A stretch of DNA of 64,000 nucleotides from Roseimaritima sediminicola. Lineage in GTDB: Bacteria > Planctomycetota > Planctomycetia > Pirellulales > Pirellulaceae. The stretch spans positions 1 to 64,000 of the forward strand of contig NZ_WIAD01000006.1 in NCBI RefSeq assembly GCF_009618275.1. Direction: 5' to 3'. Shown in pieces: positions 1 to 64,000 of the stretch. A model generated the notes under the pieces. The model was not told the origin of the DNA, did not search any database, and was given only the letters and a program-made list of their open reading frames with translations. A program made the position numbers and the translations under genes. Positions within the stretch are counted from its first letter, which is position 1; each line of letters begins with the position of its first letter.

Positions 1-95
1 AAGCACGTCGGCATAAATCTTTCGGTGAAACCCCGCGACAACACCCTCCCGCGCAGCGGGAGGGTAAAGCCGAATTAAATGTTGCGACGTGCTTA
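1..95. repeat. 96-bp palindromic element, copy A (one base cut by window edge)
   Basis: This nearly complete copy matches 44750-44845 and 59235-59330 with only a handful of differences. The complete copies begin TAAGCACGTCG and end CGACGTGCTTA, an 11-base terminal inverted repeat; here the first T lies outside the window. An internal perfect hairpin at 44-64 has nine-base arms, CCCTCCCGC and GCGGGAGGG, around GCA. It contains no ORF. The layout resembles a REP or miniature mobile element, but no transposase is in view. Confidence 0.85.
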
Positions 96-282
96 GTCGT
101 CATGCCGACGTCACCCGCGGTGGCGAACCAACGACCAACCGGCCAAGGCCCGACGCTCGCGTGTGCGGCTGAGGTGTTGAACGCCGCCACCGACGTTCCA
201 TGGCCCGGCGTTCCAATAGCCCGGCGATCCAATGGCCAAACACGTCCTGCGCCGCGAACGTTGGCCACGGTCGCCGTGTTTG
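96..282. other. Intergenic stretch downstream of tex
   Basis: This stretch lies between the palindromic element and the 3' end of tex. It holds a short imperfect duplication of GGCCCGGCGTTCCAA / GCCCGGCGATCCAA near 202-236. I see no convincing gene, terminator or RNA here. Confidence 0.4.
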
Positions 283-2454
283 CTAGAACTTGCGCGTCAC
301 CGAGATGCGTTTGCGGGCCGTGTCCACTTCCATCACCTTGACCCGGACGATGTCGCCCACCGATACGATTTCGCTGGGGTCGCTGACAAAGCGATCGGCC
401 AGCTGGGAGATGTGGATCAGACCGTCCTGGTGGACCCCGAGATCGATGAAGGCTCCGAAGTGGGTGACGTTGGTGATGACGCCTTCCAGGACCATGCCGC
501 TGCGGAGGTCGCCGATCTCGTTGACCGCGTCGTCAAAGCGGACGGCGCGAAACTCGCTCCGGGGGTCGCGGCCGGGTTTGGCCAGCTCCGACAGGATGTC
601 TCGAATCGTGGGCAGCCCGAAACGTCCTTCGACAAAGGACTCGGCGTTCAGTTTCTGGCTCAGCGTCGCGTTGCCGACCAGGGCTCGGGTGTCGGTATCG
701 AGTTGCCGAGCCATGCGGGCGACAATGCTATAGCTCTCGGGGTGCACGGCCGAATTGTCCAGCGGTTCGTCGCCGCCGCGGATCCGCAGGAACCCCGCCG
801 CCTGTTCGAACGCTTTCTTGCCCAACTTGGCCACCTTGGTCAATTGCCGGCGGTTTTCGAATCGGCCGTTGCTGTCGCGATAGGCAACGATGTTTTCGGC
901 GATTTTGGGGCCGATGCCGGCCACCTGTGACAGCAACGGCGCGCTGGCCGTGTTCAGGTCGACGCCCACGCTGTTGACGCAGGATTCGACCGTTTGCTCC
1001 AGGCACTTGCGCAGGGCACGCTGGTTCACGTCGTGCTGGTACTGGCCGACGCCGATCGATTTGGGATCGGTCTTGACCAATTCGGCCAGCGGGTCCTGCA
1101 GGCGACGAGCGATACTGATTGCTCCGCGTACGGTAACGTCCAGGTCGGGGAACTCTTTAGCGGCCAGTTCGCTGGCGGAGTAAACCGACGCACCGGCTTC
1201 GCTGACCATGGCCTTGGTGAGCGAAAGTTTGTTGTCGCGGAGCAGCCCGGCAACAAAGGCATCGGTTTCTCGCGAAGCCGTACCGTTGCCGATCGCGATT
1301 AATTCCACGCCATGCTTGTCGATCAACTTCAGCAGCGTCCGAGCGGCTGCGGCCGTGTCGCTTTTGGGCGGGGTGGGATAGATCGTGGCGTTGTCGACAA
1401 AGCGTCCCGTGCCATCGACCACGGCGACTTTGCATCCGGTGCGAAAGCCCGGGTCGATGCCCATCGTCACCCGCGGGCCCGCCGGCGGAGCCATCAACAA
1501 CTCGCGCAGGTTCTTGCCGAACACGGCGATGGCCTCCTCGTCGGCCTGCTCTTTTAATTGTTGCAGAACCGCCGACTGGGTCGCCGGGACGAGCAGTCGG
1601 TTGTAGCAGTCGTCGACGGTGTCCAGCAGCTCTCTGCGAAAAGCGCAGTCGCGGCTGGGAACCAATTGCGGCTTGAGTTCACCGAGCAGTTGTTCGTCGG
1701 GCAATTCCAGCGAAACCTTCAGCACGCCTTCGGCTTCGCCCCGCAGCATGGCCAGCAAGCGATGCGAGGGAATGCGTCGAGCGTTTTCGCGGCGGTCGAT
1801 GTACTGTTCGAACTTTTCCGCCTGGTCCTTCTTGCCGCGTTTGACGGTCGAAGCGATCTGTCCCTGGCGAAAGCCCTGTTTGACCAACCAGGTGCGCGTC
1901 GGAGCTTGTTCGGACCACTGTTCGGCGACGATGTCCAGGGCTCCGGCGAGAGCCGCATCGCGGTCGGGCACGTCTTTGTCGGCAGCCACAAAGCGGCCCA
2001 GCAGTTGTTCGGCGGAACCGTCCAGCGGTTTCTGGGCCAGCAGCAGATCGGCCAGGGGCTGCAGGCCGCGCTCGCGGGCGATCGTCGCTCGGGTGCGACG
2101 CTTGGGTTTGAAGGGCAGGTACAGCAGTTCCAGTGCCTGCAGGTCCGTGCAATTCTCGATTTCCGCTCGCAGCCGATCGTCCAGAGCACCCTGGGCGGCG
2201 ATCGTCTTCAGCACGGTGGCTTTGCGGCCTGCCAGCGTTTGAGCTTTCTCGAGCGCCGCCTCGATCGCTCGCAGCGCGATCTCGTCCAGGCCGCCGGTGG
2301 CTTCTTTGCGGTAGCGGGCGATGAAGGGGATCGTGTTGCCGTCGACCAACAGATCGATGGCCGAGCGGACACGCTGCGGCGGGCAATCCAGTTCCTTGGC
2401 AATCGCCGCAGCGACCTTGGCCACGTCCAGTTGTGGCCCGAGGGAGTCAGTCAT
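283..2454 (-). CDS. tex: Tex family RNA-binding transcription accessory protein
   Basis: At 723 residues it has nearly the full length usual for Tex. The order seen is a helical N-terminal Tex domain (about 1-190), a YqgF/RNase H-like domain starting at the TMGIDPGFRTG motif near residue 330, helix-hairpin-helix segments around 500-560 (SQVAGIGPKIAENI), and a C-terminal S1 RNA-binding domain (about 645-720, GVITNVTHFGAFIDLG). Tex is a cytoplasmic nucleic-acid-binding protein linked to transcription; its exact role differs between bacteria. The ATG at 2454 gives a complete Tex N-terminus. The gene stands alone. A dispersed 24-base repeat array lies directly upstream, so any promoter would have to lie within or beyond it. 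Confidence 0.95.
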   Translation of the reverse strand: MTDSLGPQLDVAKVAAAIAKELDCPPQRVRSAIDLLVDGNTIPFIARYRKEATGGLDEIALRAIEAALEKAQTLAGRKATVLKTIAAQGALDDRLRAEIENCTDLQALELLYLPFKPKRRTRATIARERGLQPLADLLLAQKPLDGSAEQLLGRFVAADKDVPDRDAALAGALDIVAEQWSEQAPTRTWLVKQGFRQGQIASTVKRGKKDQAEKFEQYIDRRENARRIPSHRLLAMLRGEAEGVLKVSLELPDEQLLGELKPQLVPSRDCAFRRELLDTVDDCYNRLLVPATQSAVLQQLKEQADEEAIAVFGKNLRELLMAPPAGPRVTMGIDPGFRTGCKVAVVDGTGRFVDNATIYPTPPKSDTAAAARTLLKLIDKHGVELIAIGNGTASRETDAFVAGLLRDNKLSLTKAMVSEAGASVYSASELAAKEFPDLDVTVRGAISIARRLQDPLAELVKTDPKSIGVGQYQHDVNQRALRKCLEQTVESCVNSVGVDLNTASAPLLSQVAGIGPKIAENIVAYRDSNGRFENRRQLTKVAKLGKKAFEQAAGFLRIRGGDEPLDNSAVHPESYSIVARMARQLDTDTRALVGNATLSQKLNAESFVEGRFGLPTIRDILSELAKPGRDPRSEFRAVRFDDAVNEIGDLRSGMVLEGVITNVTHFGAFIDLGVHQDGLIHISQLADRFVSDPSEIVSVGDIVRVKVMEVDTARKRISVTRKF

Positions 2455-2507
2455 GTTGGGTTTCGGTTTTTGTCGACACGGAAAGCGAAAATGGCGAGAC
2501 CATTATT

Positions 2508-2623
2508 GTGGCATAGGCTTCCAGCCTGTGAAAACCAGTGGCATAGGCTTCCAGCCTGTGAAAACCAGTGGCATAGGCTTCCAGCCTGTGAAGATATTGT
2601 GGCATAGGCTTCCAGCCTGTGAA
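2508..2623 (+). repeat. Array of four 25-base motifs (GTGGCATAGGCTTCCAGCC core)
   Basis: Four direct copies start at 2508, 2538, 2568 and 2599, with periods of 30-31 bases. Each contains AGGCT-TCC-AGCCT, a potential five-base-pair hairpin. Spacers are only 5-6 bases. The array lies just upstream of tex. Confidence 0.9.
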
Positions 2624-2705
2624 GAACCAGAAAAAAGAAACCCCAGCCACAGAGGGCTAGCTCGGCTGTCCCGGCCGGGGGCACGACCCGGAGAGTCGTG
2701 CTGCG

Positions 2706-2730
2706 TTCACAGGCTGGAAGCCTATGCCAC
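2706..2730 (-). repeat. Single inverted copy of the 25-base motif
   Basis: TTCACAGGCTGGAAGCC followed by TATGCCAC is the reverse complement of the units at 2508-2623. It sits just beyond the stop codon of the anti-sigma-like gene, so the interval 2508-2730 holds facing copies. Confidence 0.9.
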
Positions 2731-2736
2731 TGGCGA

Positions 2737-3777
2737 TCAGCGTTGACGGGCGTCTTGGAAGGGCGACTGCCAACTGGGCGCCAGCGTCGCATCGTCGGCG
2801 TTCACGCCGGCTTCGACCTGGCCGAAGTGGTTCAGGAAGGGATGGTCGCGGGTCTGCAGCGTCGCGCCGACCGGCAGGAATCGCACGTGTCCATCCTCGA
2901 ACAAGAGGTTCACCCCGCGGCCATCGTGGCTGGCCGTCAGCCTTTCCGAGGCGGCGGCCGGATGCACCAGCGAGGCGGAGGGCGCGTCGGCGAGGATGGC
3001 AAACGTCGAACGGCCTTCGTAACGAGGCGAGCGATACTGGCGGCCGTCCATGACGCCCAGGTTGTAGCCGTAACTGCCGCCGCTGTGTTGCTGCAAGGCG
3101 ACCAATCGGTCCGGCGAGGCGCTGTGCAACTGGGCCAGCGTGGGGATTTCGGGATAGCCGTCGGCGGGCGGGTCCAGCGACGGACACCACAGGCTGGGGA
3201 CCGAATCCAGCAGGCCTGCCTCGTCGAGCCGCACCGAATAGATGCCCGCGAAGGCTTCCGGGCCCTCGGCCGCTAGCGGTGGAAGGCGTCGCTGGGGGTC
3301 GCGAAGGGCATAGCTGGTCACGGCGATCCCGACGTTTCGCAGGTTGTCCTGGCAGGCGGCGCGGCGGGCCTCGTAGCGGCTGCGGAGCAGGCCTGGCAGC
3401 CCGATACCGATCAGGACCGTGGCCGCCACCACGCTGGCCAACACGTCGCTCCAGCGAAAACGGCCCGAGCGGGCCACGGCATAGGCCGGCTGCATCGCCG
3501 GGGTGACAGGTTCCGAACCGGCAACAGGTTCCGAACCGGCAGCGGGCTCGGAAGCGGCGGCCGCGTCGGTCCGGTCGATCCGGTCCAGCGTCCGGCTGAC
3601 CAGATCCGGCGGCGGCTGGAACGCAGCCGGCGGAGTTTCCTCCAGCGGCTCGAGCACCTTTTTCAAGTGTTCCAGCTCGGCACGCAGCGCGGCGCTGTCT
3701 CGCAGCGCCGCCTCGACCTGCTCCTTCTCGTGCGGTTCGAGCGCACCGAGCAAATAGCCGATGAGGTCAGGTTGCAT
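2737..3777 (-). CDS. Membrane anti-sigma-like protein with DUF1559-like periplasmic part
   Basis: The N-terminus (MQPDLIGYLLGALEP..., about 1-50) resembles the short acidic helical anti-sigma segment that planctomycetes use next to ECF sigma genes, but it has no zinc-finger Cys/His set. A Pro/Gly/Ser linker with GSEPVAGSEPVT repeats precedes one membrane segment (roughly 108-130). The remaining part looks like a DUF1559 body: RREA-type basic stretch with CQDNLRNVGIA, then a C-terminal H..GVN...FEDGHV motif. It lies downstream of the ECF sigma gene on the same strand, separated by four 22-bp repeats, so it probably holds that sigma factor at the membrane. The pairing is inferred from position; the domain fusion is read from the sequence. 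Confidence 0.75.
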   Translation of the reverse strand: MQPDLIGYLLGALEPHEKEQVEAALRDSAALRAELEHLKKVLEPLEETPPAAFQPPPDLVSRTLDRIDRTDAAAASEPAAGSEPVAGSEPVTPAMQPAYAVARSGRFRWSDVLASVVAATVLIGIGLPGLLRSRYEARRAACQDNLRNVGIAVTSYALRDPQRRLPPLAAEGPEAFAGIYSVRLDEAGLLDSVPSLWCPSLDPPADGYPEIPTLAQLHSASPDRLVALQQHSGGSYGYNLGVMDGRQYRSPRYEGRSTFAILADAPSASLVHPAAASERLTASHDGRGVNLLFEDGHVRFLPVGATLQTRDHPFLNHFGQVEAGVNADDATLAPSWQSPFQDARQR

Positions 3778-3850
3778 AAAACGAAACGGGATCGAGGAGA
3801 GAAGTAAACGATTGCGTCTAATCCATCCATACGCAGCCCACTGCCGCCCG

Positions 3851-3938
3851 GTTCAATCGTTTCAAGGCCATCGTTCAACCGTTTCAGGGCGGTCGTTCAA
3901 CGGTTTCAGGGCGGTCGTTCAACGGTTTCAGGGCCGGC
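3851..3938. repeat. Four 22-bp tandem repeats between sigma and anti-sigma genes
   Basis: Units of the form GTTCAACGGTTTCAGGGCGG plus two bases start at 3851, 3873, 3895 and 3917. The last two differ at only two positions, and the first is the most diverged. They fill most of the gap between the two genes. Confidence 0.9.
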
Positions 3939-3988
3939 GAGGGTTCCAGGCTTTCCGGGCCGTCACCAAGCAAATCGCATCGAGCGAC

Positions 3989-4612
3989 TCAGGCGAACGG
4001 GTTGCCCGAGGCGGTCGAGTGGGTGTCTTCCCATTCCTGGCCCAGACGCTGGACGCAGGCGTGCAGACGGCTTTTGACCGTGCCCACCGGCACGCCCAGC
4101 ACATCGGCGGCTTCGCGGTATTTCATGCCCTGGTAATAGACCAGTTCGATCACCTGCCGCATGGGTTCGGACAGTTTGCCGACCGTTTGGTGCACCCACT
4201 GGGCGTTCTCTTGCAGGGTGGCTTCGAGAAACGGGTCGGGCGCCTCGCCGATCAGCTTGTCGCTCCAGTGCCCTTCGTCCTCGCCCCGGACCGCCGTGCG
4301 ATCCAAGCTGGCCATGTTGTGGCGGCGATTGCGGCGCTGTAGGTCGATGGCTTGATTGGTGGCGATCGCGTACAGCCAGGGACGGAATCGTCGGCTGGAG
4401 TCGAATTGTTCGCACTTGAGATGGACCTGCAGGAAAACGCTTTGAAAGGCGTCCTCGGCCAATTCGGCGTTTCCGAGATAACGCCGCAAATAGCTGTAGA
4501 TCTCGATCTCATAGCGCCGCATCAGGAGCTCGAACACCGCGCGGTCGCCACCGCGTTGGTACTCGACCATCAGCTCCTCGTCGGTCTTGGTCGAAACGGA
4601 ATGGTTGGCCAT
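3989..4612 (-). CDS. ECF-type RNA polymerase sigma factor
   Basis: The 207-residue protein has the two sigma-70 regions of an ECF factor. Region 2 spans about 10-95 (ELMVEYQRGGDRAVFELLMRRY, then FRPWLYAIATNQAIDLQRR), and region 4 about 140-190 with a helix-turn-helix (YREAADVLGVPVGTVKSRLHA). The ATG at 4612 is preferred over an in-frame one at 4774, because the family begins about 12 residues before region 2 and the upstream extension looks random. It probably directs a small regulon under control of the membrane protein encoded downstream. The target genes cannot be read from this window. Confidence 0.9.
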   Translation of the reverse strand: MANHSVSTKTDEELMVEYQRGGDRAVFELLMRRYEIEIYSYLRRYLGNAELAEDAFQSVFLQVHLKCEQFDSSRRFRPWLYAIATNQAIDLQRRNRRHNMASLDRTAVRGEDEGHWSDKLIGEAPDPFLEATLQENAQWVHQTVGKLSEPMRQVIELVYYQGMKYREAADVLGVPVGTVKSRLHACVQRLGQEWEDTHSTASGNPFA

Positions 4613-4786
4613 CAAGGGTCTCGCAGGCACCGTAGAGCGGAAATAATTGCAGTCGATAAGCAGGCGGAGGGCCGAGCTCGCGGGGAATAAGAAAAAAGAT
4701 TCGCGATTCGCCGATCCGGTCGCATTATCTTTCATAGACGCCGATCCGTCAAAAGGTTTTCTGGCCGCCCCCACCAGAGCACCGGC

Positions 4787-5275
4787 CTACAAATCGCCAA
4801 CTCGCAGTGTCGAGCCGACCGATTGCCTCCAGCGGAGGACGCGGGCCACAAAGGCGTCGGTTTCTACGGTGACGCGGCCCCAGCGAACGCGGCCCTCGGC
4901 GATCGCGTCGAGGCAGCCCTGGAGGCGGTCGTTGAGGGCTGCTAGCAAAGCGTCCGAAGAAGCTTGATCCAGCGGGATTCGTTGGCCGGACATCCTCGCT
5001 CCATCGTCGCCGCGGCGACGAAGCTCCAGTTTGCCACCGGCGGCCAGGATTTGCTGGTCGTCGTGAAACAGCCGCCGCAGTCGGCCCTCGGGGTCGAAGT
5101 GCAAGACGGGCTGTTCGCCGAAGTAAAGGCTGGCCGCCCCGCTGCGGCGAAAACCGATCACGTGGACGTCAAGTTCGCCGTCGCTGGGGCCTTCGTCCAA
5201 CCAAAATTCGCCCCGCTCGGGCATCGCCGTCGCTTCGGCGAGCAAGTCTTCGCGATGGTGAGGCGAGCGGGCCAT
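4787..5275 (-). CDS. Conserved-looking hypothetical protein, 162 residues
   Basis: I do not recognise the family. The ATG at 5275 begins MARSPHHREDLLAEATAMPERG; the open frame continues upstream only through a repeat array and is not likely to be translated there. The protein is soluble, with no signal peptide or membrane segment. It alternates charged and beta-type segments (LYFGEQPVLHFDPEGRLRRLF, then GKLELRRRGDDG) and ends in a helical segment. Composition and codon use match the neighbours, which supports a real gene. It sits upstream of the sigma gene on the same strand with a 174-base gap. Confidence 0.65.
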   Translation of the reverse strand: MARSPHHREDLLAEATAMPERGEFWLDEGPSDGELDVHVIGFRRSGAASLYFGEQPVLHFDPEGRLRRLFHDDQQILAAGGKLELRRRGDDGARMSGQRIPLDQASSDALLAALNDRLQGCLDAIAEGRVRWGRVTVETDAFVARVLRWRQSVGSTLRVGDL

Positions 5276-5360
5276 GGTGAACGACGAAAAGGGAAACGGA
5301 GAAAGGGTCAGGGCGAGGCAAATATAGTCTTTGGGCAGCCCCCAGCCGATGCCACTGGTA

Positions 5361-5600
5361 TTCACAGGCTGGAAGCCTATGCCACTGGTTTTCACAGGCT
5401 GGAAGCCTATGCCACTGGTTTTCACAGGCTGGAAGCCTATGCCACTGGTTTTCACAGGCTGGAAGCCTATGCCACTGGTTTTCACAGGCTGGAAGCCTAT
5501 GCCACTGGTATTCACAGGCTGGAAGCCTATGCCACTGGTATTCACAGGCTGGAAGCCTATGCCACTGGTTTTCACAGGCATCGGAAGCCTGTGCCACTGG
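5361..5600 (-). repeat. Eight-unit array of the 25-base motif, 30-bp period
   Basis: Units start every 30 bases from 5361 (TTCACAGGCTGGAAGCCTAT then GCCACTGGTT). Seven are nearly identical and the eighth (5571) is degenerate; a partial copy precedes at 5349. All frames are open through the array because the period is a multiple of three, which creates spurious peptides such as HRLEAYATG. The remaining 195 bases up to the next gene hold no other feature I can support. Confidence 0.95.
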
Positions 5601-5795
5601 CAGCCTATTCAACTTGGGTTTGCGGTGAGTTTGCGGGTTTTGTGGATTGGCTGAAGTTTGCCGGCTGAGCGGCCGATTATCCAGTGCTAGGCAACCGGTC
5701 TCGCAGATCCGGTCCTTTCCGGCGGTCCGCTCCGTGGCCGATCGCCCTCCCCCCGAAAGCACTCCTTCCACTGCAAAAAGACAGGAAGTCGATCC

Positions 5796-6446
5796 ATGCG
5801 TTCAGTAAAACTTGTGTCACTGTGCAGACAGGCTCCCGCGGGACTGTGCGTCCTGATCGTGGTTCTGGCCACCGGTTGTTGCGGTCCTCTGGCTTGCGGT
5901 CCGATGGCTTGTGGCCCGGTGGGCCACGGCGTGGTGGGGCACGGTTCGCTGGGCCACGGCGGCTGCGCAAGCGGCTGTGGCGAATGCTACATCGATCCCT
6001 GGATCAACGAACCGGCGACGTGCGATCCGTGTGACGCATGCGGCAATTACAACGGCCAGTCCTGTGGCTCGTGCCGTCCGGTCATCGGCTTGATCCCCAG
6101 TCTGTGGGGCTACCGTTACGACGGCGGATGCTGCGACGGCGGCGGCTGTGGCGCCTGCGACGTGGGCTGTGACACGCACCCCGGCGGCGACTGCGGCTGC
6201 GGCAGCCACGGCGGTCCGGTGATCCACGGCGGCGGCCACGGCGGCCGGATCATCCACGAAGGCGGCTACGGCGGCCAGGTCTACGAGACGTATCCGGGTG
6301 GAATCGTCGACGGCCATCCCACCCCGCTCGAAGGCACCATCGTCGAGGACGAAGTGGTCGACCGGTCCTACTCGCCGCAGCAGAGCAAGCCGATCTTCCG
6401 CAAACGCGGCCCGGTCGTCTCACGCCCCGGCAACAGCCGTTTCTAA
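5796..6446 (+). CDS. Cys/Gly/His-rich lipoprotein
   Basis: The N-terminus has a hydrophobic stretch (LCVLIVVLATGC) with a lipobox-like LATGC at residues 24-28, so export and lipidation are likely. The mature part is extremely rich in Gly, Cys and His: CGPLACGPMACGPVGHG, GHGSLGHGG, then CDPCDACG and CCDGGGCGACDVGCD, followed by HGG repeats. The C-terminal 60 residues are more ordinary and basic. Clustered Cys and His suggest metal binding or a heavily disulfide-bonded surface protein; this is inference. The ATG at 5796 has AGGAAG about ten bases upstream. Proteins of this composition occur widely in planctomycetes without an assigned role. Confidence 0.8.
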   Translation: MRSVKLVSLCRQAPAGLCVLIVVLATGCCGPLACGPMACGPVGHGVVGHGSLGHGGCASGCGECYIDPWINEPATCDPCDACGNYNGQSCGSCRPVIGLIPSLWGYRYDGGCCDGGGCGACDVGCDTHPGGDCGCGSHGGPVIHGGGHGGRIIHEGGYGGQVYETYPGGIVDGHPTPLEGTIVEDEVVDRSYSPQQSKPIFRKRGPVVSRPGNSRF

Positions 6447-6476
6447 AGCAGTCGCGCCGGGCGCGCCTAGCCGACC

Positions 6477-7967
6477 CTAGCCGACGAGCGGTTCGACGAC
6501 GTGCGCTTCGTTGACGCCGGTCAGGCGTTGTTCCAAGCCCTGCAGCGGGAAGCTCAGCTTGGTGTGGTCGAAGCCCATCAGGTGCAGCAGCGTGGCGTGC
6601 AGGTCGCGGACCTGCACGGGGTGTTCGACCGCGGAGAAACCGAGTTCGTCGGTCGCGCCATGATGGACGCCGGGCCGAACGCCGCCGCCGGCCAACCACA
6701 TCGTGAACGCGTCACCATGGTGATCGCGGCCCACGAACGTCATCTCTTTGCCGCCCCGGTTCTCACGCATCGGGGTGCGGCCGAACTCGCCGCCCCAGAC
6801 GACCAGCGTGTCCTCGAGCAGGCCGCTGCGCTTCAGGTCCTTCAGCAGCGCGGTGATCGGACGGTCGATCTGTTGGCACTTCTGTTTGAACCCAGCGTTG
6901 ATCGCTTCGGAGGCGGCGGCTCCGTGAGCGTCCCAGCCCCAGTCGAACAGCTGGACGTAGCGAACGCCCCGCTCGACCAACCGCCGAGCCAGTAAGCAAT
7001 TGTTTGCGAAGCTTTCCTTGCCCGGCTCCGCGCCGTACGCCCGCTGGACCTCGGCCGTTTCCTGGCTCAGATCCGTGGCCTCGGTCGCCGCCATCTGCAT
7101 CCGAAAAGCCATCTCGTACTGAGCGATTCGCGTGACCGTTTCGGGATCGCCCATCTGTTCGTAGGTCTGGCGATTAATCTTGCTGATCGTATCGACCATG
7201 GCGCTGCGGACGTCGCGCCCCACACCTTCGGGATCGCTCAGAAACAGCACCGGATCGCCTTTGCCGCGGCACTGAATGCCCTGGTAGACGCCCGGCAGAA
7301 AGCCGCTGCCCCAGACCGATTTGCCGGCGCTGGGCACGCGGCCGCCGGAGACCAACACGACATAGCCGGGTAAGTTCTCGTTTTCGCTGCCCAAGCCATA
7401 GGTCAGCCACGATCCGATCGACGGGTAGCCGAGGTTCGCATTGCCGGTGTGCAGCAGCAATTGAGCCGGGGCGTGATTGAATTGGTCGGTCTGCATCGAG
7501 TGCACGAAGGCGACCGAATCGACGACCTTGGCAAACTCTGGCAGCCGGTCGCTGACCCACGCCCCGGACTGGCCGTGTTGGGCGAAGGCGAACTGCGGCC
7601 CGAGCAGCTTCGGCACGCCACGGATGAACGCGAATCGTTTGCCTTCCATAAAACTGGCCGGGCAGTCCTTGCCGTCAAAGCGAGCGAGTTCGGGTTTGTA
7701 ATCGAACAATTCCAGTTGGCTGGGCGCCCCGGCCATGTGCAGGAAGATCACCCGCTTGGCACGGGCCGGCCGCGGCGGAGCGAGCGGCGAGAGCGGACGT
7801 GTGGGGTCGTGCGCAAACCGCTCGCCGCCCGCCGCTTCCGCGCCGCCAGCCGTTTCGCCCTGGGCGGCCAGCCACAGGGCACCCAGCCCCGTCGGGCAGC
7901 TCCGCAGAAAATGCCGACGCGTGCTCAGCTGCAAACCATCGTGACGCAATTGCTGGGAAAGGTTCAT
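6477..7967 (-). CDS. DUF1501 family protein with Tat-type signal
   Basis: The protein begins MNLSQQLRHDGLQLSTRRHFLR; RRHFLR followed by a hydrophobic segment fits a twin-arginine signal. The body matches DUF1501 (sulfatase/alkaline-phosphatase-like fold): HMAGAPSQLELFDYKP, QTDQFNHAPAQLLLHTG, and WGGEFGRTPMRENRGGKEMT near the end. It follows the DUF1549/DUF1553 gene on the same strand, the usual planctomycete pairing, with a repeat-filled gap of about 580 bases. The ATG at 7967 is the family start. No Shine-Dalgarno is possible in the 16 heptamers immediately upstream. The substrate is not known for the family. Confidence 0.93.
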   Translation of the reverse strand: MNLSQQLRHDGLQLSTRRHFLRSCPTGLGALWLAAQGETAGGAEAAGGERFAHDPTRPLSPLAPPRPARAKRVIFLHMAGAPSQLELFDYKPELARFDGKDCPASFMEGKRFAFIRGVPKLLGPQFAFAQHGQSGAWVSDRLPEFAKVVDSVAFVHSMQTDQFNHAPAQLLLHTGNANLGYPSIGSWLTYGLGSENENLPGYVVLVSGGRVPSAGKSVWGSGFLPGVYQGIQCRGKGDPVLFLSDPEGVGRDVRSAMVDTISKINRQTYEQMGDPETVTRIAQYEMAFRMQMAATEATDLSQETAEVQRAYGAEPGKESFANNCLLARRLVERGVRYVQLFDWGWDAHGAAASEAINAGFKQKCQQIDRPITALLKDLKRSGLLEDTLVVWGGEFGRTPMRENRGGKEMTFVGRDHHGDAFTMWLAGGGVRPGVHHGATDELGFSAVEHPVQVRDLHATLLHLMGFDHTKLSFPLQGLEQRLTGVNEAHVVEPLVG

Positions 7968-7971
7968 GGGT

Positions 7972-8083
7972 TGGTTGTTGGTTGTTGGTTGTTGGTTGTT
8001 GGTTGTTGGTTGTTGGTTGTTGGTTGTTGGTTGTTGGTTGTTGGTTGTTGGTTGTTGGTTGTTGGTTGTTGGTTGTTGGTTGT
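7972..8083 (+). repeat. Sixteen perfect copies of heptamer TGGTTGT
   Basis: TGGTTGT repeats exactly 16 times from 7972 to 8083, starting four bases from the DUF1501 ATG and covering its ribosome-binding region. A seventeenth unit differs in its last base. Pure repeats of this length are prone to slippage. Confidence 0.97.
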
Positions 8084-8088
8084 TGGTT

Positions 8089-8148
8089 GGTGAGTGGTGA
8101 GTGGTGAGTGGTGAGTTTGGTTCGTGCTCGTGCTCGTGCTCGTGCTCG
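8089..8148 (+). repeat. Four GGTGAGT heptamers and four CGTGCT hexamers
   Basis: GGTGAGT occurs four times at 8089-8116. After a short spacer, CGTGCT occurs four times at 8123-8146. They continue the simple-sequence tract upstream of the DUF1501 gene. Confidence 0.95.
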
Positions 8149-8163
8149 ATTTGAGATTGGCTA

Positions 8164-8504
8164 GCTCTAACGGATTCTATGTACGATAAGAAAAGATTTC
8201 TCCCCTCTCCCCCGAAGCTTGGCGAGCCTAAGCGAGCCAGGCTTCGGGGGTGAGGGGGAATGCAGAGCAGCAGCACCATGGCCGTATCTCGATGCGGTGC
8301 ACGGCCCTGGGGATCGTACGTTATGAGTCATTCCGTTGCGCCCGAGCCCCCTCACCCCCGGCCCCTCTCCCACCACTGCTTCACTCGCTGACGCTCGCGG
8401 CGCCGCGGGGGAGAGGGGAGAAAACGATTCTCTTCATCCATAGATCTCTTCATCCATAGATCTCTTCATCCATAAATCTCTTCATACATAGATTCCGTTA
8501 GAGC
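8164..8504. mobile_element. 341-bp element with terminal inverted repeats, copy 1 (MITE-like)
   Basis: The left end GCTCTAACGGATTCTATGTA (8164-8183) is matched by the reverse complement of the right end (8485-8504), with one mismatch over 20 bases. The interior holds a hairpin built on CCCGAAGC...GCTTCGGG (8211-8252), a second GC-rich inverted structure at about 8340-8418, and three short tandem CTCTTCATCCATAGAT units near 8430-8485. It encodes nothing plausible. It is clearly related to 44921-45242. Lack of coding capacity plus inverted ends suggests a non-autonomous mobile element. Confidence 0.8.
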
Positions 8505-8511
8505 CAGGACA

Positions 8512-8539
8512 TTTGCAGTTTGCAATTTGCAATTTGCAA
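8512..8539 (+). repeat. Four TTTGCAA-type heptamers
   Basis: TTTGCAG followed by three TTTGCAA units lies between the 341-bp element and the stop codon of the DUF1549/DUF1553 gene. Confidence 0.93.
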
Positions 8540-8549
8540 TTCTCCCCTC

Positions 8550-11500
8550 CTACCGCACCAGCGTCTGATCCAGGTTCATCAGGGTGTGGGCGACGATAAA
8601 TCTTGCGTAGTCGCTGGCCGTCTTGGCGATGCCCTGGGCCGCCGGATCCTGGCCGTAGGCCTCGCGGGCTTGACCGGCTAATTGCTGCAGCGCCGCCGCA
8701 AACTCGCTGCTCGGCGGCTGGCCGGTGCACAGCCGAACCGCCCAGCGGATCTGCTCGTCCAGCTCCTCGCCGCCCTCGCGCCGCATCCGCTCGGCCAGGC
8801 CTCGAGCCAATTCGACGTAGGCCGGGTCGTTCATCGTAACCAAGGCTTGCAGCGGAGTGTTGGTGGGGATGCGACGAAGCGTACAGCGTTCGCGGCTGGT
8901 GGCATCAAACGTCAACAGCGAAGGATAGGCACTGGTGCGTTTCCAGTAAGTATAGAGGGCGCGGCGGAAGCGATTCTCGCCGCTGGCCGTTTCCCACTTC
9001 GCACCGTTGTAGGGCGACAGCCAGACGCCATCGGGTTGCGGCGGCATGACGCTGGGGCCGTATCGTCGCTCGCTGAGCAGGCCCGACCACTCGAGCGCCT
9101 GGTCGCGGATCATCTCGGCGGTCAATCGGTTGCGGGGACCTCGCTTCAGCAGGAGGTTGTGCGGATCGCGGCGATGCTCCGCTGCGCTGGCCTGCGCCGA
9201 TTGACGGTACACGGCCGAGAGCACGATTTCGCGGATCAGCCGCTTGGTGCTCCACTGCATCGGCCCGGCGAAACGCACCGCCAGATCGTCCAGCAGTTCC
9301 GGATGCGTGGGCGGTTGGCCGGGGCTGCCGAAATCTTCCAGCGTCGTGACCAGGCCCGTGCCGAACAACTGAAACCACACGCGGTTGACCATCACGCGTG
9401 CAGTCAGAGGATTGTCGGGCGAAGCGATCCAGCGAGCCAGGTCCAGGCGGTCCGGCGGCGACGCGTTTTCGGGTGTGGCCTGGGCCGGTTGCGGCCCGGC
9501 GATCTCCAGCGGTGGCAGCACACCCGGCACGTCGGGCCGCACCGCTTCGCCCTTCTCCAGCCAATTGCCGCGAGTGAACACAAAGGTTTCGCGCGCCATC
9601 GCCGGACTCTGCTCCTGCATCACCGGGACCGCGGGCCCGCTTGCGGCGTGGACCGCGGCGGCGGCCGAGGCGATTTCCTGTTCCAGCCGCTGGGTTTCGG
9701 CGTCCTGGAGCCACTCGGTCCACGCCGGCGAAGCGGTTGTGCTGACGCGCAGCCGCCGGACCACCAGCGGGATCGATCCGGTCAGCGTTTGCCGGTGGTT
9801 GATCTGCAAACGCAATCCGATCGCCTCGGCGGGCCGCGGGATCGGGTGTTCGGGAAGAAAGACGGCGGTTCGTGGCCGGTCAATTTTGGGCTTGGCCGAC
9901 CAACCGTCGGCGTCCGGTGATAGAGACGCTTGCGGCGAATCCAACGATAACGGATCGTCGCCCAGGACCATCACCAGCGGCACGCCGGCCAGCGGCTCGG
10001 GCGATTCGGACGTGCCGCCCAGCCAAGTCGCTTCCAGGTGCGAGACCACGAACCCGGTCTCGGGATTGCGCCGGGCGGCGGCGACATCCTCGGGTAAAAC
10101 ATCCAGCCGCAGAGCGCCGAGCGATTCCAAGGATTCGGGGACCGCGTAATCCAGCGTGTAACGCGATCCGCTGGTCAGCGTCCCCAGGGCGTGAACTTCG
10201 CGCGGCTCGCCGTGAATCTCCAGCTGGGTCAAACCGGTCGAGCTGGCTGCGATCGGGCGGAGGACCGCTTCGCCCGCGCGGTCTTCAAGCCGTGCGGCGG
10301 CACGCGCGCGTCGCGCCTCCCGAGCCGTCCGCAAACGCCGCACATGCCCGGCCAGTTCCGCTCGCCGCGGATCGCTGTCCCGGCCCGTCGCCGTAGGGAT
10401 TCTCAGCGTCGGCCGATCATCGTCCAGGTCGACATCCTGACTGGTGTTGAAGAACGCCAACAGCCGGTAGTACTCCTCGTGTTCGATCGGGTCGTAGGGA
10501 TGGCTGTGGCACTGGACGCAGCCGATCGTGGTCGCCTGCCAGACTTCGAACGTCGTCTGCAGACGATCCATCACGGCGGCCAAACGAAACACTTCGTCGT
10601 CGGTGCCGCCTTCGGTATTGGTCTGCGTGTTGCGGTGAAAAGCGGTGGCGACAAGATCGTCGGTGGTGGCCCCGGGCAACAGGTCGCCGGCCAACTGTTT
10701 GATCGTGAACGCATCGAAGGGCATGTCCTGGTCAATCGCTCGGATGACCCAGTCGCGGTAGGGCCAGATGTCGCGATGCGGATCCTTTTCGTAACCCTTG
10801 GTGTCGGCATAGCGTGCCAGGTCCAGCCACACCGTCGCCCAGCGTTCGGCCAACCGCGGCGAGGCCAACAGACGGTCGACCACGCGAGCATCGGCAAACG
10901 GCGTTCGGTCCGCCGCGTAGGCTTCGTACTGCTCGAGCGTCGGCGGCATGCCGGTCAGGTCCAGCGTCACGCGTCGCAGCCACCGCTGGCGCGGGGCCGG
11001 CGGACGGGGTGCCGCCTCGGTTTCCCAGCGCCGCTGAACCAGGGTGTCGATCACGCCGTGGCTCCACTTCGGCACCTCGTCCATCGCCGCCAAGACCGCA
11101 TCGGCGCGCTGCGGCGCTTCGTAGGCCCAATGTTCCTCCCACGCGGCGCCCTGTTCGATCCAGTGCCGCAGCGTCTGGATTTCGTCCTCCGATAACGCGC
11201 GGCCGTGTTCCGGAGGCGGCATCCGCTCGTAGGGGTCGTCCGAGGTGACGCGCCGCATGATCGCCGACCACTCCGGATCGCCCGGAATCACGATGGGCTC
11301 CCCCGAATCGGCTTCGCCCAGCACCGACCGGCGGAGAATCAACGACACGCCGCCGGCTTCCTTGACACCGCCGTGGCAGGCGATGCAGTGCGTATTGAAC
11401 AGCGGGCGGATATCGCGGGCAAACCGCACCGGGGCCGCGGCGCCGGCGGCCTCGTCCGAAGAACCGGCGGACGCCTCGGCGGCGGTGACGTCGGCTGAAC

Positions 11501-11678
11501 CCGCGCTCGGTGGGTCTGCGGCGACGGGCGGCGCAGCGGCGGCCAGCACAACCGCCAGCGCGCCGAACAACACCCCGCCGAAAACGCTTGGAACCCGGGC
11601 CGGGACGCCCAGAACCCGGGTGGAAACGTTTGGGACGCCGGTGAAAACGCTTGGGGCCGTTCGCAGGATCGTCGACAT
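8550..11678 (-). CDS. Planctomycete cytochrome-type protein (PSCyt1-DUF1549-DUF1553)
   Basis: The 1042-residue exported protein starts at the ATG at 11678. An N-terminal low-complexity stretch (VFTGVPNVSTRVLGVPARVP) precedes a hydrophobic signal segment near 35-55. A PSCyt1 domain carries a c-type haem motif, CIACH, at residues 98-102, with PPEHGRALSEDEI typical of its end. DUF1549 follows (LRRVTLDLTGMPPTLEQYEAY) with a second CxxCH (CVQCHSHPYDPIEHEEYY). DUF1553 is at the C-terminus (DNPLTARVMVNRVWFQLFGTGLV to ATSRERCTLRRIPTNTPLQAL). The family is known as exported and predicted haem-binding; its reaction is not established. Its partner DUF1501 gene lies downstream. Confidence 0.93.
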   Translation of the reverse strand: MSTILRTAPSVFTGVPNVSTRVLGVPARVPSVFGGVLFGALAVVLAAAAPPVAADPPSAGSADVTAAEASAGSSDEAAGAAAPVRFARDIRPLFNTHCIACHGGVKEAGGVSLILRRSVLGEADSGEPIVIPGDPEWSAIMRRVTSDDPYERMPPPEHGRALSEDEIQTLRHWIEQGAAWEEHWAYEAPQRADAVLAAMDEVPKWSHGVIDTLVQRRWETEAAPRPPAPRQRWLRRVTLDLTGMPPTLEQYEAYAADRTPFADARVVDRLLASPRLAERWATVWLDLARYADTKGYEKDPHRDIWPYRDWVIRAIDQDMPFDAFTIKQLAGDLLPGATTDDLVATAFHRNTQTNTEGGTDDEVFRLAAVMDRLQTTFEVWQATTIGCVQCHSHPYDPIEHEEYYRLLAFFNTSQDVDLDDDRPTLRIPTATGRDSDPRRAELAGHVRRLRTAREARRARAAARLEDRAGEAVLRPIAASSTGLTQLEIHGEPREVHALGTLTSGSRYTLDYAVPESLESLGALRLDVLPEDVAAARRNPETGFVVSHLEATWLGGTSESPEPLAGVPLVMVLGDDPLSLDSPQASLSPDADGWSAKPKIDRPRTAVFLPEHPIPRPAEAIGLRLQINHRQTLTGSIPLVVRRLRVSTTASPAWTEWLQDAETQRLEQEIASAAAAVHAASGPAVPVMQEQSPAMARETFVFTRGNWLEKGEAVRPDVPGVLPPLEIAGPQPAQATPENASPPDRLDLARWIASPDNPLTARVMVNRVWFQLFGTGLVTTLEDFGSPGQPPTHPELLDDLAVRFAGPMQWSTKRLIREIVLSAVYRQSAQASAAEHRRDPHNLLLKRGPRNRLTAEMIRDQALEWSGLLSERRYGPSVMPPQPDGVWLSPYNGAKWETASGENRFRRALYTYWKRTSAYPSLLTFDATSRERCTLRRIPTNTPLQALVTMNDPAYVELARGLAERMRREGGEELDEQIRWAVRLCTGQPPSSEFAAALQQLAGQAREAYGQDPAAQGIAKTASDYARFIVAHTLMNLDQTLVR

Positions 11679-11893
11679 AAGAGAGGTGTGGGGGCGGCGG
11701 GGAGGTACAGCTGGCACAGCTGGCAATTGCGGGATCAATCTAAAGTTTAACAGCGATTGCCTAAACGGGCGGGCGGACCAGACCGATACTTGACTATCTA
11801 GATCAGGTATGTAGTCTTTGGTCGTCCGGGCCCTGCTGCGGCCGAGCCCGACCAACTAATTTAGCGCACAGAGGTTCAGGGATTCGTGTTGCC

Positions 11894-12826
11894 ATGGTGG
11901 TAAACAGAGCAGTCAACCGATCGACGTCCGTTTCGCAGGCGTCCGAAACGCAAGGTTCCTCGGCAGCGGGGGCCGACGAGCCGGCCTCGGGCAGTCAAAC
12001 CCCAAGCTCAGGCCCAAGTTCGGATCAACGGGCCGCCCCGTCGGTGGCTTTGCCGACGCTGCAGGTCGTCTCGGACGATCCGGCGACGGCGGCCGATCGC
12101 GGGGCCTTGGCGGCTGACCCGCCACTGGAGCCCACCGACGCGTTGCTCGAGGAACTGGCTCGCGAGAGCCAGCGACTGGAATCGGCCACGCCCCAGGAGA
12201 TCCTGCGCTGGGCCATCGATCGCTTTGCCCCCAAATTCACCATGGCCACGGCGTTTGGTCCCGAGGGCATGACGATCATTCACATGTTGGCCGAGATCGC
12301 TCCGGAAACCCCGATCTTTAATTTGGAAACCGGCTATCAGTTCGACGAGACGCTGGCTCTGCGCGAGAAGGTCAAAGAGCGTTACGGGATCGAGGTCGAG
12401 TACAAATACCCGGAGTTGACGGTCGAGCAGTACGAACAATTGCACGGCGGACCGCTTTACAAAACCGACCCGAACCGCTGCTGCTACGACCGCAAGATCC
12501 GCGTTTTGCATCAAGCGGCTTGCGGCTGGCACGCCTGGGCCAGTGCGATCCGCCGCGATCAGAGTCCCGACCGGGCCAAGGCACCGATCGTGGGCTGGGA
12601 CCGCAAGTTCCAGTTGGTCAAGGTCAGTCCGCTGGCCAATTGGACCAAGAAGGATGTCTGGGGTTTGATCAGCAAGGAGAACATTCCCTACAACGAATTG
12701 CACGACAAAGGTTATCCCAGTGTGGGATGTCACCCGTGCACCCGAGCGGTTCAGATCGGCGAAGACGAACGGGCCGGGCGTTGGAGCGGATTTCAGAAGA
12801 CCGAGTGCGGACTGCACAGTTCTTAA
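11894..12826 (+). CDS. cysH: Adenylyl-sulfate (APS/PAPS) reductase
   Basis: The 310-residue protein catalyses the reduction of APS or PAPS to sulfite in assimilatory sulfate reduction. Seen motifs: FGPEGMTIIHMLAEI of the PP-loop nucleotide-binding fold, DPNRCCYDRKIRVL, GCHPCTRA and the C-terminal ECGLHSS catalytic cysteine. The CC plus CxxC pair is the [4Fe-4S] signature of APS-type enzymes, so APS is the likelier substrate. About 90 N-terminal residues rich in Ser, Ala and Pro are not conserved, so the true start may lie downstream of 11894. It is followed after 16 bases by an Rrf2 regulator, suggesting co-transcription and sulfur- or cysteine-responsive control. cysK lies 8 kb away. Confidence 0.93.
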   Translation: MVVNRAVNRSTSVSQASETQGSSAAGADEPASGSQTPSSGPSSDQRAAPSVALPTLQVVSDDPATAADRGALAADPPLEPTDALLEELARESQRLESATPQEILRWAIDRFAPKFTMATAFGPEGMTIIHMLAEIAPETPIFNLETGYQFDETLALREKVKERYGIEVEYKYPELTVEQYEQLHGGPLYKTDPNRCCYDRKIRVLHQAACGWHAWASAIRRDQSPDRAKAPIVGWDRKFQLVKVSPLANWTKKDVWGLISKENIPYNELHDKGYPSVGCHPCTRAVQIGEDERAGRWSGFQKTECGLHSS

Positions 12827-12842
12827 CAAGGGGGACGCGGTG

Positions 12843-13268
12843 ATGCAAATTCCTGCCCGCGTGCATTATGCCTGCTTGGCGATGCTGGATTTGGCGGCGC
12901 AGACCGCCGAGAAGCGGCCGGTGGCGCTGCGAGAAATCACGCAGCGGCACGGGATTCCGCAGCCCTTTTTGGTCCAGATTCTGCAACAATTAAAAGCGGC
13001 CGGCTGGGTGACCAGTACGCGCGGGGCTCAGGGCGGGTACACGTTGTTGATCCAGCCCGAGCGTTTGACGTTGTTGGATATCGCCCAGCAGATCGGTTGG
13101 GGCGAAGGCGGTTGTGCCGGCGGCGAGGACGATACGCCCGAAGCCCGCGAGTTGCGTTCGGCATGGCAGCGAGCCGGCGACGCGTATCGCGAGGCGTTGG
13201 CCAGTACGCGGCTGAGCGATTTGGCCAACCGCTGTGGGGAACCCAGCGAAGCGATGTTCTATATCTGA
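12843..13268 (+). CDS. Rrf2 family transcriptional regulator
   Basis: The 141-residue protein begins MQIPARVHYACLAMLDLAAQ, the standard Rrf2 start. A winged helix follows (LREITQRHGIPQPFLVQILQQLKAAGWVTSTRGAQGGYTL), then a dimerisation helix region. GCAGGEDD contains only one cysteine in the place where IscR/NsrR have three, so a classic Fe-S sensor is unlikely. That pattern and its position directly after cysH make a CymR-like role in sulfur or cysteine metabolism a reasonable inference. The ATG at 12843 is chosen by alignment to the family; the upstream in-frame extension overlaps cysH. Confidence 0.88.
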   Translation: MQIPARVHYACLAMLDLAAQTAEKRPVALREITQRHGIPQPFLVQILQQLKAAGWVTSTRGAQGGYTLLIQPERLTLLDIAQQIGWGEGGCAGGEDDTPEARELRSAWQRAGDAYREALASTRLSDLANRCGEPSEAMFYI

Positions 13269-13316
13269 ACGGTTTGTCGATTTCTTCAATGCCCCGTGCC
13301 GGGCGGGAGAACCACC

Positions 13317-13997
13317 GTGTACCGCGTGTTTTGCGCTCTCGTGTTGGCGACGGCCGCCGGTCCGGTCTTCGCCCAGGTCGTTCAGTTGCCGTCGCAGCAA
13401 CAGTTTCGTTACCGGGGCAGCGTCATGGTGCCCGATGGTGGCTCGACCTACCTGGGCGGGAATCTGCGGGCGGCCGCCGGGCAAACGCGGCGCGGCTTCG
13501 GCCCCGCTAGCGCGGCCGGACGGTCGCTGTCCGCCGGCGGCCTGTCGGTGCGTGCCCAGATCATCGACCACGGCGCGATCGACCGCGAGTTGCTGGGCGG
13601 CACGCCCGAGCAGTTTTTGCGGCGCTCGCGGGCCTCGGAGCAGCCAGCCGAGCAACGGTCGGCCGGCGCCGGACGCCGCGGCCGCGCCGGCAGTGCATGG
13701 TCGCCACAGAGCCCGCTGTGGCCGCAGAGCCCGATCGCTGAGAGCACCGCCGCGGAGAGCACCGCCCCGGAGAGCAACGCCCGGCCGCCATCGCCGTCCC
13801 CATCGCCGACTGCGGCAGCCGATCCTCGGATCGAGGAAGGCAAGGCCTGGGTCCGGCAAGCCCGGCGATTGCGCCAGCGGGGCGAGCTCCGCGCCGCGGC
13901 GGCGGCCTATCGCGTGGCCTTTCCGCTGCTCGATGACGACCTGCGCGGCCTGGCCCGCGCCGAGTACCGGCAGTTGCAAGTCAGCCCGCCGAGATAG
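13317..13997 (+). CDS. Secreted hypothetical protein with VPDGGSTYLGG segment
   Basis: A GTG at 13317 with GGGAG eight bases upstream starts a clear signal peptide ending at PVFAQ, so export is likely. The first mature segment (FRYRGSVMVPDGGSTYLGGNL) resembles a short motif in other exported planctomycete proteins of unknown role. The middle is disordered and rich in Ala, Ser, Pro and Arg, with the repeated unit AESTAAESTAPESNA near residue 150. The last 60 residues form a charged helical region (GKAWVRQARRLRQRGELRAAAAAYRVAF) like a single TPR-type hairpin. I cannot assign a function. An in-frame ATG at 13296 is possible but has no Shine-Dalgarno. Confidence 0.7.
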   Translation: MYRVFCALVLATAAGPVFAQVVQLPSQQQFRYRGSVMVPDGGSTYLGGNLRAAAGQTRRGFGPASAAGRSLSAGGLSVRAQIIDHGAIDRELLGGTPEQFLRRSRASEQPAEQRSAGAGRRGRAGSAWSPQSPLWPQSPIAESTAAESTAPESNARPPSPSPSPTAAADPRIEEGKAWVRQARRLRQRGELRAAAAAYRVAFPLLDDDLRGLARAEYRQLQVSPPR

Positions 13998-14386
13998 ACT
14001 CCGGCAGTCCCAGCCGAAAAGAGAAAGCCGCCTGGCCGTCTCCGCTGAAGACCGAGCCTCTGAGTTTGGCCTCACCCCGCGCTCGCTTTCGCCTCGCCCC
14101 GCTCGCTTTGCCCCCCCCACCCCGCTCGCTTTGTTACGGGTGGCTATCTTCACTTTGGTGCCGTTCAAGCGGTGGCTCAGTTTCCCCAGGGCAGGAAGAA
14201 ATGTTCACGTAACTGTTGCACTTGCCGCGCAGGCAGCCCCATAATCGCAATTGCCGCCTCTAGGGGGATCGTAGGCTCCCGGGGTTGTTTCAGATTGGCT
14301 TCGATTGACATGCGCGTGGGGCTCACCCGTTCATCCAAAGCGGCGACCGGTAACGTTTGTTCATTCTTGCTAGGGGTATTCTCGAG
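13998..14386. other. Intergenic region with CGCTCGCTTTG repeats and a small minus-strand ORF
   Basis: Three imperfect copies of CCCGCTCGCTTTG-like sequence lie at about 14089-14134. A 44-codon ORF occupies 14177-14311 on the minus strand (listed separately). The last 70 bases must hold the promoter of the DUF1559 gene; I see no clear -10/-35 pair. Confidence 0.5.
14177..14311 (-). CDS. Possible small protein of 44 residues
   Basis: From an ATG at 14311 the frame reads MSIEANLKQPREPTIPLEAA and ends in REHFFLPWGN. It has a balanced, protein-like composition, unlike the Arg/Ala/Pro-rich noise of most shadow frames. No Shine-Dalgarno is obvious, and the same frame stays open far upstream through the DUF1559 gene, so it may be chance or a remnant of a longer gene. 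No function is proposed. Confidence 0.25.
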   Translation of the reverse strand: MSIEANLKQPREPTIPLEAAIAIMGLPARQVQQLREHFFLPWGN

Positions 14387-15352
14387 ATGAAAATGCATCG
14401 TCTTCGTCCACGTCGCGGCTTTACGCTGGTGGAATTGTTGGTCGTGATCGCGATCATCGGGGTGTTGGTGGGGTTGTTGCTGCCGGCCGTGCAAGCAGCT
14501 CGCGAGGCCGCGCGGCGGATGTCGTGCAGCAACAACATGAAGAACTTGGCACTGGCCTGCCACAACTACCACGACACGTATCAAACCTTTCCCGCCGGCA
14601 ACACCGCCTGGAACGGCCACGGTACCAATGCCGACCACGGTCAATCCAATTCCGAGGCCAATCACCGCTGGTACAACGGGATGTGGGGCTGGACCGCCGC
14701 GATCCTGCCGTACATTGAACAGCAAAACCTGTACGACCAAATGGACCTGCTGCAGTTGCCCTACACGCCCGAGCGTGGGGACTTGTGGTTCAGTACGTTT
14801 GGTCCCGAGACCAAGCACGGCGTCGTGAACGAACAGCCCTGTTTGTCGGCCCCGGACACGTTCCGCTGTCCCAGCGTGCCATTGATCGGCACCGAAGGGG
14901 CGTTCAAGGATTACGCCGGCAACAGCGGCGGCAAACGCATGTCTTCGTGCTGTCCCGAGCGGGCCAACGAAACCGACGGCATCTTTCACAAGAACCGTTA
15001 CTATCCATTTGCCGCGATCACCGACGGCACCACCAATACGCTGCTGTTTGTCGAGCAGTCGAACTTCATTCAGGGACACGGCCGGCCCACCAACTCGGCC
15101 TTCTGGATGAATCACAGCTCGCAGGGCCTATCGATCTCGCATCAGGGTGGCAGCAGTTTCACGCCGAATCTGCCCAAGTCGATCGTGGTCGACGCCTGGC
15201 GCGTCACCGGCCGCTTGGCTCGCGGCATGCATCCGGGCGGCATCATGGTGGCCTACTGTGACGGCAGCGTCGGTTTCTTGAGCGAAACGATTTCCGTGAA
15301 CAACTGGCGAGCGGTCCACAGCCGCGATGGTGACGAAACCATCCAGAACTAG
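14387..15352 (+). CDS. DUF1559 protein with prepilin-type N-terminus
   Basis: The N-terminus RRGFTLVELLVVIAIIGVLV is a class III (type IV pilin) signal with cleavage before FTLVE. It continues into AREAARRMSCSNNMKNLALACHNYHDTY, the hallmark of DUF1559, and ends with the matching H-x9-DG motif (HPGGIMVAYCDGSVGF). The 321-residue length is usual. Such proteins are very numerous in planctomycetes and are thought to be processed by the prepilin peptidase and form or decorate type II/IV pseudopilus-like structures; individual roles are unknown. The start at 14387 (MKMHRLRPRRG) gives the basic leader. A lipoprotein gene follows, another frequent planctomycete arrangement. Confidence 0.95.
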   Translation: MKMHRLRPRRGFTLVELLVVIAIIGVLVGLLLPAVQAAREAARRMSCSNNMKNLALACHNYHDTYQTFPAGNTAWNGHGTNADHGQSNSEANHRWYNGMWGWTAAILPYIEQQNLYDQMDLLQLPYTPERGDLWFSTFGPETKHGVVNEQPCLSAPDTFRCPSVPLIGTEGAFKDYAGNSGGKRMSSCCPERANETDGIFHKNRYYPFAAITDGTTNTLLFVEQSNFIQGHGRPTNSAFWMNHSSQGLSISHQGGSSFTPNLPKSIVVDAWRVTGRLARGMHPGGIMVAYCDGSVGFLSETISVNNWRAVHSRDGDETIQN

Positions 15353-15403
15353 TTGTGCGCGAGCCAGTTCCCGCGTCTCACGTTCGCCAGGTCGAGGCCA
15401 GCA

Positions 15404-15449
15404 CTGGCGGCGCAGCGAGGATGTTCCCTCATCTCCGCTGCGTCGCCAG
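15404..15449 (+). terminator. GC-rich hairpin downstream of DUF1559 gene
   Basis: CTGGCGGCGCAGCGAGGATG pairs with CATCTCCGCTGCGTCGCCAG around a short loop, with one mismatch and one bulge. There is no T-run after it, so it is a weak candidate for intrinsic termination. It could equally be a processing site or palindromic repeat. The following 75 bases carry three TTTCTTCTGC copies. Confidence 0.4.
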
Positions 15450-15542
15450 AGAAGCCGCGGCCACGTCCTGGCGTTTCTTCTGCGTTTGTTTCTTCTGCCT
15501 CTGTTTCTTCTGCTTTCCCTTAGGTTTCCGCTGATGTTTCCG

Positions 15543-15953
15543 ATGAAGTCATCCACCGCGCCCCTCGCTGCGGCCTTGCTGTTGATTCCTGTTTTACTGA
15601 CCGGTTGTACGCCGGATACCGGATACTACGACGTCGCAGGCGTCGTCACGCATAACGGCCAACCGGTTCCCAAAGTCTTTATCACGTTCCATCCGGCCAA
15701 CACCGACGTGCATCCCGAAGCCATGGCGATGACCGACGAGGAGGGGCGTTTCGAGTTGGCCGTCGGCAGCACGCCGGGCGTTCCGCCCGGGGAGCATACG
15801 GTGTGGGCGATGGACCCGGCGGCTCTGAACGGAGGTGCAACGTCCGATGCGCCCGAGTACAAGGCCGTGATCACCAAGTACGCTCCGGGGGCGTCGACGT
15901 ACAAAGTGACGATCGATCAGGACGAGACGGATTTGGAATTGAAACTGGATTGA
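15543..15953 (+). CDS. Lipoprotein with transthyretin/carboxypeptidase-regulatory-like domain
   Basis: The 136-residue protein has a lipoprotein signal (MKSSTAPLAAALLLIPVLLTGC; lipobox LTGC, Cys at 22). The mature part is a small beta sandwich of the type common in planctomycete lipoproteins: VAGVVTHNGQPVPKVFITFHP, then AMTDEEGRFELAVG and GVPPGEHTVWA. These domains are thought to be structural or adhesive on the cell surface and are usually encoded next to DUF1559 genes, as here. An in-frame ATG three codons earlier (15534) is an alternative start. The pairing with the upstream gene suggests one transcription unit, though a hairpin separates them. Confidence 0.85.
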   Translation: MKSSTAPLAAALLLIPVLLTGCTPDTGYYDVAGVVTHNGQPVPKVFITFHPANTDVHPEAMAMTDEEGRFELAVGSTPGVPPGEHTVWAMDPAALNGGATSDAPEYKAVITKYAPGASTYKVTIDQDETDLELKLD

Positions 15954-16045
15954 TCGCGGCAGGTCGCGGAATCGTGCGTTTCGGATCACAATAGGAAGGT
16001 CGGTACTCCGTTTCGCCTCGCGTCTTTTGGTTTTGATCCCCTGCC

Positions 16046-17671
16046 ATGCCCCGCTCTCGATTAGGCCCCTTGGCTCTGGAATCCCCGCTGGGATCGGTCT
16101 CTGGCGGCGCGGCAGCCCTGGGCTACTGGCGAGCGGTGCACGTCGAGCAGCGAAAGCGATTGGCGGTCAAGATTTTTTCCGTGCCCTTCGGCGGCACGCC
16201 GCAGGGCAAACGCGAGTTCGTCGAGGAGTGGGAAACGCTCAAACGGCTGCGCCACACGGCCATCGCCCGCTGCTACGGTGGCGGCTTTGAGGACAACGAC
16301 GCCTACTTGGCTTACGAACTGATCGAGGGCGAGAGTTTGGCCGAGCAGGTCGACGCCCGGGGGGCTTTGCCCTGGCAGGCGGTTTTGGATCTGGCCGAAC
16401 CGCTGGCCGAAGCCTTGGCCGCCGCCCATGGTCAGGGCGTGATCCACGGCGCCCTCGAACCGGACAAGGTTCGCATGGCGGGCCTCTCGCCGGTGATCGT
16501 CGACTTTCGCAGCCAACGGGCCACGTCGCTGTTTCGTTCGCAGCGGCCCCCGACGATCGAAGACTACGCCTACCGGGCGCCGGAGGTCGTCCAGTCGCCG
16601 CAGGCGGCCAGCGTCAAAAGCGACCTGTACTCGCTGGGAGGCGTCATCTTTTTTGCCCTGACCGGCCGGCATCCGATCACCGGCAGCACCCCCGAAGAGA
16701 TGGTCGAGAATGTCGCGCGGCAGGTGCCTCCGGTCGTGGCCACCGAGGTGTTGGATTGTCCGACGTTCCTCAGTGCGGTCGTCCAACAATTGCTGGAAAA
16801 GGATCCGCTGGACCGGCCTCACGGCGCCGAAGCGGTGACGCTGGCGCTGCGCGAGGTCCGCCGGCGGGCGGCCGAAGGCACCAGTGTGGCCGAGCATGTA
16901 TCGGCGGGTTTCAGCCCCTTGAAGGTGCAGGCCGACAGCCAGGAAGCCCGGGAGCTGCTGGGCAAGGCCGAGCAGGACCTCGAGCCCGAACCCGAACCCC
17001 GGGCACCGATTTGGGAGCGCGCCTGGTTCTTGGGGTTGATGGTCCTGAGTCTGATGGGGCTGATCGCCTGGGTGCTGTGGCCGCCCAGCGAGGATGATCT
17101 GCGAGCTCGCGCCGAAGAACTGCTGGCCGAAGGCGGCCGCATCAAAATGGTGCAGGCCAAAAATCAGGCGCTCTATCCGATCCTGCGACGTTTTCCCGAC
17201 GGCCGCCACGCTCAGTGGGCTCGGGAACAGATCGAACAGGTGGAAATGGCCGAGGCCGAGCATGCGCTGTCGGTCAAAGTTCGCCGCGGCATCAAGCTGC
17301 GGAACGAATCCGAGCGACTGTTTGCCGAAGCGAAACGCTACGAGCAGTTCGGGGACCCTTCCACGGCGATCGACAAGTACCGCAGCATCATCACGCTGTT
17401 TGAGGGCGACGAGGAGCACACCACGTTCGTCAATCTGGCTCGGCGCCAAGTCGCCGAGATCGAAGCGGCCGGGATTCGCAGCGGCCAAGCCGAGCAGATC
17501 ATTCGCAAGCATCTCGAGGAAGCCGATCGCCTGCTGCGGCAGGGGCAGTTGTTCGAGGCCAAGGAGATCTGGAACAGCATCCTCGCGCTGTATGCCGAGA
17601 ACGACGGCGTCCAGCCCCTGGTCATGAAAGCCGAACAGCGTCTGGAAGAGCTCCGCCGCCTGGCCGACTGA
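16046..17671 (+). CDS. Membrane-anchored protein-kinase-like protein, predicted pseudokinase
   Basis: Residues 1-275 have a Ser/Thr kinase fold: a Gly-rich loop region, LAVKIF with the ATP lysine at K42, a YRAPEV activation-segment end (177-182), and SDLYSLGGVIFFALTGRHP. The catalytic loop is broken. HRDLKPEN is replaced by HGALEPDK (134-141) and DFG by DFR (153-155), so the proton-acceptor Asp is gone. A membrane segment at 326-347 leads to a long charged helical outer part (350-541) with TPR-like features. The likely role is scaffolding or signalling by binding rather than phosphotransfer (inference). It sits alone between the lipoprotein gene and korA. Confidence 0.85.
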   Translation: MPRSRLGPLALESPLGSVSGGAAALGYWRAVHVEQRKRLAVKIFSVPFGGTPQGKREFVEEWETLKRLRHTAIARCYGGGFEDNDAYLAYELIEGESLAEQVDARGALPWQAVLDLAEPLAEALAAAHGQGVIHGALEPDKVRMAGLSPVIVDFRSQRATSLFRSQRPPTIEDYAYRAPEVVQSPQAASVKSDLYSLGGVIFFALTGRHPITGSTPEEMVENVARQVPPVVATEVLDCPTFLSAVVQQLLEKDPLDRPHGAEAVTLALREVRRRAAEGTSVAEHVSAGFSPLKVQADSQEARELLGKAEQDLEPEPEPRAPIWERAWFLGLMVLSLMGLIAWVLWPPSEDDLRARAEELLAEGGRIKMVQAKNQALYPILRRFPDGRHAQWAREQIEQVEMAEAEHALSVKVRRGIKLRNESERLFAEAKRYEQFGDPSTAIDKYRSIITLFEGDEEHTTFVNLARRQVAEIEAAGIRSGQAEQIIRKHLEEADRLLRQGQLFEAKEIWNSILALYAENDGVQPLVMKAEQRLEELRRLAD

Positions 17672-18044
17672 ATCGGCGAAGTGTCGGGCTCGATTGCACG
17701 GTTCTGATTCAACCCCGGGCCGCCGGCCTCCGGACACGCTCGGCCATGGCCGAACAGCCCGGAAAAAACAGGGTGAAGCGGCAATTTGAGGCTGACGAAA
17801 CGGGGCGACTGTGGAAGAATGAAGGGGCTGCGACAGTTTTACCAATCGTAATGTCTGTCCGATGTCTTGTAGATTCCTACACTTTTACTAACCCGTCCCG
17901 GATCTCCGATTCGATAGAATCCCTACAGACCCTCCTTTTCCGGTCGGCCGATACCCTTCGCGCGGGCTTGCAAAACCCGCTTGTCGAGGCGGCTGAACGG
18001 GCTCGCCGAATCCATTAGCTGCATCCCTTTGCGGACATTTTGCC
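17672..18044. other. Intergenic region upstream of korA
   Basis: The stretch has lower GC around 17820-17900 (TTTTACCAATCGTAATGTC), where a promoter would be expected. A small hairpin GCGGG/CCCGC occurs at 17962-17980. An open frame of 90 codons exists but looks non-coding. I see no RNA gene. Confidence 0.4.
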
Positions 18045-19958
18045 GTGGAAACCTCACCAGAATCATCAAATTCACCCGTCGAACACGTCTCCGGAATCAC
18101 CGTTCGCCTGGCCGGCGACAGCGGTGACGGTATGCAGCTGCTCGGTACCCAGCTGACCAATACCAGTGCGTTGGCCGGCAACGACGTGGCCACCTTTCCG
18201 GATTTCCCGGCCGAAATCCGGGCTCCCCGCGGTACGCGTGCCGGGGTCAGCGGATTCCAGGTCCAATTCGCCGCCGAGGAGATCTTCACGCCCGGCGACA
18301 CGCTGGACTGCTTGGTCGTCATGAACCCGGCGGCGTTGGTGACGAACCTGGCCGACCTTCGCAAGGGCGGGATCCTGGTCGTCAACGAGGACGGGTTTAA
18401 CGAGAAAGAGTTCAAGCTCGCCAAGATCGACAAGAACCCGCTGGAGGACGAAGTCCTCGAGTCCAGTTACCGGATCGTCAAGGTCTCGATGACCAAGCTG
18501 ACCCGCGAGGCGGTCAGCGAACTGGGCCTGAGCGTCAAGATCGCCGATCGCTGCAAGAACTTCTTCGCGATGGGATTGGTGTACTGGTTGTTCGGCCGCT
18601 CGCTGGAACCGACGCTGCGGTTTATCCAGGACAAGTTCGGCAAGAAACCCGACGTGGCGCAGGCCAACGAGTCGGCCCTGCGCGCCGGTTGGGCCTTTGG
18701 CGAAACGACCGAAGCGTTCGGCGTCAGCTACCGCGTCGAGGCGGCCGAGCTGGAACCGGGAACCTACAAGAACGTGATGGGCAACCAGGCCCTGGCTTGG
18801 GGCCTGTTGGCCGCCGCCCACCGCAGCGGCAAGGAGCTGTTCTATGGGACGTATCCGATCACGCCGGCCAGCGACATCCTGCACGAATTGACCAAATACA
18901 AAAACTTTGGCGTGCGGACGTTCCAGGCCGAGGACGAAATCGCCGCCGTCGGAGCCACGATCGGAGCCGCCTTTGGCGGCACGATGGCCGTCACGGCCAG
19001 CAGCGGTCCCGGAATCGCCCTCAAGGCCGAAGCGATGGGCCTCGGGATGATGGTCGAGCTGCCGATGGTCGTCATCAACGTCCAACGCGGCGGCCCCAGC
19101 ACCGGTCTGCCGACCAAGACCGAGCAGAGCGACCTGTTGCAAGCGATGTTTGGCCGCAATGGCGAATCGCCCCTGCCGATTCTGGCTCCGCAAAGCCCCG
19201 GCGATTGCTTCGATGTGGTGCAGGAAGCCTGGCGCTTGGCCGTCGAATGCATGACCCCCGTGATGGTCCTGTCCGACGGTTACATCGCCAACGGCAGCGA
19301 ACCCTGGAAGATTCCCGATGTCGCGTCGATGGATCCGATCGTGGTCCATCACCCCGACGCGCCCGGCGATGCGGACGAACCCTTCCTGCCCTACATGCGG
19401 GATGAGAACCTCGCTCGGCCCTGGGCCATTCCCGGCACCGACGGTTTGATGCATCGCATCGGCGGTTTGGAAAAGGAAGACGGCACCGGCAACGTCAGCT
19501 ACGACCCGGCCAACCACCAACACATGACCGACACCCGAGCCCAAAAGGTTGCTCTGGTGGCCGAGCGGATTCCCGAACAGGAAGTGTTTGGTGAAACCGA
19601 AGGCGAGGTGTTGGTGGTCAGCTGGGGTGGAACCTACGGCGCTTGCCACACGGCGGTCAGCCGTTGCCAGCGGGCCGGATTGACCGTCAGCCACGCCCAC
19701 GTTCGCTACCTGAATCCCCTGCCCCGCAATCTCGGGGATCTGCTGAAGAGCTTCAAAACCGTGTTGGTACCCGAGCTGAACACCGGACAACTGCGGATGC
19801 TGTTGCGGCACCAATATCTGGTCGACTGCATCGGCATCAACAAAGTCCAGGGCAAACCGTTCACGGTGACGGAATTGGTCGAAGCGATTCGCGACCAGGC
19901 CTGCATCGGAAAGGACTGCACCGTGGTGGACCAGAAACTGAAGATCCGCGTCGGTTAA
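18045..19958 (+). CDS. korA: 2-oxoacid:ferredoxin oxidoreductase, fused gamma-alpha subunit
   Basis: The 637-residue protein joins the gamma domain (about 15-195: ITVRLAGDSGDGMQLLG, FPDFPAEIRAPRGT) to the alpha domain (about 225-637: GNQALAWGLLAAAHR, FYGTYPITPASDILHEL, AVTASSGPGIALKAEAMGLG). This is the KorA-type arrangement of 2-oxoglutarate or related 2-oxoacid oxidoreductases. They oxidatively decarboxylate the 2-oxoacid with CoA and reduce ferredoxin. The next gene encodes the thiamine-diphosphate beta subunit, 59 bases downstream. The start is GTG at 18045. No delta (ferredoxin) subunit is nearby, as usual for the two-subunit Kor type. The precise 2-oxoacid cannot be read from the sequence. 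Confidence 0.93.
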   Translation: METSPESSNSPVEHVSGITVRLAGDSGDGMQLLGTQLTNTSALAGNDVATFPDFPAEIRAPRGTRAGVSGFQVQFAAEEIFTPGDTLDCLVVMNPAALVTNLADLRKGGILVVNEDGFNEKEFKLAKIDKNPLEDEVLESSYRIVKVSMTKLTREAVSELGLSVKIADRCKNFFAMGLVYWLFGRSLEPTLRFIQDKFGKKPDVAQANESALRAGWAFGETTEAFGVSYRVEAAELEPGTYKNVMGNQALAWGLLAAAHRSGKELFYGTYPITPASDILHELTKYKNFGVRTFQAEDEIAAVGATIGAAFGGTMAVTASSGPGIALKAEAMGLGMMVELPMVVINVQRGGPSTGLPTKTEQSDLLQAMFGRNGESPLPILAPQSPGDCFDVVQEAWRLAVECMTPVMVLSDGYIANGSEPWKIPDVASMDPIVVHHPDAPGDADEPFLPYMRDENLARPWAIPGTDGLMHRIGGLEKEDGTGNVSYDPANHQHMTDTRAQKVALVAERIPEQEVFGETEGEVLVVSWGGTYGACHTAVSRCQRAGLTVSHAHVRYLNPLPRNLGDLLKSFKTVLVPELNTGQLRMLLRHQYLVDCIGINKVQGKPFTVTELVEAIRDQACIGKDCTVVDQKLKIRVG

Positions 19959-20017
19959 ACCGCTGGCCGATCGTTTTTCACACTCAGCCAATCACGCAAC
20001 TTTCTCAAGTATTTGAA

Positions 20018-21028
20018 ATGAATTTACCGGTTTTGAAAGCGGCCGACTTTGCCAGCGATCAGGATGTGCGTTGGTGCCCGGGCTGCGGCGATTACTCGAT
20101 CCTCGCCCAAATGAAAAAGGTGCTGCCCACGCTGGGCGTGCCGCGCGAGAAGATCGTCTTTATCAGCGGCATCGGCTGCAGCAGCCGCTTTCCGTACTAC
20201 ATGAACACCTACGGGATGCACAGCATCCACGGCCGGGCGCCGACGTTCGCCACGGGGCTGAAAGCCACGCGGCCGGATCTGATGGTCTGGGTGATCACCG
20301 GCGACGGCGACGCCCTGTCGATCGGCGGCAACCACTTCATTCACGCCTTGCGCCGCAACGTGGATGTCAACATCGTCCTGTTCAACAACCGCATCTACGG
20401 TCTGACCAAGGGCCAGTACAGCCCGACCAGTGGCGAAGGCCAGGTCACCAAGAGCACGCCGATGGGTTCGATCGACCATCCGCTGAACCCCCTGAGTGTG
20501 GCGCTGGCGGCCGAGGCGACGTTCGTTGCCCGCAGCATCGATGCCCATGTCAAACACCTGGAAGCCACGCTGAAGCGGGCGGCCGAGCACAAGGGCACGT
20601 CGTTGGTCGAGGTGTATCAGAACTGCAACGTATTCAACGACGGGGCGATGAGCTATGCCCAAGACCGTACCCAGCGGCCTGAGAACACGATCGAGCTGGA
20701 GCACGGCAAACCGCTGATCTTCGGCAAGGATCGCGACAAGGGCATCCGCATGGTGGGCAATCGTCTGGAGATCGTTCGCACGGCTGACGTGCCCGCCGAC
20801 GACCTGCTGATCCACGACGAAAAAACGCTCGATCCGACCCAGCACTTCATGCTCAGCCGGATGCGACACCCCGAGTTTCCCGAGCCGATCGGCGTGTTCC
20901 GCGATGTCCAAGGCATTGCGACCTACGACGACCAGATCAACGACCAGGTTGCCGCCGCTCGGGACGCCAAGGGGACGGGCGACTTGCAACAGTTGTTCAA
21001 TTCCGGCGACACCTGGGAAGTCGCCTAG
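20018..21028 (+). CDS. korB: 2-oxoacid:ferredoxin oxidoreductase, beta subunit
   Basis: The 336-residue thiamine-diphosphate-binding subunit starts MNLPVLKAADFASDQDVRWC. The WCPGCGD motif (Cys20, Cys23) binds part of the [4Fe-4S] cluster. GDGDALSIGGNHFIHALRRN with NNRIYGLTKGQYSPTS forms the cofactor-binding region typical of KorB. It works with the alpha-gamma subunit encoded upstream in the cytoplasm. cysK follows 57 bases later in the same direction and may be co-transcribed, linking 2-oxoacid oxidation with cysteine synthesis only by position. Confidence 0.95.
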   Translation: MNLPVLKAADFASDQDVRWCPGCGDYSILAQMKKVLPTLGVPREKIVFISGIGCSSRFPYYMNTYGMHSIHGRAPTFATGLKATRPDLMVWVITGDGDALSIGGNHFIHALRRNVDVNIVLFNNRIYGLTKGQYSPTSGEGQVTKSTPMGSIDHPLNPLSVALAAEATFVARSIDAHVKHLEATLKRAAEHKGTSLVEVYQNCNVFNDGAMSYAQDRTQRPENTIELEHGKPLIFGKDRDKGIRMVGNRLEIVRTADVPADDLLIHDEKTLDPTQHFMLSRMRHPEFPEPIGVFRDVQGIATYDDQINDQVAAARDAKGTGDLQQLFNSGDTWEVA

Positions 21029-21085
21029 GAAGGAGCGCCGCCCCAGCTCGCTTACTGCTTCATTGTTTCTACCAAGGATGTAACT

Positions 21086-22024
21086 ATGTCACGCGGGAAA
21101 ACCTATCCGAACGCTGCACGTGCCATCGGCGATACGCCGATGATTCAGATCAATCGTCTGGCGCCCGAAGGGGCCGAGATCTTTGCCAAGTGCGAGTTCT
21201 TCCAGCCGCTGAATAGCGTCAAGGATCGGATCGGCGTGGCCATGATCGAAGCCGGCGAGCGAGACGGCAAAATCAATGCCGAGACGCACGTGATCGAACC
21301 GACCAGCGGCAATACGGGGATCGCCCTGGCGTTCGTCTGCGCGGCCAAAGGATACAAGTTGACGCTGACGATGCCCGAATCGATGTCGGTCGAGCGACGG
21401 GCACTGCTGCGGGCGATGGGCGCCAACCTGGTGCTCACCCCCGCGGCCGAAGGCATGAACGGCGCGATCAGCGCCGCCGGCGAGATGGTGGAAAAAACCG
21501 ACAACGCCTTCATGCCCCAGCAGTTCGAGAACCCGGCCAATCCCGACATCCACGAAACCACCACCGGCCCCGAAATCTGGGAAGACAGCGGCCAACGGAT
21601 CGATGCCATCGTCGCCGGCGTGGGCACCGGAGGCACGATCACCGGAGTGGCCCGTTACCTGAAGCGGTTGAACCCCGATTTCAAAGCCATCGCCGTCGAA
21701 CCCAAGCACTCGCCGGTGATCAGTGGCGGCTCGCCCGGCAAGCACCGCATCCAGGGAATCGGAGCAGGCTTTGTGCCCAAGAATCTCGACACGTCCTTGG
21801 TCGATGATGTGATCCAGGTCGATGACGAAGACGCCTTTGAGTACGGCCGGCTGTTGGCCAAGCAGGAAGGCATCATGGCCGGAATCAGCAGCGGAGCCAA
21901 CATTTGGGCGGCGATCGAGCTGGCCAAACGCCCGGAGTTTAAAGGCAAGCGCATCGTCACGATCATGTGCAGCCTGGGCGAACGCTACCTCAGCACGCCC
22001 CTGTTCGGCGATCTGGGAATCTAA
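21086..22024 (+). CDS. cysK: Cysteine synthase (O-acetylserine sulfhydrylase)
   Basis: The 312-residue PLP enzyme makes cysteine from O-acetylserine and sulfide. The PLP lysine is K46 in LNSVKDRIG. EPTSGNTGIALAFVCAAKGY is the substrate loop, GVGTGGTITGVARYLK binds the PLP phosphate, and AGISSGANIWAA lies near the C-terminus. Length and order match CysK/CysM. AAGGATG precedes the ATG at 21086. An array of 27-bp repeats begins directly after the stop codon. Together with cysH at 11.9 kb it covers two steps of sulfate assimilation in this window. Confidence 0.96.
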   Translation: MSRGKTYPNAARAIGDTPMIQINRLAPEGAEIFAKCEFFQPLNSVKDRIGVAMIEAGERDGKINAETHVIEPTSGNTGIALAFVCAAKGYKLTLTMPESMSVERRALLRAMGANLVLTPAAEGMNGAISAAGEMVEKTDNAFMPQQFENPANPDIHETTTGPEIWEDSGQRIDAIVAGVGTGGTITGVARYLKRLNPDFKAIAVEPKHSPVISGGSPGKHRIQGIGAGFVPKNLDTSLVDDVIQVDDEDAFEYGRLLAKQEGIMAGISSGANIWAAIELAKRPEFKGKRIVTIMCSLGERYLSTPLFGDLGI

Positions 22025-22025
22025 C

Positions 22026-22295
22026 CAGTGGCATAGGCTTCCAGCCTGTGAACAGTGGCATAGGCTTCCAGCCTGTGAGCAGTGGCATAGGCTTCCAGCC
22101 TGTGAGCAGTGGCATAGGCTTCCAGCCTGTGAGCAGTGGCATAGGCTTCCAGCTTGTGAGCAGTGGCATAGGCTTCCAGCTTGTGAACAGTGGCATAGGC
22201 TTCCAGCCTGTGAACAGTGGCATAGGCCCCAGCCTGTGAACAGTGGCATAGGCTTCCAACCTGTGAGCAGTGGCATAGGCCCCAGCCTATGCCAC
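22026..22295 (+). repeat. About ten-unit array of the 24-base motif, 27-bp period
   Basis: CAGTGGCATAGGCTTCCAGC-type units start every 27 bases from 22026, two bases after the cysK stop. Variants appear inside the array: CTTGTGAG in two units, CCCCAGCC in two, and a final unit that reads back into the inverse motif at about 22283. The interval from here to the next gene (22296-22393) holds no other feature I can name. Confidence 0.93.
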
Positions 22296-22393
22296 TTTTA
22301 TTCCTGCGCGACGAGAGCGGGATGGTTATCATGGGAGGCAGTGCCCGCCACCGGCTTTCGCCGGTTTGCTCCCACCTTGATCACCGCCTGCCC

Positions 22394-25045
22394 ATGAATT
22401 CGTTTGGCTTTCTCGCTCGCAAGCGGTTGCCTACGCCTGCTCGGCTCTTGTTGGGCGTTGTCCTCTTATCAGCTTTGGGCGGCCTGGCGAACCATGCCCG
22501 GGCTGCCGAACTGCAGGACCGGGCGACGTACTCCGACGCGGTCGTGCCTTTTCTGCGGCAGCACTGCACCGCTTGCCACGGCGCTGAGGAGGCGGGGGCG
22601 GGTCTGCGGCTCGATACCCTGGAACCCGATTTCCTCAGCCCCCAATCGGCCGGCGCGTGGGTCGAGGTGATGGACCAGATCAATTTGGGCCAGATGCCTC
22701 CCGAAGGGGAGCCTCGGCCGGAGGCGGAACGGTTACGTCGTGTGACCAGCTGGATCGCCGATGAACTGCGTTTCGCCGAAAAGCGACGCAGCGGAGCGGG
22801 CCGCGGAGTGATCATGCGGCGGCTGAATCGATTCGAGGTCGCCAATACTTTGCGCGACCTGCTGCACCTGCAGTTCCTGCCGGGCGAAAGTCCGCTGGAC
22901 CAGTTGCCGCCCGATGGCACGGCCGAAGGATTCGACAAGGTGGCGACCGCCCTGATGCTCGACCCCAGCTTGCTGGAACAGTACTTTCAAGTCGCTTCGC
23001 AGGTCGCCCAGCGCGCGATCGTCGACGGACCGCCGCAGTATCCTACGCGGCGCATGCGCTATGAGCTTGAAGAGACGGCCAACAATCGTGCGATCGATTA
23101 CTTGTGCGCGAATCCGGCGATCGAGTGTCGTGAGAACGAGATCGTATTGATGGCCGACGCGACGCGGTCCTTCGGCGTGATGAAGTACGGCGATACGCGC
23201 GACGAGATACCGACCAGCGGCCTGTATCGCATTCGCGTTCGCGCGTGGGGCACGCCCGGGGCCGAGGGGCATCCGGTGCGAATGCGGTTCCGGCAGGACC
23301 ATCCTCAAGACGATCAACAACTGCTGCTGGAAACCGAAGTGACCGACCAGCCGACGGTCTACGAAGCGGTCGTGCCGCGGGATCCCAAGTGTGGTGAATA
23401 CCATGTGGAGATCTTGAATCCGGCCCGTTTTCGCTTGACCAGTTCCGTGGGTGTGCAGTTTCGCCGCGAGCAACAAGAGGCTTCGGCGGAGAACGATTTT
23501 GCGACCGCGCTGCGCTTGCAATCTCGGCAACAACTGGAATCGCTGACCTTCTCGCGGCCCAACCCCGAAACGGCCGATACCGGCCGACTGGCCAAGCTGT
23601 ACGTCGACTGGATCGAGTGCGAGGGACCGCTGTACGAACAATGGCCGCCGCGCAGCCACCAGCAGCTGCTGTTTCGCGGCGAGGGGGCTACCGAAGACCT
23701 CGACTATGCCACGGAGATTTTTCGGCGGTTCCTGCCCCGTGCCTATCGCCGTCCCATCACCGACGAAGATCTGCAGTCGGTGATGGCCGTCGTCGAAGCG
23801 GAGCTGGCCGCAGGTCGGTCGTTCCATGATGCGATCCGCGCCGGTTTGACCGTAACGCTGTGCTCCCCGCACTTCCTGTTTTTGATCGAACCGGCTGGCG
23901 ACGATGGCGGCGGCGACGCGCACCGTAACGACGCGCACCGTAACGACGCGCACCGTGACGACGAGCACGGTGGCGACGATGCGATCAGCGACGATCAACC
24001 GGGCGTCCCACGGCGGCTGAACGACTGGGAGCTGGCCACGCGGCTGAGCTATTTCCTGTGGTCGTCGATGCCTGACGAGCGGTTGTTTGACCTGGCTGCG
24101 GCCGGCCGGCTGCACCAGCCCGAGGTGTTGCTCGCCGAAGTCGACCGGATGCTCGCCGACGAAAAAGCGGCGGCCTTGATCGACAGTTTTGCCGCCCAGT
24201 GGTTGAAGACAGACGCGTTCCTGGCCTTTGCGCCCGACCAGCGGACCTATCGTGATTACAGCCCTGCCCTCGGTGAAGCGATGGTGAGGGAACCACTGGC
24301 GTTCTTTCGCGAAGTCCTGCAGTCCAACGAATCGCTGCTCTCGTTCGTCGATTCCGATTGGACGATGGTCAATGAGACGCTCGCCGATTTCTACGGTTTG
24401 AGCGATGTGTCCGGTGATGCGTTTCGGCGAGTCGTGCTGCCCGACGATTCGCCTCGCGGTGGGCTGTTGGGGATGGCCGGAGTGGCCCTGATGGGTTCTG
24501 ACGGCGTGCGTACCAAACCGGTACACCGCGGTGCCTATGTTCGCGACGTGTTGTTCAACGACCCGCCGGACCCGCCGCCACCGGGTGTGGGGGAAGTGGA
24601 ACCGAACATCCAAGGCGAGCGATTGACGGTTCGGCAGCGCTTGATCCAACACCAACAGATCGCTTCCTGTGCGGCCTGTCACCTGCGGATCGATTGTTAC
24701 GGTCTGGCCTTGGAGAATTTTAACGTCATCGGCCAATGGCGGACGCGCCAGGACGGCGAAGACTTTCGTGGCGATCGCACGCCGCCGATCGATCCTTCGG
24801 GCGTGTTGCCCAACGGGCAAGCGTTCGACTCGTTCGCCGAATTTAAAAGCTTGCTGCTGCAGCGGCCGGAGCGTGTTGCGCGAGGGCTGAGCGAGAAGAT
24901 GTTAACCTATGCCTTGGGACGCGGCATCGACGCCCGAGACCGCAGCACCGTCGATGCGTTGGTCGACCAGTTGGTCGCCGAGGACTACCGGCTGCAGACG
25001 TTGATTCGTGGGATCGTCACGAGCAAACCCTTTCAGCAGAAGTAG
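22394..25045 (+). CDS. DUF1592-family cytochrome-type protein (PSCyt1-DUF1587-DUF1595-DUF1592-DUF1588-DUF1585)
   Basis: The 883-residue exported protein starts MNSFGFLARKRLPTPARLLLG with a signal peptide ending near HARAAEL. A PSCyt1 domain carries CTACH at residues 58-62. DUF1587 follows (MRRLNRFEVANTLRDLLHLQ), then DUF1595/DUF1592 (RRFLPRAYRRPITDEDLQ; LSYFLWSSMPDERLF), DUF1588 with a second haem-type motif CAACH, and C-terminal DUF1585 (RGLSEKMLTYALGRGID). A short HRNDAHRNDAHRDDEH tract is a local repeat insertion. The family is a predicted c-type cytochrome of unknown reaction. It forms an operon with the DUF1552 gene six bases downstream. An in-frame upstream extension overlaps repeats and is not favoured. 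Confidence 0.93.
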   Translation: MNSFGFLARKRLPTPARLLLGVVLLSALGGLANHARAAELQDRATYSDAVVPFLRQHCTACHGAEEAGAGLRLDTLEPDFLSPQSAGAWVEVMDQINLGQMPPEGEPRPEAERLRRVTSWIADELRFAEKRRSGAGRGVIMRRLNRFEVANTLRDLLHLQFLPGESPLDQLPPDGTAEGFDKVATALMLDPSLLEQYFQVASQVAQRAIVDGPPQYPTRRMRYELEETANNRAIDYLCANPAIECRENEIVLMADATRSFGVMKYGDTRDEIPTSGLYRIRVRAWGTPGAEGHPVRMRFRQDHPQDDQQLLLETEVTDQPTVYEAVVPRDPKCGEYHVEILNPARFRLTSSVGVQFRREQQEASAENDFATALRLQSRQQLESLTFSRPNPETADTGRLAKLYVDWIECEGPLYEQWPPRSHQQLLFRGEGATEDLDYATEIFRRFLPRAYRRPITDEDLQSVMAVVEAELAAGRSFHDAIRAGLTVTLCSPHFLFLIEPAGDDGGGDAHRNDAHRNDAHRDDEHGGDDAISDDQPGVPRRLNDWELATRLSYFLWSSMPDERLFDLAAAGRLHQPEVLLAEVDRMLADEKAAALIDSFAAQWLKTDAFLAFAPDQRTYRDYSPALGEAMVREPLAFFREVLQSNESLLSFVDSDWTMVNETLADFYGLSDVSGDAFRRVVLPDDSPRGGLLGMAGVALMGSDGVRTKPVHRGAYVRDVLFNDPPDPPPPGVGEVEPNIQGERLTVRQRLIQHQQIASCAACHLRIDCYGLALENFNVIGQWRTRQDGEDFRGDRTPPIDPSGVLPNGQAFDSFAEFKSLLLQRPERVARGLSEKMLTYALGRGIDARDRSTVDALVDQLVAEDYRLQTLIRGIVTSKPFQQK
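23912..23965 (+). repeat. 15-bp repeats inside the DUF1592 gene
   Basis: About three copies of GACGCGCACCGTAAC encode the DAHRN pentapeptide repeats. They sit in a loop between DUF1595 and DUF1592, so they probably do not break the fold. Confidence 0.8.
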
Positions 25046-25051
25046 GAACCG

Positions 25052-26374
25052 ATGACGTACGTAAAACCCTTTCGTCTGCCGCGACGGGCGGTGCTGCGTG
25101 GGGCCGGAGCGGCGATGGCGCTGCCGTGGCTGGAAAGCATGACGCCGGCTGGGGCCGCGCCAAAAGACGACGCTCCGCCAGCTCGGATGGGCATGTTTTA
25201 TTTCGGTACCGGAATGAATATGCGGGAGTTCACGCCGGTCGACGAAGGCGAAGACTTCACCGCCAGCCGGATTCTCAAACCGCTCGAGCCCCATCGCGGC
25301 AACTTCACCGTGTTGTCGGGAACGTACCTGGCCGCCGGGGGCGGTCACGGTGGGGCCTACCCGTTTGCGACCTCGATCGCGCAGGGAGAGAAGCAACAGA
25401 TCAGCCCCGACCAGATCGCCGCTGCGACGCTGGGCAGCGAGACCCGTTTCGATTCGCTGCAGTTGTCGGTCGACCGCGGAACCAATTACGGTTCACAGGC
25501 TCTGGCGACGATCTCCTGGAACGAACAAGGGGTACCGCTGGCCGCCGAGAACGATCCCAAAACCATCTTCGACCGTTTGTTCCGGCCGGCCAGCGCGCAG
25601 CAGTTGGCCGCCGAGGACCAGCAGGTTCGCAAGCGGCGTTCGGTGCTCGATGCGGTCCGCGATCAAGCTCGCCAGATCCAGCCTCGGCTGGGGCAAGCCG
25701 ACCGCCAGCAACTGGATCAGTACTTCACCAGCGTGCGGGAACTGGAAAAACAACTGCAGCGGCGGATCGCCTGGGGCAAGCGACCCAAGCCGCAGCCCGC
25801 CATGGCCGGCGTGCACGGACCGTTCGACCAGACGATGAAAGGTCCCGAAGGCAGTGGCGACTACCTGTACGACGACTACGCAAAATTGATGTATGACTTG
25901 ATCGTCCTGGCCTTTCAAACCGATTCGACTCGCGTCGTCAGTTACGTGGTTCGCAAGGAGTTGGCCGGCGGCGTGTATCCCGAATTCGGCGTTTCCAACG
26001 GCTACCACGCCCTGTCGCATCATGGCAACGACCCGCAGGCCCTGGACGAGCTGGCCAAGGTCGACACCATCTATATGTCGCACTGGGCGTACTTCCTCAA
26101 GCGGTTGTCGGAGGTTCGCGAGGGCGACCAGACGTTGTTGGACCGAACCGTGTTGGGATTCTCCAGCGGCATGGGGTTCGAACACAGTCGCGATAACTTG
26201 CCCACGATGCTTTCCGGCGGTAAGGCCTTGGGCGTGCGGCACCACGGACATTTGAAATTGTCCAGCGAGCGACCGCTGTCCTCGCTGTGGCAGACGATGC
26301 TGGACCGCGTTGGCGTTCCCGTGGCAGGATCCTTCCAGGACAGCAAAGGTATGCTGACGGAACTGGTGACCTAG
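25052..26374 (+). CDS. DUF1552 protein with Tat-type signal
   Basis: The 440-residue protein begins with LPRRAVLRGAGAAMALPWLESM, a twin-arginine-like signal. The body matches DUF1552: RMGMFYFGTGMNMREFTP, LSGTYLAAGGGHGGAYPFAT, DYARKIQPRLGQADRQQLDQYF-type helix, and GNSGHALSHHGN-like histidine-rich segment (NGYHALSHHGND). DUF1552 and DUF1592 genes are regularly paired in planctomycetes and probably encode co-exported partners. Here they are six bases apart, and the SUMF1-fold gene begins at the very next base after this stop codon, so all three are likely one transcript. Confidence 0.93.
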   Translation: MTYVKPFRLPRRAVLRGAGAAMALPWLESMTPAGAAPKDDAPPARMGMFYFGTGMNMREFTPVDEGEDFTASRILKPLEPHRGNFTVLSGTYLAAGGGHGGAYPFATSIAQGEKQQISPDQIAAATLGSETRFDSLQLSVDRGTNYGSQALATISWNEQGVPLAAENDPKTIFDRLFRPASAQQLAAEDQQVRKRRSVLDAVRDQARQIQPRLGQADRQQLDQYFTSVRELEKQLQRRIAWGKRPKPQPAMAGVHGPFDQTMKGPEGSGDYLYDDYAKLMYDLIVLAFQTDSTRVVSYVVRKELAGGVYPEFGVSNGYHALSHHGNDPQALDELAKVDTIYMSHWAYFLKRLSEVREGDQTLLDRTVLGFSSGMGFEHSRDNLPTMLSGGKALGVRHHGHLKLSSERPLSSLWQTMLDRVGVPVAGSFQDSKGMLTELVT

Positions 26375-27418
26375 ATGCGTTCCTCCCTTTACGTCATGTC
26401 CACCGCGGTCTTGGGGACGCTGCTATGGTGTCAAACCGCGTCCGCGCAAGCGTCGCGGCAGAATTCCCTGGGGATGCGACTGGTGTCGATTCCCGCCGGC
26501 CAGTTCACGATGGGCTTGGCAGAACGTGACCGTGTTTCGGCTTCGCATCCCAACAGTGTGAACCAACGCGAAATCCACGGCTATTTGGAATCACCGGCGT
26601 TCCCGGTGCGCTTATCCGAAGGATTCGAAATTTCGGCGACCGAGGTCACGGTGGGGCAGTTTCGCCAGTTCGTCGAAGCGACCGGTTACGTGACCGATGC
26701 TCAGCGAGCCGGCGAGGCGATGGTCTTCACGCCGCAGTATGAAGGCCTCGAGCGGTTCTCGCTGCAACCGCGACACCACTGGTTGAATCCTGGCTTCGAG
26801 CAAACCGAGGATCACCCGGTGACGTGTGTGTCGTTTAACGACGCGGAAGCGTTTTGCCGGTGGTTGAGCGACCGGGAGGGAGCGACGTACCGGTTGCCGA
26901 CCGAAGCGCAGTGGGAGTACGCCTGCCGCGCGGGCACCACGACGCACTACAGCCACGGCGACGATCCCGACGGATTGTATCGCCACGCCAACGTGGCCGA
27001 CGCGGCGCTGTACGCCGTGCATCCCGAAGACGTGCTGCGGCAGCGGACCGTGGCCCTCGAGCCCGAGCGGGGCGATGGGTTCGTCTTTACCGCTCCGGTG
27101 GCTTCGTTTGCTGCCAACCCTTGGCGACTGTTCGACATGCACGGCAATGTGTGGGAGTGGTGCCGCGACAAGTACTCGCCGAACGTGTACAAGCAGATGG
27201 CCGAAGAGGCGCGAGAGCGGGGCAGCCGGCAGGACCCCGAGCCGATCGTCGACTATGCCGGTCCCGACGATACGCCCCAGCATCGCCACGGCGACTGGCG
27301 GTCCTTGCGAGGCGGTTCCTGGTACGTTTCGCCGATCCAATCTCGCAGCAGTGTCCGCGCCTTCGCCGAAGCCAAGGACGCGTACAGCTATATTGGTTTC
27401 CGCGTCGTGCGGCAGTAA
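26375..27418 (+). CDS. SUMF1/FGE-fold protein lacking the catalytic cysteines
   Basis: The 347-residue protein has a signal peptide (MRSSLYVMSTAVLGTLLWCQTASAQ) and a complete formylglycine-generating-enzyme fold: FTMGLAERD, ATEVTVGQFRQFVEATGY, PVTCVSFNDAEAFCRWL, YRLPTEAQWEYACRAGT, GNVWEWCRD and the terminal RGGSW...SRSSVR...GFRVVRQ. The Cys pair that true FGE carries near the RGGSY segment is absent (YVSPIQSRSSVRAF), so it is unlikely to make formylglycine. Such SUMF1-fold proteins often bind ligands or act in secreted assemblies. The ATG abuts the stop of the DUF1552 gene. Confidence 0.9.
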   Translation: MRSSLYVMSTAVLGTLLWCQTASAQASRQNSLGMRLVSIPAGQFTMGLAERDRVSASHPNSVNQREIHGYLESPAFPVRLSEGFEISATEVTVGQFRQFVEATGYVTDAQRAGEAMVFTPQYEGLERFSLQPRHHWLNPGFEQTEDHPVTCVSFNDAEAFCRWLSDREGATYRLPTEAQWEYACRAGTTTHYSHGDDPDGLYRHANVADAALYAVHPEDVLRQRTVALEPERGDGFVFTAPVASFAANPWRLFDMHGNVWEWCRDKYSPNVYKQMAEEARERGSRQDPEPIVDYAGPDDTPQHRHGDWRSLRGGSWYVSPIQSRSSVRAFAEAKDAYSYIGFRVVRQ

Positions 27419-27446
27419 GTCGCTTGGGCCCCGGGGGGTTTTTTAG

Positions 27447-27554
27447 TTCACAGGCTGGAAGCCTATGCCACTGTCCACAGGCTGGAAGCCTATGCCACTG
27501 TTCACAGGCTGGAAGCCTATGCCACTGCTCACAGGCTGGAAGCCTATGCCACTG
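27447..27554 (-). repeat. Four-unit array of the 24-base motif, 27-bp period
   Basis: TTCACAGGCTGGAAGCCTAT units start at 27447, 27474, 27501 and 27528, the inverse orientation of the 22026 array but with the same period. They run straight into a hexanucleotide tract. Confidence 0.95.
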
Positions 27555-27661
27555 TCTACTCGTACTCAGCGCAGCGGTACTCGTACTCGGGGACGCTCGT
27601 GGCTAGAGGGACGCTGGGACGCGGTGGGTTTCGAGTACGAGCACGAGTACGAGTACGAGTA
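27555..27661. repeat. TACTCG / CGAGTA hexanucleotide inverted structure, left of small membrane gene
   Basis: TACTCGTACTCAGCGCAGCG followed by GTACTCGTACTCG opens the tract. After a 50-base middle it closes with CGAGTACGAGCACGAGTACG and further CGAGTA units, so the two ends can pair. The middle contains GCAGCGG. A homologous tract lies at 28213-28432. Confidence 0.85.
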
Positions 27662-27698
27662 AAAAAACTTACCCTCATAACATCATGGAACCGTGCCG

Positions 27699-28145
27699 AT
27701 GTCGAATCCTTATCAACCCACCTCCCAGCCGCTTGAGCAGGACCCGGCGGCTCAGGCCCGCCGCGAGGTAACGCCGCCGGCAATTGCTTTACTGGTAGTC
27801 GCATCGATCGGTTTAGGCGTTGGCATTTTGGGACTGATCGGTGATGTCGCGATGCTGGTGACCGGGATGGTCGCGCGTTTAGAAGCGATGAACCAGGGCC
27901 CGGTCTCGGAGTACGTCCAGTTGGCGATCCGTAGCGCCTGGGGGGTACTGTTGATACTTGTCGACGTCGTGATCATCCGTGGAGCGTTGGGGATGAAGCG
28001 GTTGTGGGATTATGACGCATCCAAGCGAGCAGCGATCCTCAGTGTGATCCCCTGCATCGGCCCCTGCTGTTTGCTAGGCATTCCGTTCGGAATCTGGGCA
28101 CTCGTCGTGCTGAACAGACCGCATGTGAGAACTGCCTTTCGGTAG
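27699..28145 (+). CDS. Small membrane protein, about 148 residues
   Basis: The protein starts MSNPYQPTSQPLEQDPAAQA at the ATG at 27699; a GTG two codons earlier is possible. The N-terminal 25 residues are polar. Hydrophobic segments follow at about 25-55 (ALLVVASIGLGVGILGLIGD), 75-100 (WGVLLILVDVVIIRGALG) and 115-145 (VIPCIGPCCLLGIPFGIWAL). The ending CIGPCCLLGIPFGIWALVVL is familiar from small planctomycete inner-membrane proteins of unknown role. The gene is flanked on both sides by the same composite repeat, so it may have been captured or moved with it. Confidence 0.75.
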   Translation: MSNPYQPTSQPLEQDPAAQARREVTPPAIALLVVASIGLGVGILGLIGDVAMLVTGMVARLEAMNQGPVSEYVQLAIRSAWGVLLILVDVVIIRGALGMKRLWDYDASKRAAILSVIPCIGPCCLLGIPFGIWALVVLNRPHVRTAFR

Positions 28146-28187
28146 ATAGTAAAAGTAGCATGGGTCCCTGGCCCGTGGCGGGATGAG

Positions 28188-28212
28188 CTCACAGGCTGGA
28201 AGCCTATGCCAC
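28188..28212 (-). repeat. Single copy of the 24-base motif
   Basis: CTCACAGGCTGGAAGCCTAT plus GCCAC sits 42 bases after the small membrane gene and opens the right-hand composite repeat. Confidence 0.93.
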
Positions 28213-28432
28213 TATCTACTCGTACTCAGTTGCACAGCAACGGTACTCGTACTCAGCGCAGCGGTACTCGTACTCGAGACGCTTGTGGCTTGAGCGAGCT
28301 TAGCGGCGGGGGGCGGGTTTCGAGCACGATTACGAGCACGATTACGAGTACGATTACGAGCACGAGCACGAGCACGAGCACGAGTACGAGTACGAGTACA
28401 AGTACAAGTACGAGTACAAGTACGAGCTAATA
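28213..28432. repeat. TACTCG / CGAGTA hexanucleotide inverted structure, right of small membrane gene
   Basis: The tract opens TATCTACTCGTACTCAG, nearly the same as 27555 on, with an inserted TTGCACAGCAACGG. After a GC-rich middle it runs into ACGATT, ACGAGC, ACGAGT and ACAAGT hexamers for about 110 bases. All are one-base variants of one another. There is no plausible coding function. Confidence 0.85.
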
Positions 28433-28440
28433 ATCGAATG

Positions 28441-28465
28441 CTCACAGGCTGGAAGCCTATGCCAC
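28441..28465 (-). repeat. Single copy of the 24-base motif
   Basis: CTCACAGGCTGGAAGCCTAT plus GCCAC lies just beyond the stop codon of the HAD gene and is the rightmost copy of this family in the window. Confidence 0.93.
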
Positions 28466-28472
28466 TGGGCTG

Positions 28473-29306
28473 CTATGCCATGGCGGGTAGTCGGACGGTG
28501 TCGTCTTCGACTTTGCCTTTGGGCAAGCGGGTGCGTAGAAACGCCAGCGGATCTTCCATCTCGGCCACCGACTCGACGATCGTGTCGGGGACGTAGGCGT
28601 AGTGATCCAGGTCTTCTCTGCGCGTCGTGCCGGTCAGGGTCAACACCGTGCGGTAGCCCATTTGAACGCCGCCTAGGATGTCGGTCTGCATCGTGTCGCC
28701 CACCATCACGGTTTCCGATGTCAGCAGCCCCAGTTCCTTCCGCGCCGCACGCATCATGATCGGGCTGGGTTTGCCGACGCTGAAAGCCTGGATGCCGGTG
28801 ACCGTTTCCAGGTACGCGACGGTGGCTCCGCATCCGGGCCGCGTACCGTTTCGCGTGGGGCAATTGGGATCCAGGTTCGTCGCAATTAATTTCGCTCCAC
28901 CCAGGATCAGACTGACCGCTTGTTCGAGTGCGTCGAGCGTGACCGTACGCCCTTCGCCGACGACCACGAAATCCGGGTCGTGGTCGACGATCGAGTAGCC
29001 GTTCTGATGCAGAGCTTGCAACAATCCGCCTTCGCCGATCACGTACGCTGTGCCGCGTGGTTTGCGGTCCGCCAAAAATCGGGCCGTCGCCATCGCACAG
29101 GTAAAGATGTGACGCTCATTCACATCGATCCCCAAACGCTGCAGTTTGGTGGCAACGTCACGCCGCGCTCGTTGGCTGTTGTTGGTCAAAAAGATGAACG
29201 GTATGTGCTCGCGCAGCAGCGCGTTGATGAAGCGGTCCGCACCGGCAATCAGTTCGCCGCCACGGTAGATCACCCCGTCCATGTCAATCAAAAATCCTAC
29301 ACTCAT
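28473..29306 (-). CDS. HAD-IIA family hydrolase (NagD-like phosphatase)
   Basis: The 277-residue cytosolic enzyme starts MSVGFLIDMDGVIYRGGELI, with nucleophile and acid Asp8 and Asp10 in DMDGV. FIFLTNNSQRARRDVATKLQRLGI is motif II, KPSPIMMRAARKELGL contains the motif III lysine, and VMVGDTMQTDILGGVQMGYRTVLTLTG is motif IV. The layout (cap between motifs II and III) is HAD subfamily IIA, as in NagD and phosphoglycolate or 4-nitrophenyl phosphatases. The natural substrate is unknown. The ATG at 29306 is chosen because the family begins a few residues before DMDG. The gene is divergent from the S46 peptidase. Confidence 0.92.
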   Translation of the reverse strand: MSVGFLIDMDGVIYRGGELIAGADRFINALLREHIPFIFLTNNSQRARRDVATKLQRLGIDVNERHIFTCAMATARFLADRKPRGTAYVIGEGGLLQALHQNGYSIVDHDPDFVVVGEGRTVTLDALEQAVSLILGGAKLIATNLDPNCPTRNGTRPGCGATVAYLETVTGIQAFSVGKPSPIMMRAARKELGLLTSETVMVGDTMQTDILGGVQMGYRTVLTLTGTTRREDLDHYAYVPDTIVESVAEMEDPLAFLRTRLPKGKVEDDTVRLPAMA

Positions 29307-29657
29307 CTCAGTTCGTCTCCAGGAAGGATGGGACATTCGGTCTGTACGAGCCGACCCTGGAACGCAAATGGTGAACCAATCGTGCTAAGTGAAAGTTCAG
29401 TCCCTTATCCGGCGTGAACGTCGAGCTAGGGGCGGGGTCTGCTGCAAATGTGAGCGGATGGATCGGGGGGGCCGCATCCTTAGTGCGCAGCCACCCCTGC
29501 CGGCTAGGATCCATCGAAACCCGCCACAATGCCGGGCTGCCCTGGGCATCGAGGGACCGATTCCCGCCGCCCCCCCCTGCTCTCCCCAGCCCCTGGTCAA
29601 ACGCCTATGCTTAAAGCCTGACGGTTATTTATGGTTCCGACGGATAGGGTTTAACGA
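29307..29657. other. Divergent intergenic region
   Basis: This 351-base stretch must contain promoters for both the HAD hydrolase and the S46 peptidase. It has G- and C-runs (GGGGGGG, CCCCCCCC) around 29467 and 29570, and an AT-richer part (TTAAAGCC...GGTTATTTATGG) just before the peptidase start. I see no RNA gene or convincing promoter. Confidence 0.4.
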
Positions 29658-31712
29658 ATGATGCACTGTCAAACTTGGTGGTTGGTGGTTCTACTGGCTG
29701 TGGTTTCGACGCCGGGGTTGGTTCGTGGTGACGAGGGGATGTGGCTGTTCAACGACCTGCCCTTGAAACACCTCAAGACCCAGCACGACTTTGAACCCAC
29801 CGACGCGTGGGCCGAACATCTGCGGTTGTCGGCCGTGCGTTTCAATTCCGGTGGTTCGGGATCTTTTGTCTCCAGTGACGGTCTGGTGTTGACCAACCAT
29901 CACGTGGCCAGCGACACGCTTTACAAATTAAGTACGCCCGAGCGGAACATCCTTGAAGAAGGCTTTCTGGCGCGCCGCTACGAAGACGAGTTGGCCGCTC
30001 CGGATCTGGAACTGAATCAATTGGTCGCGATCGAAGACGTGACCGAGCGGGTGCAGGCGGCCGTGACCGAGGAGATGGCGACCGAGGAAGCGGCCAAGGC
30101 GCGGCGCGCGGTGATCAGCACGATCGAGAAAGAATCGCTGGACGCGACGGGCCTGCGCAGCGACGTGGTGACCCTGTACGGTGGGGCGACCTACCACCTG
30201 TATCGTTACAAGAAATACACCGATGTGCGGTTGGTCTGGGCGCCGGAAACCAAGGCCGCTTTCTTTGGCGGTGATGCGGACAACTTTGAGTACCCACGCT
30301 ACTGCATGGACGCCACGCTGATGCGTGTTTACGAAGACGGCAAACCCGCCCAGCTGGATCACTTTTTGCGCTGGAGCGAGACGCCGGTCGACAAAGAGGA
30401 TCTGGTGTTTGTCGCCGGTAACCCGGGACGCACCCAGCGCATCTTCACGGTCGACGCCCTGAAGTACCTCCGCGATGATCGCCTGCCCTACGTGCTGGAT
30501 TACCTGCGTCGCAAAGAGATCATGCTGCAGCAGTACGGTTTGGAAGGCACCGAACAGAAACGCCGCGCCCGCGACGAGCTGTTCGGAATCCAGAACGCTC
30601 GCAAAGCCTATACGGGGATGCTGGCCGGGCTGCAGGATCCGGCTACGATCGCCGCCAAACGCGGTCGCGAAGATCGCTTGCTGGCAGCCGTCCGCGGCGA
30701 CGAGTCGCTGAAGCAGTATGCCGACGCCTGGCAGCAGATCTCTGAAATCCAGCGTCAGAAAGCCGAACTGCTGGGACAGATGACCGGGTTCCAGTCACGT
30801 CTATACGAGATCGCCGAAACGTTGGTGTTGATGACGGCCGAAGACACCAAACCCAACGACCAACGGCTGCGTGAGTACGGCGAAGCCGGCCGCGAGTCGC
30901 TGCTGCAAGACCTGCTCAGCGAAGCGCCCATCTATGAGGATTTGGAACGGGCCAAACTGGCGGATGAGCTCGGCCGCTTTGTCGAGCGACGCGGCGGAGA
31001 CGATCTGTTGGTCGATCAGGTGCTGGCCGGTAAGGGACCACGCCAACGGTCCGGAGAATTAATCGCCGGGACCCAACTGGCCGACGTCGCCGCGCGGCAA
31101 AAATTGGTCGATGGTGGCCGCGCTGCGGTCTTGAACAGCGAAGATCCCTTGATCGGTTTGGCGCTGTTGCTCGAACCGGAGTACCGCAAGCTCCGCGAGC
31201 GTCGCGAACAACTGGAGGAACAGGAACGGCAGGCTTATGCCCAGATCACCCAGGCCGTTGCGGCCATCGAGGGCACCGATACCTATCCCGATGCCACGTT
31301 TACCCTGCGGTTGGCCTTCGGTACGGTCAGCGGATACGAGGAAGACGGCCAGCGGGTTCGTCCCTGGACGGTGATGAGCGGCGCGTTCGAGCACGCCGAG
31401 CAACACGCCGGACAGGAGGACTTTGACCTGCCGGCCAGCTGGCTGGAAGCCCAGGATGAGATCGATGGCGATACCCAGTTGAACTTCGTCTGTACTGCCG
31501 ACATCATCGGCGGCAACAGCGGCAGCCCCGTGGTCAACCGCGACGGCGAACTGGTGGGTCTGATCTTCGACGGCAACATCCAGAGCTTGACCAGCGACTA
31601 CCTCTACAGCGACGTCCAAGCTCGAGCCGTGTCGGTCGCCGCGGTGGGAATTGCCGAAGCGATCCGCGTGATCTACGACGCCCCCGAGCTGGCCGATTCG
31701 TTGGGCAAGTAA
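29658..31712 (+). CDS. S46 family dipeptidyl-peptidase
   Basis: The 684-residue exported serine peptidase has a signal peptide ending near VRGDEG, followed by MWLFNDLPLKHLKTQHDF, the usual S46 mature start. The chymotrypsin-like halves carry the histidine site GLVLTNHHVA (His81/82) and the serine site GGNSGSPVVN (Ser621). A helical domain lies between (about 280-560). DPP7/DPP11-type enzymes of this family release dipeptides from peptide N-termini in the periplasm. The specificity-determining residue cannot be fixed without alignment. Its 3' end converges with the aspartoacylase-like gene only four bases away. Confidence 0.93.
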   Translation: MMHCQTWWLVVLLAVVSTPGLVRGDEGMWLFNDLPLKHLKTQHDFEPTDAWAEHLRLSAVRFNSGGSGSFVSSDGLVLTNHHVASDTLYKLSTPERNILEEGFLARRYEDELAAPDLELNQLVAIEDVTERVQAAVTEEMATEEAAKARRAVISTIEKESLDATGLRSDVVTLYGGATYHLYRYKKYTDVRLVWAPETKAAFFGGDADNFEYPRYCMDATLMRVYEDGKPAQLDHFLRWSETPVDKEDLVFVAGNPGRTQRIFTVDALKYLRDDRLPYVLDYLRRKEIMLQQYGLEGTEQKRRARDELFGIQNARKAYTGMLAGLQDPATIAAKRGREDRLLAAVRGDESLKQYADAWQQISEIQRQKAELLGQMTGFQSRLYEIAETLVLMTAEDTKPNDQRLREYGEAGRESLLQDLLSEAPIYEDLERAKLADELGRFVERRGGDDLLVDQVLAGKGPRQRSGELIAGTQLADVAARQKLVDGGRAAVLNSEDPLIGLALLLEPEYRKLRERREQLEEQERQAYAQITQAVAAIEGTDTYPDATFTLRLAFGTVSGYEEDGQRVRPWTVMSGAFEHAEQHAGQEDFDLPASWLEAQDEIDGDTQLNFVCTADIIGGNSGSPVVNRDGELVGLIFDGNIQSLTSDYLYSDVQARAVSVAAVGIAEAIRVIYDAPELADSLGK

Positions 31713-31716
31713 GGGC

Positions 31717-32784
31717 CTACTCCTCGCTGGCTTCGGTGACCTGGATATTGGTCGCCAGGTGCTCGTGAGCGGTGCGTTGGATCTGGTCACAGGCCACCTG
31801 CTTTTCATGCCGGCGAACCAGTTTGGCGCTGGCCAGCCGGCCCAGGTGCACCACCGGCTCGCCGGGCTGGACGGCCGGCAGGGTGGTCATGCCGATGACG
31901 ATCCCGGAAAAGGGCGCTTCCAAGCGGTTCTGGTCCTCGGCCAAGAGGTTGCTGTTGGTCGCCAGAGCTTGTCCCTTGACCACGCTGTCGCCCGGAGAGA
32001 CGTGCATCGCGATAAAGCCGCCGCGTTCGGCGCGAACCCATTTGGTTTCGCGGATCGTGGCCTGGGTGTCGGGCACGTCCAACTCTCCGGGCTTCATTCC
32101 CAGTTCTTTCAGGACATTGTGGACGCCGCGGGTCATGCAGTCGGCGACGGAGCTTTCCACCTTCCAGACCTCGCCGCCCTCGATGATGATCGTCGGGCAA
32201 CCGGCCTTGGTGGCTTCGCGTCGCAGCGAGCCCTTGGGACCCTTGCTGTTCAAGATGATCCCCGCCCCGAAGGCTTCGGCCAGCCGCAGGCATTCCGGAT
32301 GGCTCAGGTCCGCGCGGACGTTCGGGAAATTGGTCCGCCGCACCGCCGCGGTGTGCAGGTCCACGCCGTAGTCGCAACGTTTGACCAAAGACTGAAAAAT
32401 CACTTTGGCCAGCCGCGACGCCATGCTGCCGTCGGTGGAACCGGGAAAGCATCGGTTCAGGTCGCGGCGGTCGGGCAGGTAGCGAGAATGGCGTTCAAAG
32501 CCCAGCACGTTGACCACGGGAATCATCAACAGCGTACCGGCGGCCAGTTTCCAGTCGGGATCGCGCAGCATGTTGCGGATCGCTCCGGTGCCGTTCAGTT
32601 CGTCGCCGTGGATCGCGGCCGAAACGAACACCGTCGGCCCCGGCTTCTCGCCTCGGCATACGCGGATGGGAATCACCACGTCGCGACTGCTGTAGCTCTC
32701 GGTCACGACCATCTCGGTGTTGACGCACTCGCCGGGCGACACGTCATGCCCGAACCAGTGCTGAAGATCCTCAGAGGCATCCAT
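31717..32784 (-). CDS. Succinylglutamate desuccinylase/aspartoacylase-like protein
   Basis: The 355-residue protein is an M14-type zinc deacylase relative. AAIHGDELNG gives His59 and Glu62 of the zinc site, followed by the substrate-binding RDLNRCFPGS and the second histidine in YGVDLHTA. The C-terminal 100 residues form a barrel-sandwich like a biotinyl/lipoyl domain (GGFIAMHVSPGDSVVKGQAL, LEAPFSGIVIGM), common in this bacterial subgroup. The substrate is not predictable; N-acyl amino acids are typical. The ATG at 32784 is preferred over a TTG two codons earlier. It stands alone. Confidence 0.88.
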   Translation of the reverse strand: MDASEDLQHWFGHDVSPGECVNTEMVVTESYSSRDVVIPIRVCRGEKPGPTVFVSAAIHGDELNGTGAIRNMLRDPDWKLAAGTLLMIPVVNVLGFERHSRYLPDRRDLNRCFPGSTDGSMASRLAKVIFQSLVKRCDYGVDLHTAAVRRTNFPNVRADLSHPECLRLAEAFGAGIILNSKGPKGSLRREATKAGCPTIIIEGGEVWKVESSVADCMTRGVHNVLKELGMKPGELDVPDTQATIRETKWVRAERGGFIAMHVSPGDSVVKGQALATNSNLLAEDQNRLEAPFSGIVIGMTTLPAVQPGEPVVHLGRLASAKLVRRHEKQVACDQIQRTAHEHLATNIQVTEASEE

Positions 32785-33188
32785 AGGCAATCACACACTC
32801 TGCGTTTCCGCAGCCGAACCACGTTGAAACGAACGGAAGGAAAAGGAAGGCTAGCCGCGGGGCGAGCCTGTCCAGTTTACCACAGCGGTCGCCAGGAGGC
32901 TCCGGGGGGCGACAACCGATACGCAATCACCGGCCGTCGCCAGCAACCGCGAAAACCCGGCGCCGCAATGGTGAATTACGTTGACCCTGCCGGCGGGCAC
33001 CACTAGACTCGCCCTAAGGTGAGGATACGGTCCGTTGTGCGGGGCTGTGCTCTCACCACCCGCCTTCCTGCCCTCTTTGGGGTCGCGTTCCCTCGCACCG
33101 ATCACGCTGTCCAGACCGATTGGTCGGGCGGCTGCGCCTGCGAGAACCGTGGCTCGCCGCCGGACGTTTTCTATACGAGGTTTCCCGA
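32785..33188. other. Intergenic region, GC-rich, no gene seen
   Basis: This 404-base stretch between divergent genes shows purine-rich sequence near 32825-32850 and a GCCGGCGGGC run near 32987. I found no ORF with protein-like composition, tRNA or clear promoter. Confidence 0.4.
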
Positions 33189-38339
<5,151 letters not shown>

Positions 38340-38401
38340 GCCATCCCCAGACTCGATAGCAACGCCACGCCCCTCTCTGCCTGTTACGGAGCGAAATTGT
38401 C

Positions 38402-39877
38402 ATGTTGTCCATCAAAGGTGCCGCCCTGGCACGCGACCTGTGCGACGCTCACCTGCGAGCGTCGCGACGAGACATCCTGCGGGTGGGCAGCTGTGGAATG
38501 CTGGGCTTGTCGCTGGGATCGCTGTTTCGTCTGCAGGCCCAAGCGTCCGAAGCCGGTTCGGCCGGCGGCGGTCCGGGATGGAACCGGGCTCGCAGCATCA
38601 TTCTGGTGTACTTGCAGGGCGGACCGAGTCACTTGGACCTGTGGGACCCCAAGGAGAATCTGCCGGACAATGTGAAAAGCGTGTTCTCGCCGATCAGTAC
38701 CAAACTGCCGGGCGTGAAATTCACCGAGAACCTGCCGCGTTTGGCTCAGATCAACGACCGCTTCACGATGATCCGCTCGATGGCCTACACGCCCAACGGT
38801 TTGTTCAACCATACCGCGGCGATCTACCAGATGATGACCGGGTACACGACCGACAAGGTCAGTCCCTCGGGCCAGCTAGAACCGCCCAGCCCCAAGGACT
38901 TTCCCAACTTTGGCAGCAATCTGATCCGCTTGCGCCCGGTCGACGAACCGATGCTGCCGTTTGTCATGTTGCCGCGTCCCTTGCAGGAATCCAATGTCGT
39001 GGGCAAAGGTGGCACGGCCGGATTCTTGGGCAAAGCCTTTGATCCCTACACGCTGTATCCCAGCGGCGACGACATGGACATGGAGAAAATGTCACGGATC
39101 AAGGTGGATGATTTGAAGCTGCGCCCCGAGGTGTTCAGCGTTCGTCTGCAGCGACGAGCGAGACTGCGCGACCTGCTGAACCAGCAGATGCCGGAGATCA
39201 ACCAGGCGGTCGAATCGTTCGAGCTGGACGAGTACTACGATCGCGCGTTGTCGTTGATCGTCTCGGGACGTGCTCGCGAGGCCTTCGATCTGGCGGCCGA
39301 ACCCGACGCGGTGCGCGATTCCTACGGTCGCAACACGTTCGGGCAGAGCTGTCTGCTGGCACGGCGACTGGTCGAAGCCGGCACACGCGTGGTGGAGGTC
39401 ATCTGGCCCAAGGTAGCCAACAGCGACAATCACTCCTGGGATCACCACGTCGATCTGAGCAAACGGATGAAGAACCAGTCGGCACCGATGCTCGACGACG
39501 GTTTGTCCGCGTTGATCGAAGACCTGGACGATCGCGGCATGCTGGACGAAACCCTGGTCGTGGCCGTGGGCGAGTTCGGACGCAGTCCCCAACGCGGCGT
39601 CAGCACCAGCGGCAATAATAATTCGGACGACGGACGCGATCACTGGCCCTACTGTTACACCGGCGTGATGGCCGGGGCGGGGATCCGGCGCGGTCTGGTG
39701 TATGGCAAGAGCGACAAGACGGCCAGTGCACCGCTGGAGGATCCGGTGCACCCGGGCGATCTGCTGGCGACCATCTATCACGCCTTTGGGATCAGTCCCG
39801 AAACCATGGTCTACAACCACCTGAATCAGCCGCGAGAAATCGTCAAAGGACACGCGATCACGGGCCTATTCGGCTAG
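38402..39877 (+). CDS. DUF1501 family protein with Tat-type signal
   Basis: The 491-residue protein has [20 protein letters not shown] as a twin-arginine signal. Family motifs are [39 protein letters not shown] and [13 protein letters not shown], ending [12 protein letters not shown]. It is the obligate genomic partner of the giant DUF1549/DUF1553 protein upstream; both would be exported and folded DUF1501 would follow the Tat route. It resembles the DUF1501 protein encoded at 6.5 kb but is not a recent copy. Function beyond the alkaline-phosphatase-like fold is unknown. Confidence 0.93.
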
Positions 39878-39936
39878 CTCACCTGTTCATCTCAACCCAA
39901 CGAGGGTGTCAGACAGAGCCCCGGCGACATTCGCGG

Positions 39937-40974
39937 TTAAGGAGCTCCCACGCTACCCTTCTCCTTCTCTTTCGTTCTCTCCGCGGACAGAAATCCCGCA
40001 AGATCCAAGCTTGCAAGTTCAGTAAGGGTAAATACTTCCCCCATCGGATTGTCCAAATGCTTCCAGGAAAATTCCACGTCTTCATATAGTTCGAAAGGCA
40101 CGATGTTGCCCGTCTTCTCGTCAGCCATTCTCTTTACAATCGTTTTGTGAATGCTGTGTGGCACAAACACGCCCGAAAACTCTTTCCACTCGAACAATGT
40201 CCGCTCTTTGGTCAACCTTTCTCCAGTGCTGGTTACGATCACCGACACCATTCGGCTCCGGGGAAGCATTGTGCTAGCATCAAAAATCCATTGGTAAGCG
40301 ACCGTATCGGAACCACTGTTTTCGACCTTTAAACTGACAGCAAAGTCTCCGTTAGCTAGAGGAGTCGCCGACAGGCCACGTCTACTGGCCGCGACGGTTT
40401 TCCAGAATCCATCGTTTCCAATGGGATCGGGAAAGCTTTCTAGGCCAATCGTCCGAAAGGATGGCCATCTGAACGTTCTCGACAGCCTTTCCCAAGGAAT
40501 GTCCTTTAGTTGTCGTATTCCACGGACATCTTTAACGTGCATGTCACCCTCAGGCGTCACCAGTAGGGACGCAATACGTTTGCTGGACTCCGCAAGTTCT
40601 TGATTGTTACTCCATCTCTCCAGTCGATGGGCCCACACTCCAAGCCGAGCTTGCGGATCGACGGCCGTTAAAATTCTGAAGTGCGAAACATAATCTCTTG
40701 CTTCTTGCGTGGGGCTTAGCGTGTAGGCTTCGAAGTTAACAGTGACATCGTAGCTCCGGATGGCTTGGTTATTCGCTAATAGAGCCTGTAGCAATGAAGC
40801 GCCTAGATTTGAGCGTGATCCACTGTCTTCTTCCGCCGCAGCAACGCTAAGGTCTTGTGCCCACAACCGTCCGCCGACAGTCGGAAAAAAATGACCAATG
40901 AGTAGGGCTGAAGTGGCAGCGATTACGTGATTTGGAAACCGGTTTGTCGTACCGCAAATCAAGCGTCGAAACAT
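39937..40974 (-). CDS. Exported hypothetical protein, last gene of an AT-richer island
   Basis: The 345-residue protein from the ATG at 40974 begins MFRRLICGTTNRFPNHVIAA with a hydrophobic segment ending near GRLWAQD, a likely signal peptide. The mature part opens LLQALLANNQAIRSYDVTVNF and continues as alternating beta strands (DFAVSLKVENSGSDTVAYQW; RTLFEWKEFSGVFVPHSIHK). The layout recalls LolA/LolB-like outer-membrane carrier folds, but I cannot confirm this. It ends in a lysine/glutamate-rich tail. Base composition is lower in GC than the flanking genes. It follows two other exported proteins on the same strand with 92- and 62-base gaps. Confidence 0.65.
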   Translation of the reverse strand: MFRRLICGTTNRFPNHVIAATSALLIGHFFPTVGGRLWAQDLSVAAAEEDSGSRSNLGASLLQALLANNQAIRSYDVTVNFEAYTLSPTQEARDYVSHFRILTAVDPQARLGVWAHRLERWSNNQELAESSKRIASLLVTPEGDMHVKDVRGIRQLKDIPWERLSRTFRWPSFRTIGLESFPDPIGNDGFWKTVAASRRGLSATPLANGDFAVSLKVENSGSDTVAYQWIFDASTMLPRSRMVSVIVTSTGERLTKERTLFEWKEFSGVFVPHSIHKTIVKRMADEKTGNIVPFELYEDVEFSWKHLDNPMGEVFTLTELASLDLAGFLSAERTKEKEKGSVGAP

Positions 40975-41066
40975 ACGTACGCCCCACGATGGTTGGACAG
41001 CATCGACTGCTGTGGAATGAGACTTTGGACGGTAGTTAGTCGGTCCGGTGGCCCCCAATTCACTAT

Positions 41067-41411
41067 TCAGAAAGAATAGTAGCAGACCCCAGTGCCAACC
41101 TCGTCGTATCGTTTCGCTGCATCCCTTGAGTCTGGGTCAAGAAAGATGTCCGACGCACCATTTTGGCATCGATTCACTCCAGGATAGACGGCACAGCCGC
41201 TGTCGCAATCACGCTGGATTAGGCAATAGACGGACGACTCAGGGGGTGCTCGCGTTGTTCCCTCGTATGGGCCCCCGTTGCTGTCGCCGAGATTGACGCT
41301 GTATGGAGTCGCCTCTTGCTCGATGTCCCAGCATTGCTGAGCCTTGACGTCGCAGGACAGGACGAACGTGATCACAGTAAAAGCCATGACACCTAACGAA
41401 AGTCTTCGCAT
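41067..41411 (-). CDS. Small secreted six-cysteine protein
   Basis: The 114-residue protein has a signal peptide (MRRLSLGVMAFTVITFVLSC, cleavage likely after KAQ). The mature part contains six cysteines (in QQCWD, VYCLI, RDCDS, SGCAV, NRCQN and GVCYY), an even number consistent with three disulfides. No family is recognised. GGAG lies about 12 bases before the ATG at 41411. It is the middle gene of the three-gene island, so it may be a secreted partner or a surface peptide. Small Cys-rich exported proteins of this sort are not usual in annotated planctomycete operons that I know. Confidence 0.65.
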   Translation of the reverse strand: MRRLSLGVMAFTVITFVLSCDVKAQQCWDIEQEATPYSVNLGDSNGGPYEGTTRAPPESSVYCLIQRDCDSGCAVYPGVNRCQNGASDIFLDPDSRDAAKRYDEVGTGVCYYSF

Positions 41412-41473
41412 TACTCGATCTCCATGTAGTTAAAGACAACATCTGCACGTTCCAACGTTGACGGGTCTCGGAA

Positions 41474-42601
41474 TCACTGCTCACCGATCCAGTTTAGGTC
41501 GCTATCGCTGATCAGTATTCTTGATCGCGGGGCCCCACGCTCGTCTCCCCAGACGATGTCCCATTTTATCGATTTTTTGTTTTCATCATCGAAACTCTTT
41601 TCGTGATCCTCTGGGATTTCCAGTTTAACTCGAGCAAGCGTGCCGCCCGCTTGCGTCACGTCGACTTTTAATGGCAGGCCAGAAATTTGGGCCTGAATAA
41701 AAGCCGGAGATGTGTTTGGTGTGCTTTCTTTTTTGTTGTCTTCGAACTTCGTGACCACAGCATTGCCTGCCAGCTTTCCGTTTTTTTCTCGGATGAAACG
41801 AATCGTGGACGGAAATACGCTGATTGCAGGTCGACGTGCTATGACGCCTCGGATGATGGTCGATTTTCCGCTTGATTCGTCCTCCAGCGTGCAGGATACA
41901 TTCAGTGGTTCGTCTCCGAACTCGTTGGGGGTCAGGCGAAGCATTGCCTCGCCGCCAGTATCGGATGTTCGTCGCAGCAGAGTCTTGATCCCGATGTGTG
42001 AAGGTTCCACTCTTAAAGTCAGTTTTTCGGTGGCAATTGGGCGGGTCGCGGTAAAAGCTAGCGTCTTGGTAATATTTGATGTGTTGCGATTGGAGCTGCG
42101 GGCTGACTCACCAGCAATTTCCACCAAGAAATCTGGCTCCTGAAACGCAAGAAATCCCGCCATTTCCGAAACCACTTCAATCTCAACGTAAGCCTGGCTG
42201 GGCCCTTCGCCTTCGAAGAATAACTTTTGCCTCCAAACTGGCTGGGCCCCCTGGGCTTGGATATTTACGGAAAGCAATGCGTCTACGGACCTGCCGGGAG
42301 GAATCTCAACGGCTGAGACTTCAACCCGAACGCAACCACAAGTGGCGTTTGGTTTTCCAAGTTTTAATTCGCGGTTGTTTTCGGAATTGATTAATCGGAA
42401 CGCGACGTTCTTGCTCGCTCCATCGGTTTGGGGAGGAATGTGCAGGCGACCGAAAAACTCCATCGGCCGGCGTTCGACTAGAACGACTTCTCCTGCGTTC
42501 ACGACGTCTTCGGCCCAAGTGACAGACCCCCTAAGAAAGATGAAGGGAGGAAGTAGAAATGCCAGAATGGTGGCCGAAACGACAAGATTCCTGGATGCCA
42601 C
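41474..42601 (-). CDS. Exported DUF1573-like protein
   Basis: A GTG at 42601 with GGGAGG six bases upstream gives a 375-residue protein with a hydrophobic signal (LVVSATILAFLLPPFIFLRG). The first mature domain (about 35-140) has the DUF1573 pattern: FRLINSENNRELKLGKPNATCGCVRVEVSAVEIPPGRS, with the TCGC cysteines. Two further Ig-like segments follow (about 150-375). DUF1573 domains are small extracellular beta sandwiches of unknown role, common in planctomycetes and Bacteroidetes. An in-frame ATG at 42643 exists but lacks a ribosome site. It is the first gene of the AT-richer island. Confidence 0.75.
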   Translation of the reverse strand: MASRNLVVSATILAFLLPPFIFLRGSVTWAEDVVNAGEVVLVERRPMEFFGRLHIPPQTDGASKNVAFRLINSENNRELKLGKPNATCGCVRVEVSAVEIPPGRSVDALLSVNIQAQGAQPVWRQKLFFEGEGPSQAYVEIEVVSEMAGFLAFQEPDFLVEIAGESARSSNRNTSNITKTLAFTATRPIATEKLTLRVEPSHIGIKTLLRRTSDTGGEAMLRLTPNEFGDEPLNVSCTLEDESSGKSTIIRGVIARRPAISVFPSTIRFIREKNGKLAGNAVVTKFEDNKKESTPNTSPAFIQAQISGLPLKVDVTQAGGTLARVKLEIPEDHEKSFDDENKKSIKWDIVWGDERGAPRSRILISDSDLNWIGEQ

Positions 42602-42763
42602 GATGATCCTCCCTTTCGAATCATTGCTCCGAGCAATATGCATTATCGGTCGGCAATGTTACTGTGAAATTGGTGGGTCGATTACATGACCAAAACCAAC
42701 GGAGTGTACCGGAAGAGAAAGGGGGGGGGCAAGAAAAAAGTTGGTTTATTTTTTGCGCAGGAT

Positions 42764-44266
42764 TTACCGCGACTCTAGAGCATCCACCGCTGCGGCCAGC
42801 GCCGGGTCGTCCAGGTCTAGGCGATACAGGATCTGGTTGTAGTTGTAACGCGGTGTGGGAATCGCGTGATCGGTGAACTCGGCCGTGTACGTTCCCTCGA
42901 ACAGCAAAATGGGACTGTCTTGCCGAGCCAGTTCGCTGTGGATTCGCGGGTTGTAGAAGGTGTAGTTGTCGTGCGAAAGGATTTCCACGGCCGGCCCCCA
43001 AGGTCCGGTGGGCTGGTCGGCTTCGGCGTACCACAGCGTGCCGAAGGCCGACGGGCTGCCGAATTTTTCCATGAAGACGGTGACCCAACGTTTCCGGTAC
43101 GCGTTCCAGGCAATGGATCCCGAGTGGGGGACGATGCGGCGATCTTCTCCGGCCGCTGGCAGGGATGCCTGCGGTTTCAACGCCTGCCACTGGTCGAGCT
43201 CTTTCCAGGCTTGGAATTGATCCGGGACGCGGGCGTGCGGCAGCGGGTTGCCGACGAGAATCCACCGCTGGCCTTCGGGATCGGTCCACCGTACCGGATG
43301 GCCTTCTCGTAGCGCCGCAGGCAGCGGCTCGTCGTCCTCTCGCCGCCACAGTGTTTGCAGGTGTTCGAAACGCTGCTCGGACTCGTTCCAAACGCACTGT
43401 CCGGCTTCGTAAACCTCCAGGTGTCCAGCGATCTTGCGGTAGCAGGCTACCAGCTTTTCGTCGCCGTCGCGGGTGGACAACGCGACGACGCCGGTCAACC
43501 ACGTGGGGCCGTCGCCCGGCATGTCGGCCACACCGCGCGGGCGACCTGCGGCGTCGAGGAAGTGGTCGAAACGCGGACGCAGCGGCGGTTCGTCGGTAGC
43601 AAACGGTTCGAGTGTGGTCGTCGCCGCGGTCATGTCGAACACGCCCAGCGGGTACCGGGCCAACGTCGTATCGCCCCACAGCCAGAACAGCCGGTTCCGA
43701 AACACCGCGTTTTGGACGCTGTCACAGCCAACCAGCGGGGCATCGCGCCACTCGGTCTGCTCACCCAGTTTCTGGCTCTCAGCAAATAGGCCGCTGCCGG
43801 TCAGTCGGCCCACGCGTTTGGCGATGCTCGTCCGCTGAACTTCTAGGGTATGCGACTCGCCGGCTCGAGGAGTCAAACGCACGCCGCGAAACCCAAACCC
43901 GTCGGCCGGTACCTCGTAGCCGTGACTGGAAACAGAAAACCACACGGGCTGGTTCAGCAGCGAGGGATCGTCCACGGCGATCACGCCCGCGTTGTCGCTG
44001 ACAAAGCGAACGCTCGAAGTGGTTTTTAATTCCACCAGTGGCACCGGCCAACCGTTTTCCGCATCGACGATCTCCACGCGGTACGCCGTAAAGGCCTCCG
44101 ATGGCGGCGATGCCTGAGGCGTTGATGGCGGTGCCTGACTCGAAGCGACGCCAGCCGTTAAAATCACGGTGCAACCGATCGCGATCCGCAGCCACCAGCC
44201 GTAGCGCCGGAGGCCGGTGGCGCTGCTGGCCGAGAAGCCGCAGCCACGGCGCTGGAGATTGCTCAT
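42764..44266 (-). CDS. Exported DUF4185-like beta-propeller protein
   Basis: The 500-residue protein has a hydrophobic signal (LRIAIGCTVILTAGVASSQ). A short beta domain (about 60-150) precedes GRLTGSGLFAESQKLGEQ and LVGCDSVQNAVFRNRLFWLWGDT, the start of a five-bladed propeller like DUF4185 and GH43/GH62-type glycosidases. WYAEADQPTGPWGPAVEIL and HDNYTFYNPRIHSEL near the end fit. Activity on a carbohydrate is possible but the catalytic acids are not identifiable by eye. The 162-base gap upstream of the DUF1573-like start has a G-run and no clear signal. The gene precedes the AT-richer island on the same strand. Confidence 0.75.
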   Translation of the reverse strand: MSNLQRRGCGFSASSATGLRRYGWWLRIAIGCTVILTAGVASSQAPPSTPQASPPSEAFTAYRVEIVDAENGWPVPLVELKTTSSVRFVSDNAGVIAVDDPSLLNQPVWFSVSSHGYEVPADGFGFRGVRLTPRAGESHTLEVQRTSIAKRVGRLTGSGLFAESQKLGEQTEWRDAPLVGCDSVQNAVFRNRLFWLWGDTTLARYPLGVFDMTAATTTLEPFATDEPPLRPRFDHFLDAAGRPRGVADMPGDGPTWLTGVVALSTRDGDEKLVACYRKIAGHLEVYEAGQCVWNESEQRFEHLQTLWRREDDEPLPAALREGHPVRWTDPEGQRWILVGNPLPHARVPDQFQAWKELDQWQALKPQASLPAAGEDRRIVPHSGSIAWNAYRKRWVTVFMEKFGSPSAFGTLWYAEADQPTGPWGPAVEILSHDNYTFYNPRIHSELARQDSPILLFEGTYTAEFTDHAIPTPRYNYNQILYRLDLDDPALAAAVDALESR

Positions 44267-44300
44267 TCCGCTTCCTTTCCATCAACCACGATTGCAGCCG

Positions 44301-44642
44301 ATGTCCGAAACCATTTTCAGTAAGATCATCCGCCGTGAGGTGCCCGCCGAGATCGTTTACGAGGACGACCAGTGTCTAGCGTTCCGCGACATCGATCCCC
44401 AGGCGCCCACGCACGTGCTGATTATACCCAAGGAGCCGATCCGCTCGCTGTCGGAGCTGGAAGAGGAGCACCAGGCGTTGGCTGGCCATCTGTTGCTGAC
44501 GGCCGCCAAAGTGGCTGCGGACCTGGGGCTGGACAGCGGTTATCGATTGGTCACCAATTGCGGCAAGGAGGGCGGCCAAGCCGTCGATCACCTGCATTTC
44601 CATCTGCTGGGCGGCCGTGCGATGCAGTGGCCGCCGGGGTAG
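44301..44642 (+). CDS. HIT family nucleotide-binding protein (HINT-like)
   Basis: The 113-residue protein is a complete HINT: MSETIFSKIIRREVPAEIVY at the start, AFRDIDPQAPTHVLIIPKEP, then the histidine triad HLHFHLLGGR. HINT enzymes hydrolyse AMP-lysine or other nucleoside phosphoramidates; the cellular substrate is generally unknown. The ATG at 44301 is the family start. The gene is divergent from the DUF4185-like gene with only 34 bases between, so the promoters overlap or lie within the coding ends. No terminator was seen before the repeat cluster downstream. Confidence 0.95.
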   Translation: MSETIFSKIIRREVPAEIVYEDDQCLAFRDIDPQAPTHVLIIPKEPIRSLSELEEEHQALAGHLLLTAAKVAADLGLDSGYRLVTNCGKEGGQAVDHLHFHLLGGRAMQWPPG

Positions 44643-44671
44643 AGCAGCAAACGCCGAACAGAATGTTTAAC

Positions 44672-44733
44672 CACTAATCTCCGCTAATCGAACACGAATC
44701 AGAATTCTCTGCTGAAACCCGCTGAGATTAGTG
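44672..44733. repeat. Imperfect inverted repeat before the palindromic element
   Basis: CACTAATCTCCGC (44672-44684) pairs with GCTGAGATTAGTG (44721-44733) with one mismatch around a 36-base loop. It could act as a terminator for the HIT gene or be another dispersed element. Confidence 0.6.
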
Positions 44734-44749
44734 TTCGATCAGTGCTGAT

Positions 44750-44845
44750 TAAGCACGTCGGCATGAATTTTTCGGTGAAACCCCGCGACAACACCCTCCC
44801 GCGCAGCGGGAGGGTAAAGCCGAATGAAATGTTGCGACGTGCTTA
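44750..44845. repeat. 96-bp palindromic element, copy B (complete)
   Basis: The copy begins TAAGCACGTCG and ends CGACGTGCTTA. The internal CCCTCCCGC-GCA-GCGGGAGGG hairpin is perfect. It matches positions 1-95 and 59235-59330. No ORF is present. Confidence 0.9.
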
Positions 44846-44898
44846 GTGGTCCCAGCACGACGATTCGCTCGAGTCCAGCTCCGCCAAAAGAGTCAGCG

Positions 44899-44918
44899 AA
44901 TCTCAAATCTCAAATCTC
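44899..44918. repeat. AATCTCA heptamers, left of copy 2
   Basis: Nearly three units of AATCTCA lie immediately before the second inverted-repeat element. Confidence 0.9.
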
Positions 44919-44920
44919 CT

Positions 44921-45242
44921 GACTCTAACGGAATCTATGTATGAGAAGAATCGCTTTCTCCCCTCTCCCCCGAAGCCTGGCGAGCCTAAGCGAGTCAGGC
45001 TTCGGGGGAGAGGGGTTGGGGGTGAGGGGGAATGCAGCGCAGCAGCACCATGGCCGTACCTCGATGCGGTGCGGGACTCGGAAAGGCGTACGCAAACAGT
45101 CATTGCGTTGCACCCGAGCCCCCTCACCCCCGACCCCTCTCCCACCACTGCTTCACTCGCTGACGCTCGCGGCGCAGCGGGGGAGAGGGGAGAAAACATT
45201 GCCTTGTACCGCTCTGAGCCATACATAGAATCCGTTAGAGTC
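44921..45242. mobile_element. 322-bp element with terminal inverted repeats, copy 2 (MITE-like)
   Basis: The ends GACTCTAACGG and CCGTTAGAGTC extend into 23-base arms with one mismatch. The interior is closely related to 8164-8504: the CCCGAAGC/GCTTCGGG hairpin, the CAGCAGCACCATGGCCGTA stretch and the GACGCTCGCGGCGC stretch recur in the same order. Neither copy has a plausible gene. The two differ by small indels, including the tandem CTTCATCCATAGA units found only in copy 1. Confidence 0.85.
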
Positions 45243-45246
45243 AGCA

Positions 45247-45274
45247 AATCTCAGATCTCAAATCTCAGATCTCA
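45247..45274. repeat. AATCTCA/GATCTCA heptamers, right of copy 2
   Basis: Four heptamers alternate AATCTCA and GATCTCA. The preceding AGAGTCAGC is also found left of the element near 44890, so a direct duplication surrounds the element. Confidence 0.9.
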
Positions 45275-45299
45275 AATTTAAAAACCTTCTCCGGCTCGT

Positions 45300-46043
45300 T
45301 TATTTCAGCGCGATGGCTTGCTGCAGGGGACGGAGGATATTGGTGACCAGGTACCCGTCGGCGATCTCGCGACACAAGCCCGCCAGACGTTCGAACTCGG
45401 CGGCGTAGTTCTCGTCCGACGACAAAGAATCGAATCGCCGCACCGTCAGGTAGACGCTCAACTGGTCGTCGGGGAACTCCTGCGTCCGCACGTGGTAGGC
45501 CGTCGTGCGAGTCTCGAAACCGATGCGGCACTGTGTTCGGCAATCGTCGTCCAGCGCGAACTGCAACGACGGTTCGTTGCACAGCACGCGGCTGTTGGGA
45601 ATTTCCAGCATCTTCTCGAAACCGGGAATCACTCCCAGAGCTTCGGTCATCACGGCGTTTTGGTCGCCGCGAAAATTAAAGTCAAAGCCCATCATCACGC
45701 TGAGCGATTCGCAGTCCAGCGGGCTGATCGACAGCGTGTAGGGAACCAGTTCCAGGACGCTGCGGTGCAGCTCCAGAGCGGCGTCGAAGTTGGCTGGGTT
45801 GACCGCCCCGCTGTTCACCCGACGCTGCTCGATCGAAGTCCACCGGTACGCCCCGTGCTCCTTCTCCTCTTCCAACACGAACTCGTTCGCTTCGCGAGAA
45901 TAAAAGTTCTGCATGTTCGCAAACCGCCGCTTGAGCTGTTCGAAGTGATGCAGAACCGTCTCGCGATTCTGGGGCAGATCCATCTCGGTGCCCAGGTTCA
46001 TGTTCAAATAAAAATCGTCGCTAAAGGCGCCGTAGCCTTCCAT
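45300..46043 (-). CDS. Conserved-type hypothetical protein, 247 residues
   Basis: I recognise the style of a planctomycete soluble protein but no named family. It begins [20 protein letters not shown] and continues [21 protein letters not shown], a helical segment. A mixed alpha/beta region follows ([39 protein letters not shown]). The C-terminal helix is [22 protein letters not shown]. No signal peptide or membrane segment is present. Composition is highly protein-like, with few Arg/Ala runs, so the gene is almost certainly real. It is divergent from ogt. Confidence 0.8.
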
Positions 46044-46213
46044 TCACAATCTCCGGATGGATACCCTGTAGGTGGTGGTCCGCATGCCGTGGCGTCCCCG
46101 GATTCAGTATAAGTCGGAGGCGCTTGGGCGGCCAACCAGCCGGATGGATTGTACGGCTCCATCAGGGGGTGCGGTCGCCCGGTCCCGTTTGTTCTAGCCC
46201 CCGATCGATCCAC

Positions 46214-46825
46214 ATGCCAAGCGTCCAGCCTCCGATTGTTGACCAAAGCGTTCACACCAGCCCGCTCGGTCCGCTGTACTCGGTCTGGACGCCCGACGGC
46301 CTTTGGCAATTGAACTGGCAGCCACGGGAGGAAGCCCAAGGGGCGGCAGACCGCCCCGGGACCGACGAAGCCAAGCGGCTGGACGAGGCCTTGCAGTCCT
46401 ACTTCACCGATGGCGATAGCGGTCCGCTGGATGCCATCGTGATCGATCCCGCCGGCTGGACACCTTTTCTGGCTTCGGTCTACGCCGCCTGCCGAGCCAT
46501 ACCCTGCGGCCAGACCGTCACCTACGGTGAATTGGCTGCGGCGGCGGGACGAGCCAAAGCGATGCGGGCCGTCGGCAGCGCGATGGCCCGCAACCGCGTG
46601 CCCGTGATCATCCCCTGCCACCGCGTGGTCAGCCGGTCGGGGCTGCGCGGCTATAGCGCTCCCGGCGGTCTGGACACCAAGCAGTGGCTGCTGGCGCTGG
46701 AGCGGGACGGTTACCGCGAACGCGTCGCGGCGGCTTCGGCCACGCGGATCGGTTCGGCCGCGGCCAGCACGTCGACGTCCAGTCCGGTGCCGCACACCCG
46801 CCGCAGAACGATGTCGCCGCGGTGA
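46214..46825 (+). CDS. ogt: Methylated-DNA--protein-cysteine methyltransferase
   Basis: The 203-residue suicide DNA-repair protein removes the methyl group from O6-methylguanine. The acceptor is Cys135 in [33 protein letters not shown] is the DNA-binding helix-turn-helix, and [21 protein letters not shown] closes the domain. The ATG at 46214 is preferred to 46124, since the family starts near [14 protein letters not shown]. About 35 residues beyond the usual end overlap the 3' end of the convergent gene, so the frame may be extended by loss of the original stop. Confidence 0.9.
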
Positions 46826-47862
46826 CGCTTCTCGTGCGACCAGTCGGCGGCGACCAGGTTCCAGTACTCGGGGTCGGTGGCCAGCCAATGCACAAGACTC
46901 TGCGGCGTATCGGCTCGGCGCGGCTGCAGCGTCCAGCGAACGCGGCGGATGCGGCTGCGCTGTTCGGAATCCCACAGCGTCTCGTCCAGGCGGTCCAGGT
47001 GCCGGAGCACGGGTAGGCCCCAAGCGAGCAGCTCTCGCTCGGCCGCCACACGGATCCGTCGCTGCGGGGCGGCCAACCGCTCGACACACGCTTCGACTTC
47101 GCCGAGCGTCGGCAGCGGTTCCCGGTCGGCGGTCGCTAACAGTTGCCGCTGCGCCGCTCGATTCAATTCGCTGACCGTCGGTGTGCTGAGCAAGTACGGC
47201 AGCAGTTCGCCGAGATGGCCGGCGAAGAGCCGCGGGTGGCTGCTCTGCAGATGAAGCAGACTGGGCGTGGACAGCGAGGCCGGGGCCGCCGCTGGCGGGG
47301 CCGTCGAGAACGAAGACCGAGCCGTCGAGAACGAAGACCGGGGCGTCAGGAACGAGGGCGTTAGCAGCGAGGGCGGGTCATCGATTGTTGCCGACGACGC
47401 CATCGATTCCACTCGGATCCGCAGCGGGCCTTCCGGTGGTTGCTCGAGCGTCAGCCGCTGGCGCAGATCCTTTCGTTCCGAGACGATCCGCACCTGCAGG
47501 ATGTCGACGACATCGACGACGGCGTGCTGGCGGTCGCTATGGAAGGTGTAGTGCAGCGACGCGATCCCCGACTGGCTGCTGACGGTCAGGGTTTCGGTCA
47601 ACGGGTACGGCTGGGACCGAGTGGCTTCCTTGGTCCCTTTGCGGTGCCGCGCCGGATCCAGCTGCAGGCGTCCGAGGATCAGGCGAAAGCGAGCCAGTCC
47701 GGACTGTTGAAGCAAACCCTCGGGCGTGTGGGTCGCAGGCACGCCGGCCGCCGTCGCGCGGGTCTCGGGCGGGGGCTCCGCTGCGACCGGGTTAAGACCG
47801 ACACCAACACCTGCAATAATGGCGACGCGGAGCAAGACGCTCAGCCGCGGTCGTCGAATCAT
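46711..47862 (-). CDS. Exported hypothetical protein, 383 residues
   Basis: An ATG at 47862 with AGGGAGGGAAGG upstream starts a signal peptide ([20 protein letters not shown], cleavage near AAEPP). The first domain (about 35-150) is beta-rich ([37 protein letters not shown]). A Ser/Thr/Pro linker with [13 protein letters not shown]-type repeats follows. The C-terminal half (about 215-383) is helical with HEAT-like pieces ([20 protein letters not shown]). No family is recognised. The last 38 codons overlap the ogt frame on the other strand, an unusual convergent overlap. Confidence 0.7.
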
Positions 47863-48098
47863 TGCCTTCCCTCCCTGATTGGGGTGAGCCGCGCCGCGGG
47901 GGCGTGGCGGGATGCAAACCATTGGACGGCCGGGCTGGCCCGGGTTGTACGGGGCAAGGCCCGACTGTCTCCAATCTCTAATTATCGACTGTGCGTTCGG
48001 GTCGCTAGAGCAATTTGATCTGCGACGCAGCGTTTGACGCATTTTGAAACACGCGTACGAACTGTCCCTTCCCCCTCTTCAGAAGGCTGCTTGCTGTC

Positions 48099-49610
48099 AT
48101 GATCGCCGCCATCCTGCTGGTTGCCGTGTGGTTGCTGCTGGCGCTGTTGCTGCGCGCAGCGGTGCCGCTGTTCGCTGCCGTCCGGATACCCGCTTCGCTG
48201 CTGGCCGGCGGGATCGGCTTGGTGGTGTTGCAGTTGCCCGCTTGGCTGGGAGGCACGGCCCCGCGGCCTGGGCTGTGGCCCGCGGCGGCTCGCTGGATGG
48301 AAACCACGACGCGCTGGAGCGACACGCTGCAGGCCTGGCCGGGCGTCCTGATCGCGGTCGTGTTCGCCGGCCTGCTGCTGGCACGTCCCCCGCGAACGGC
48401 CGGCGGCGGGCGGGACCGCGGCGAATTGAAACGCGTGGGCCGCGAAGGTTTGATGGTGTGGATCATCGTGCTGGGCCAGACCACCGTGGGCATGTGGATC
48501 ACTTGGTTGATCATTCAACCGTTGTATAACCTGCCCAGCGCCACCGGGATGCTGATCGAAACCGGCTTTGCCGGCGGTCATGGTACGGCCGCGGCGATGG
48601 GGATCGTGTTCGAACATCCCAGTATCGACTTGGATGCCGGGCTGGATCTGGGGCTGTTGATGGCCACTGCCGGGCTGGCGTTTGGGTTGGTTTCGGGCAT
48701 CGTCTGGATCAACCTGGCAATCTGGATGGGGTGGTACACGCCGGAGGATCGACCGCTTGCCGCAGCCAAATCCGATACCGAATCCGATGCCAGTTCCCCG
48801 CCGGCAACCGGCCCGCCACTGGGAACCGCTCGCCTGGACGGCAACGTTCTGGATCCGCTGCTCTTGCAAGCCATGTGGCTGATGTTGGCATTTGGGATCG
48901 GCCTGGCGCTGCAGGAAGGGGTGCGTCTGGGCGGCCTACAGCTGGACGAGTGGCGCGGCGCCGGCTTCGATGCGGCGACTGCAGAACAGGACGTCGGTAG
49001 GTCGGCGCTGCGCGAGCGGATGAGCGTGGGCGGGGTGCTGGGCAGTTTTCCGCTGTTCATCTACACCTTGTTTGGCGGCGCGATCGTGCGGTCCGTTCTG
49101 CAGTGGAGCGGGCAGGGTCGTCGCATCGATCCCCACACCATCGCTCGGTTGGTCGCGGCCGCCATGGATGTGTTGGTGGTCGCCGCCGTGGCGACGCTGA
49201 ACCTGACGGCCGTCGCCGCGTTGTGGGTGCCGTTTACCTGTTTGTTCCTCGGCGGCGCGGTGTGGGCGTCGTTCTGTCTGCTGGGACTGTCGCGCCTGAT
49301 CCTGCCGAGCGGCCTGTGGTTTCCGTTGGGATTAATTAATTACGGGATGTCCACCGGCACCACGGCGACCGGCTTCGTGCTGCTGCGCGTCGTGGATCCG
49401 AACCTCCGCAGCGGCGCCGGCGAGGTGTATGCGTTGGCCGCCCCGCTGTCGGCCCCGTTCATCGGCGGCGGTATGTTGACGATCGCCCTGCCGCTGCTGG
49501 TCCTGCCCCATGCTTCGAGTGCCGTGGTGACGCTGGTTCTGACGAGCGTGCTGTTGGTCCTGATCGGTGTTGGGGTGGGGCTGAGACGCCGAGAGGAAGG
49601 GGGCGGCTAG
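48099..49610 (+). CDS. Sodium/glutamate symporter-like membrane carrier (GltS type)
   Basis: The 503-residue protein has about ten to twelve hydrophobic segments. The N-terminal RIPASLLAGGIGLVVLQLP and the motif ETGFAGGHGTAAAMGIVFE match the re-entrant GGGHG signature of GltS carriers. A second signature-like region near the end (SAPFIGGGMLTIALPLLVLP) fits the inverted repeat. Glutamate is the substrate of characterised GltS proteins, but bacterial relatives vary, so I call it GltS-like. A polar insert (about 225-245) varies. The stop codon overlaps the stop of the MoxR gene on the other strand. Confidence 0.88.
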   Translation: MIAAILLVAVWLLLALLLRAAVPLFAAVRIPASLLAGGIGLVVLQLPAWLGGTAPRPGLWPAAARWMETTTRWSDTLQAWPGVLIAVVFAGLLLARPPRTAGGGRDRGELKRVGREGLMVWIIVLGQTTVGMWITWLIIQPLYNLPSATGMLIETGFAGGHGTAAAMGIVFEHPSIDLDAGLDLGLLMATAGLAFGLVSGIVWINLAIWMGWYTPEDRPLAAAKSDTESDASSPPATGPPLGTARLDGNVLDPLLLQAMWLMLAFGIGLALQEGVRLGGLQLDEWRGAGFDAATAEQDVGRSALRERMSVGGVLGSFPLFIYTLFGGAIVRSVLQWSGQGRRIDPHTIARLVAAAMDVLVVAAVATLNLTAVAALWVPFTCLFLGGAVWASFCLLGLSRLILPSGLWFPLGLINYGMSTGTTATGFVLLRVVDPNLRSGAGEVYALAAPLSAPFIGGGMLTIALPLLVLPHASSAVVTLVLTSVLLVLIGVGVGLRRREEGGG

Positions 49611-50599
49611 GCTTCTCTGGCCAGCAACTCGTCGATGACGGCGTCGGTGGAAACGCCTTCGGCCTGGCCTTCGAAGTTCAACATGATCCGGTGCCGCAGG
49701 GCTTGATGGGCCACGGTGCGGATGTCTTCGCGAGCCACATGGAAACGTCCGTCGAGGGCGGCGTGGATCTTGGCGGCCAGGATCACCGCCTGAGCGCCGC
49801 GCGGACTGCTGCCGTAGCGGACAAAACGCTGGACCATCGGCGTCGCCAACGCATGCTCGGGGTGGGATCCCATCACGACCTCGATCGCATAGCGGCGGAT
49901 CGAATCGGCGATCGGGATCTTGCGAGCCAACCGATTCATTTCCAACACGCGGGCCTGCGGCAAAATCTTCTTGGCCGCTACCGAATCGCTCTCGGTCGTG
50001 CGATCCATGATCGTTTCCATCTCGTCGGTCGTCGGAAAAGGCACGATCAACTTAAACAGAAAACGGTCCAACTGGGCTTCGGGCAACGGATAGGTGCCCT
50101 CCATTTCCAGCGGGTTCTGCGTGGCCAACACGAAAAACAATCCGTCCAAGGCATGCGAGATACCGCCCACGGTGACGCTGTGTTCCTGCATCGCTTCGAG
50201 CAGCGCGGACTGCGTCTTGGGCGTGGCCCGGTTGATCTCATCGGCCAGCACGACGTTTGCGAAAATCGGCCCGCGTTCGAACTGGAACTTTTTCGATCCA
50301 TCGGCCGCTTCGGCCAAGACGTTCGTGCCCAACAGGTCCGCCGGCATCAGGTCCGGCGTGAACTGGATGCGCGAGAACCGCGAATCCAAGGCGTCAGACA
50401 GAGTGCGAACCAACAACGTCTTGCCCAGGCCGGGAACGCCTTCGAGCAGGACGTGGCCGCCGGCGACGAGGGCGATCAGGACGCTGTCGACCGTTTCACG
50501 TTGTCCGACGATCACCCGGCCGACCTCCTCCTGCAGACGTCGGAAGTCGCCGCGAAAGGATTGAAACTGCTCCAGCAATTGGGGATCGACGTCGCTCAT
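49607..50599 (-). CDS. MoxR family AAA+ ATPase
   Basis: The 330-residue ATPase starts MSDVDPQLLEQFQSFRGDFR. Walker A is GVPGLGKT, Walker B is LADEINRA (VVLADEINRATPKTQSALLEAM), and FVLATQNPLEMEGTYPLPEAQLDRF is the sensor and MoxR hallmark. The C-terminal lid carries RYGSSPRGAQAVI. MoxR proteins act as chaperones that insert cofactors or assemble complexes, usually with VWA-domain partners encoded nearby, but none is in view. It is last in a four-gene run on this strand. The stop shares four bases with the gltS-like stop. Confidence 0.93.
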   Translation of the reverse strand: MSDVDPQLLEQFQSFRGDFRRLQEEVGRVIVGQRETVDSVLIALVAGGHVLLEGVPGLGKTLLVRTLSDALDSRFSRIQFTPDLMPADLLGTNVLAEAADGSKKFQFERGPIFANVVLADEINRATPKTQSALLEAMQEHSVTVGGISHALDGLFFVLATQNPLEMEGTYPLPEAQLDRFLFKLIVPFPTTDEMETIMDRTTESDSVAAKKILPQARVLEMNRLARKIPIADSIRRYAIEVVMGSHPEHALATPMVQRFVRYGSSPRGAQAVILAAKIHAALDGRFHVAREDIRTVAHQALRHRIMLNFEGQAEGVSTDAVIDELLAREA

Positions 50600-50709
50600 G
50601 GATTCGGCAAGGGGGTGCGTCGGGGAAGACGTCCTGGGCAGGGCGGTAGGAAGCGGCCGTGCAGGACGAGTCGGGATTTCAAGAAGGCGCGAGTTCAGGA
50701 GGCGGGGGT

Positions 50710-51252
50710 TCAGGAGGCGGGGTTCGTATCGGCCGGTCGCACCGCGTCGCTGATGCGAAGCGTCTCTTCGACCAATTGGTCCACGCGAACCAACGCCGTC
50801 TCGTCGGTGATTTGACCGTCGTCGAAAGCGTCGCCCACAGCGTACACGAAACGCGGCACCACCAGGCAACGAAAATCCAACATCAGGCTGTTGGCCAGCC
50901 CCATCGCCGACATGTAACTGCCCCGCCCACCGGCGGCCAACAACATGCCCACAACCTTATCGTTCCAGGCGCGTCCGGTCAGCTCGACCAGGTTCTTCGC
51001 CGCGGCGTTGACGTCGAAATTATAGACCGGCGACGCCAACAGCACGGCCGAGGCGCGTTGGACTTGATCGATCGCCTCGGCAACGCCCGGTTGCCCATAG
51101 GCCGAGTGGCCATCGCAAAACGGCAAGGGACGTTCCACCAGATCCAGCAGTTCAAAAGGACGGTCCATCTTTTTCAGTCGCTCGCACGCCGCGAACGCCA
51201 ACAATCGACTGCGGCTGTTGGGGTGCAAACTGGAACTGATGACGAGAATCAT
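50710..51252 (-). CDS. NADPH-dependent FMN reductase family protein
   Basis: The 180-residue flavodoxin-like protein starts MILVISSSLHPNSRSRLLAF, the phosphate-binding loop of the family. ASAVLLASPVYNFDVNAAAKNLVELTGRAWNDKVVGMLLAAGG holds the FMN-binding loops. Members reduce FMN, quinones, azo compounds or metals with NADPH. It lies between the REC-like protein gene (18 bases upstream) and moxR. A GTTCAGGAGGCGGGG duplication lies downstream of the stop near 50693-50722. Confidence 0.9.
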   Translation of the reverse strand: MILVISSSLHPNSRSRLLAFAACERLKKMDRPFELLDLVERPLPFCDGHSAYGQPGVAEAIDQVQRASAVLLASPVYNFDVNAAAKNLVELTGRAWNDKVVGMLLAAGGRGSYMSAMGLANSLMLDFRCLVVPRFVYAVGDAFDDGQITDETALVRVDQLVEETLRISDAVRPADTNPAS

Positions 51253-51270
51253 GAGGCTGCTCTTGCAAGG

Positions 51271-52035
51271 TTAAACGGAAAGGAAGGTTGAGCTGGACGG
51301 GACGCTCTGGTCGCACAGAAAACGCAAAATGGCGTCGCGACGATAGGGTTTGCTCAGCACCACATCCAGGCCGCCCCGATGCGCCGCGTCGATCTGTTCC
51401 AGACGCGGGTAATTCACCAACCAAGCGTGTCGATGCGGTTCGGCTGTGGCCAAGCCGTCCAGCCGCTCGCGCCAACACCGCGGGGAACAGGCCGGCGCGG
51501 CCGAATCATCCCACAGCACCCGGCCGACCTGTCGCAGACGCCGGGCCGAAGCGGTGGGCTGCCACAACGCCGCGGCGCCGCAGCCGTCCAGCACATCCAG
51601 CAGCGCGGCCGCCTGGGATTCGGTCGCCGCCACGACGAGCGTCAAACCACTCACCGCCGCGATTGCTTGCGGCAGCGGCTGGAAGGATTCGGGAAGGATC
51701 TGATTCCAAGCGTGCCAGGCGGTGCGCTGCCAATCCGGCCACGGTTGGCCGGTCCGCTGTTCGCCTTGGGCACCGCTGCCCTCGATCAAGATCCGCTGCG
51801 CATCGGGATACCGCTGGGCGAACGTGTCCAGCAGCGTCTGGGGAACCAACCGGCGGCGGTCGCGGGCGAGGATCACGTGCGTGACCGCCTCGGCCGGATG
51901 GTCCAAGGCGGCTGGAAGGTCCTCGCGCAGGGCCACCTGGGCCGCGTGACGCTGGCAGTAGGCAAACGCTTCACGCATCTCGGGCTCGGTAGGTCTGCCG
52001 ATCCACAGCACCGTCCGCGGCCGATGGTCGCTCAT
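51271..52035 (-). CDS. Receiver-like hypothetical protein, 254 residues
   Basis: The ATG at 52035 overlaps the upstream stop by four bases (ATGA), so translation is coupled. Two halves look like receiver (CheY-like) folds: residues 1-120 (TVLWIGRPTEPEMREAFAYC) and about 140-254 (AVSGLTLVVAATESQAAALLDVLDG, then LDVVLSKPYRRDAILRFL). The second ends with the SKPY segment usual for receiver domains, but the phosphoacceptor Asp is not obvious in either half. I infer two degenerate receivers. Role and partner are unknown; coupling to a PTS IIA-like protein suggests regulation. Confidence 0.65.
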   Translation of the reverse strand: MSDHRPRTVLWIGRPTEPEMREAFAYCQRHAAQVALREDLPAALDHPAEAVTHVILARDRRRLVPQTLLDTFAQRYPDAQRILIEGSGAQGEQRTGQPWPDWQRTAWHAWNQILPESFQPLPQAIAAVSGLTLVVAATESQAAALLDVLDGCGAAALWQPTASARRLRQVGRVLWDDSAAPACSPRCWRERLDGLATAEPHRHAWLVNYPRLEQIDAAHRGGLDVVLSKPYRRDAILRFLCDQSVPSSSTFLSV

Positions 52036-52754
52036 GCTTCGTCCTCGAGTTCCGCATCCTCGAGTTCGGTTTCGGCGCGTTCCAGTGCCTCGCGGACTTC
52101 GGCCGGCGAACCGGCCTCGCGGATGTTCGTTACCATCTCGCCGCCGGACAGCAGCCGGCTGAGCCTGGCCAGGATCTTCAGGTGCGCCCGGTCGTCGTAG
52201 CTGCACAGCAAGAAGAAGACGTCGGTCAAATGGCCGCGATCGGAGAACGGGATCGGCGCCGGGCACACCCCCACGGCCATCAAGGATTGCGCCAGGATCG
52301 AGGTTTGCGGCCGCCGCGGGTGCAACAGCGCCACCCCACAGTCCAGGGCCGTGGGATGCAATTCTTCACGTTGCCGGACCGCTTCGGCCATGGCCGGGGC
52401 ATCCCACAGCAACCCCGTGGTCGCCGCCAAATCGGCCATCGAACGGATCACCGAGCCGCGGGTCCGGGCGTTCAGGGGCACCGCGATGGCTTCCAGCGGA
52501 CACAGGTCCACGATCCGGCCGATCGGTTCCTGGACCGTTTTGGTTTCCCACAGCATCTCTTCGACGTCGCCCAGTTGTTCTTCGTCGCTGCGGCCGATGC
52601 GTTGTTCCATGTAATGATGGATCTCCGCTTCGGAAAAACGCCATTCGTTCTGGACCCGACGACCGGGTAATTTGCCGCGTTCAGCCAGTTTGATCACTTG
52701 GTCGGGCGTCAATCGCAGGAACGCGGCCAAATGTCCGACGTCAAAATCGTCCAT
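52032..52754 (-). CDS. Helix-turn-helix plus PTS EIIA-like protein
   Basis: The 240-residue protein has an excisionase-type helix-turn-helix at 1-50 (GHLAAFLRLTPDQVIKLAER, RRVQNEWRFSEAEIHHYM). A PTS EIIA type-2 fold follows (about 75-230), with the phosphorylatable His145 in CGVALLHPRRP and KILARLSRLLSGGEM. This resembles the nitrogen-PTS/fructose EIIA group. A DNA-binding EIIA would make a direct phosphate-responsive regulator (inference). No EI or HPr gene is in view. It starts the four-gene operon with the receiver-like, FMN reductase and MoxR genes. Confidence 0.82.
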   Translation of the reverse strand: MDDFDVGHLAAFLRLTPDQVIKLAERGKLPGRRVQNEWRFSEAEIHHYMEQRIGRSDEEQLGDVEEMLWETKTVQEPIGRIVDLCPLEAIAVPLNARTRGSVIRSMADLAATTGLLWDAPAMAEAVRQREELHPTALDCGVALLHPRRPQTSILAQSLMAVGVCPAPIPFSDRGHLTDVFFLLCSYDDRAHLKILARLSRLLSGGEMVTNIREAGSPAEVREALERAETELEDAELEDEA

Positions 52755-53065
52755 CGAAAAACTCTTTTGAAGCTCGGTAAGGAGGATGCTAGCAGGGCTC
52801 GCAAAAGCCCGCTTCGTCAACGAATAAACCGCATCGTGGCACGCTCTCTGGCAGCTGTCCAGGGTTCACCCCGGCGGGGACACTTTTGCTAGCACCCTCT
52901 GGACTTTCCCGGTCGGCGGCTTTTTCGACTTGACCAAATCTTGGGAACGGTGACAATCGTTCTCGCTCGCCACCCAGGCCAGCGGATTCAGGACGAATCC
53001 ACGCTGTGCAACGCGAGTCTTTTTCCCAGGATAGCCCTACCACATCTGCGGCAAGGAGGCCGGAC
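52755..53065. other. Divergent intergenic region
   Basis: This 311-base stretch lies between the PTS IIA-like operon and the Mur-ligase-like gene. A good ribosome site (AAGGAGG) for the rightward gene sits at 53052-53058, and a candidate promoter lies at 52930-52957. GCGGGGACACTTTTGCTAGC near 52873 is AT/GC mixed and may hold the leftward promoter. Confidence 0.4.
52930..52957 (+). promoter_or_regulatory. Candidate sigma-70 promoter of the Mur-ligase-like gene
   Basis: TTGACC (52930-52935) and GACAAT (52952-52957) are separated by 16 bases. They match TTGACA/TATAAT at five and four positions. The start codon is 109 bases downstream, leaving a moderate leader. Confidence 0.35.
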
Positions 53066-54562
53066 ATGGTTGGAATCGATGCAAGCGAGCTGCGTCCCGC
53101 AAGTCTTCGAGAATTGTTTCCTGAAGCCCGATTCATCGGTGCCCAGGACATCCAAGTCTCTCGCTTGGCGGTTGATTCCGCCGCTTGTCGGCGTGGTGAT
53201 TTAATCGTCGTCGACTGTGCCACGGCGGACCCCCAGCAAGCGATCGCCGAAGCTTTGGCTCGTGGCGCGGCGGGCATCCTGTGCGAGCAACTATTGCCCT
53301 GTCCCCTGCCCCAGTGCGTGGTGCCGGACGCCCTGGCCGCGACGGCTTTGGTGGCCGATGCGTTGGCCGGACGCCCGACCCGCGACGTCTACACCGTGGG
53401 CGTGATCGGACCAGCCGGAAAGACGACGACCGCGTTGTTGGTCGCCGCGGCCTTGCGAGCCGCTGGAATCCGCACCGCTTACAACACGGACCTGGGGACC
53501 TGCGATGGCGTCCTGCAAGTGACGCCCGGCCATGCGGTCAACGATCCTATCGGACAATCGCAGTGGTTGGCTGATACCCGCGACTGCGGCTGCGAAACGG
53601 CCGTTCTGGAATTGAACGAGCGGATGCTGGCCAACCACTGCCTGGAACCGCTGCAGTTGGATCTGTTGGTCATCACCGGTAACCCCGGACGCACCGGCGA
53701 ATTCGGACCGCATCAGTTGCAAACGGCCTTGGATCATTTGAACCCCGAGGGCATGGTCGTGGTTTCGGCCGACAGTCCGCAAGCGGTGCGGATGGTGACC
53801 GATGCCGGGGTGCGGCGATTGACTTACGGACTGCGCAAGCAGGCCGACATCAGCGCCAAGGTGTTCGAGCAGGTGGCCGGTCAGACGACCCTGCTGATCA
53901 CCGCCGGCGATACCACGGCCGCGATGGAAACCCAGTTGACCGGTCCGGCCATGGCCTCCAACCAATTGGCCGCCGTCGCCGTGGGGATGCTGGCCGAGCT
54001 GGACCTGCCACGAGCGATCGAAGCGGTCGTATCGGTCAAGCAGATTCCGGGGCGCATGGATCGTATTACCGGTTACGACACCGCCGCGGTGGTACTGGAT
54101 TCAGCCGATACCCCAGGGCGATTGAGCGAAACGTTGCGGACGTTGCGGCGGGAACGCCAGGGCGGACGACTGTGGTGCGTCGTCGCCGCCGACGAGCGAG
54201 CCGAGGACGTGCAGCATGCGAACCTCGGCGCGGCGGCCGAACGCTTTGCCGATCGAGCCATCTACACCAGCGGAGCCGGCGGTAAGGAAGCCTTCTTGGC
54301 CACCTCGCACGCGATGTTGGACGGAGTCCGTCGGCCGGCCGAACCGCGTCTGATCGCCGACCGCCAACGCGCGATCGAGTGGGCCGTGGCCCACGCGGCC
54401 CCCGAAGACACGATCTTGATCGCCGGCGGTTATGCCAGCGACAGTCCGCACGCGCACCGCAGCACGATCGAAGCCGATCGCCGGCTGGTCGAAGAGGCTC
54501 AGGAGCGGCCCGCCACCCCGCGAGCGGTCATGCCCGCGACGATCCCCTTCCCGGTAGCGTAG
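53066..54562 (+). CDS. Mur-ligase-like protein with altered catalytic motifs (MurE paralogue)
   Basis: AAGGAGG with correct spacing fixes the ATG at 53066, giving 498 residues. The three MurE-like domains are visible. The N-terminal part contains VSRLAVDSAACRRGDLIVVD. The ATPase has VGVIGPAGKTTTALLVAAAL (Lys119), but the usual TGTNGKT is changed to IGPAGKT. The C-terminal domain has PGRMDRITGYDTAAVVLDSADTPGRLSETL, where canonical MurE has VDYAHTPD. The NLxxDHLDYHG segment is replaced by GNPGRTGEFGP. ATP binding seems kept, while UDP-MurNAc-peptide ligation looks unlikely. Function is unknown. Confidence 0.8.
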   Translation: MVGIDASELRPASLRELFPEARFIGAQDIQVSRLAVDSAACRRGDLIVVDCATADPQQAIAEALARGAAGILCEQLLPCPLPQCVVPDALAATALVADALAGRPTRDVYTVGVIGPAGKTTTALLVAAALRAAGIRTAYNTDLGTCDGVLQVTPGHAVNDPIGQSQWLADTRDCGCETAVLELNERMLANHCLEPLQLDLLVITGNPGRTGEFGPHQLQTALDHLNPEGMVVVSADSPQAVRMVTDAGVRRLTYGLRKQADISAKVFEQVAGQTTLLITAGDTTAAMETQLTGPAMASNQLAAVAVGMLAELDLPRAIEAVVSVKQIPGRMDRITGYDTAAVVLDSADTPGRLSETLRTLRRERQGGRLWCVVAADERAEDVQHANLGAAAERFADRAIYTSGAGGKEAFLATSHAMLDGVRRPAEPRLIADRQRAIEWAVAHAAPEDTILIAGGYASDSPHAHRSTIEADRRLVEEAQERPATPRAVMPATIPFPVA

Positions 54563-54764
54563 CCCCAGCCGCGCGTTTCGCGGCTTATGTGAGCCGTTTG
54601 GGCGATAGCCCCGGTTTTTTGGGTGACCAAACCGAGGCCGTTCGCCTTGGGCGGCTGAATAGATCGACGGCCGCGAGCCGCGCATTTTCGCACCGCAGGA
54701 TCCGGAAACCCCCAACCGCCGTCCCCGCGCCCCGCGGTTCATTTGATCAGCCGTGAAAAACCAC

Positions 54765-54797
54765 AAAAAAACCCTGGCTGTGCAGCCAGGGTTTTTT
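54765..54797. terminator. Bidirectional intrinsic terminator
   Basis: CCCTGGCTGTGCAGCCAGGG (54772-54791) forms a strong stem, with an A-run on the left and TTTTTT on the right. It can stop transcription from the Mur-ligase-like gene and from rpsG, which converge here. Confidence 0.9.
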
Positions 54798-54847
54798 CGT
54801 CGTTTTGATGGGACGCTTCCGACCGGCGGTTGCCAGTCGATTGCGTG

Positions 54848-55318
54848 TTACCAGGCGAAGTGCGAGAACGCTTTGTTGGCGTCCGCCATGCGGTGGGTGT
54901 TTTCCCGCTTGGTGTAGGCGACGCCTTCCTTCTTGTAGGCGGCCAGGACTTCGTCGGCTAATTTCAGGTGGGTCGGGCGGCCCTTTTTGTCGCGGATCGC
55001 GCCGAGCACCCAGCGGATGGCCAAGCTTTGCTGACGCGTGCGGTTGACCTGCATCGGGACCTGGTAGCTGGCACCGCCGACGCGTTTGCTGCGAACTTCG
55101 ACGAACGGTTTGACGTTCTCGATCGCCTCTTCGAACACTTCGATCGGTTCGGCATCGGGCAGCCGACGTCCGATCTCTTCCAGGGCGTCGTAGAACACGT
55201 TTTGCGCGACGGTTTTCTTGCCGTCCTGCATCAGGCAGTTGATGAACTTGCTAGCCAGCGCGGAATTGAACCGCGGGTCGGGCTTGAAGTGCGAACGGCT
55301 GGCAGTGATACGTCCCAT
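54848..55318 (-). CDS. rpsG: 30S ribosomal protein S7
   Basis: The 156-residue protein is a standard S7: [20 protein letters not shown] at the start, [20 protein letters not shown], then [30 protein letters not shown] and the C-terminal [22 protein letters not shown]. It nucleates assembly of the 30S head. It lies 65 bases after rpsL on the same strand and is followed by a strong terminator. fusA and tuf, which follow S7 in the str operon of many bacteria, are absent here. Confidence 0.98.
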
Positions 55319-55383
55319 AGAGCGGTCTCTAACGCGAAAATTGTATTGTGTTGAAGTGTTGTTCGAATTCTCGAAGCGGCTGC

Positions 55384-55752
55384 TTAGCCCTTCTTGGCAC
55401 CGTAGCGGCTGCGAGCCTGCTTGCGGTTGTCCACGCCCAGCGTGTCACGCGAACCGCGGACGACCTGGTAACGCACACCCGGAAGGTCACGGACACGACC
55501 GCCGCGAACCAGCACGATCGAGTGTTCCTGCAGGTTGTGGCCTTCGCCGGGGATGTACACGGTGACTTCTTTGCCGTTGCTCAACCGAACACGCGTAATT
55601 TTTCGCAGTGCCGAGTTCGGCTTTTTGGGCGTCATCGTACGCACCTGCAAGCACACGCCTTGCTTCTGCGGACATTTCTCCAACACCGGCGATTTGGTCA
55701 TTTTTCGCTGGCGTTTACGGGATTTACGAACCAGTTGGTTGATAGTGGGCAT
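55384..55752 (-). CDS. rpsL: 30S ribosomal protein S12
   Basis: The 122-residue protein is a complete S12: [20 protein letters not shown], the conserved [20 protein letters not shown] and [20 protein letters not shown] segments, and the lysine-rich end RSRYGAKKG. It sits in the decoding centre. Lys residues of the two loops that confer streptomycin resistance when mutated are of the sensitive type (PKKPNSA and VRGGRV). rpsG follows. An inverted repeat lies about 140 bases upstream of the start. Confidence 0.98.
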
Positions 55753-56073
55753 CGGCTAATTTCGTTGAATTGCGACTGAACGCGTCCAGCCGTTGGGGCA
55801 CTAGGCTGGTTTGACATGCAAAACGTAAGCGGGCAAGTATCGCCCCTGACAGTCCCCTGTCAAGGGCTGTCGGCGACAGTGTAGCGAGCGTGGGGCAATT
55901 GCGTAACGGCAATTGCCCCTCAATCCGCGGCTTTTTCTCTCTTGTTTTCGGCGATCCCCTTGCGGTACACCTGTGCGGGAAGATCCAAGCGGCGAATCGG
56001 AACGCGGGACTGAGTTTTTGCGTTTGCTCACCCCCCACGCACCGCTCGCCCCTACCAGCCAAGGAGGGCTCTG
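55753..56073. other. Divergent region between rpsL and lpxD
   Basis: This 321-base stretch carries a strong hairpin at 55892-55919 and the ribosome site AAGGAGGG before the lpxD GTG start. Both promoters must lie here. I see no RNA gene. Confidence 0.5.
55892..55919. promoter_or_regulatory. Inverted repeat upstream of rpsL
   Basis: GGGGCAATTG and CAATTGCCCC form a perfect ten-base palindrome around the eight-base loop CGTAACGG. It may be an operator-like site, a leader hairpin of the ribosomal transcript, or a terminator for read-through. Confidence 0.55.
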
Positions 56074-57255
56074 GTGAATAGAACGAATACCTTTTCCCTG
56101 GAAACGTTGGCGAAGCTCGTCGATGCCCAGGTGCTCGGCGACGCAGCGACCCAGTGCTGTGACGCCCGCCCGCTGCAGGAGGCCGCCGCCGGCCACATCA
56201 CCCTGTTGGACGATTGCAAGCGAATCGATCAGGTGCTTCGCAGCGGCGCCTCGGCGGTGGTCGTCGACCGCGCCGTCGAACATGCCGACATCCCCCAATT
56301 GGTCGTTGCCGATATCCATGCGGCGTTTGTAACCATCATCCGTCAGTTCCGCCCCGATACCTCCCAGGACTTTCAGGGCGTCAGCGCGGCCGCTCACATC
56401 AGTCTGGATGCCGAAGTCGGCACGGGCTGCACGATCCATCCCGGCGTGCACGTCGGCTCCGGGGCCGTCATCGGCGACGGGACCACCCTGATGCCCGGCG
56501 TGGTGGTCATGCCGCACTGCCGGATCGGAAAGGATTGTCAGTTGTTCCCCGGCGTCGTGCTGTATCCCTACAGCGTGCTGGAAGACCGGGTCACGATTCA
56601 CGTCGGTTCGGTGATCGGTGCCTACGGATTTGGGTACCGCCAGCAGGACGGCCGCCATGTTCGCACGGCCCAGCTGGGATACGTTCATATCGAAAGCGAC
56701 GTCGAACTGGGCGCGGGAGTCACGATCGACCGGGGAACCTACGGGTCCACACGGATCGGCACCGGCACCAAAATCGACAACCAGGTGATGATCGCGCATA
56801 ACTGTCAAATCGGTCGCCACAATCTGATCTGTTCGCAGGTCGGCGTCGCCGGCAGTTGTTCCACCGGAGACTACGTCGTGATGGCCGGTCAGGTCGGGCT
56901 GAAAGACCATGTTCATCTGGGCGACGGAGCCATCGTCGGGGCTCAAGCCGGCGTGATGGAAGACCTGGCTGGAAATCAAGTTTATTTGGGCAGCCCGGCG
57001 ACCAGCCAACGCGATCAAATGCAGATCATGGCCGTCCAACGCCGCTTGCCCGAGATGCGTAAGAACCTGCAGCGGCTGGTTCGCCAAGTCGAAACCTTGA
57101 CCGCTCGGCTGGAAGCCGCCGAGCAGGCCGCCGCAGCCGAACAGGCCGCCGCAGCCGAACAGGCCGCCGCAGCCGAACGGGTCGGGCCAAGCGAACAGGA
57201 CGGGCCAAGCGGACGGGGTGGCCCGGACGAGGCTGCCGACGCTCAGGCCGCTTAG
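56074..57255 (+). CDS. lpxD: UDP-3-O-acylglucosamine N-acyltransferase
   Basis: The 393-residue enzyme adds the second acyl chain in lipid A synthesis. The N-terminal uridine-binding domain (1-100) precedes the left-handed beta helix of hexapeptide repeats (about 105-310: VGTGCTIHPGVHVGSGAVIG, FGYRQQDGRHVRTAQLG). The catalytic His242 is in IAHNCQIG. The GTG at 56074 has AAGGAGGG upstream. A coiled C-terminal tail with EQAAAA repeats (about 345-393) extends past the family's usual end and is encoded by tandem GCCGCAGCCGAACAG units. lpxI follows. Confidence 0.95.
   Translation: MNRTNTFSLETLAKLVDAQVLGDAATQCCDARPLQEAAAGHITLLDDCKRIDQVLRSGASAVVVDRAVEHADIPQLVVADIHAAFVTIIRQFRPDTSQDFQGVSAAAHISLDAEVGTGCTIHPGVHVGSGAVIGDGTTLMPGVVVMPHCRIGKDCQLFPGVVLYPYSVLEDRVTIHVGSVIGAYGFGYRQQDGRHVRTAQLGYVHIESDVELGAGVTIDRGTYGSTRIGTGTKIDNQVMIAHNCQIGRHNLICSQVGVAGSCSTGDYVVMAGQVGLKDHVHLGDGAIVGAQAGVMEDLAGNQVYLGSPATSQRDQMQIMAVQRRLPEMRKNLQRLVRQVETLTARLEAAEQAAAAEQAAAAEQAAAAERVGPSEQDGPSGRGGPDEAADAQAA
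57119..57178 (+). repeat. Tandem repeats in the 3' end of lpxD
   Basis: GAACAGGCCGCCGCAGCC units repeat three times and encode EQAAAA; short GGGCCAAGCG units follow. They build an acidic-alanine helix at the LpxD C-terminus. Confidence 0.9.
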
Positions 57256-57277
57256 GAACACGAGGGGATTGCAAAGC

Positions 57278-58174
57278 ATGAGCGGTACCACGACGGTTAC
57301 GGCGGCCGGTCAGACCATCGGCCTGATCGCCGGCTGGGGGCGGTTTCCCGTGCTGGTCGCCGAAGCGGCACAGCGGCGAGGCCTGCGGGTCGCCTGTGTG
57401 GCGATTCGCGACCACGCCGATCCACAGCTGCATCGTGTTTGCGACCATGTCCGCTGGATGGGCGTGGCCAAGTTTGGCGGACACATGCGGTTCTTCCGCC
57501 AGCACGGCGTCCACGAAGTCACGATGGCGGGCAAGATCTTCAAATCGCAGGTCTTGTTTTCCGGCGCGGTGTTGTGGCGACACCTGCCCGATTACACCTG
57601 CCTGCGTTCGCTGGCACCGTTGCTGTTCTCGCGGCACCGCGACACCCGCGACGATAGTCTGCTGGGCCGAATCACCAATACCTACCTAGACCGCGGCATG
57701 CACGTCTGCCCGGCCACCGACATCGCTCCGGAGTTGCTCGTGAAAGAAGGAATGCTGACCCGCCGGCACGTCAAACCCGCCCAGCAGCGCGACATCGAGT
57801 TCGGTTGGGAGATCGCCAAGCAGATGGGCGGGATGGACATCGGACAAAGCATCACGGTCAAGGACGGAACGGTTCTGGCCGTCGAGGCGGTCGAAGGAAC
57901 GGACGCCTGCATCGAGCGCACCGGGCAACTGTGTCGCAAAGGCGGCTGGACGCTGGTCAAGGTTGCCAAGCCGAATCAGGATATGCGGTTCGACGTGCCG
58001 ACGATCGGTCCCCAGACCATCGAAACGGTGCGTCTTGCCGGCGGTACGGCGATCGCCATCGAAGCGGGAATGACGATCGTGGTGGATCAGGACCAGATGG
58101 TGCGGGCGGCCGATGCGGCGGGCATCGCCGTGGTCGCGATGCGCCGCGGTGCCTCGCAGACCGTCGCCGCCTAG
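57278..58174 (+). CDS. lpxI: UDP-2,3-diacylglucosamine diphosphatase LpxI
   Basis: The 298-residue enzyme hydrolyses UDP-2,3-diacylglucosamine to lipid X in lipid A synthesis. GLIAGWGRFPVLVAEAAQRR begins the N-terminal domain, HMRFFRQHGVHEVTMAGKIF follows, and the DUF1009 C-terminal half shows QDIEFGWEIAKQMGG-like (RDIEFGWEIAKQMGGMDIGQ) and EGTDACIERTGQLCRKGGW. LpxI replaces LpxH in alphaproteobacteria and many planctomycetes. The ATG at 57278 lies 23 bases after lpxD. The Dnmt2-like gene starts at the next base after its stop codon. Confidence 0.95.
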   Translation: MSGTTTVTAAGQTIGLIAGWGRFPVLVAEAAQRRGLRVACVAIRDHADPQLHRVCDHVRWMGVAKFGGHMRFFRQHGVHEVTMAGKIFKSQVLFSGAVLWRHLPDYTCLRSLAPLLFSRHRDTRDDSLLGRITNTYLDRGMHVCPATDIAPELLVKEGMLTRRHVKPAQQRDIEFGWEIAKQMGGMDIGQSITVKDGTVLAVEAVEGTDACIERTGQLCRKGGWTLVKVAKPNQDMRFDVPTIGPQTIETVRLAGGTAIAIEAGMTIVVDQDQMVRAADAAGIAVVAMRRGASQTVAA

Positions 58175-59149
58175 GTGCGTATCCTCGAACTGTTCTCCGG
58201 GATCGGCGGCGTGGCCGAAGCGCTCGCCCGCTGGCCGGGACTGGGAACGATCCAGCAAGCGGTCGACATCGACCAGCAGTGCGCACAGGTGTACCAGCGG
58301 AACCACGGTGCGGCGCCGCGGATCGCGACGATCGATTCGCCGCACAGTTGGCAACACCGGATCGACTGGCGCGGAGCGGATTGTTGGTGGCTCTCGCCGC
58401 CCTGCCAGCCCTACTGCCGGCGCGGTCGTCAGGACGACGCCGACCCGCGCCGCGGCGGGCTGTTGCAAGTGATGGCAGCGCTGGACCGGGCGGGCCGCGA
58501 TCGGCCTTTCGCCCTGGCGATGGAGAACGTGCCCGAATTCGCCGGCAGCGCCGATCACGGACGTTTGCTGGACCTGCTGGACCGCCTGGGGTACCGCGTG
58601 CGCGAGCAGCAGTGGTGTCTTTCGGATTGGCACCATCCCAATCGTCGGCGGCGTTACTATTTGACCGCGTGGCAGCGCGACGTCTCGGCCGAACCGCCGC
58701 GGTCGCTGGTTCCACCGCCCACGCCCGCCAGCGGTGTGCGTCCGCTGGCCGACTTTCTGGACGCGGCGGTCGCCGACGCCCTGTGGTTGCCCCCGGAGCC
58801 GTCCGGTGCGCTGAAGACGGCCCTGGACGCCGGTGCGCTGGACATCGTGCGGGCCGACGACCCGGCCGCGGTCACCGCCTGCTTTACCGGCGGCTATGGC
58901 AAATCGATCAAGCAAGCCGGATCGTACCTGCGGGACGGCCGGCGTCTGCGGCGGTTTTCGCCGACCGAGATCCAGCGTCTGCTGGGCTTTCGCGAGCGGT
59001 TTTCCTGGCCGGATGATGTGCCGCTGCGACGACAGTGGAAGATGTTGGGCAACAGCCTGGCGATTCCCGTCATCGTCGACCTGCTGCGTTCGCTGACGCC
59101 CCGCCCTAGTGCTGCGTCAGCGTTAGATTTTGGGTCTGGCCGTAGCTGA
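58175..59149 (+). CDS. Dnmt2-type (tRNA) cytosine-5 methyltransferase
   Basis: The 324-residue protein has all core C5-methyltransferase motifs: LELFSGIGGVAEAL (I), SPPCQPY with catalytic Cys77 (IV), ENV 117-119 (VI), RRRRYYLTA (VIII) and LGNSLAIPVI (X). After motif VIII it carries CFTGGYGKSIKQAGSYL, with CFT at 236-238, followed by FSPTEIQRLLGF. This CFTxGYG...G.GS signature is diagnostic of Dnmt2 (TRDMT1), which methylates C38 of tRNA in eukaryotes and tRNA in Geobacter. The target region between VIII and X is short, as in Dnmt2. The GTG start directly abuts the lpxI stop. The last 12 residues are contributed by a repeat element. Confidence 0.85.
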   Translation: MRILELFSGIGGVAEALARWPGLGTIQQAVDIDQQCAQVYQRNHGAAPRIATIDSPHSWQHRIDWRGADCWWLSPPCQPYCRRGRQDDADPRRGGLLQVMAALDRAGRDRPFALAMENVPEFAGSADHGRLLDLLDRLGYRVREQQWCLSDWHHPNRRRRYYLTAWQRDVSAEPPRSLVPPPTPASGVRPLADFLDAAVADALWLPPEPSGALKTALDAGALDIVRADDPAAVTACFTGGYGKSIKQAGSYLRDGRRLRRFSPTEIQRLLGFRERFSWPDDVPLRRQWKMLGNSLAIPVIVDLLRSLTPRPSAASALDFGSGRS

Positions 59150-59230
59150 AGTCGCCAGACTTTGGACCTTTTCGCCGCTTCAATCCAATCTCTGGCGAGA
59201 TCAGCTGCCCTAGGATTGGGCTTTGACGCA
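59113..59230. repeat. 118-bp imperfect hairpin element
   Basis: The ends TGCGTCA and TGACGCA pair. Inner arms GCTGAAGTCGCCAGACTTTG (59145 on) and 59184-59205 match at 18 of 22 positions in inverted orientation around a GC-mixed loop. The left arm lies inside the end of the Dnmt2-like gene. It resembles a miniature palindromic element, though only this copy is in the window. Confidence 0.7.
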
Positions 59231-59234
59231 CCCC

Positions 59235-59330
59235 TAAGCACGTCGGCATGAATCTTTCGGTGAAACCCCGCGACAACACCCTCCCGCGCAGCGGGAGAGT
59301 AAAGCCGAATCAAATGTTGCGACGTGCTTA
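59235..59330. repeat. 96-bp palindromic element, copy C (complete)
   Basis: The copy begins TAAGCACGTCG at 59235 and ends CGACGTGCTTA at 59330. The internal hairpin has one mismatch (GGGAGAG). Its right-end TTA (59328-59330) provides the TAA stop codon of the gene that follows on the minus strand. It lies four bases from the 118-bp hairpin element. Confidence 0.9.
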
Positions 59331-60239
59331 GCCGGTTTCGCTTGAACGTTTGATCATCGTGATTTCGTTGCCTTGGTCGTTGAAGGAAACCTCGTCCATG
59401 AACGTGCGGATCAGGACCAGGCCGCGGCCCCACTGTTCGTTCAACACTTTGGTTTCTTCGATTCCCGGAACCGTCGACGTGTCGAATCCCGGTCCCTCGT
59501 CGCGGATCACGATGCGGGCTTGTTCGGGGGTCAGCTTCATCGTCACGTGGGTTCGCCGGTCACGGTAGGGCGCTTCCTTCAAGCGTTGCTCGACCTGCGT
59601 CGGCTGGCCCTCGATCGCCCGGTCTCTGTCCGCCTCGAGCGCCTCGCGTGATAATTCCAGGTTCCCGTGAAAGATCGCGTTTCGCAGTGCGCAGTCGACC
59701 GCCATGCCCACCCGGACGCGGCCGGTCTCGTCGCACAGCGAAACGCCCGCGGTCATCTGTTGGATCAGCTCCACCAACGGGCTGATCAATTCGGCTTTGT
59801 TGTGCAGTTCGAACTGCAGTTCGTTATAGCGCATCGACTGGATCAGCTCGGTGTAGGAGCGGTCCGCTTTTTTTAGTTCCAGGACCTGGTCGATGGTCGA
59901 CAACAGGCGATCGCCCAGTTGCGACTTGGGCAGGTAGGCCGCGGCGCCTCGCTGCAACGCTTCGATCGCTGATTCATCGTTGCCTTGCGCGGTGATCAGA
60001 ATGATCGGGATGGTCGGATGTTGGGTGCGAGAGGCGGTGACCAGTTCCAGCCCGTTCAGGACCGGCATCTCCATGTCGGTCAAAATCAGTTGCGGCCCGA
60101 ACACCGCGACCAGGTCCAGAGCGTCTTGGCCGTTCTTGGCGACGTTGACCTCATACCCTTCCTCCTCCAGTCGCGCCCGGATCTGAAAAGCCTGCGTTGG
60201 ACTGTCCTCGGCCACCAAGACTCGCGTGACGGATGTCAT
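59328..60239 (-). CDS. Receiver-domain plus HATPase (anti-sigma kinase-like) protein
   Basis: The 303-residue cytosolic protein starts MTSVTRVLVAEDSPTQAFQI. A receiver domain (1-125) has the phosphoacceptor Asp55 in LTDMEMP and the PKSQLGDRL end. A helical linker follows. The C-terminal part (about 165-303) is a GHKL ATPase: MAVDCALRNAIFHGNLELS as the N-box, RDEGPGFDTSTVPG as the G1 box, and GRGLVLIRTFMDEVSFN. That domain without a histidine box is like RsbW-type anti-sigma kinases, so phosphorylation could control partner switching (inference). The stop codon is part of repeat copy C. The hybrid kinase gene follows upstream. Confidence 0.9.
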   Translation of the reverse strand: MTSVTRVLVAEDSPTQAFQIRARLEEEGYEVNVAKNGQDALDLVAVFGPQLILTDMEMPVLNGLELVTASRTQHPTIPIILITAQGNDESAIEALQRGAAAYLPKSQLGDRLLSTIDQVLELKKADRSYTELIQSMRYNELQFELHNKAELISPLVELIQQMTAGVSLCDETGRVRVGMAVDCALRNAIFHGNLELSREALEADRDRAIEGQPTQVEQRLKEAPYRDRRTHVTMKLTPEQARIVIRDEGPGFDTSTVPGIEETKVLNEQWGRGLVLIRTFMDEVSFNDQGNEITMIKRSSETG

Positions 60240-60394
60240 CGTACCTTCCTCGCCAGAACGCCATCGGGAAAAGCCTCAAGCGGTCGAGCACGCGCTACGC
60301 TTGATCGCCTGGATGCTGTTTCATTCTAGCCTCCCCCATCGGTGCCGTGTGGATAGCCCCGTCGTACCCAGGGTCAGTGTGCCCGACAGTCCGC

Positions 60395-63424
<3,030 letters not shown>

Positions 63425-63440
63425 TACCGCATTGACCTTT

Positions 63441-63469
63441 TTGCAGATAAGCGTCTGTAATCATGTTAT
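63441..63469 (+). promoter_or_regulatory. Candidate promoter for the terminal PSCyt1 gene
   Basis: TTGCAG (63441-63446) and TGTTAT (63464-63469) are separated by 17 bases, in an AT-rich pocket of the divergent gap. The gene starts 115 bases downstream. Confidence 0.4.
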
Positions 63470-63584
63470 CATGCAACCGAGTCGGTGACATCCGCTGCGC
63501 CGATCCCGCCATCGCATCCGTGCCGCCTTCGTATCCCTTTGGCGGTCCTCCCACCTGATACGACGAAACGACAGGAGCATCGTC

Positions 63585-64000
63585 ATGCTGCGTCTTGCGC
63601 CCCGGTCTCTCGCCCAGCTGGCCCGGAACGATTCCGCCGCCACCGGACGCGCGAAACGCGACCGCTTCGGTGGCCGGCGATGGCGCGTCGCCGTGCAGTG
63701 GACGCTTTGCGCGGCCCTCCTCGTCGGTGCCGAAGCGGTGACGGTGGCCGACGATGCCGAAGGGGTGCGTTTCTTTGAAACGAAGATCCGGCCCGTGTTG
63801 GCGGAACATTGTTACGGGTGCCACGGCGCGGAGGACCAGGAATCGGAGCTTCGCGTCGATACGCTCGACGGCATGCTCCGCGGCGGCTACGCCGGACCGG
63901 CCGTGATGCCCGGCAAGCCCACGGGCAGCCTGTTGTTGACGGCGGTCACCTATCAGGACAGCGACCTGCGGATGCCGCCCGATGAGAAACTCGATGCCCA
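63585..64000 (+). CDS. PSCyt1-containing exported protein (partial, runs off the window)
   Basis: The ATG at 63585 has AGGAG seven bases upstream. The first 138 codons read through to the edge with no stop. A basic N-terminus leads to a hydrophobic signal (WTLCAALLVGAEAVTVADD). PSCyt1 follows: RFFETKIRPVLAEHCYGCHG (c-type haem motif CYGCH), LRVDTLDGMLRGGYAGPAVM, and DLRMPPDEKLDA at the edge. By analogy with three other such genes here, DUF1549 and DUF1553 should follow, then probably a DUF1501 gene. It is divergent from the hybrid kinase gene. Confidence 0.9.
   Translation, partial: MLRLAPRSLAQLARNDSAATGRAKRDRFGGRRWRVAVQWTLCAALLVGAEAVTVADDAEGVRFFETKIRPVLAEHCYGCHGAEDQESELRVDTLDGMLRGGYAGPAVMPGKPTGSLLLTAVTYQDSDLRMPPDEKLDA

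Follow-up and report, generated by a model that had tools for sequence, protein, structure and literature searches.

A bacterial Dnmt2-type gene next to lpxI in Roseimaritima sediminicola, with tRNA-Glu(UUC) as its most likely target

The closest known bacterial system is the Dnmt2 of Geobacter sulfurreducens, reportedly studied by Shanmugam et al. 2014. The function of bacterial Dnmt2 is little studied; in the accessible parts of the literature found, the Geobacter protein is the one bacterial Dnmt2 named as having been assayed on tRNA. According to the accessible text of PMC5456315, the G. sulfurreducens enzyme prefers tRNA-Glu (the position is printed there as cytosine 28). The available parts of PMC4860778 likewise give tRNA-Glu as the target of Geobacter Dnmt2, and section 1.1 of PMC5372726 presents Geobacter as the one exception to tRNA-Asp as the Dnmt2 target. 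The abstract of PMC5456315 describes bacterial DNMT2 as acting as a DNA methyltransferase, and the paper also puts Haemophilus methylases under that name. For human DNMT2, the loop rule C32UNNCAC38 is quoted in the available text of PMC9976931. A full-text literature search for Dnmt2 with planctomycete or Acidobacteria made no paper on bacterial Dnmt2 apparent in the text returned, and wider searches led to Geobacter only.

The window analysed here is a stretch of 64,000 nucleotides from Roseimaritima sediminicola. Its genome is labelled G000, and G001, G002 and G003 are the other members of the genus that were searched. The genes of interest are the following.

58175..59149, + strand: predicted gene of a Dnmt2-family cytosine-C5 tRNA methyltransferase, 324 aa with GTG start (PF00145, PDB matches, tree and model)
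57218..58174, + strand: lpxI, upstream neighbour, reading frame as listed (profile match; adjacency seen within the genus only)
56074..57255, + strand: lpxD, upstream of lpxI (profile match)

The Dnmt2 reading frame comprises 324 codons without internal stop, and its GTG start follows the lpxI stop codon TAG (58172-58174) with zero gap, both frames being in the same phase. The true start of lpxI is possibly located slightly downstream of the listed one. A previous sequence-only reading had proposed a gene at this place directly behind lpxI, among lipid A genes; the frame is real, and the identities of lpxI and lpxD were confirmed by profile matches. Its guess at a planctomycete host was also correct, Roseimaritima belonging to the Pirellulaceae. 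Co-transcription of the gene with lpxD-lpxI is plausible given the zero gap. The promoter and terminator scan gave one site (0.6 in shuffles) and two sites (3.2 in shuffles), none beyond chance. The window also encodes, at 53006-54562, a Mur-ligase-like protein of 518 aa, which reached 162.9 bits against the MurE cut-off of 257.3 (TIGR01085) and may represent a divergent or repurposed Mur ligase.

The protein matched PF00145 at 7e-27 (95.1 bits, cut-off 22), and no second PF00145 gene was found in the 6.2-Mb genome. When the PDB was searched with this one sequence, the top places went to five Dnmt2 chains (9.7e-29 to 2.5e-19), with human DNMT2 1g55 at 9.7e-29 and HhaI following at 1.7e-11. With a profile built from 11 Pirellulaceae homologues, the five leading chains were again Dnmt2s (human twice, S. 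pombe, Spodoptera and Entamoeba) and scored 3.2e-72 to 2e-59, and the best DNA methyltransferase, again HhaI, 1.8e-33. HhaI, which is outside the tree set, has therefore a far lower sequence score than the Dnmt2s against the window protein. HhaI and other PF00145 DNA cytosine-C5 methyltransferases share the catalytic fold and motifs with the window protein.

In a tree of 56 rows, 34 bacterial and four eukaryotic Dnmt2 sequences were separated from 18 Pirellulales PF00145 proteins with a branch support of 100/99. This tree is unrooted and has several long branches; its 34 bacterial rows were picked by hand from 87, and its DNA enzymes come from one bacterial order, HhaI itself being absent. The 18 DNA rows were obtained from 35 loci tried, of which 11 were without frame and six were repeats. 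A quick tree of 102 rows gave the same split (91 versus 11 rows, SH-aLRT 99); it omits L035, L081, L086 and L110, whose genomes are already represented by another row, as well as 16 of the 27 DNA-enzyme loci, for which no frame was found. Rows from Geobacteraceae other than G. sulfurreducens lie, like the window protein, on the side of the branch that holds all bacterial Dnmt2 rows. The phylogeny proposed in the sequence-only reading thus gave no clustering with DNA C5-methyltransferases, for the DNA enzymes tested.

Motif numbers I, IV, VI, VIII and X are those that we take to belong to the stretches below. Cys77 in motif IV is presumably the catalytic cysteine, and C77 (PPC), E117 (ENV) and R158/R160 (R-x-R) are assumed to be the catalytic residues.

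Residues 5-12, + strand: motif I, ELFSGIGG (from the sequence)
58394..58426, + strand, residues 74-84: motif IV, SPPCQPYCRRG, with Cys77; S74, P75 and P79 are Dnmt2-type columns
58523..58540, + strand, residues 117-122: motif VI, ENVPEF (from the alignment)
58643..58660, + strand, residues 157-162: motif VIII, RRRRYY (from the alignment)
58880..58900, + strand, residues 236-242: CFTGGYG, the CFT signature adjoining motif IX, a mark of Dnmt2 according to the accessible text of PMC3227630
59048..59059, + strand, residues 292-295: motif X, GNSL; Ser294 is replaced by Ala in 17 of 18 related-genome DNA methyltransferases

All five motifs and the CFT triplet, as noticed earlier from the sequence, are present in the protein. 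C77, E117, R158 and R160 are invariant in an alignment of 77 rows, which drew on 66 of the best 80 loci of a scan of public genomes, so the catalytic motifs of the window protein are intact. In the 56-row set, bacterial and eukaryotic Dnmt2s agree at 19 alignment columns, including C236, F237, Y241 and S294, where no more than 40% of the DNA enzymes have the same residue. Most of the Dnmt2-type columns are missing from the related-genome DNA enzymes, which lie on the opposite side of the 100/99 branch. The window protein has CFT at residues 236-238; C236, F237 and T238 occur in 32, 34 and 28 of the 34 bacterial Dnmt2 rows and in all four eukaryotic ones, and F237 in none of the 18 DNA enzymes. 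Among the public-scan loci the CFT count (66 of 80) is biased, as the loci were selected partly by CF[TA]. The window protein deviates at two near-invariant positions before motif VIII, with L149 for P and H153 for G.

The AlphaFold model, built with 77 sequences, had a mean pLDDT of 94.5. With this model, the nine best chains in Foldseek were all Dnmt2 (1.5e-27 to 2.4e-23), followed by HhaI (9.9e-20). In VIA-align 2, where Z values less than 1 apart count as tied, the best entries were EhMeth (Z 34.5, rmsd 2.2, 292 aligned), Pmt1 (Z 34.2, rmsd 2.3, 296 aligned), human DNMT2 1g55 (Z 31.9, rmsd 2.3, 277 aligned) and Spodoptera Dnmt2 (Z 31.6, rmsd 2.6, 288 aligned), followed by HhaI (Z 31.0, rmsd 2.5, 291 aligned) and a second human DNMT2 structure, 9hgm (Z 30.4, rmsd 2.7, 284 aligned). 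Ranked by Z, the first four entries are all Dnmt2s (31.6-34.5), and the model of the 324-aa window protein shows the Dnmt2 fold without extra domains. EhMeth and Pmt1 stand above HhaI, whereas the two human structures and Spodoptera are tied with it. The predicted fold therefore agrees with Dnmt2 but sets it apart from HhaI weakly, so that sequence and tree carry the family case. The eukaryotic Dnmt2/TRDMT1 proteins (1g55, Pmt1 6fdf, EhMeth 3qv2 and Spodoptera 4h0n) are like the window protein in CFT, motif IV type and fold, with 28-31% identity in the structural alignments. The PDB searches, the Dnmt2-type columns and the 100/99 split uphold the assignment to the Dnmt2 type made earlier, and by its sequence the window gene is a genuine bacterial Dnmt2.

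The order lpxD-lpxI-Dnmt2 was found in G000, G001 and G002 (three of the four genomes of the genus); in G003, lpxI was not found on the 11,324-base contig that carries Dnmt2. Neither lpxI nor lpxD was found beside Dnmt2 in the best 80 of the 148 public-scan loci. Among 92 loci searched, matches to both lpxI and lpxD were present in two (L023 and L024), plus the window, with contig ends limiting some loci. The lipid A setting that the sequence-only reading had emphasised is consequently a local one, and a function in the lipid A pathway was dropped because the adjacency to lpxI, and the linkage to lpx genes in general, is confined to the genus. The stretch between lpxI and Dnmt2 in G001 contains a 135-bp tandem duplication (L023:10292-10561), with two copies 98% alike and short palindrome-like stretches seen by eye. 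Among the most frequent clusters, the neighbour families within about 4 kb of Dnmt2 are lineage-shared or common domains; a common neighbour was rejected, these clusters corresponding to lineage-level synteny, common domains or frame artefacts.

A scan of 84,980 species genomes yielded the 148 candidate Dnmt2 loci. By NCBI label, the best 80 belong to Planctomycetota (30), Thermodesulfobacteriota (15), Acidobacteriota (13), Myxococcota (9), Pseudomonadota (8), Actinomycetota (1) and Candidatus Melainabacteria (1), with three unlabelled; most are metagenome bins, and single labels may be wrong. Two bins titled Klebsiella pneumoniae (L061 and L100) carry a Dnmt2 that groups with bins labelled Myxococcota and Pseudomonadata-type proteobacteria, and their Klebsiella labels look wrong. 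In G127 the Dnmt2 is included in an open frame of 1076 residues; a fusion protein was rejected, since the extra part looks, by eye, like a frame left open by chance in GC-rich DNA that precedes an ATG. Among 60 near genomes, 12, own included, possess a strong homologue (best E at most 2.8e-26), that of G015 being split across two contig ends. Eight more have weak partial matches only (2.2e-8 to 6.7e-4), such as ordinary methyltransferases give. Dnmt2 is present in each of the four genomes searched in the genus. In an even draw from the phylum, three of 149 genomes had a match at E <= 1e-30, namely the own genome, a second with a strong match of 400.8 bits and a third with a borderline one of 128.7 bits, a figure that may be low because at most 16 candidates per genome were scored. 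The earlier statement that bacterial copies are rare thus stands for the phylum draw but not for the 148 loci and the near genomes; bacterial Dnmt2 is scattered, not very rare.

The RF00005 search of the host genome gave 46 tRNA places, all fetched, from which 45 distinct tRNA sequences were read. The sole tRNA-Asp(GTC) found (G000:C55:6829-6902, locus L124) has the loop CTGTCGA (RNA CUGUCGA) with A38, although, with the genome 98.86% complete, a second tRNA-Asp could be missing from the assembly. The main target of eukaryotic Dnmt2, C38 of tRNA-Asp, is therefore absent from this genome and cannot be the substrate here, unlike in the eukaryotic precedent that the sequence-only reading named. 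This loss of C38 is notable in itself, since according to the available text of PMC4860778 C38 serves AspRS as an identity element. One of the 45 tRNAs matches C32-U-N-N-C-A-C38, namely tRNA-Glu(UUC) with the loop CTTTCAC (RNA CUUUCAC), so m5C38 of tRNA-Glu(UUC) is predicted, and C38 of this tRNA is the most likely target. The G. sulfurreducens Dnmt2 is similar to the window protein in being a bacterial Dnmt2 and in its tRNA-Glu target, which is the one predicted for the window protein, a likeness drawn from the accessible parts of papers citing it. Other C38 tRNAs are Val(CAC) with TTCACAC, Val(UAC) with TTTACAC, and Ser(GGA); U32 is the single departure from the rule in both Val tRNAs, and Ser(GGA) departs from it at position 36. 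The genome also possesses a tgt gene (459.2 bits, cut-off 306.75). Q34 stimulates Dnmt2 on tRNA-Asp. A queuosine link was rejected, as tRNA-Glu(UUC) has U34 and the Q34 stimulation would not apply.

The match to PF00145, together with that to the NCBIfam DNA methyltransferase model TIGR00675 (74.7 bits, below the cut-off of 100.65), is a superfamily match that would also suit a solitary or restriction-linked DNA cytosine-C5 methyltransferase merely resembling Dnmt2. The best PADLOC match of the protein, 'Type II methyltransferase' (1e-22), is likewise a superfamily match, and the fold of HhaI is nearly identical to the model. However, the tree splits the protein from the 18 Pirellulales DNA methyltransferases, the Dnmt2-type columns are present, and PADLOC found no restriction nuclease among the eight neighbouring proteins, with weak matches only (SduA at 1.1e-7 for a response regulator, mad1 and PDC), which makes this explanation highly improbable. 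A restriction-modification role was rejected as well, with no partner found among the neighbours examined and the protein on the opposite side of the tree from the DNA methyltransferases sampled. That the gene is a remnant of a Dnmt2, barely active or inactive and drifting within the lpx cluster, is likewise highly improbable. The patchy occurrence (12 of 60 near genomes) and the window-specific L149 and H153 would agree with it, but the open frame and all catalytic motifs are intact and the four genomes searched in the genus all have the gene. Moreover, compared with the nearest homologue (G001) over 304 codons, codon positions 1, 2 and 3 differ at 0.234, 0.240 and 0.503, so third-position changes are about twice the first-position ones, as expected under purifying selection.

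A genuine Dnmt2 could also have another C38 tRNA as its main substrate, Val(CAC) or Val(UAC), or several together. Both Val loops agree with the rule except at position 32, and some Dnmt2s use tRNA-Val and tRNA-Gly (section 1.1 of PMC5372726). Nevertheless, both carry U32 where the rule has C32, whereas tRNA-Glu(UUC) matches fully, and the one studied bacterial Dnmt2 favours tRNA-Glu according to the accessible text of PMC5456315; we consider this alternative unlikely. As a whole, the explanation that we regard as the best, and as likely, is a true bacterial Dnmt2 with C38 of tRNA-Glu(UUC) as its target, for which we infer catalysis, substrate and role. The computations themselves show that the protein belongs to the Dnmt2 family, with its catalytic residues intact and the matching fold, that codons change as under purifying selection, that a single PF00145 gene is found, and how the tRNA loops read.

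Position 38 was also read in other genomes; the counts were made by hand from matches, and bins may contain foreign contigs. Among 32 distinct Dnmt2-bearing genomes with both loops read (the Asp loops of G000 and G015 coming from separate readings, and one duplicate genome removed), C38 was present on Glu only in 18, on Asp only in nine, on both in five and on neither in none. The group with Asp A38 and Glu C38 consists of planctomycetes throughout. The nine with Asp C38 and Glu A38 are eight labelled Acidobacteriota and G086, labelled Phycisphaera. C38 on both was found in Geobacter (G066 and G082), Lujinxingia (G100), an acidobacterium (G088) and a Pirellulaceae bin (G105). Thus, 18 of the 20 planctomycete genomes have Glu C38 and Asp A38, the other two being G105 (both) and G086 (Asp only), and eight of the nine Acidobacteriota have C38 on Asp only. 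Unlike the two Geobacter genomes, the window genome has C38 on Glu alone of the two tRNAs. The Asp pattern matched in 37 of 59 genomes, with 19 A38 (18 distinct, each bearing a Planctomycetota label or belonging to the family of the window) and 18 C38, and the Glu pattern in 46 of 61 (two genomes entered twice), with 36 C38 and 10 A38.

In the near genomes, Asp A38 was found in 50 of 56 matched and Glu C38 in 54 of 57. Glu C38 with Asp A38 is also the rule in relatives without Dnmt2, and therefore the state of the tRNAs, which mostly follows lineage, shows substrate availability and not use. Where both loops were read, C38 was on neither in two of 43 near genomes without Dnmt2 (G045 and G052) versus none of 10 with Dnmt2, numbers too small to discriminate, with G029 doubtful. 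tRNA-Glu(UUC) with A38 (CTTTCAA) was present in the Acidobacteriota-labelled G064, G065, G078, G083, G087, G090, G093, G096 and G101; in eight of these nine tRNA-Asp was read too and has C38, the reverse of the state in most Pirellulaceae, and in G064 Asp was unmatched. A tRNA-Glu-like sequence with the loop CTTTCAA and an unusual variable region was found in G023, G029, G037, G044, G051, G056 and G057, beside the normal tRNA-Glu match or, in G029, in its place.

By the chemistry that we assume for the family, the flipped cytosine would be attacked at C6 by Cys77, with help from Glu117 and the motif VIII arginines, and SAM would be the methyl donor. The methylated base would be C38 of tRNA-Glu(UUC), giving m5C38. 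By analogy with eukaryotic work, this mark probably tunes the decoding of Glu codons and shields the anticodon loop from cleavage. A dispensable role fits the patchy occurrence. More broadly, and tentatively, bacterial Dnmt2 could be a widespread mobile tRNA-marking enzyme with a host-dependent substrate, whichever of tRNA-Glu and tRNA-Asp keeps C32-U-N-N-C-A-C38, and under that proposal the mark may guard the C38 loop against anticodon-loop nucleases.

The gene is a genuine bacterial Dnmt2, and the tRNAs of its host point to tRNA-Glu. This genome is a clean test case because C38 is absent from its tRNA-Asp and the search for PF00145 proteins found none besides Dnmt2. If Dnmt2-dependent m5C38 occurs, it must therefore be carried by a tRNA other than tRNA-Asp, with tRNA-Glu(UUC) the most likely one, and m5C in the DNA of this host would have no PF00145 source besides Dnmt2. 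The opposite state of tRNA-Asp and tRNA-Glu in Acidobacteriota permits a substrate-swap comparison of how Dnmt2 picks its tRNA.
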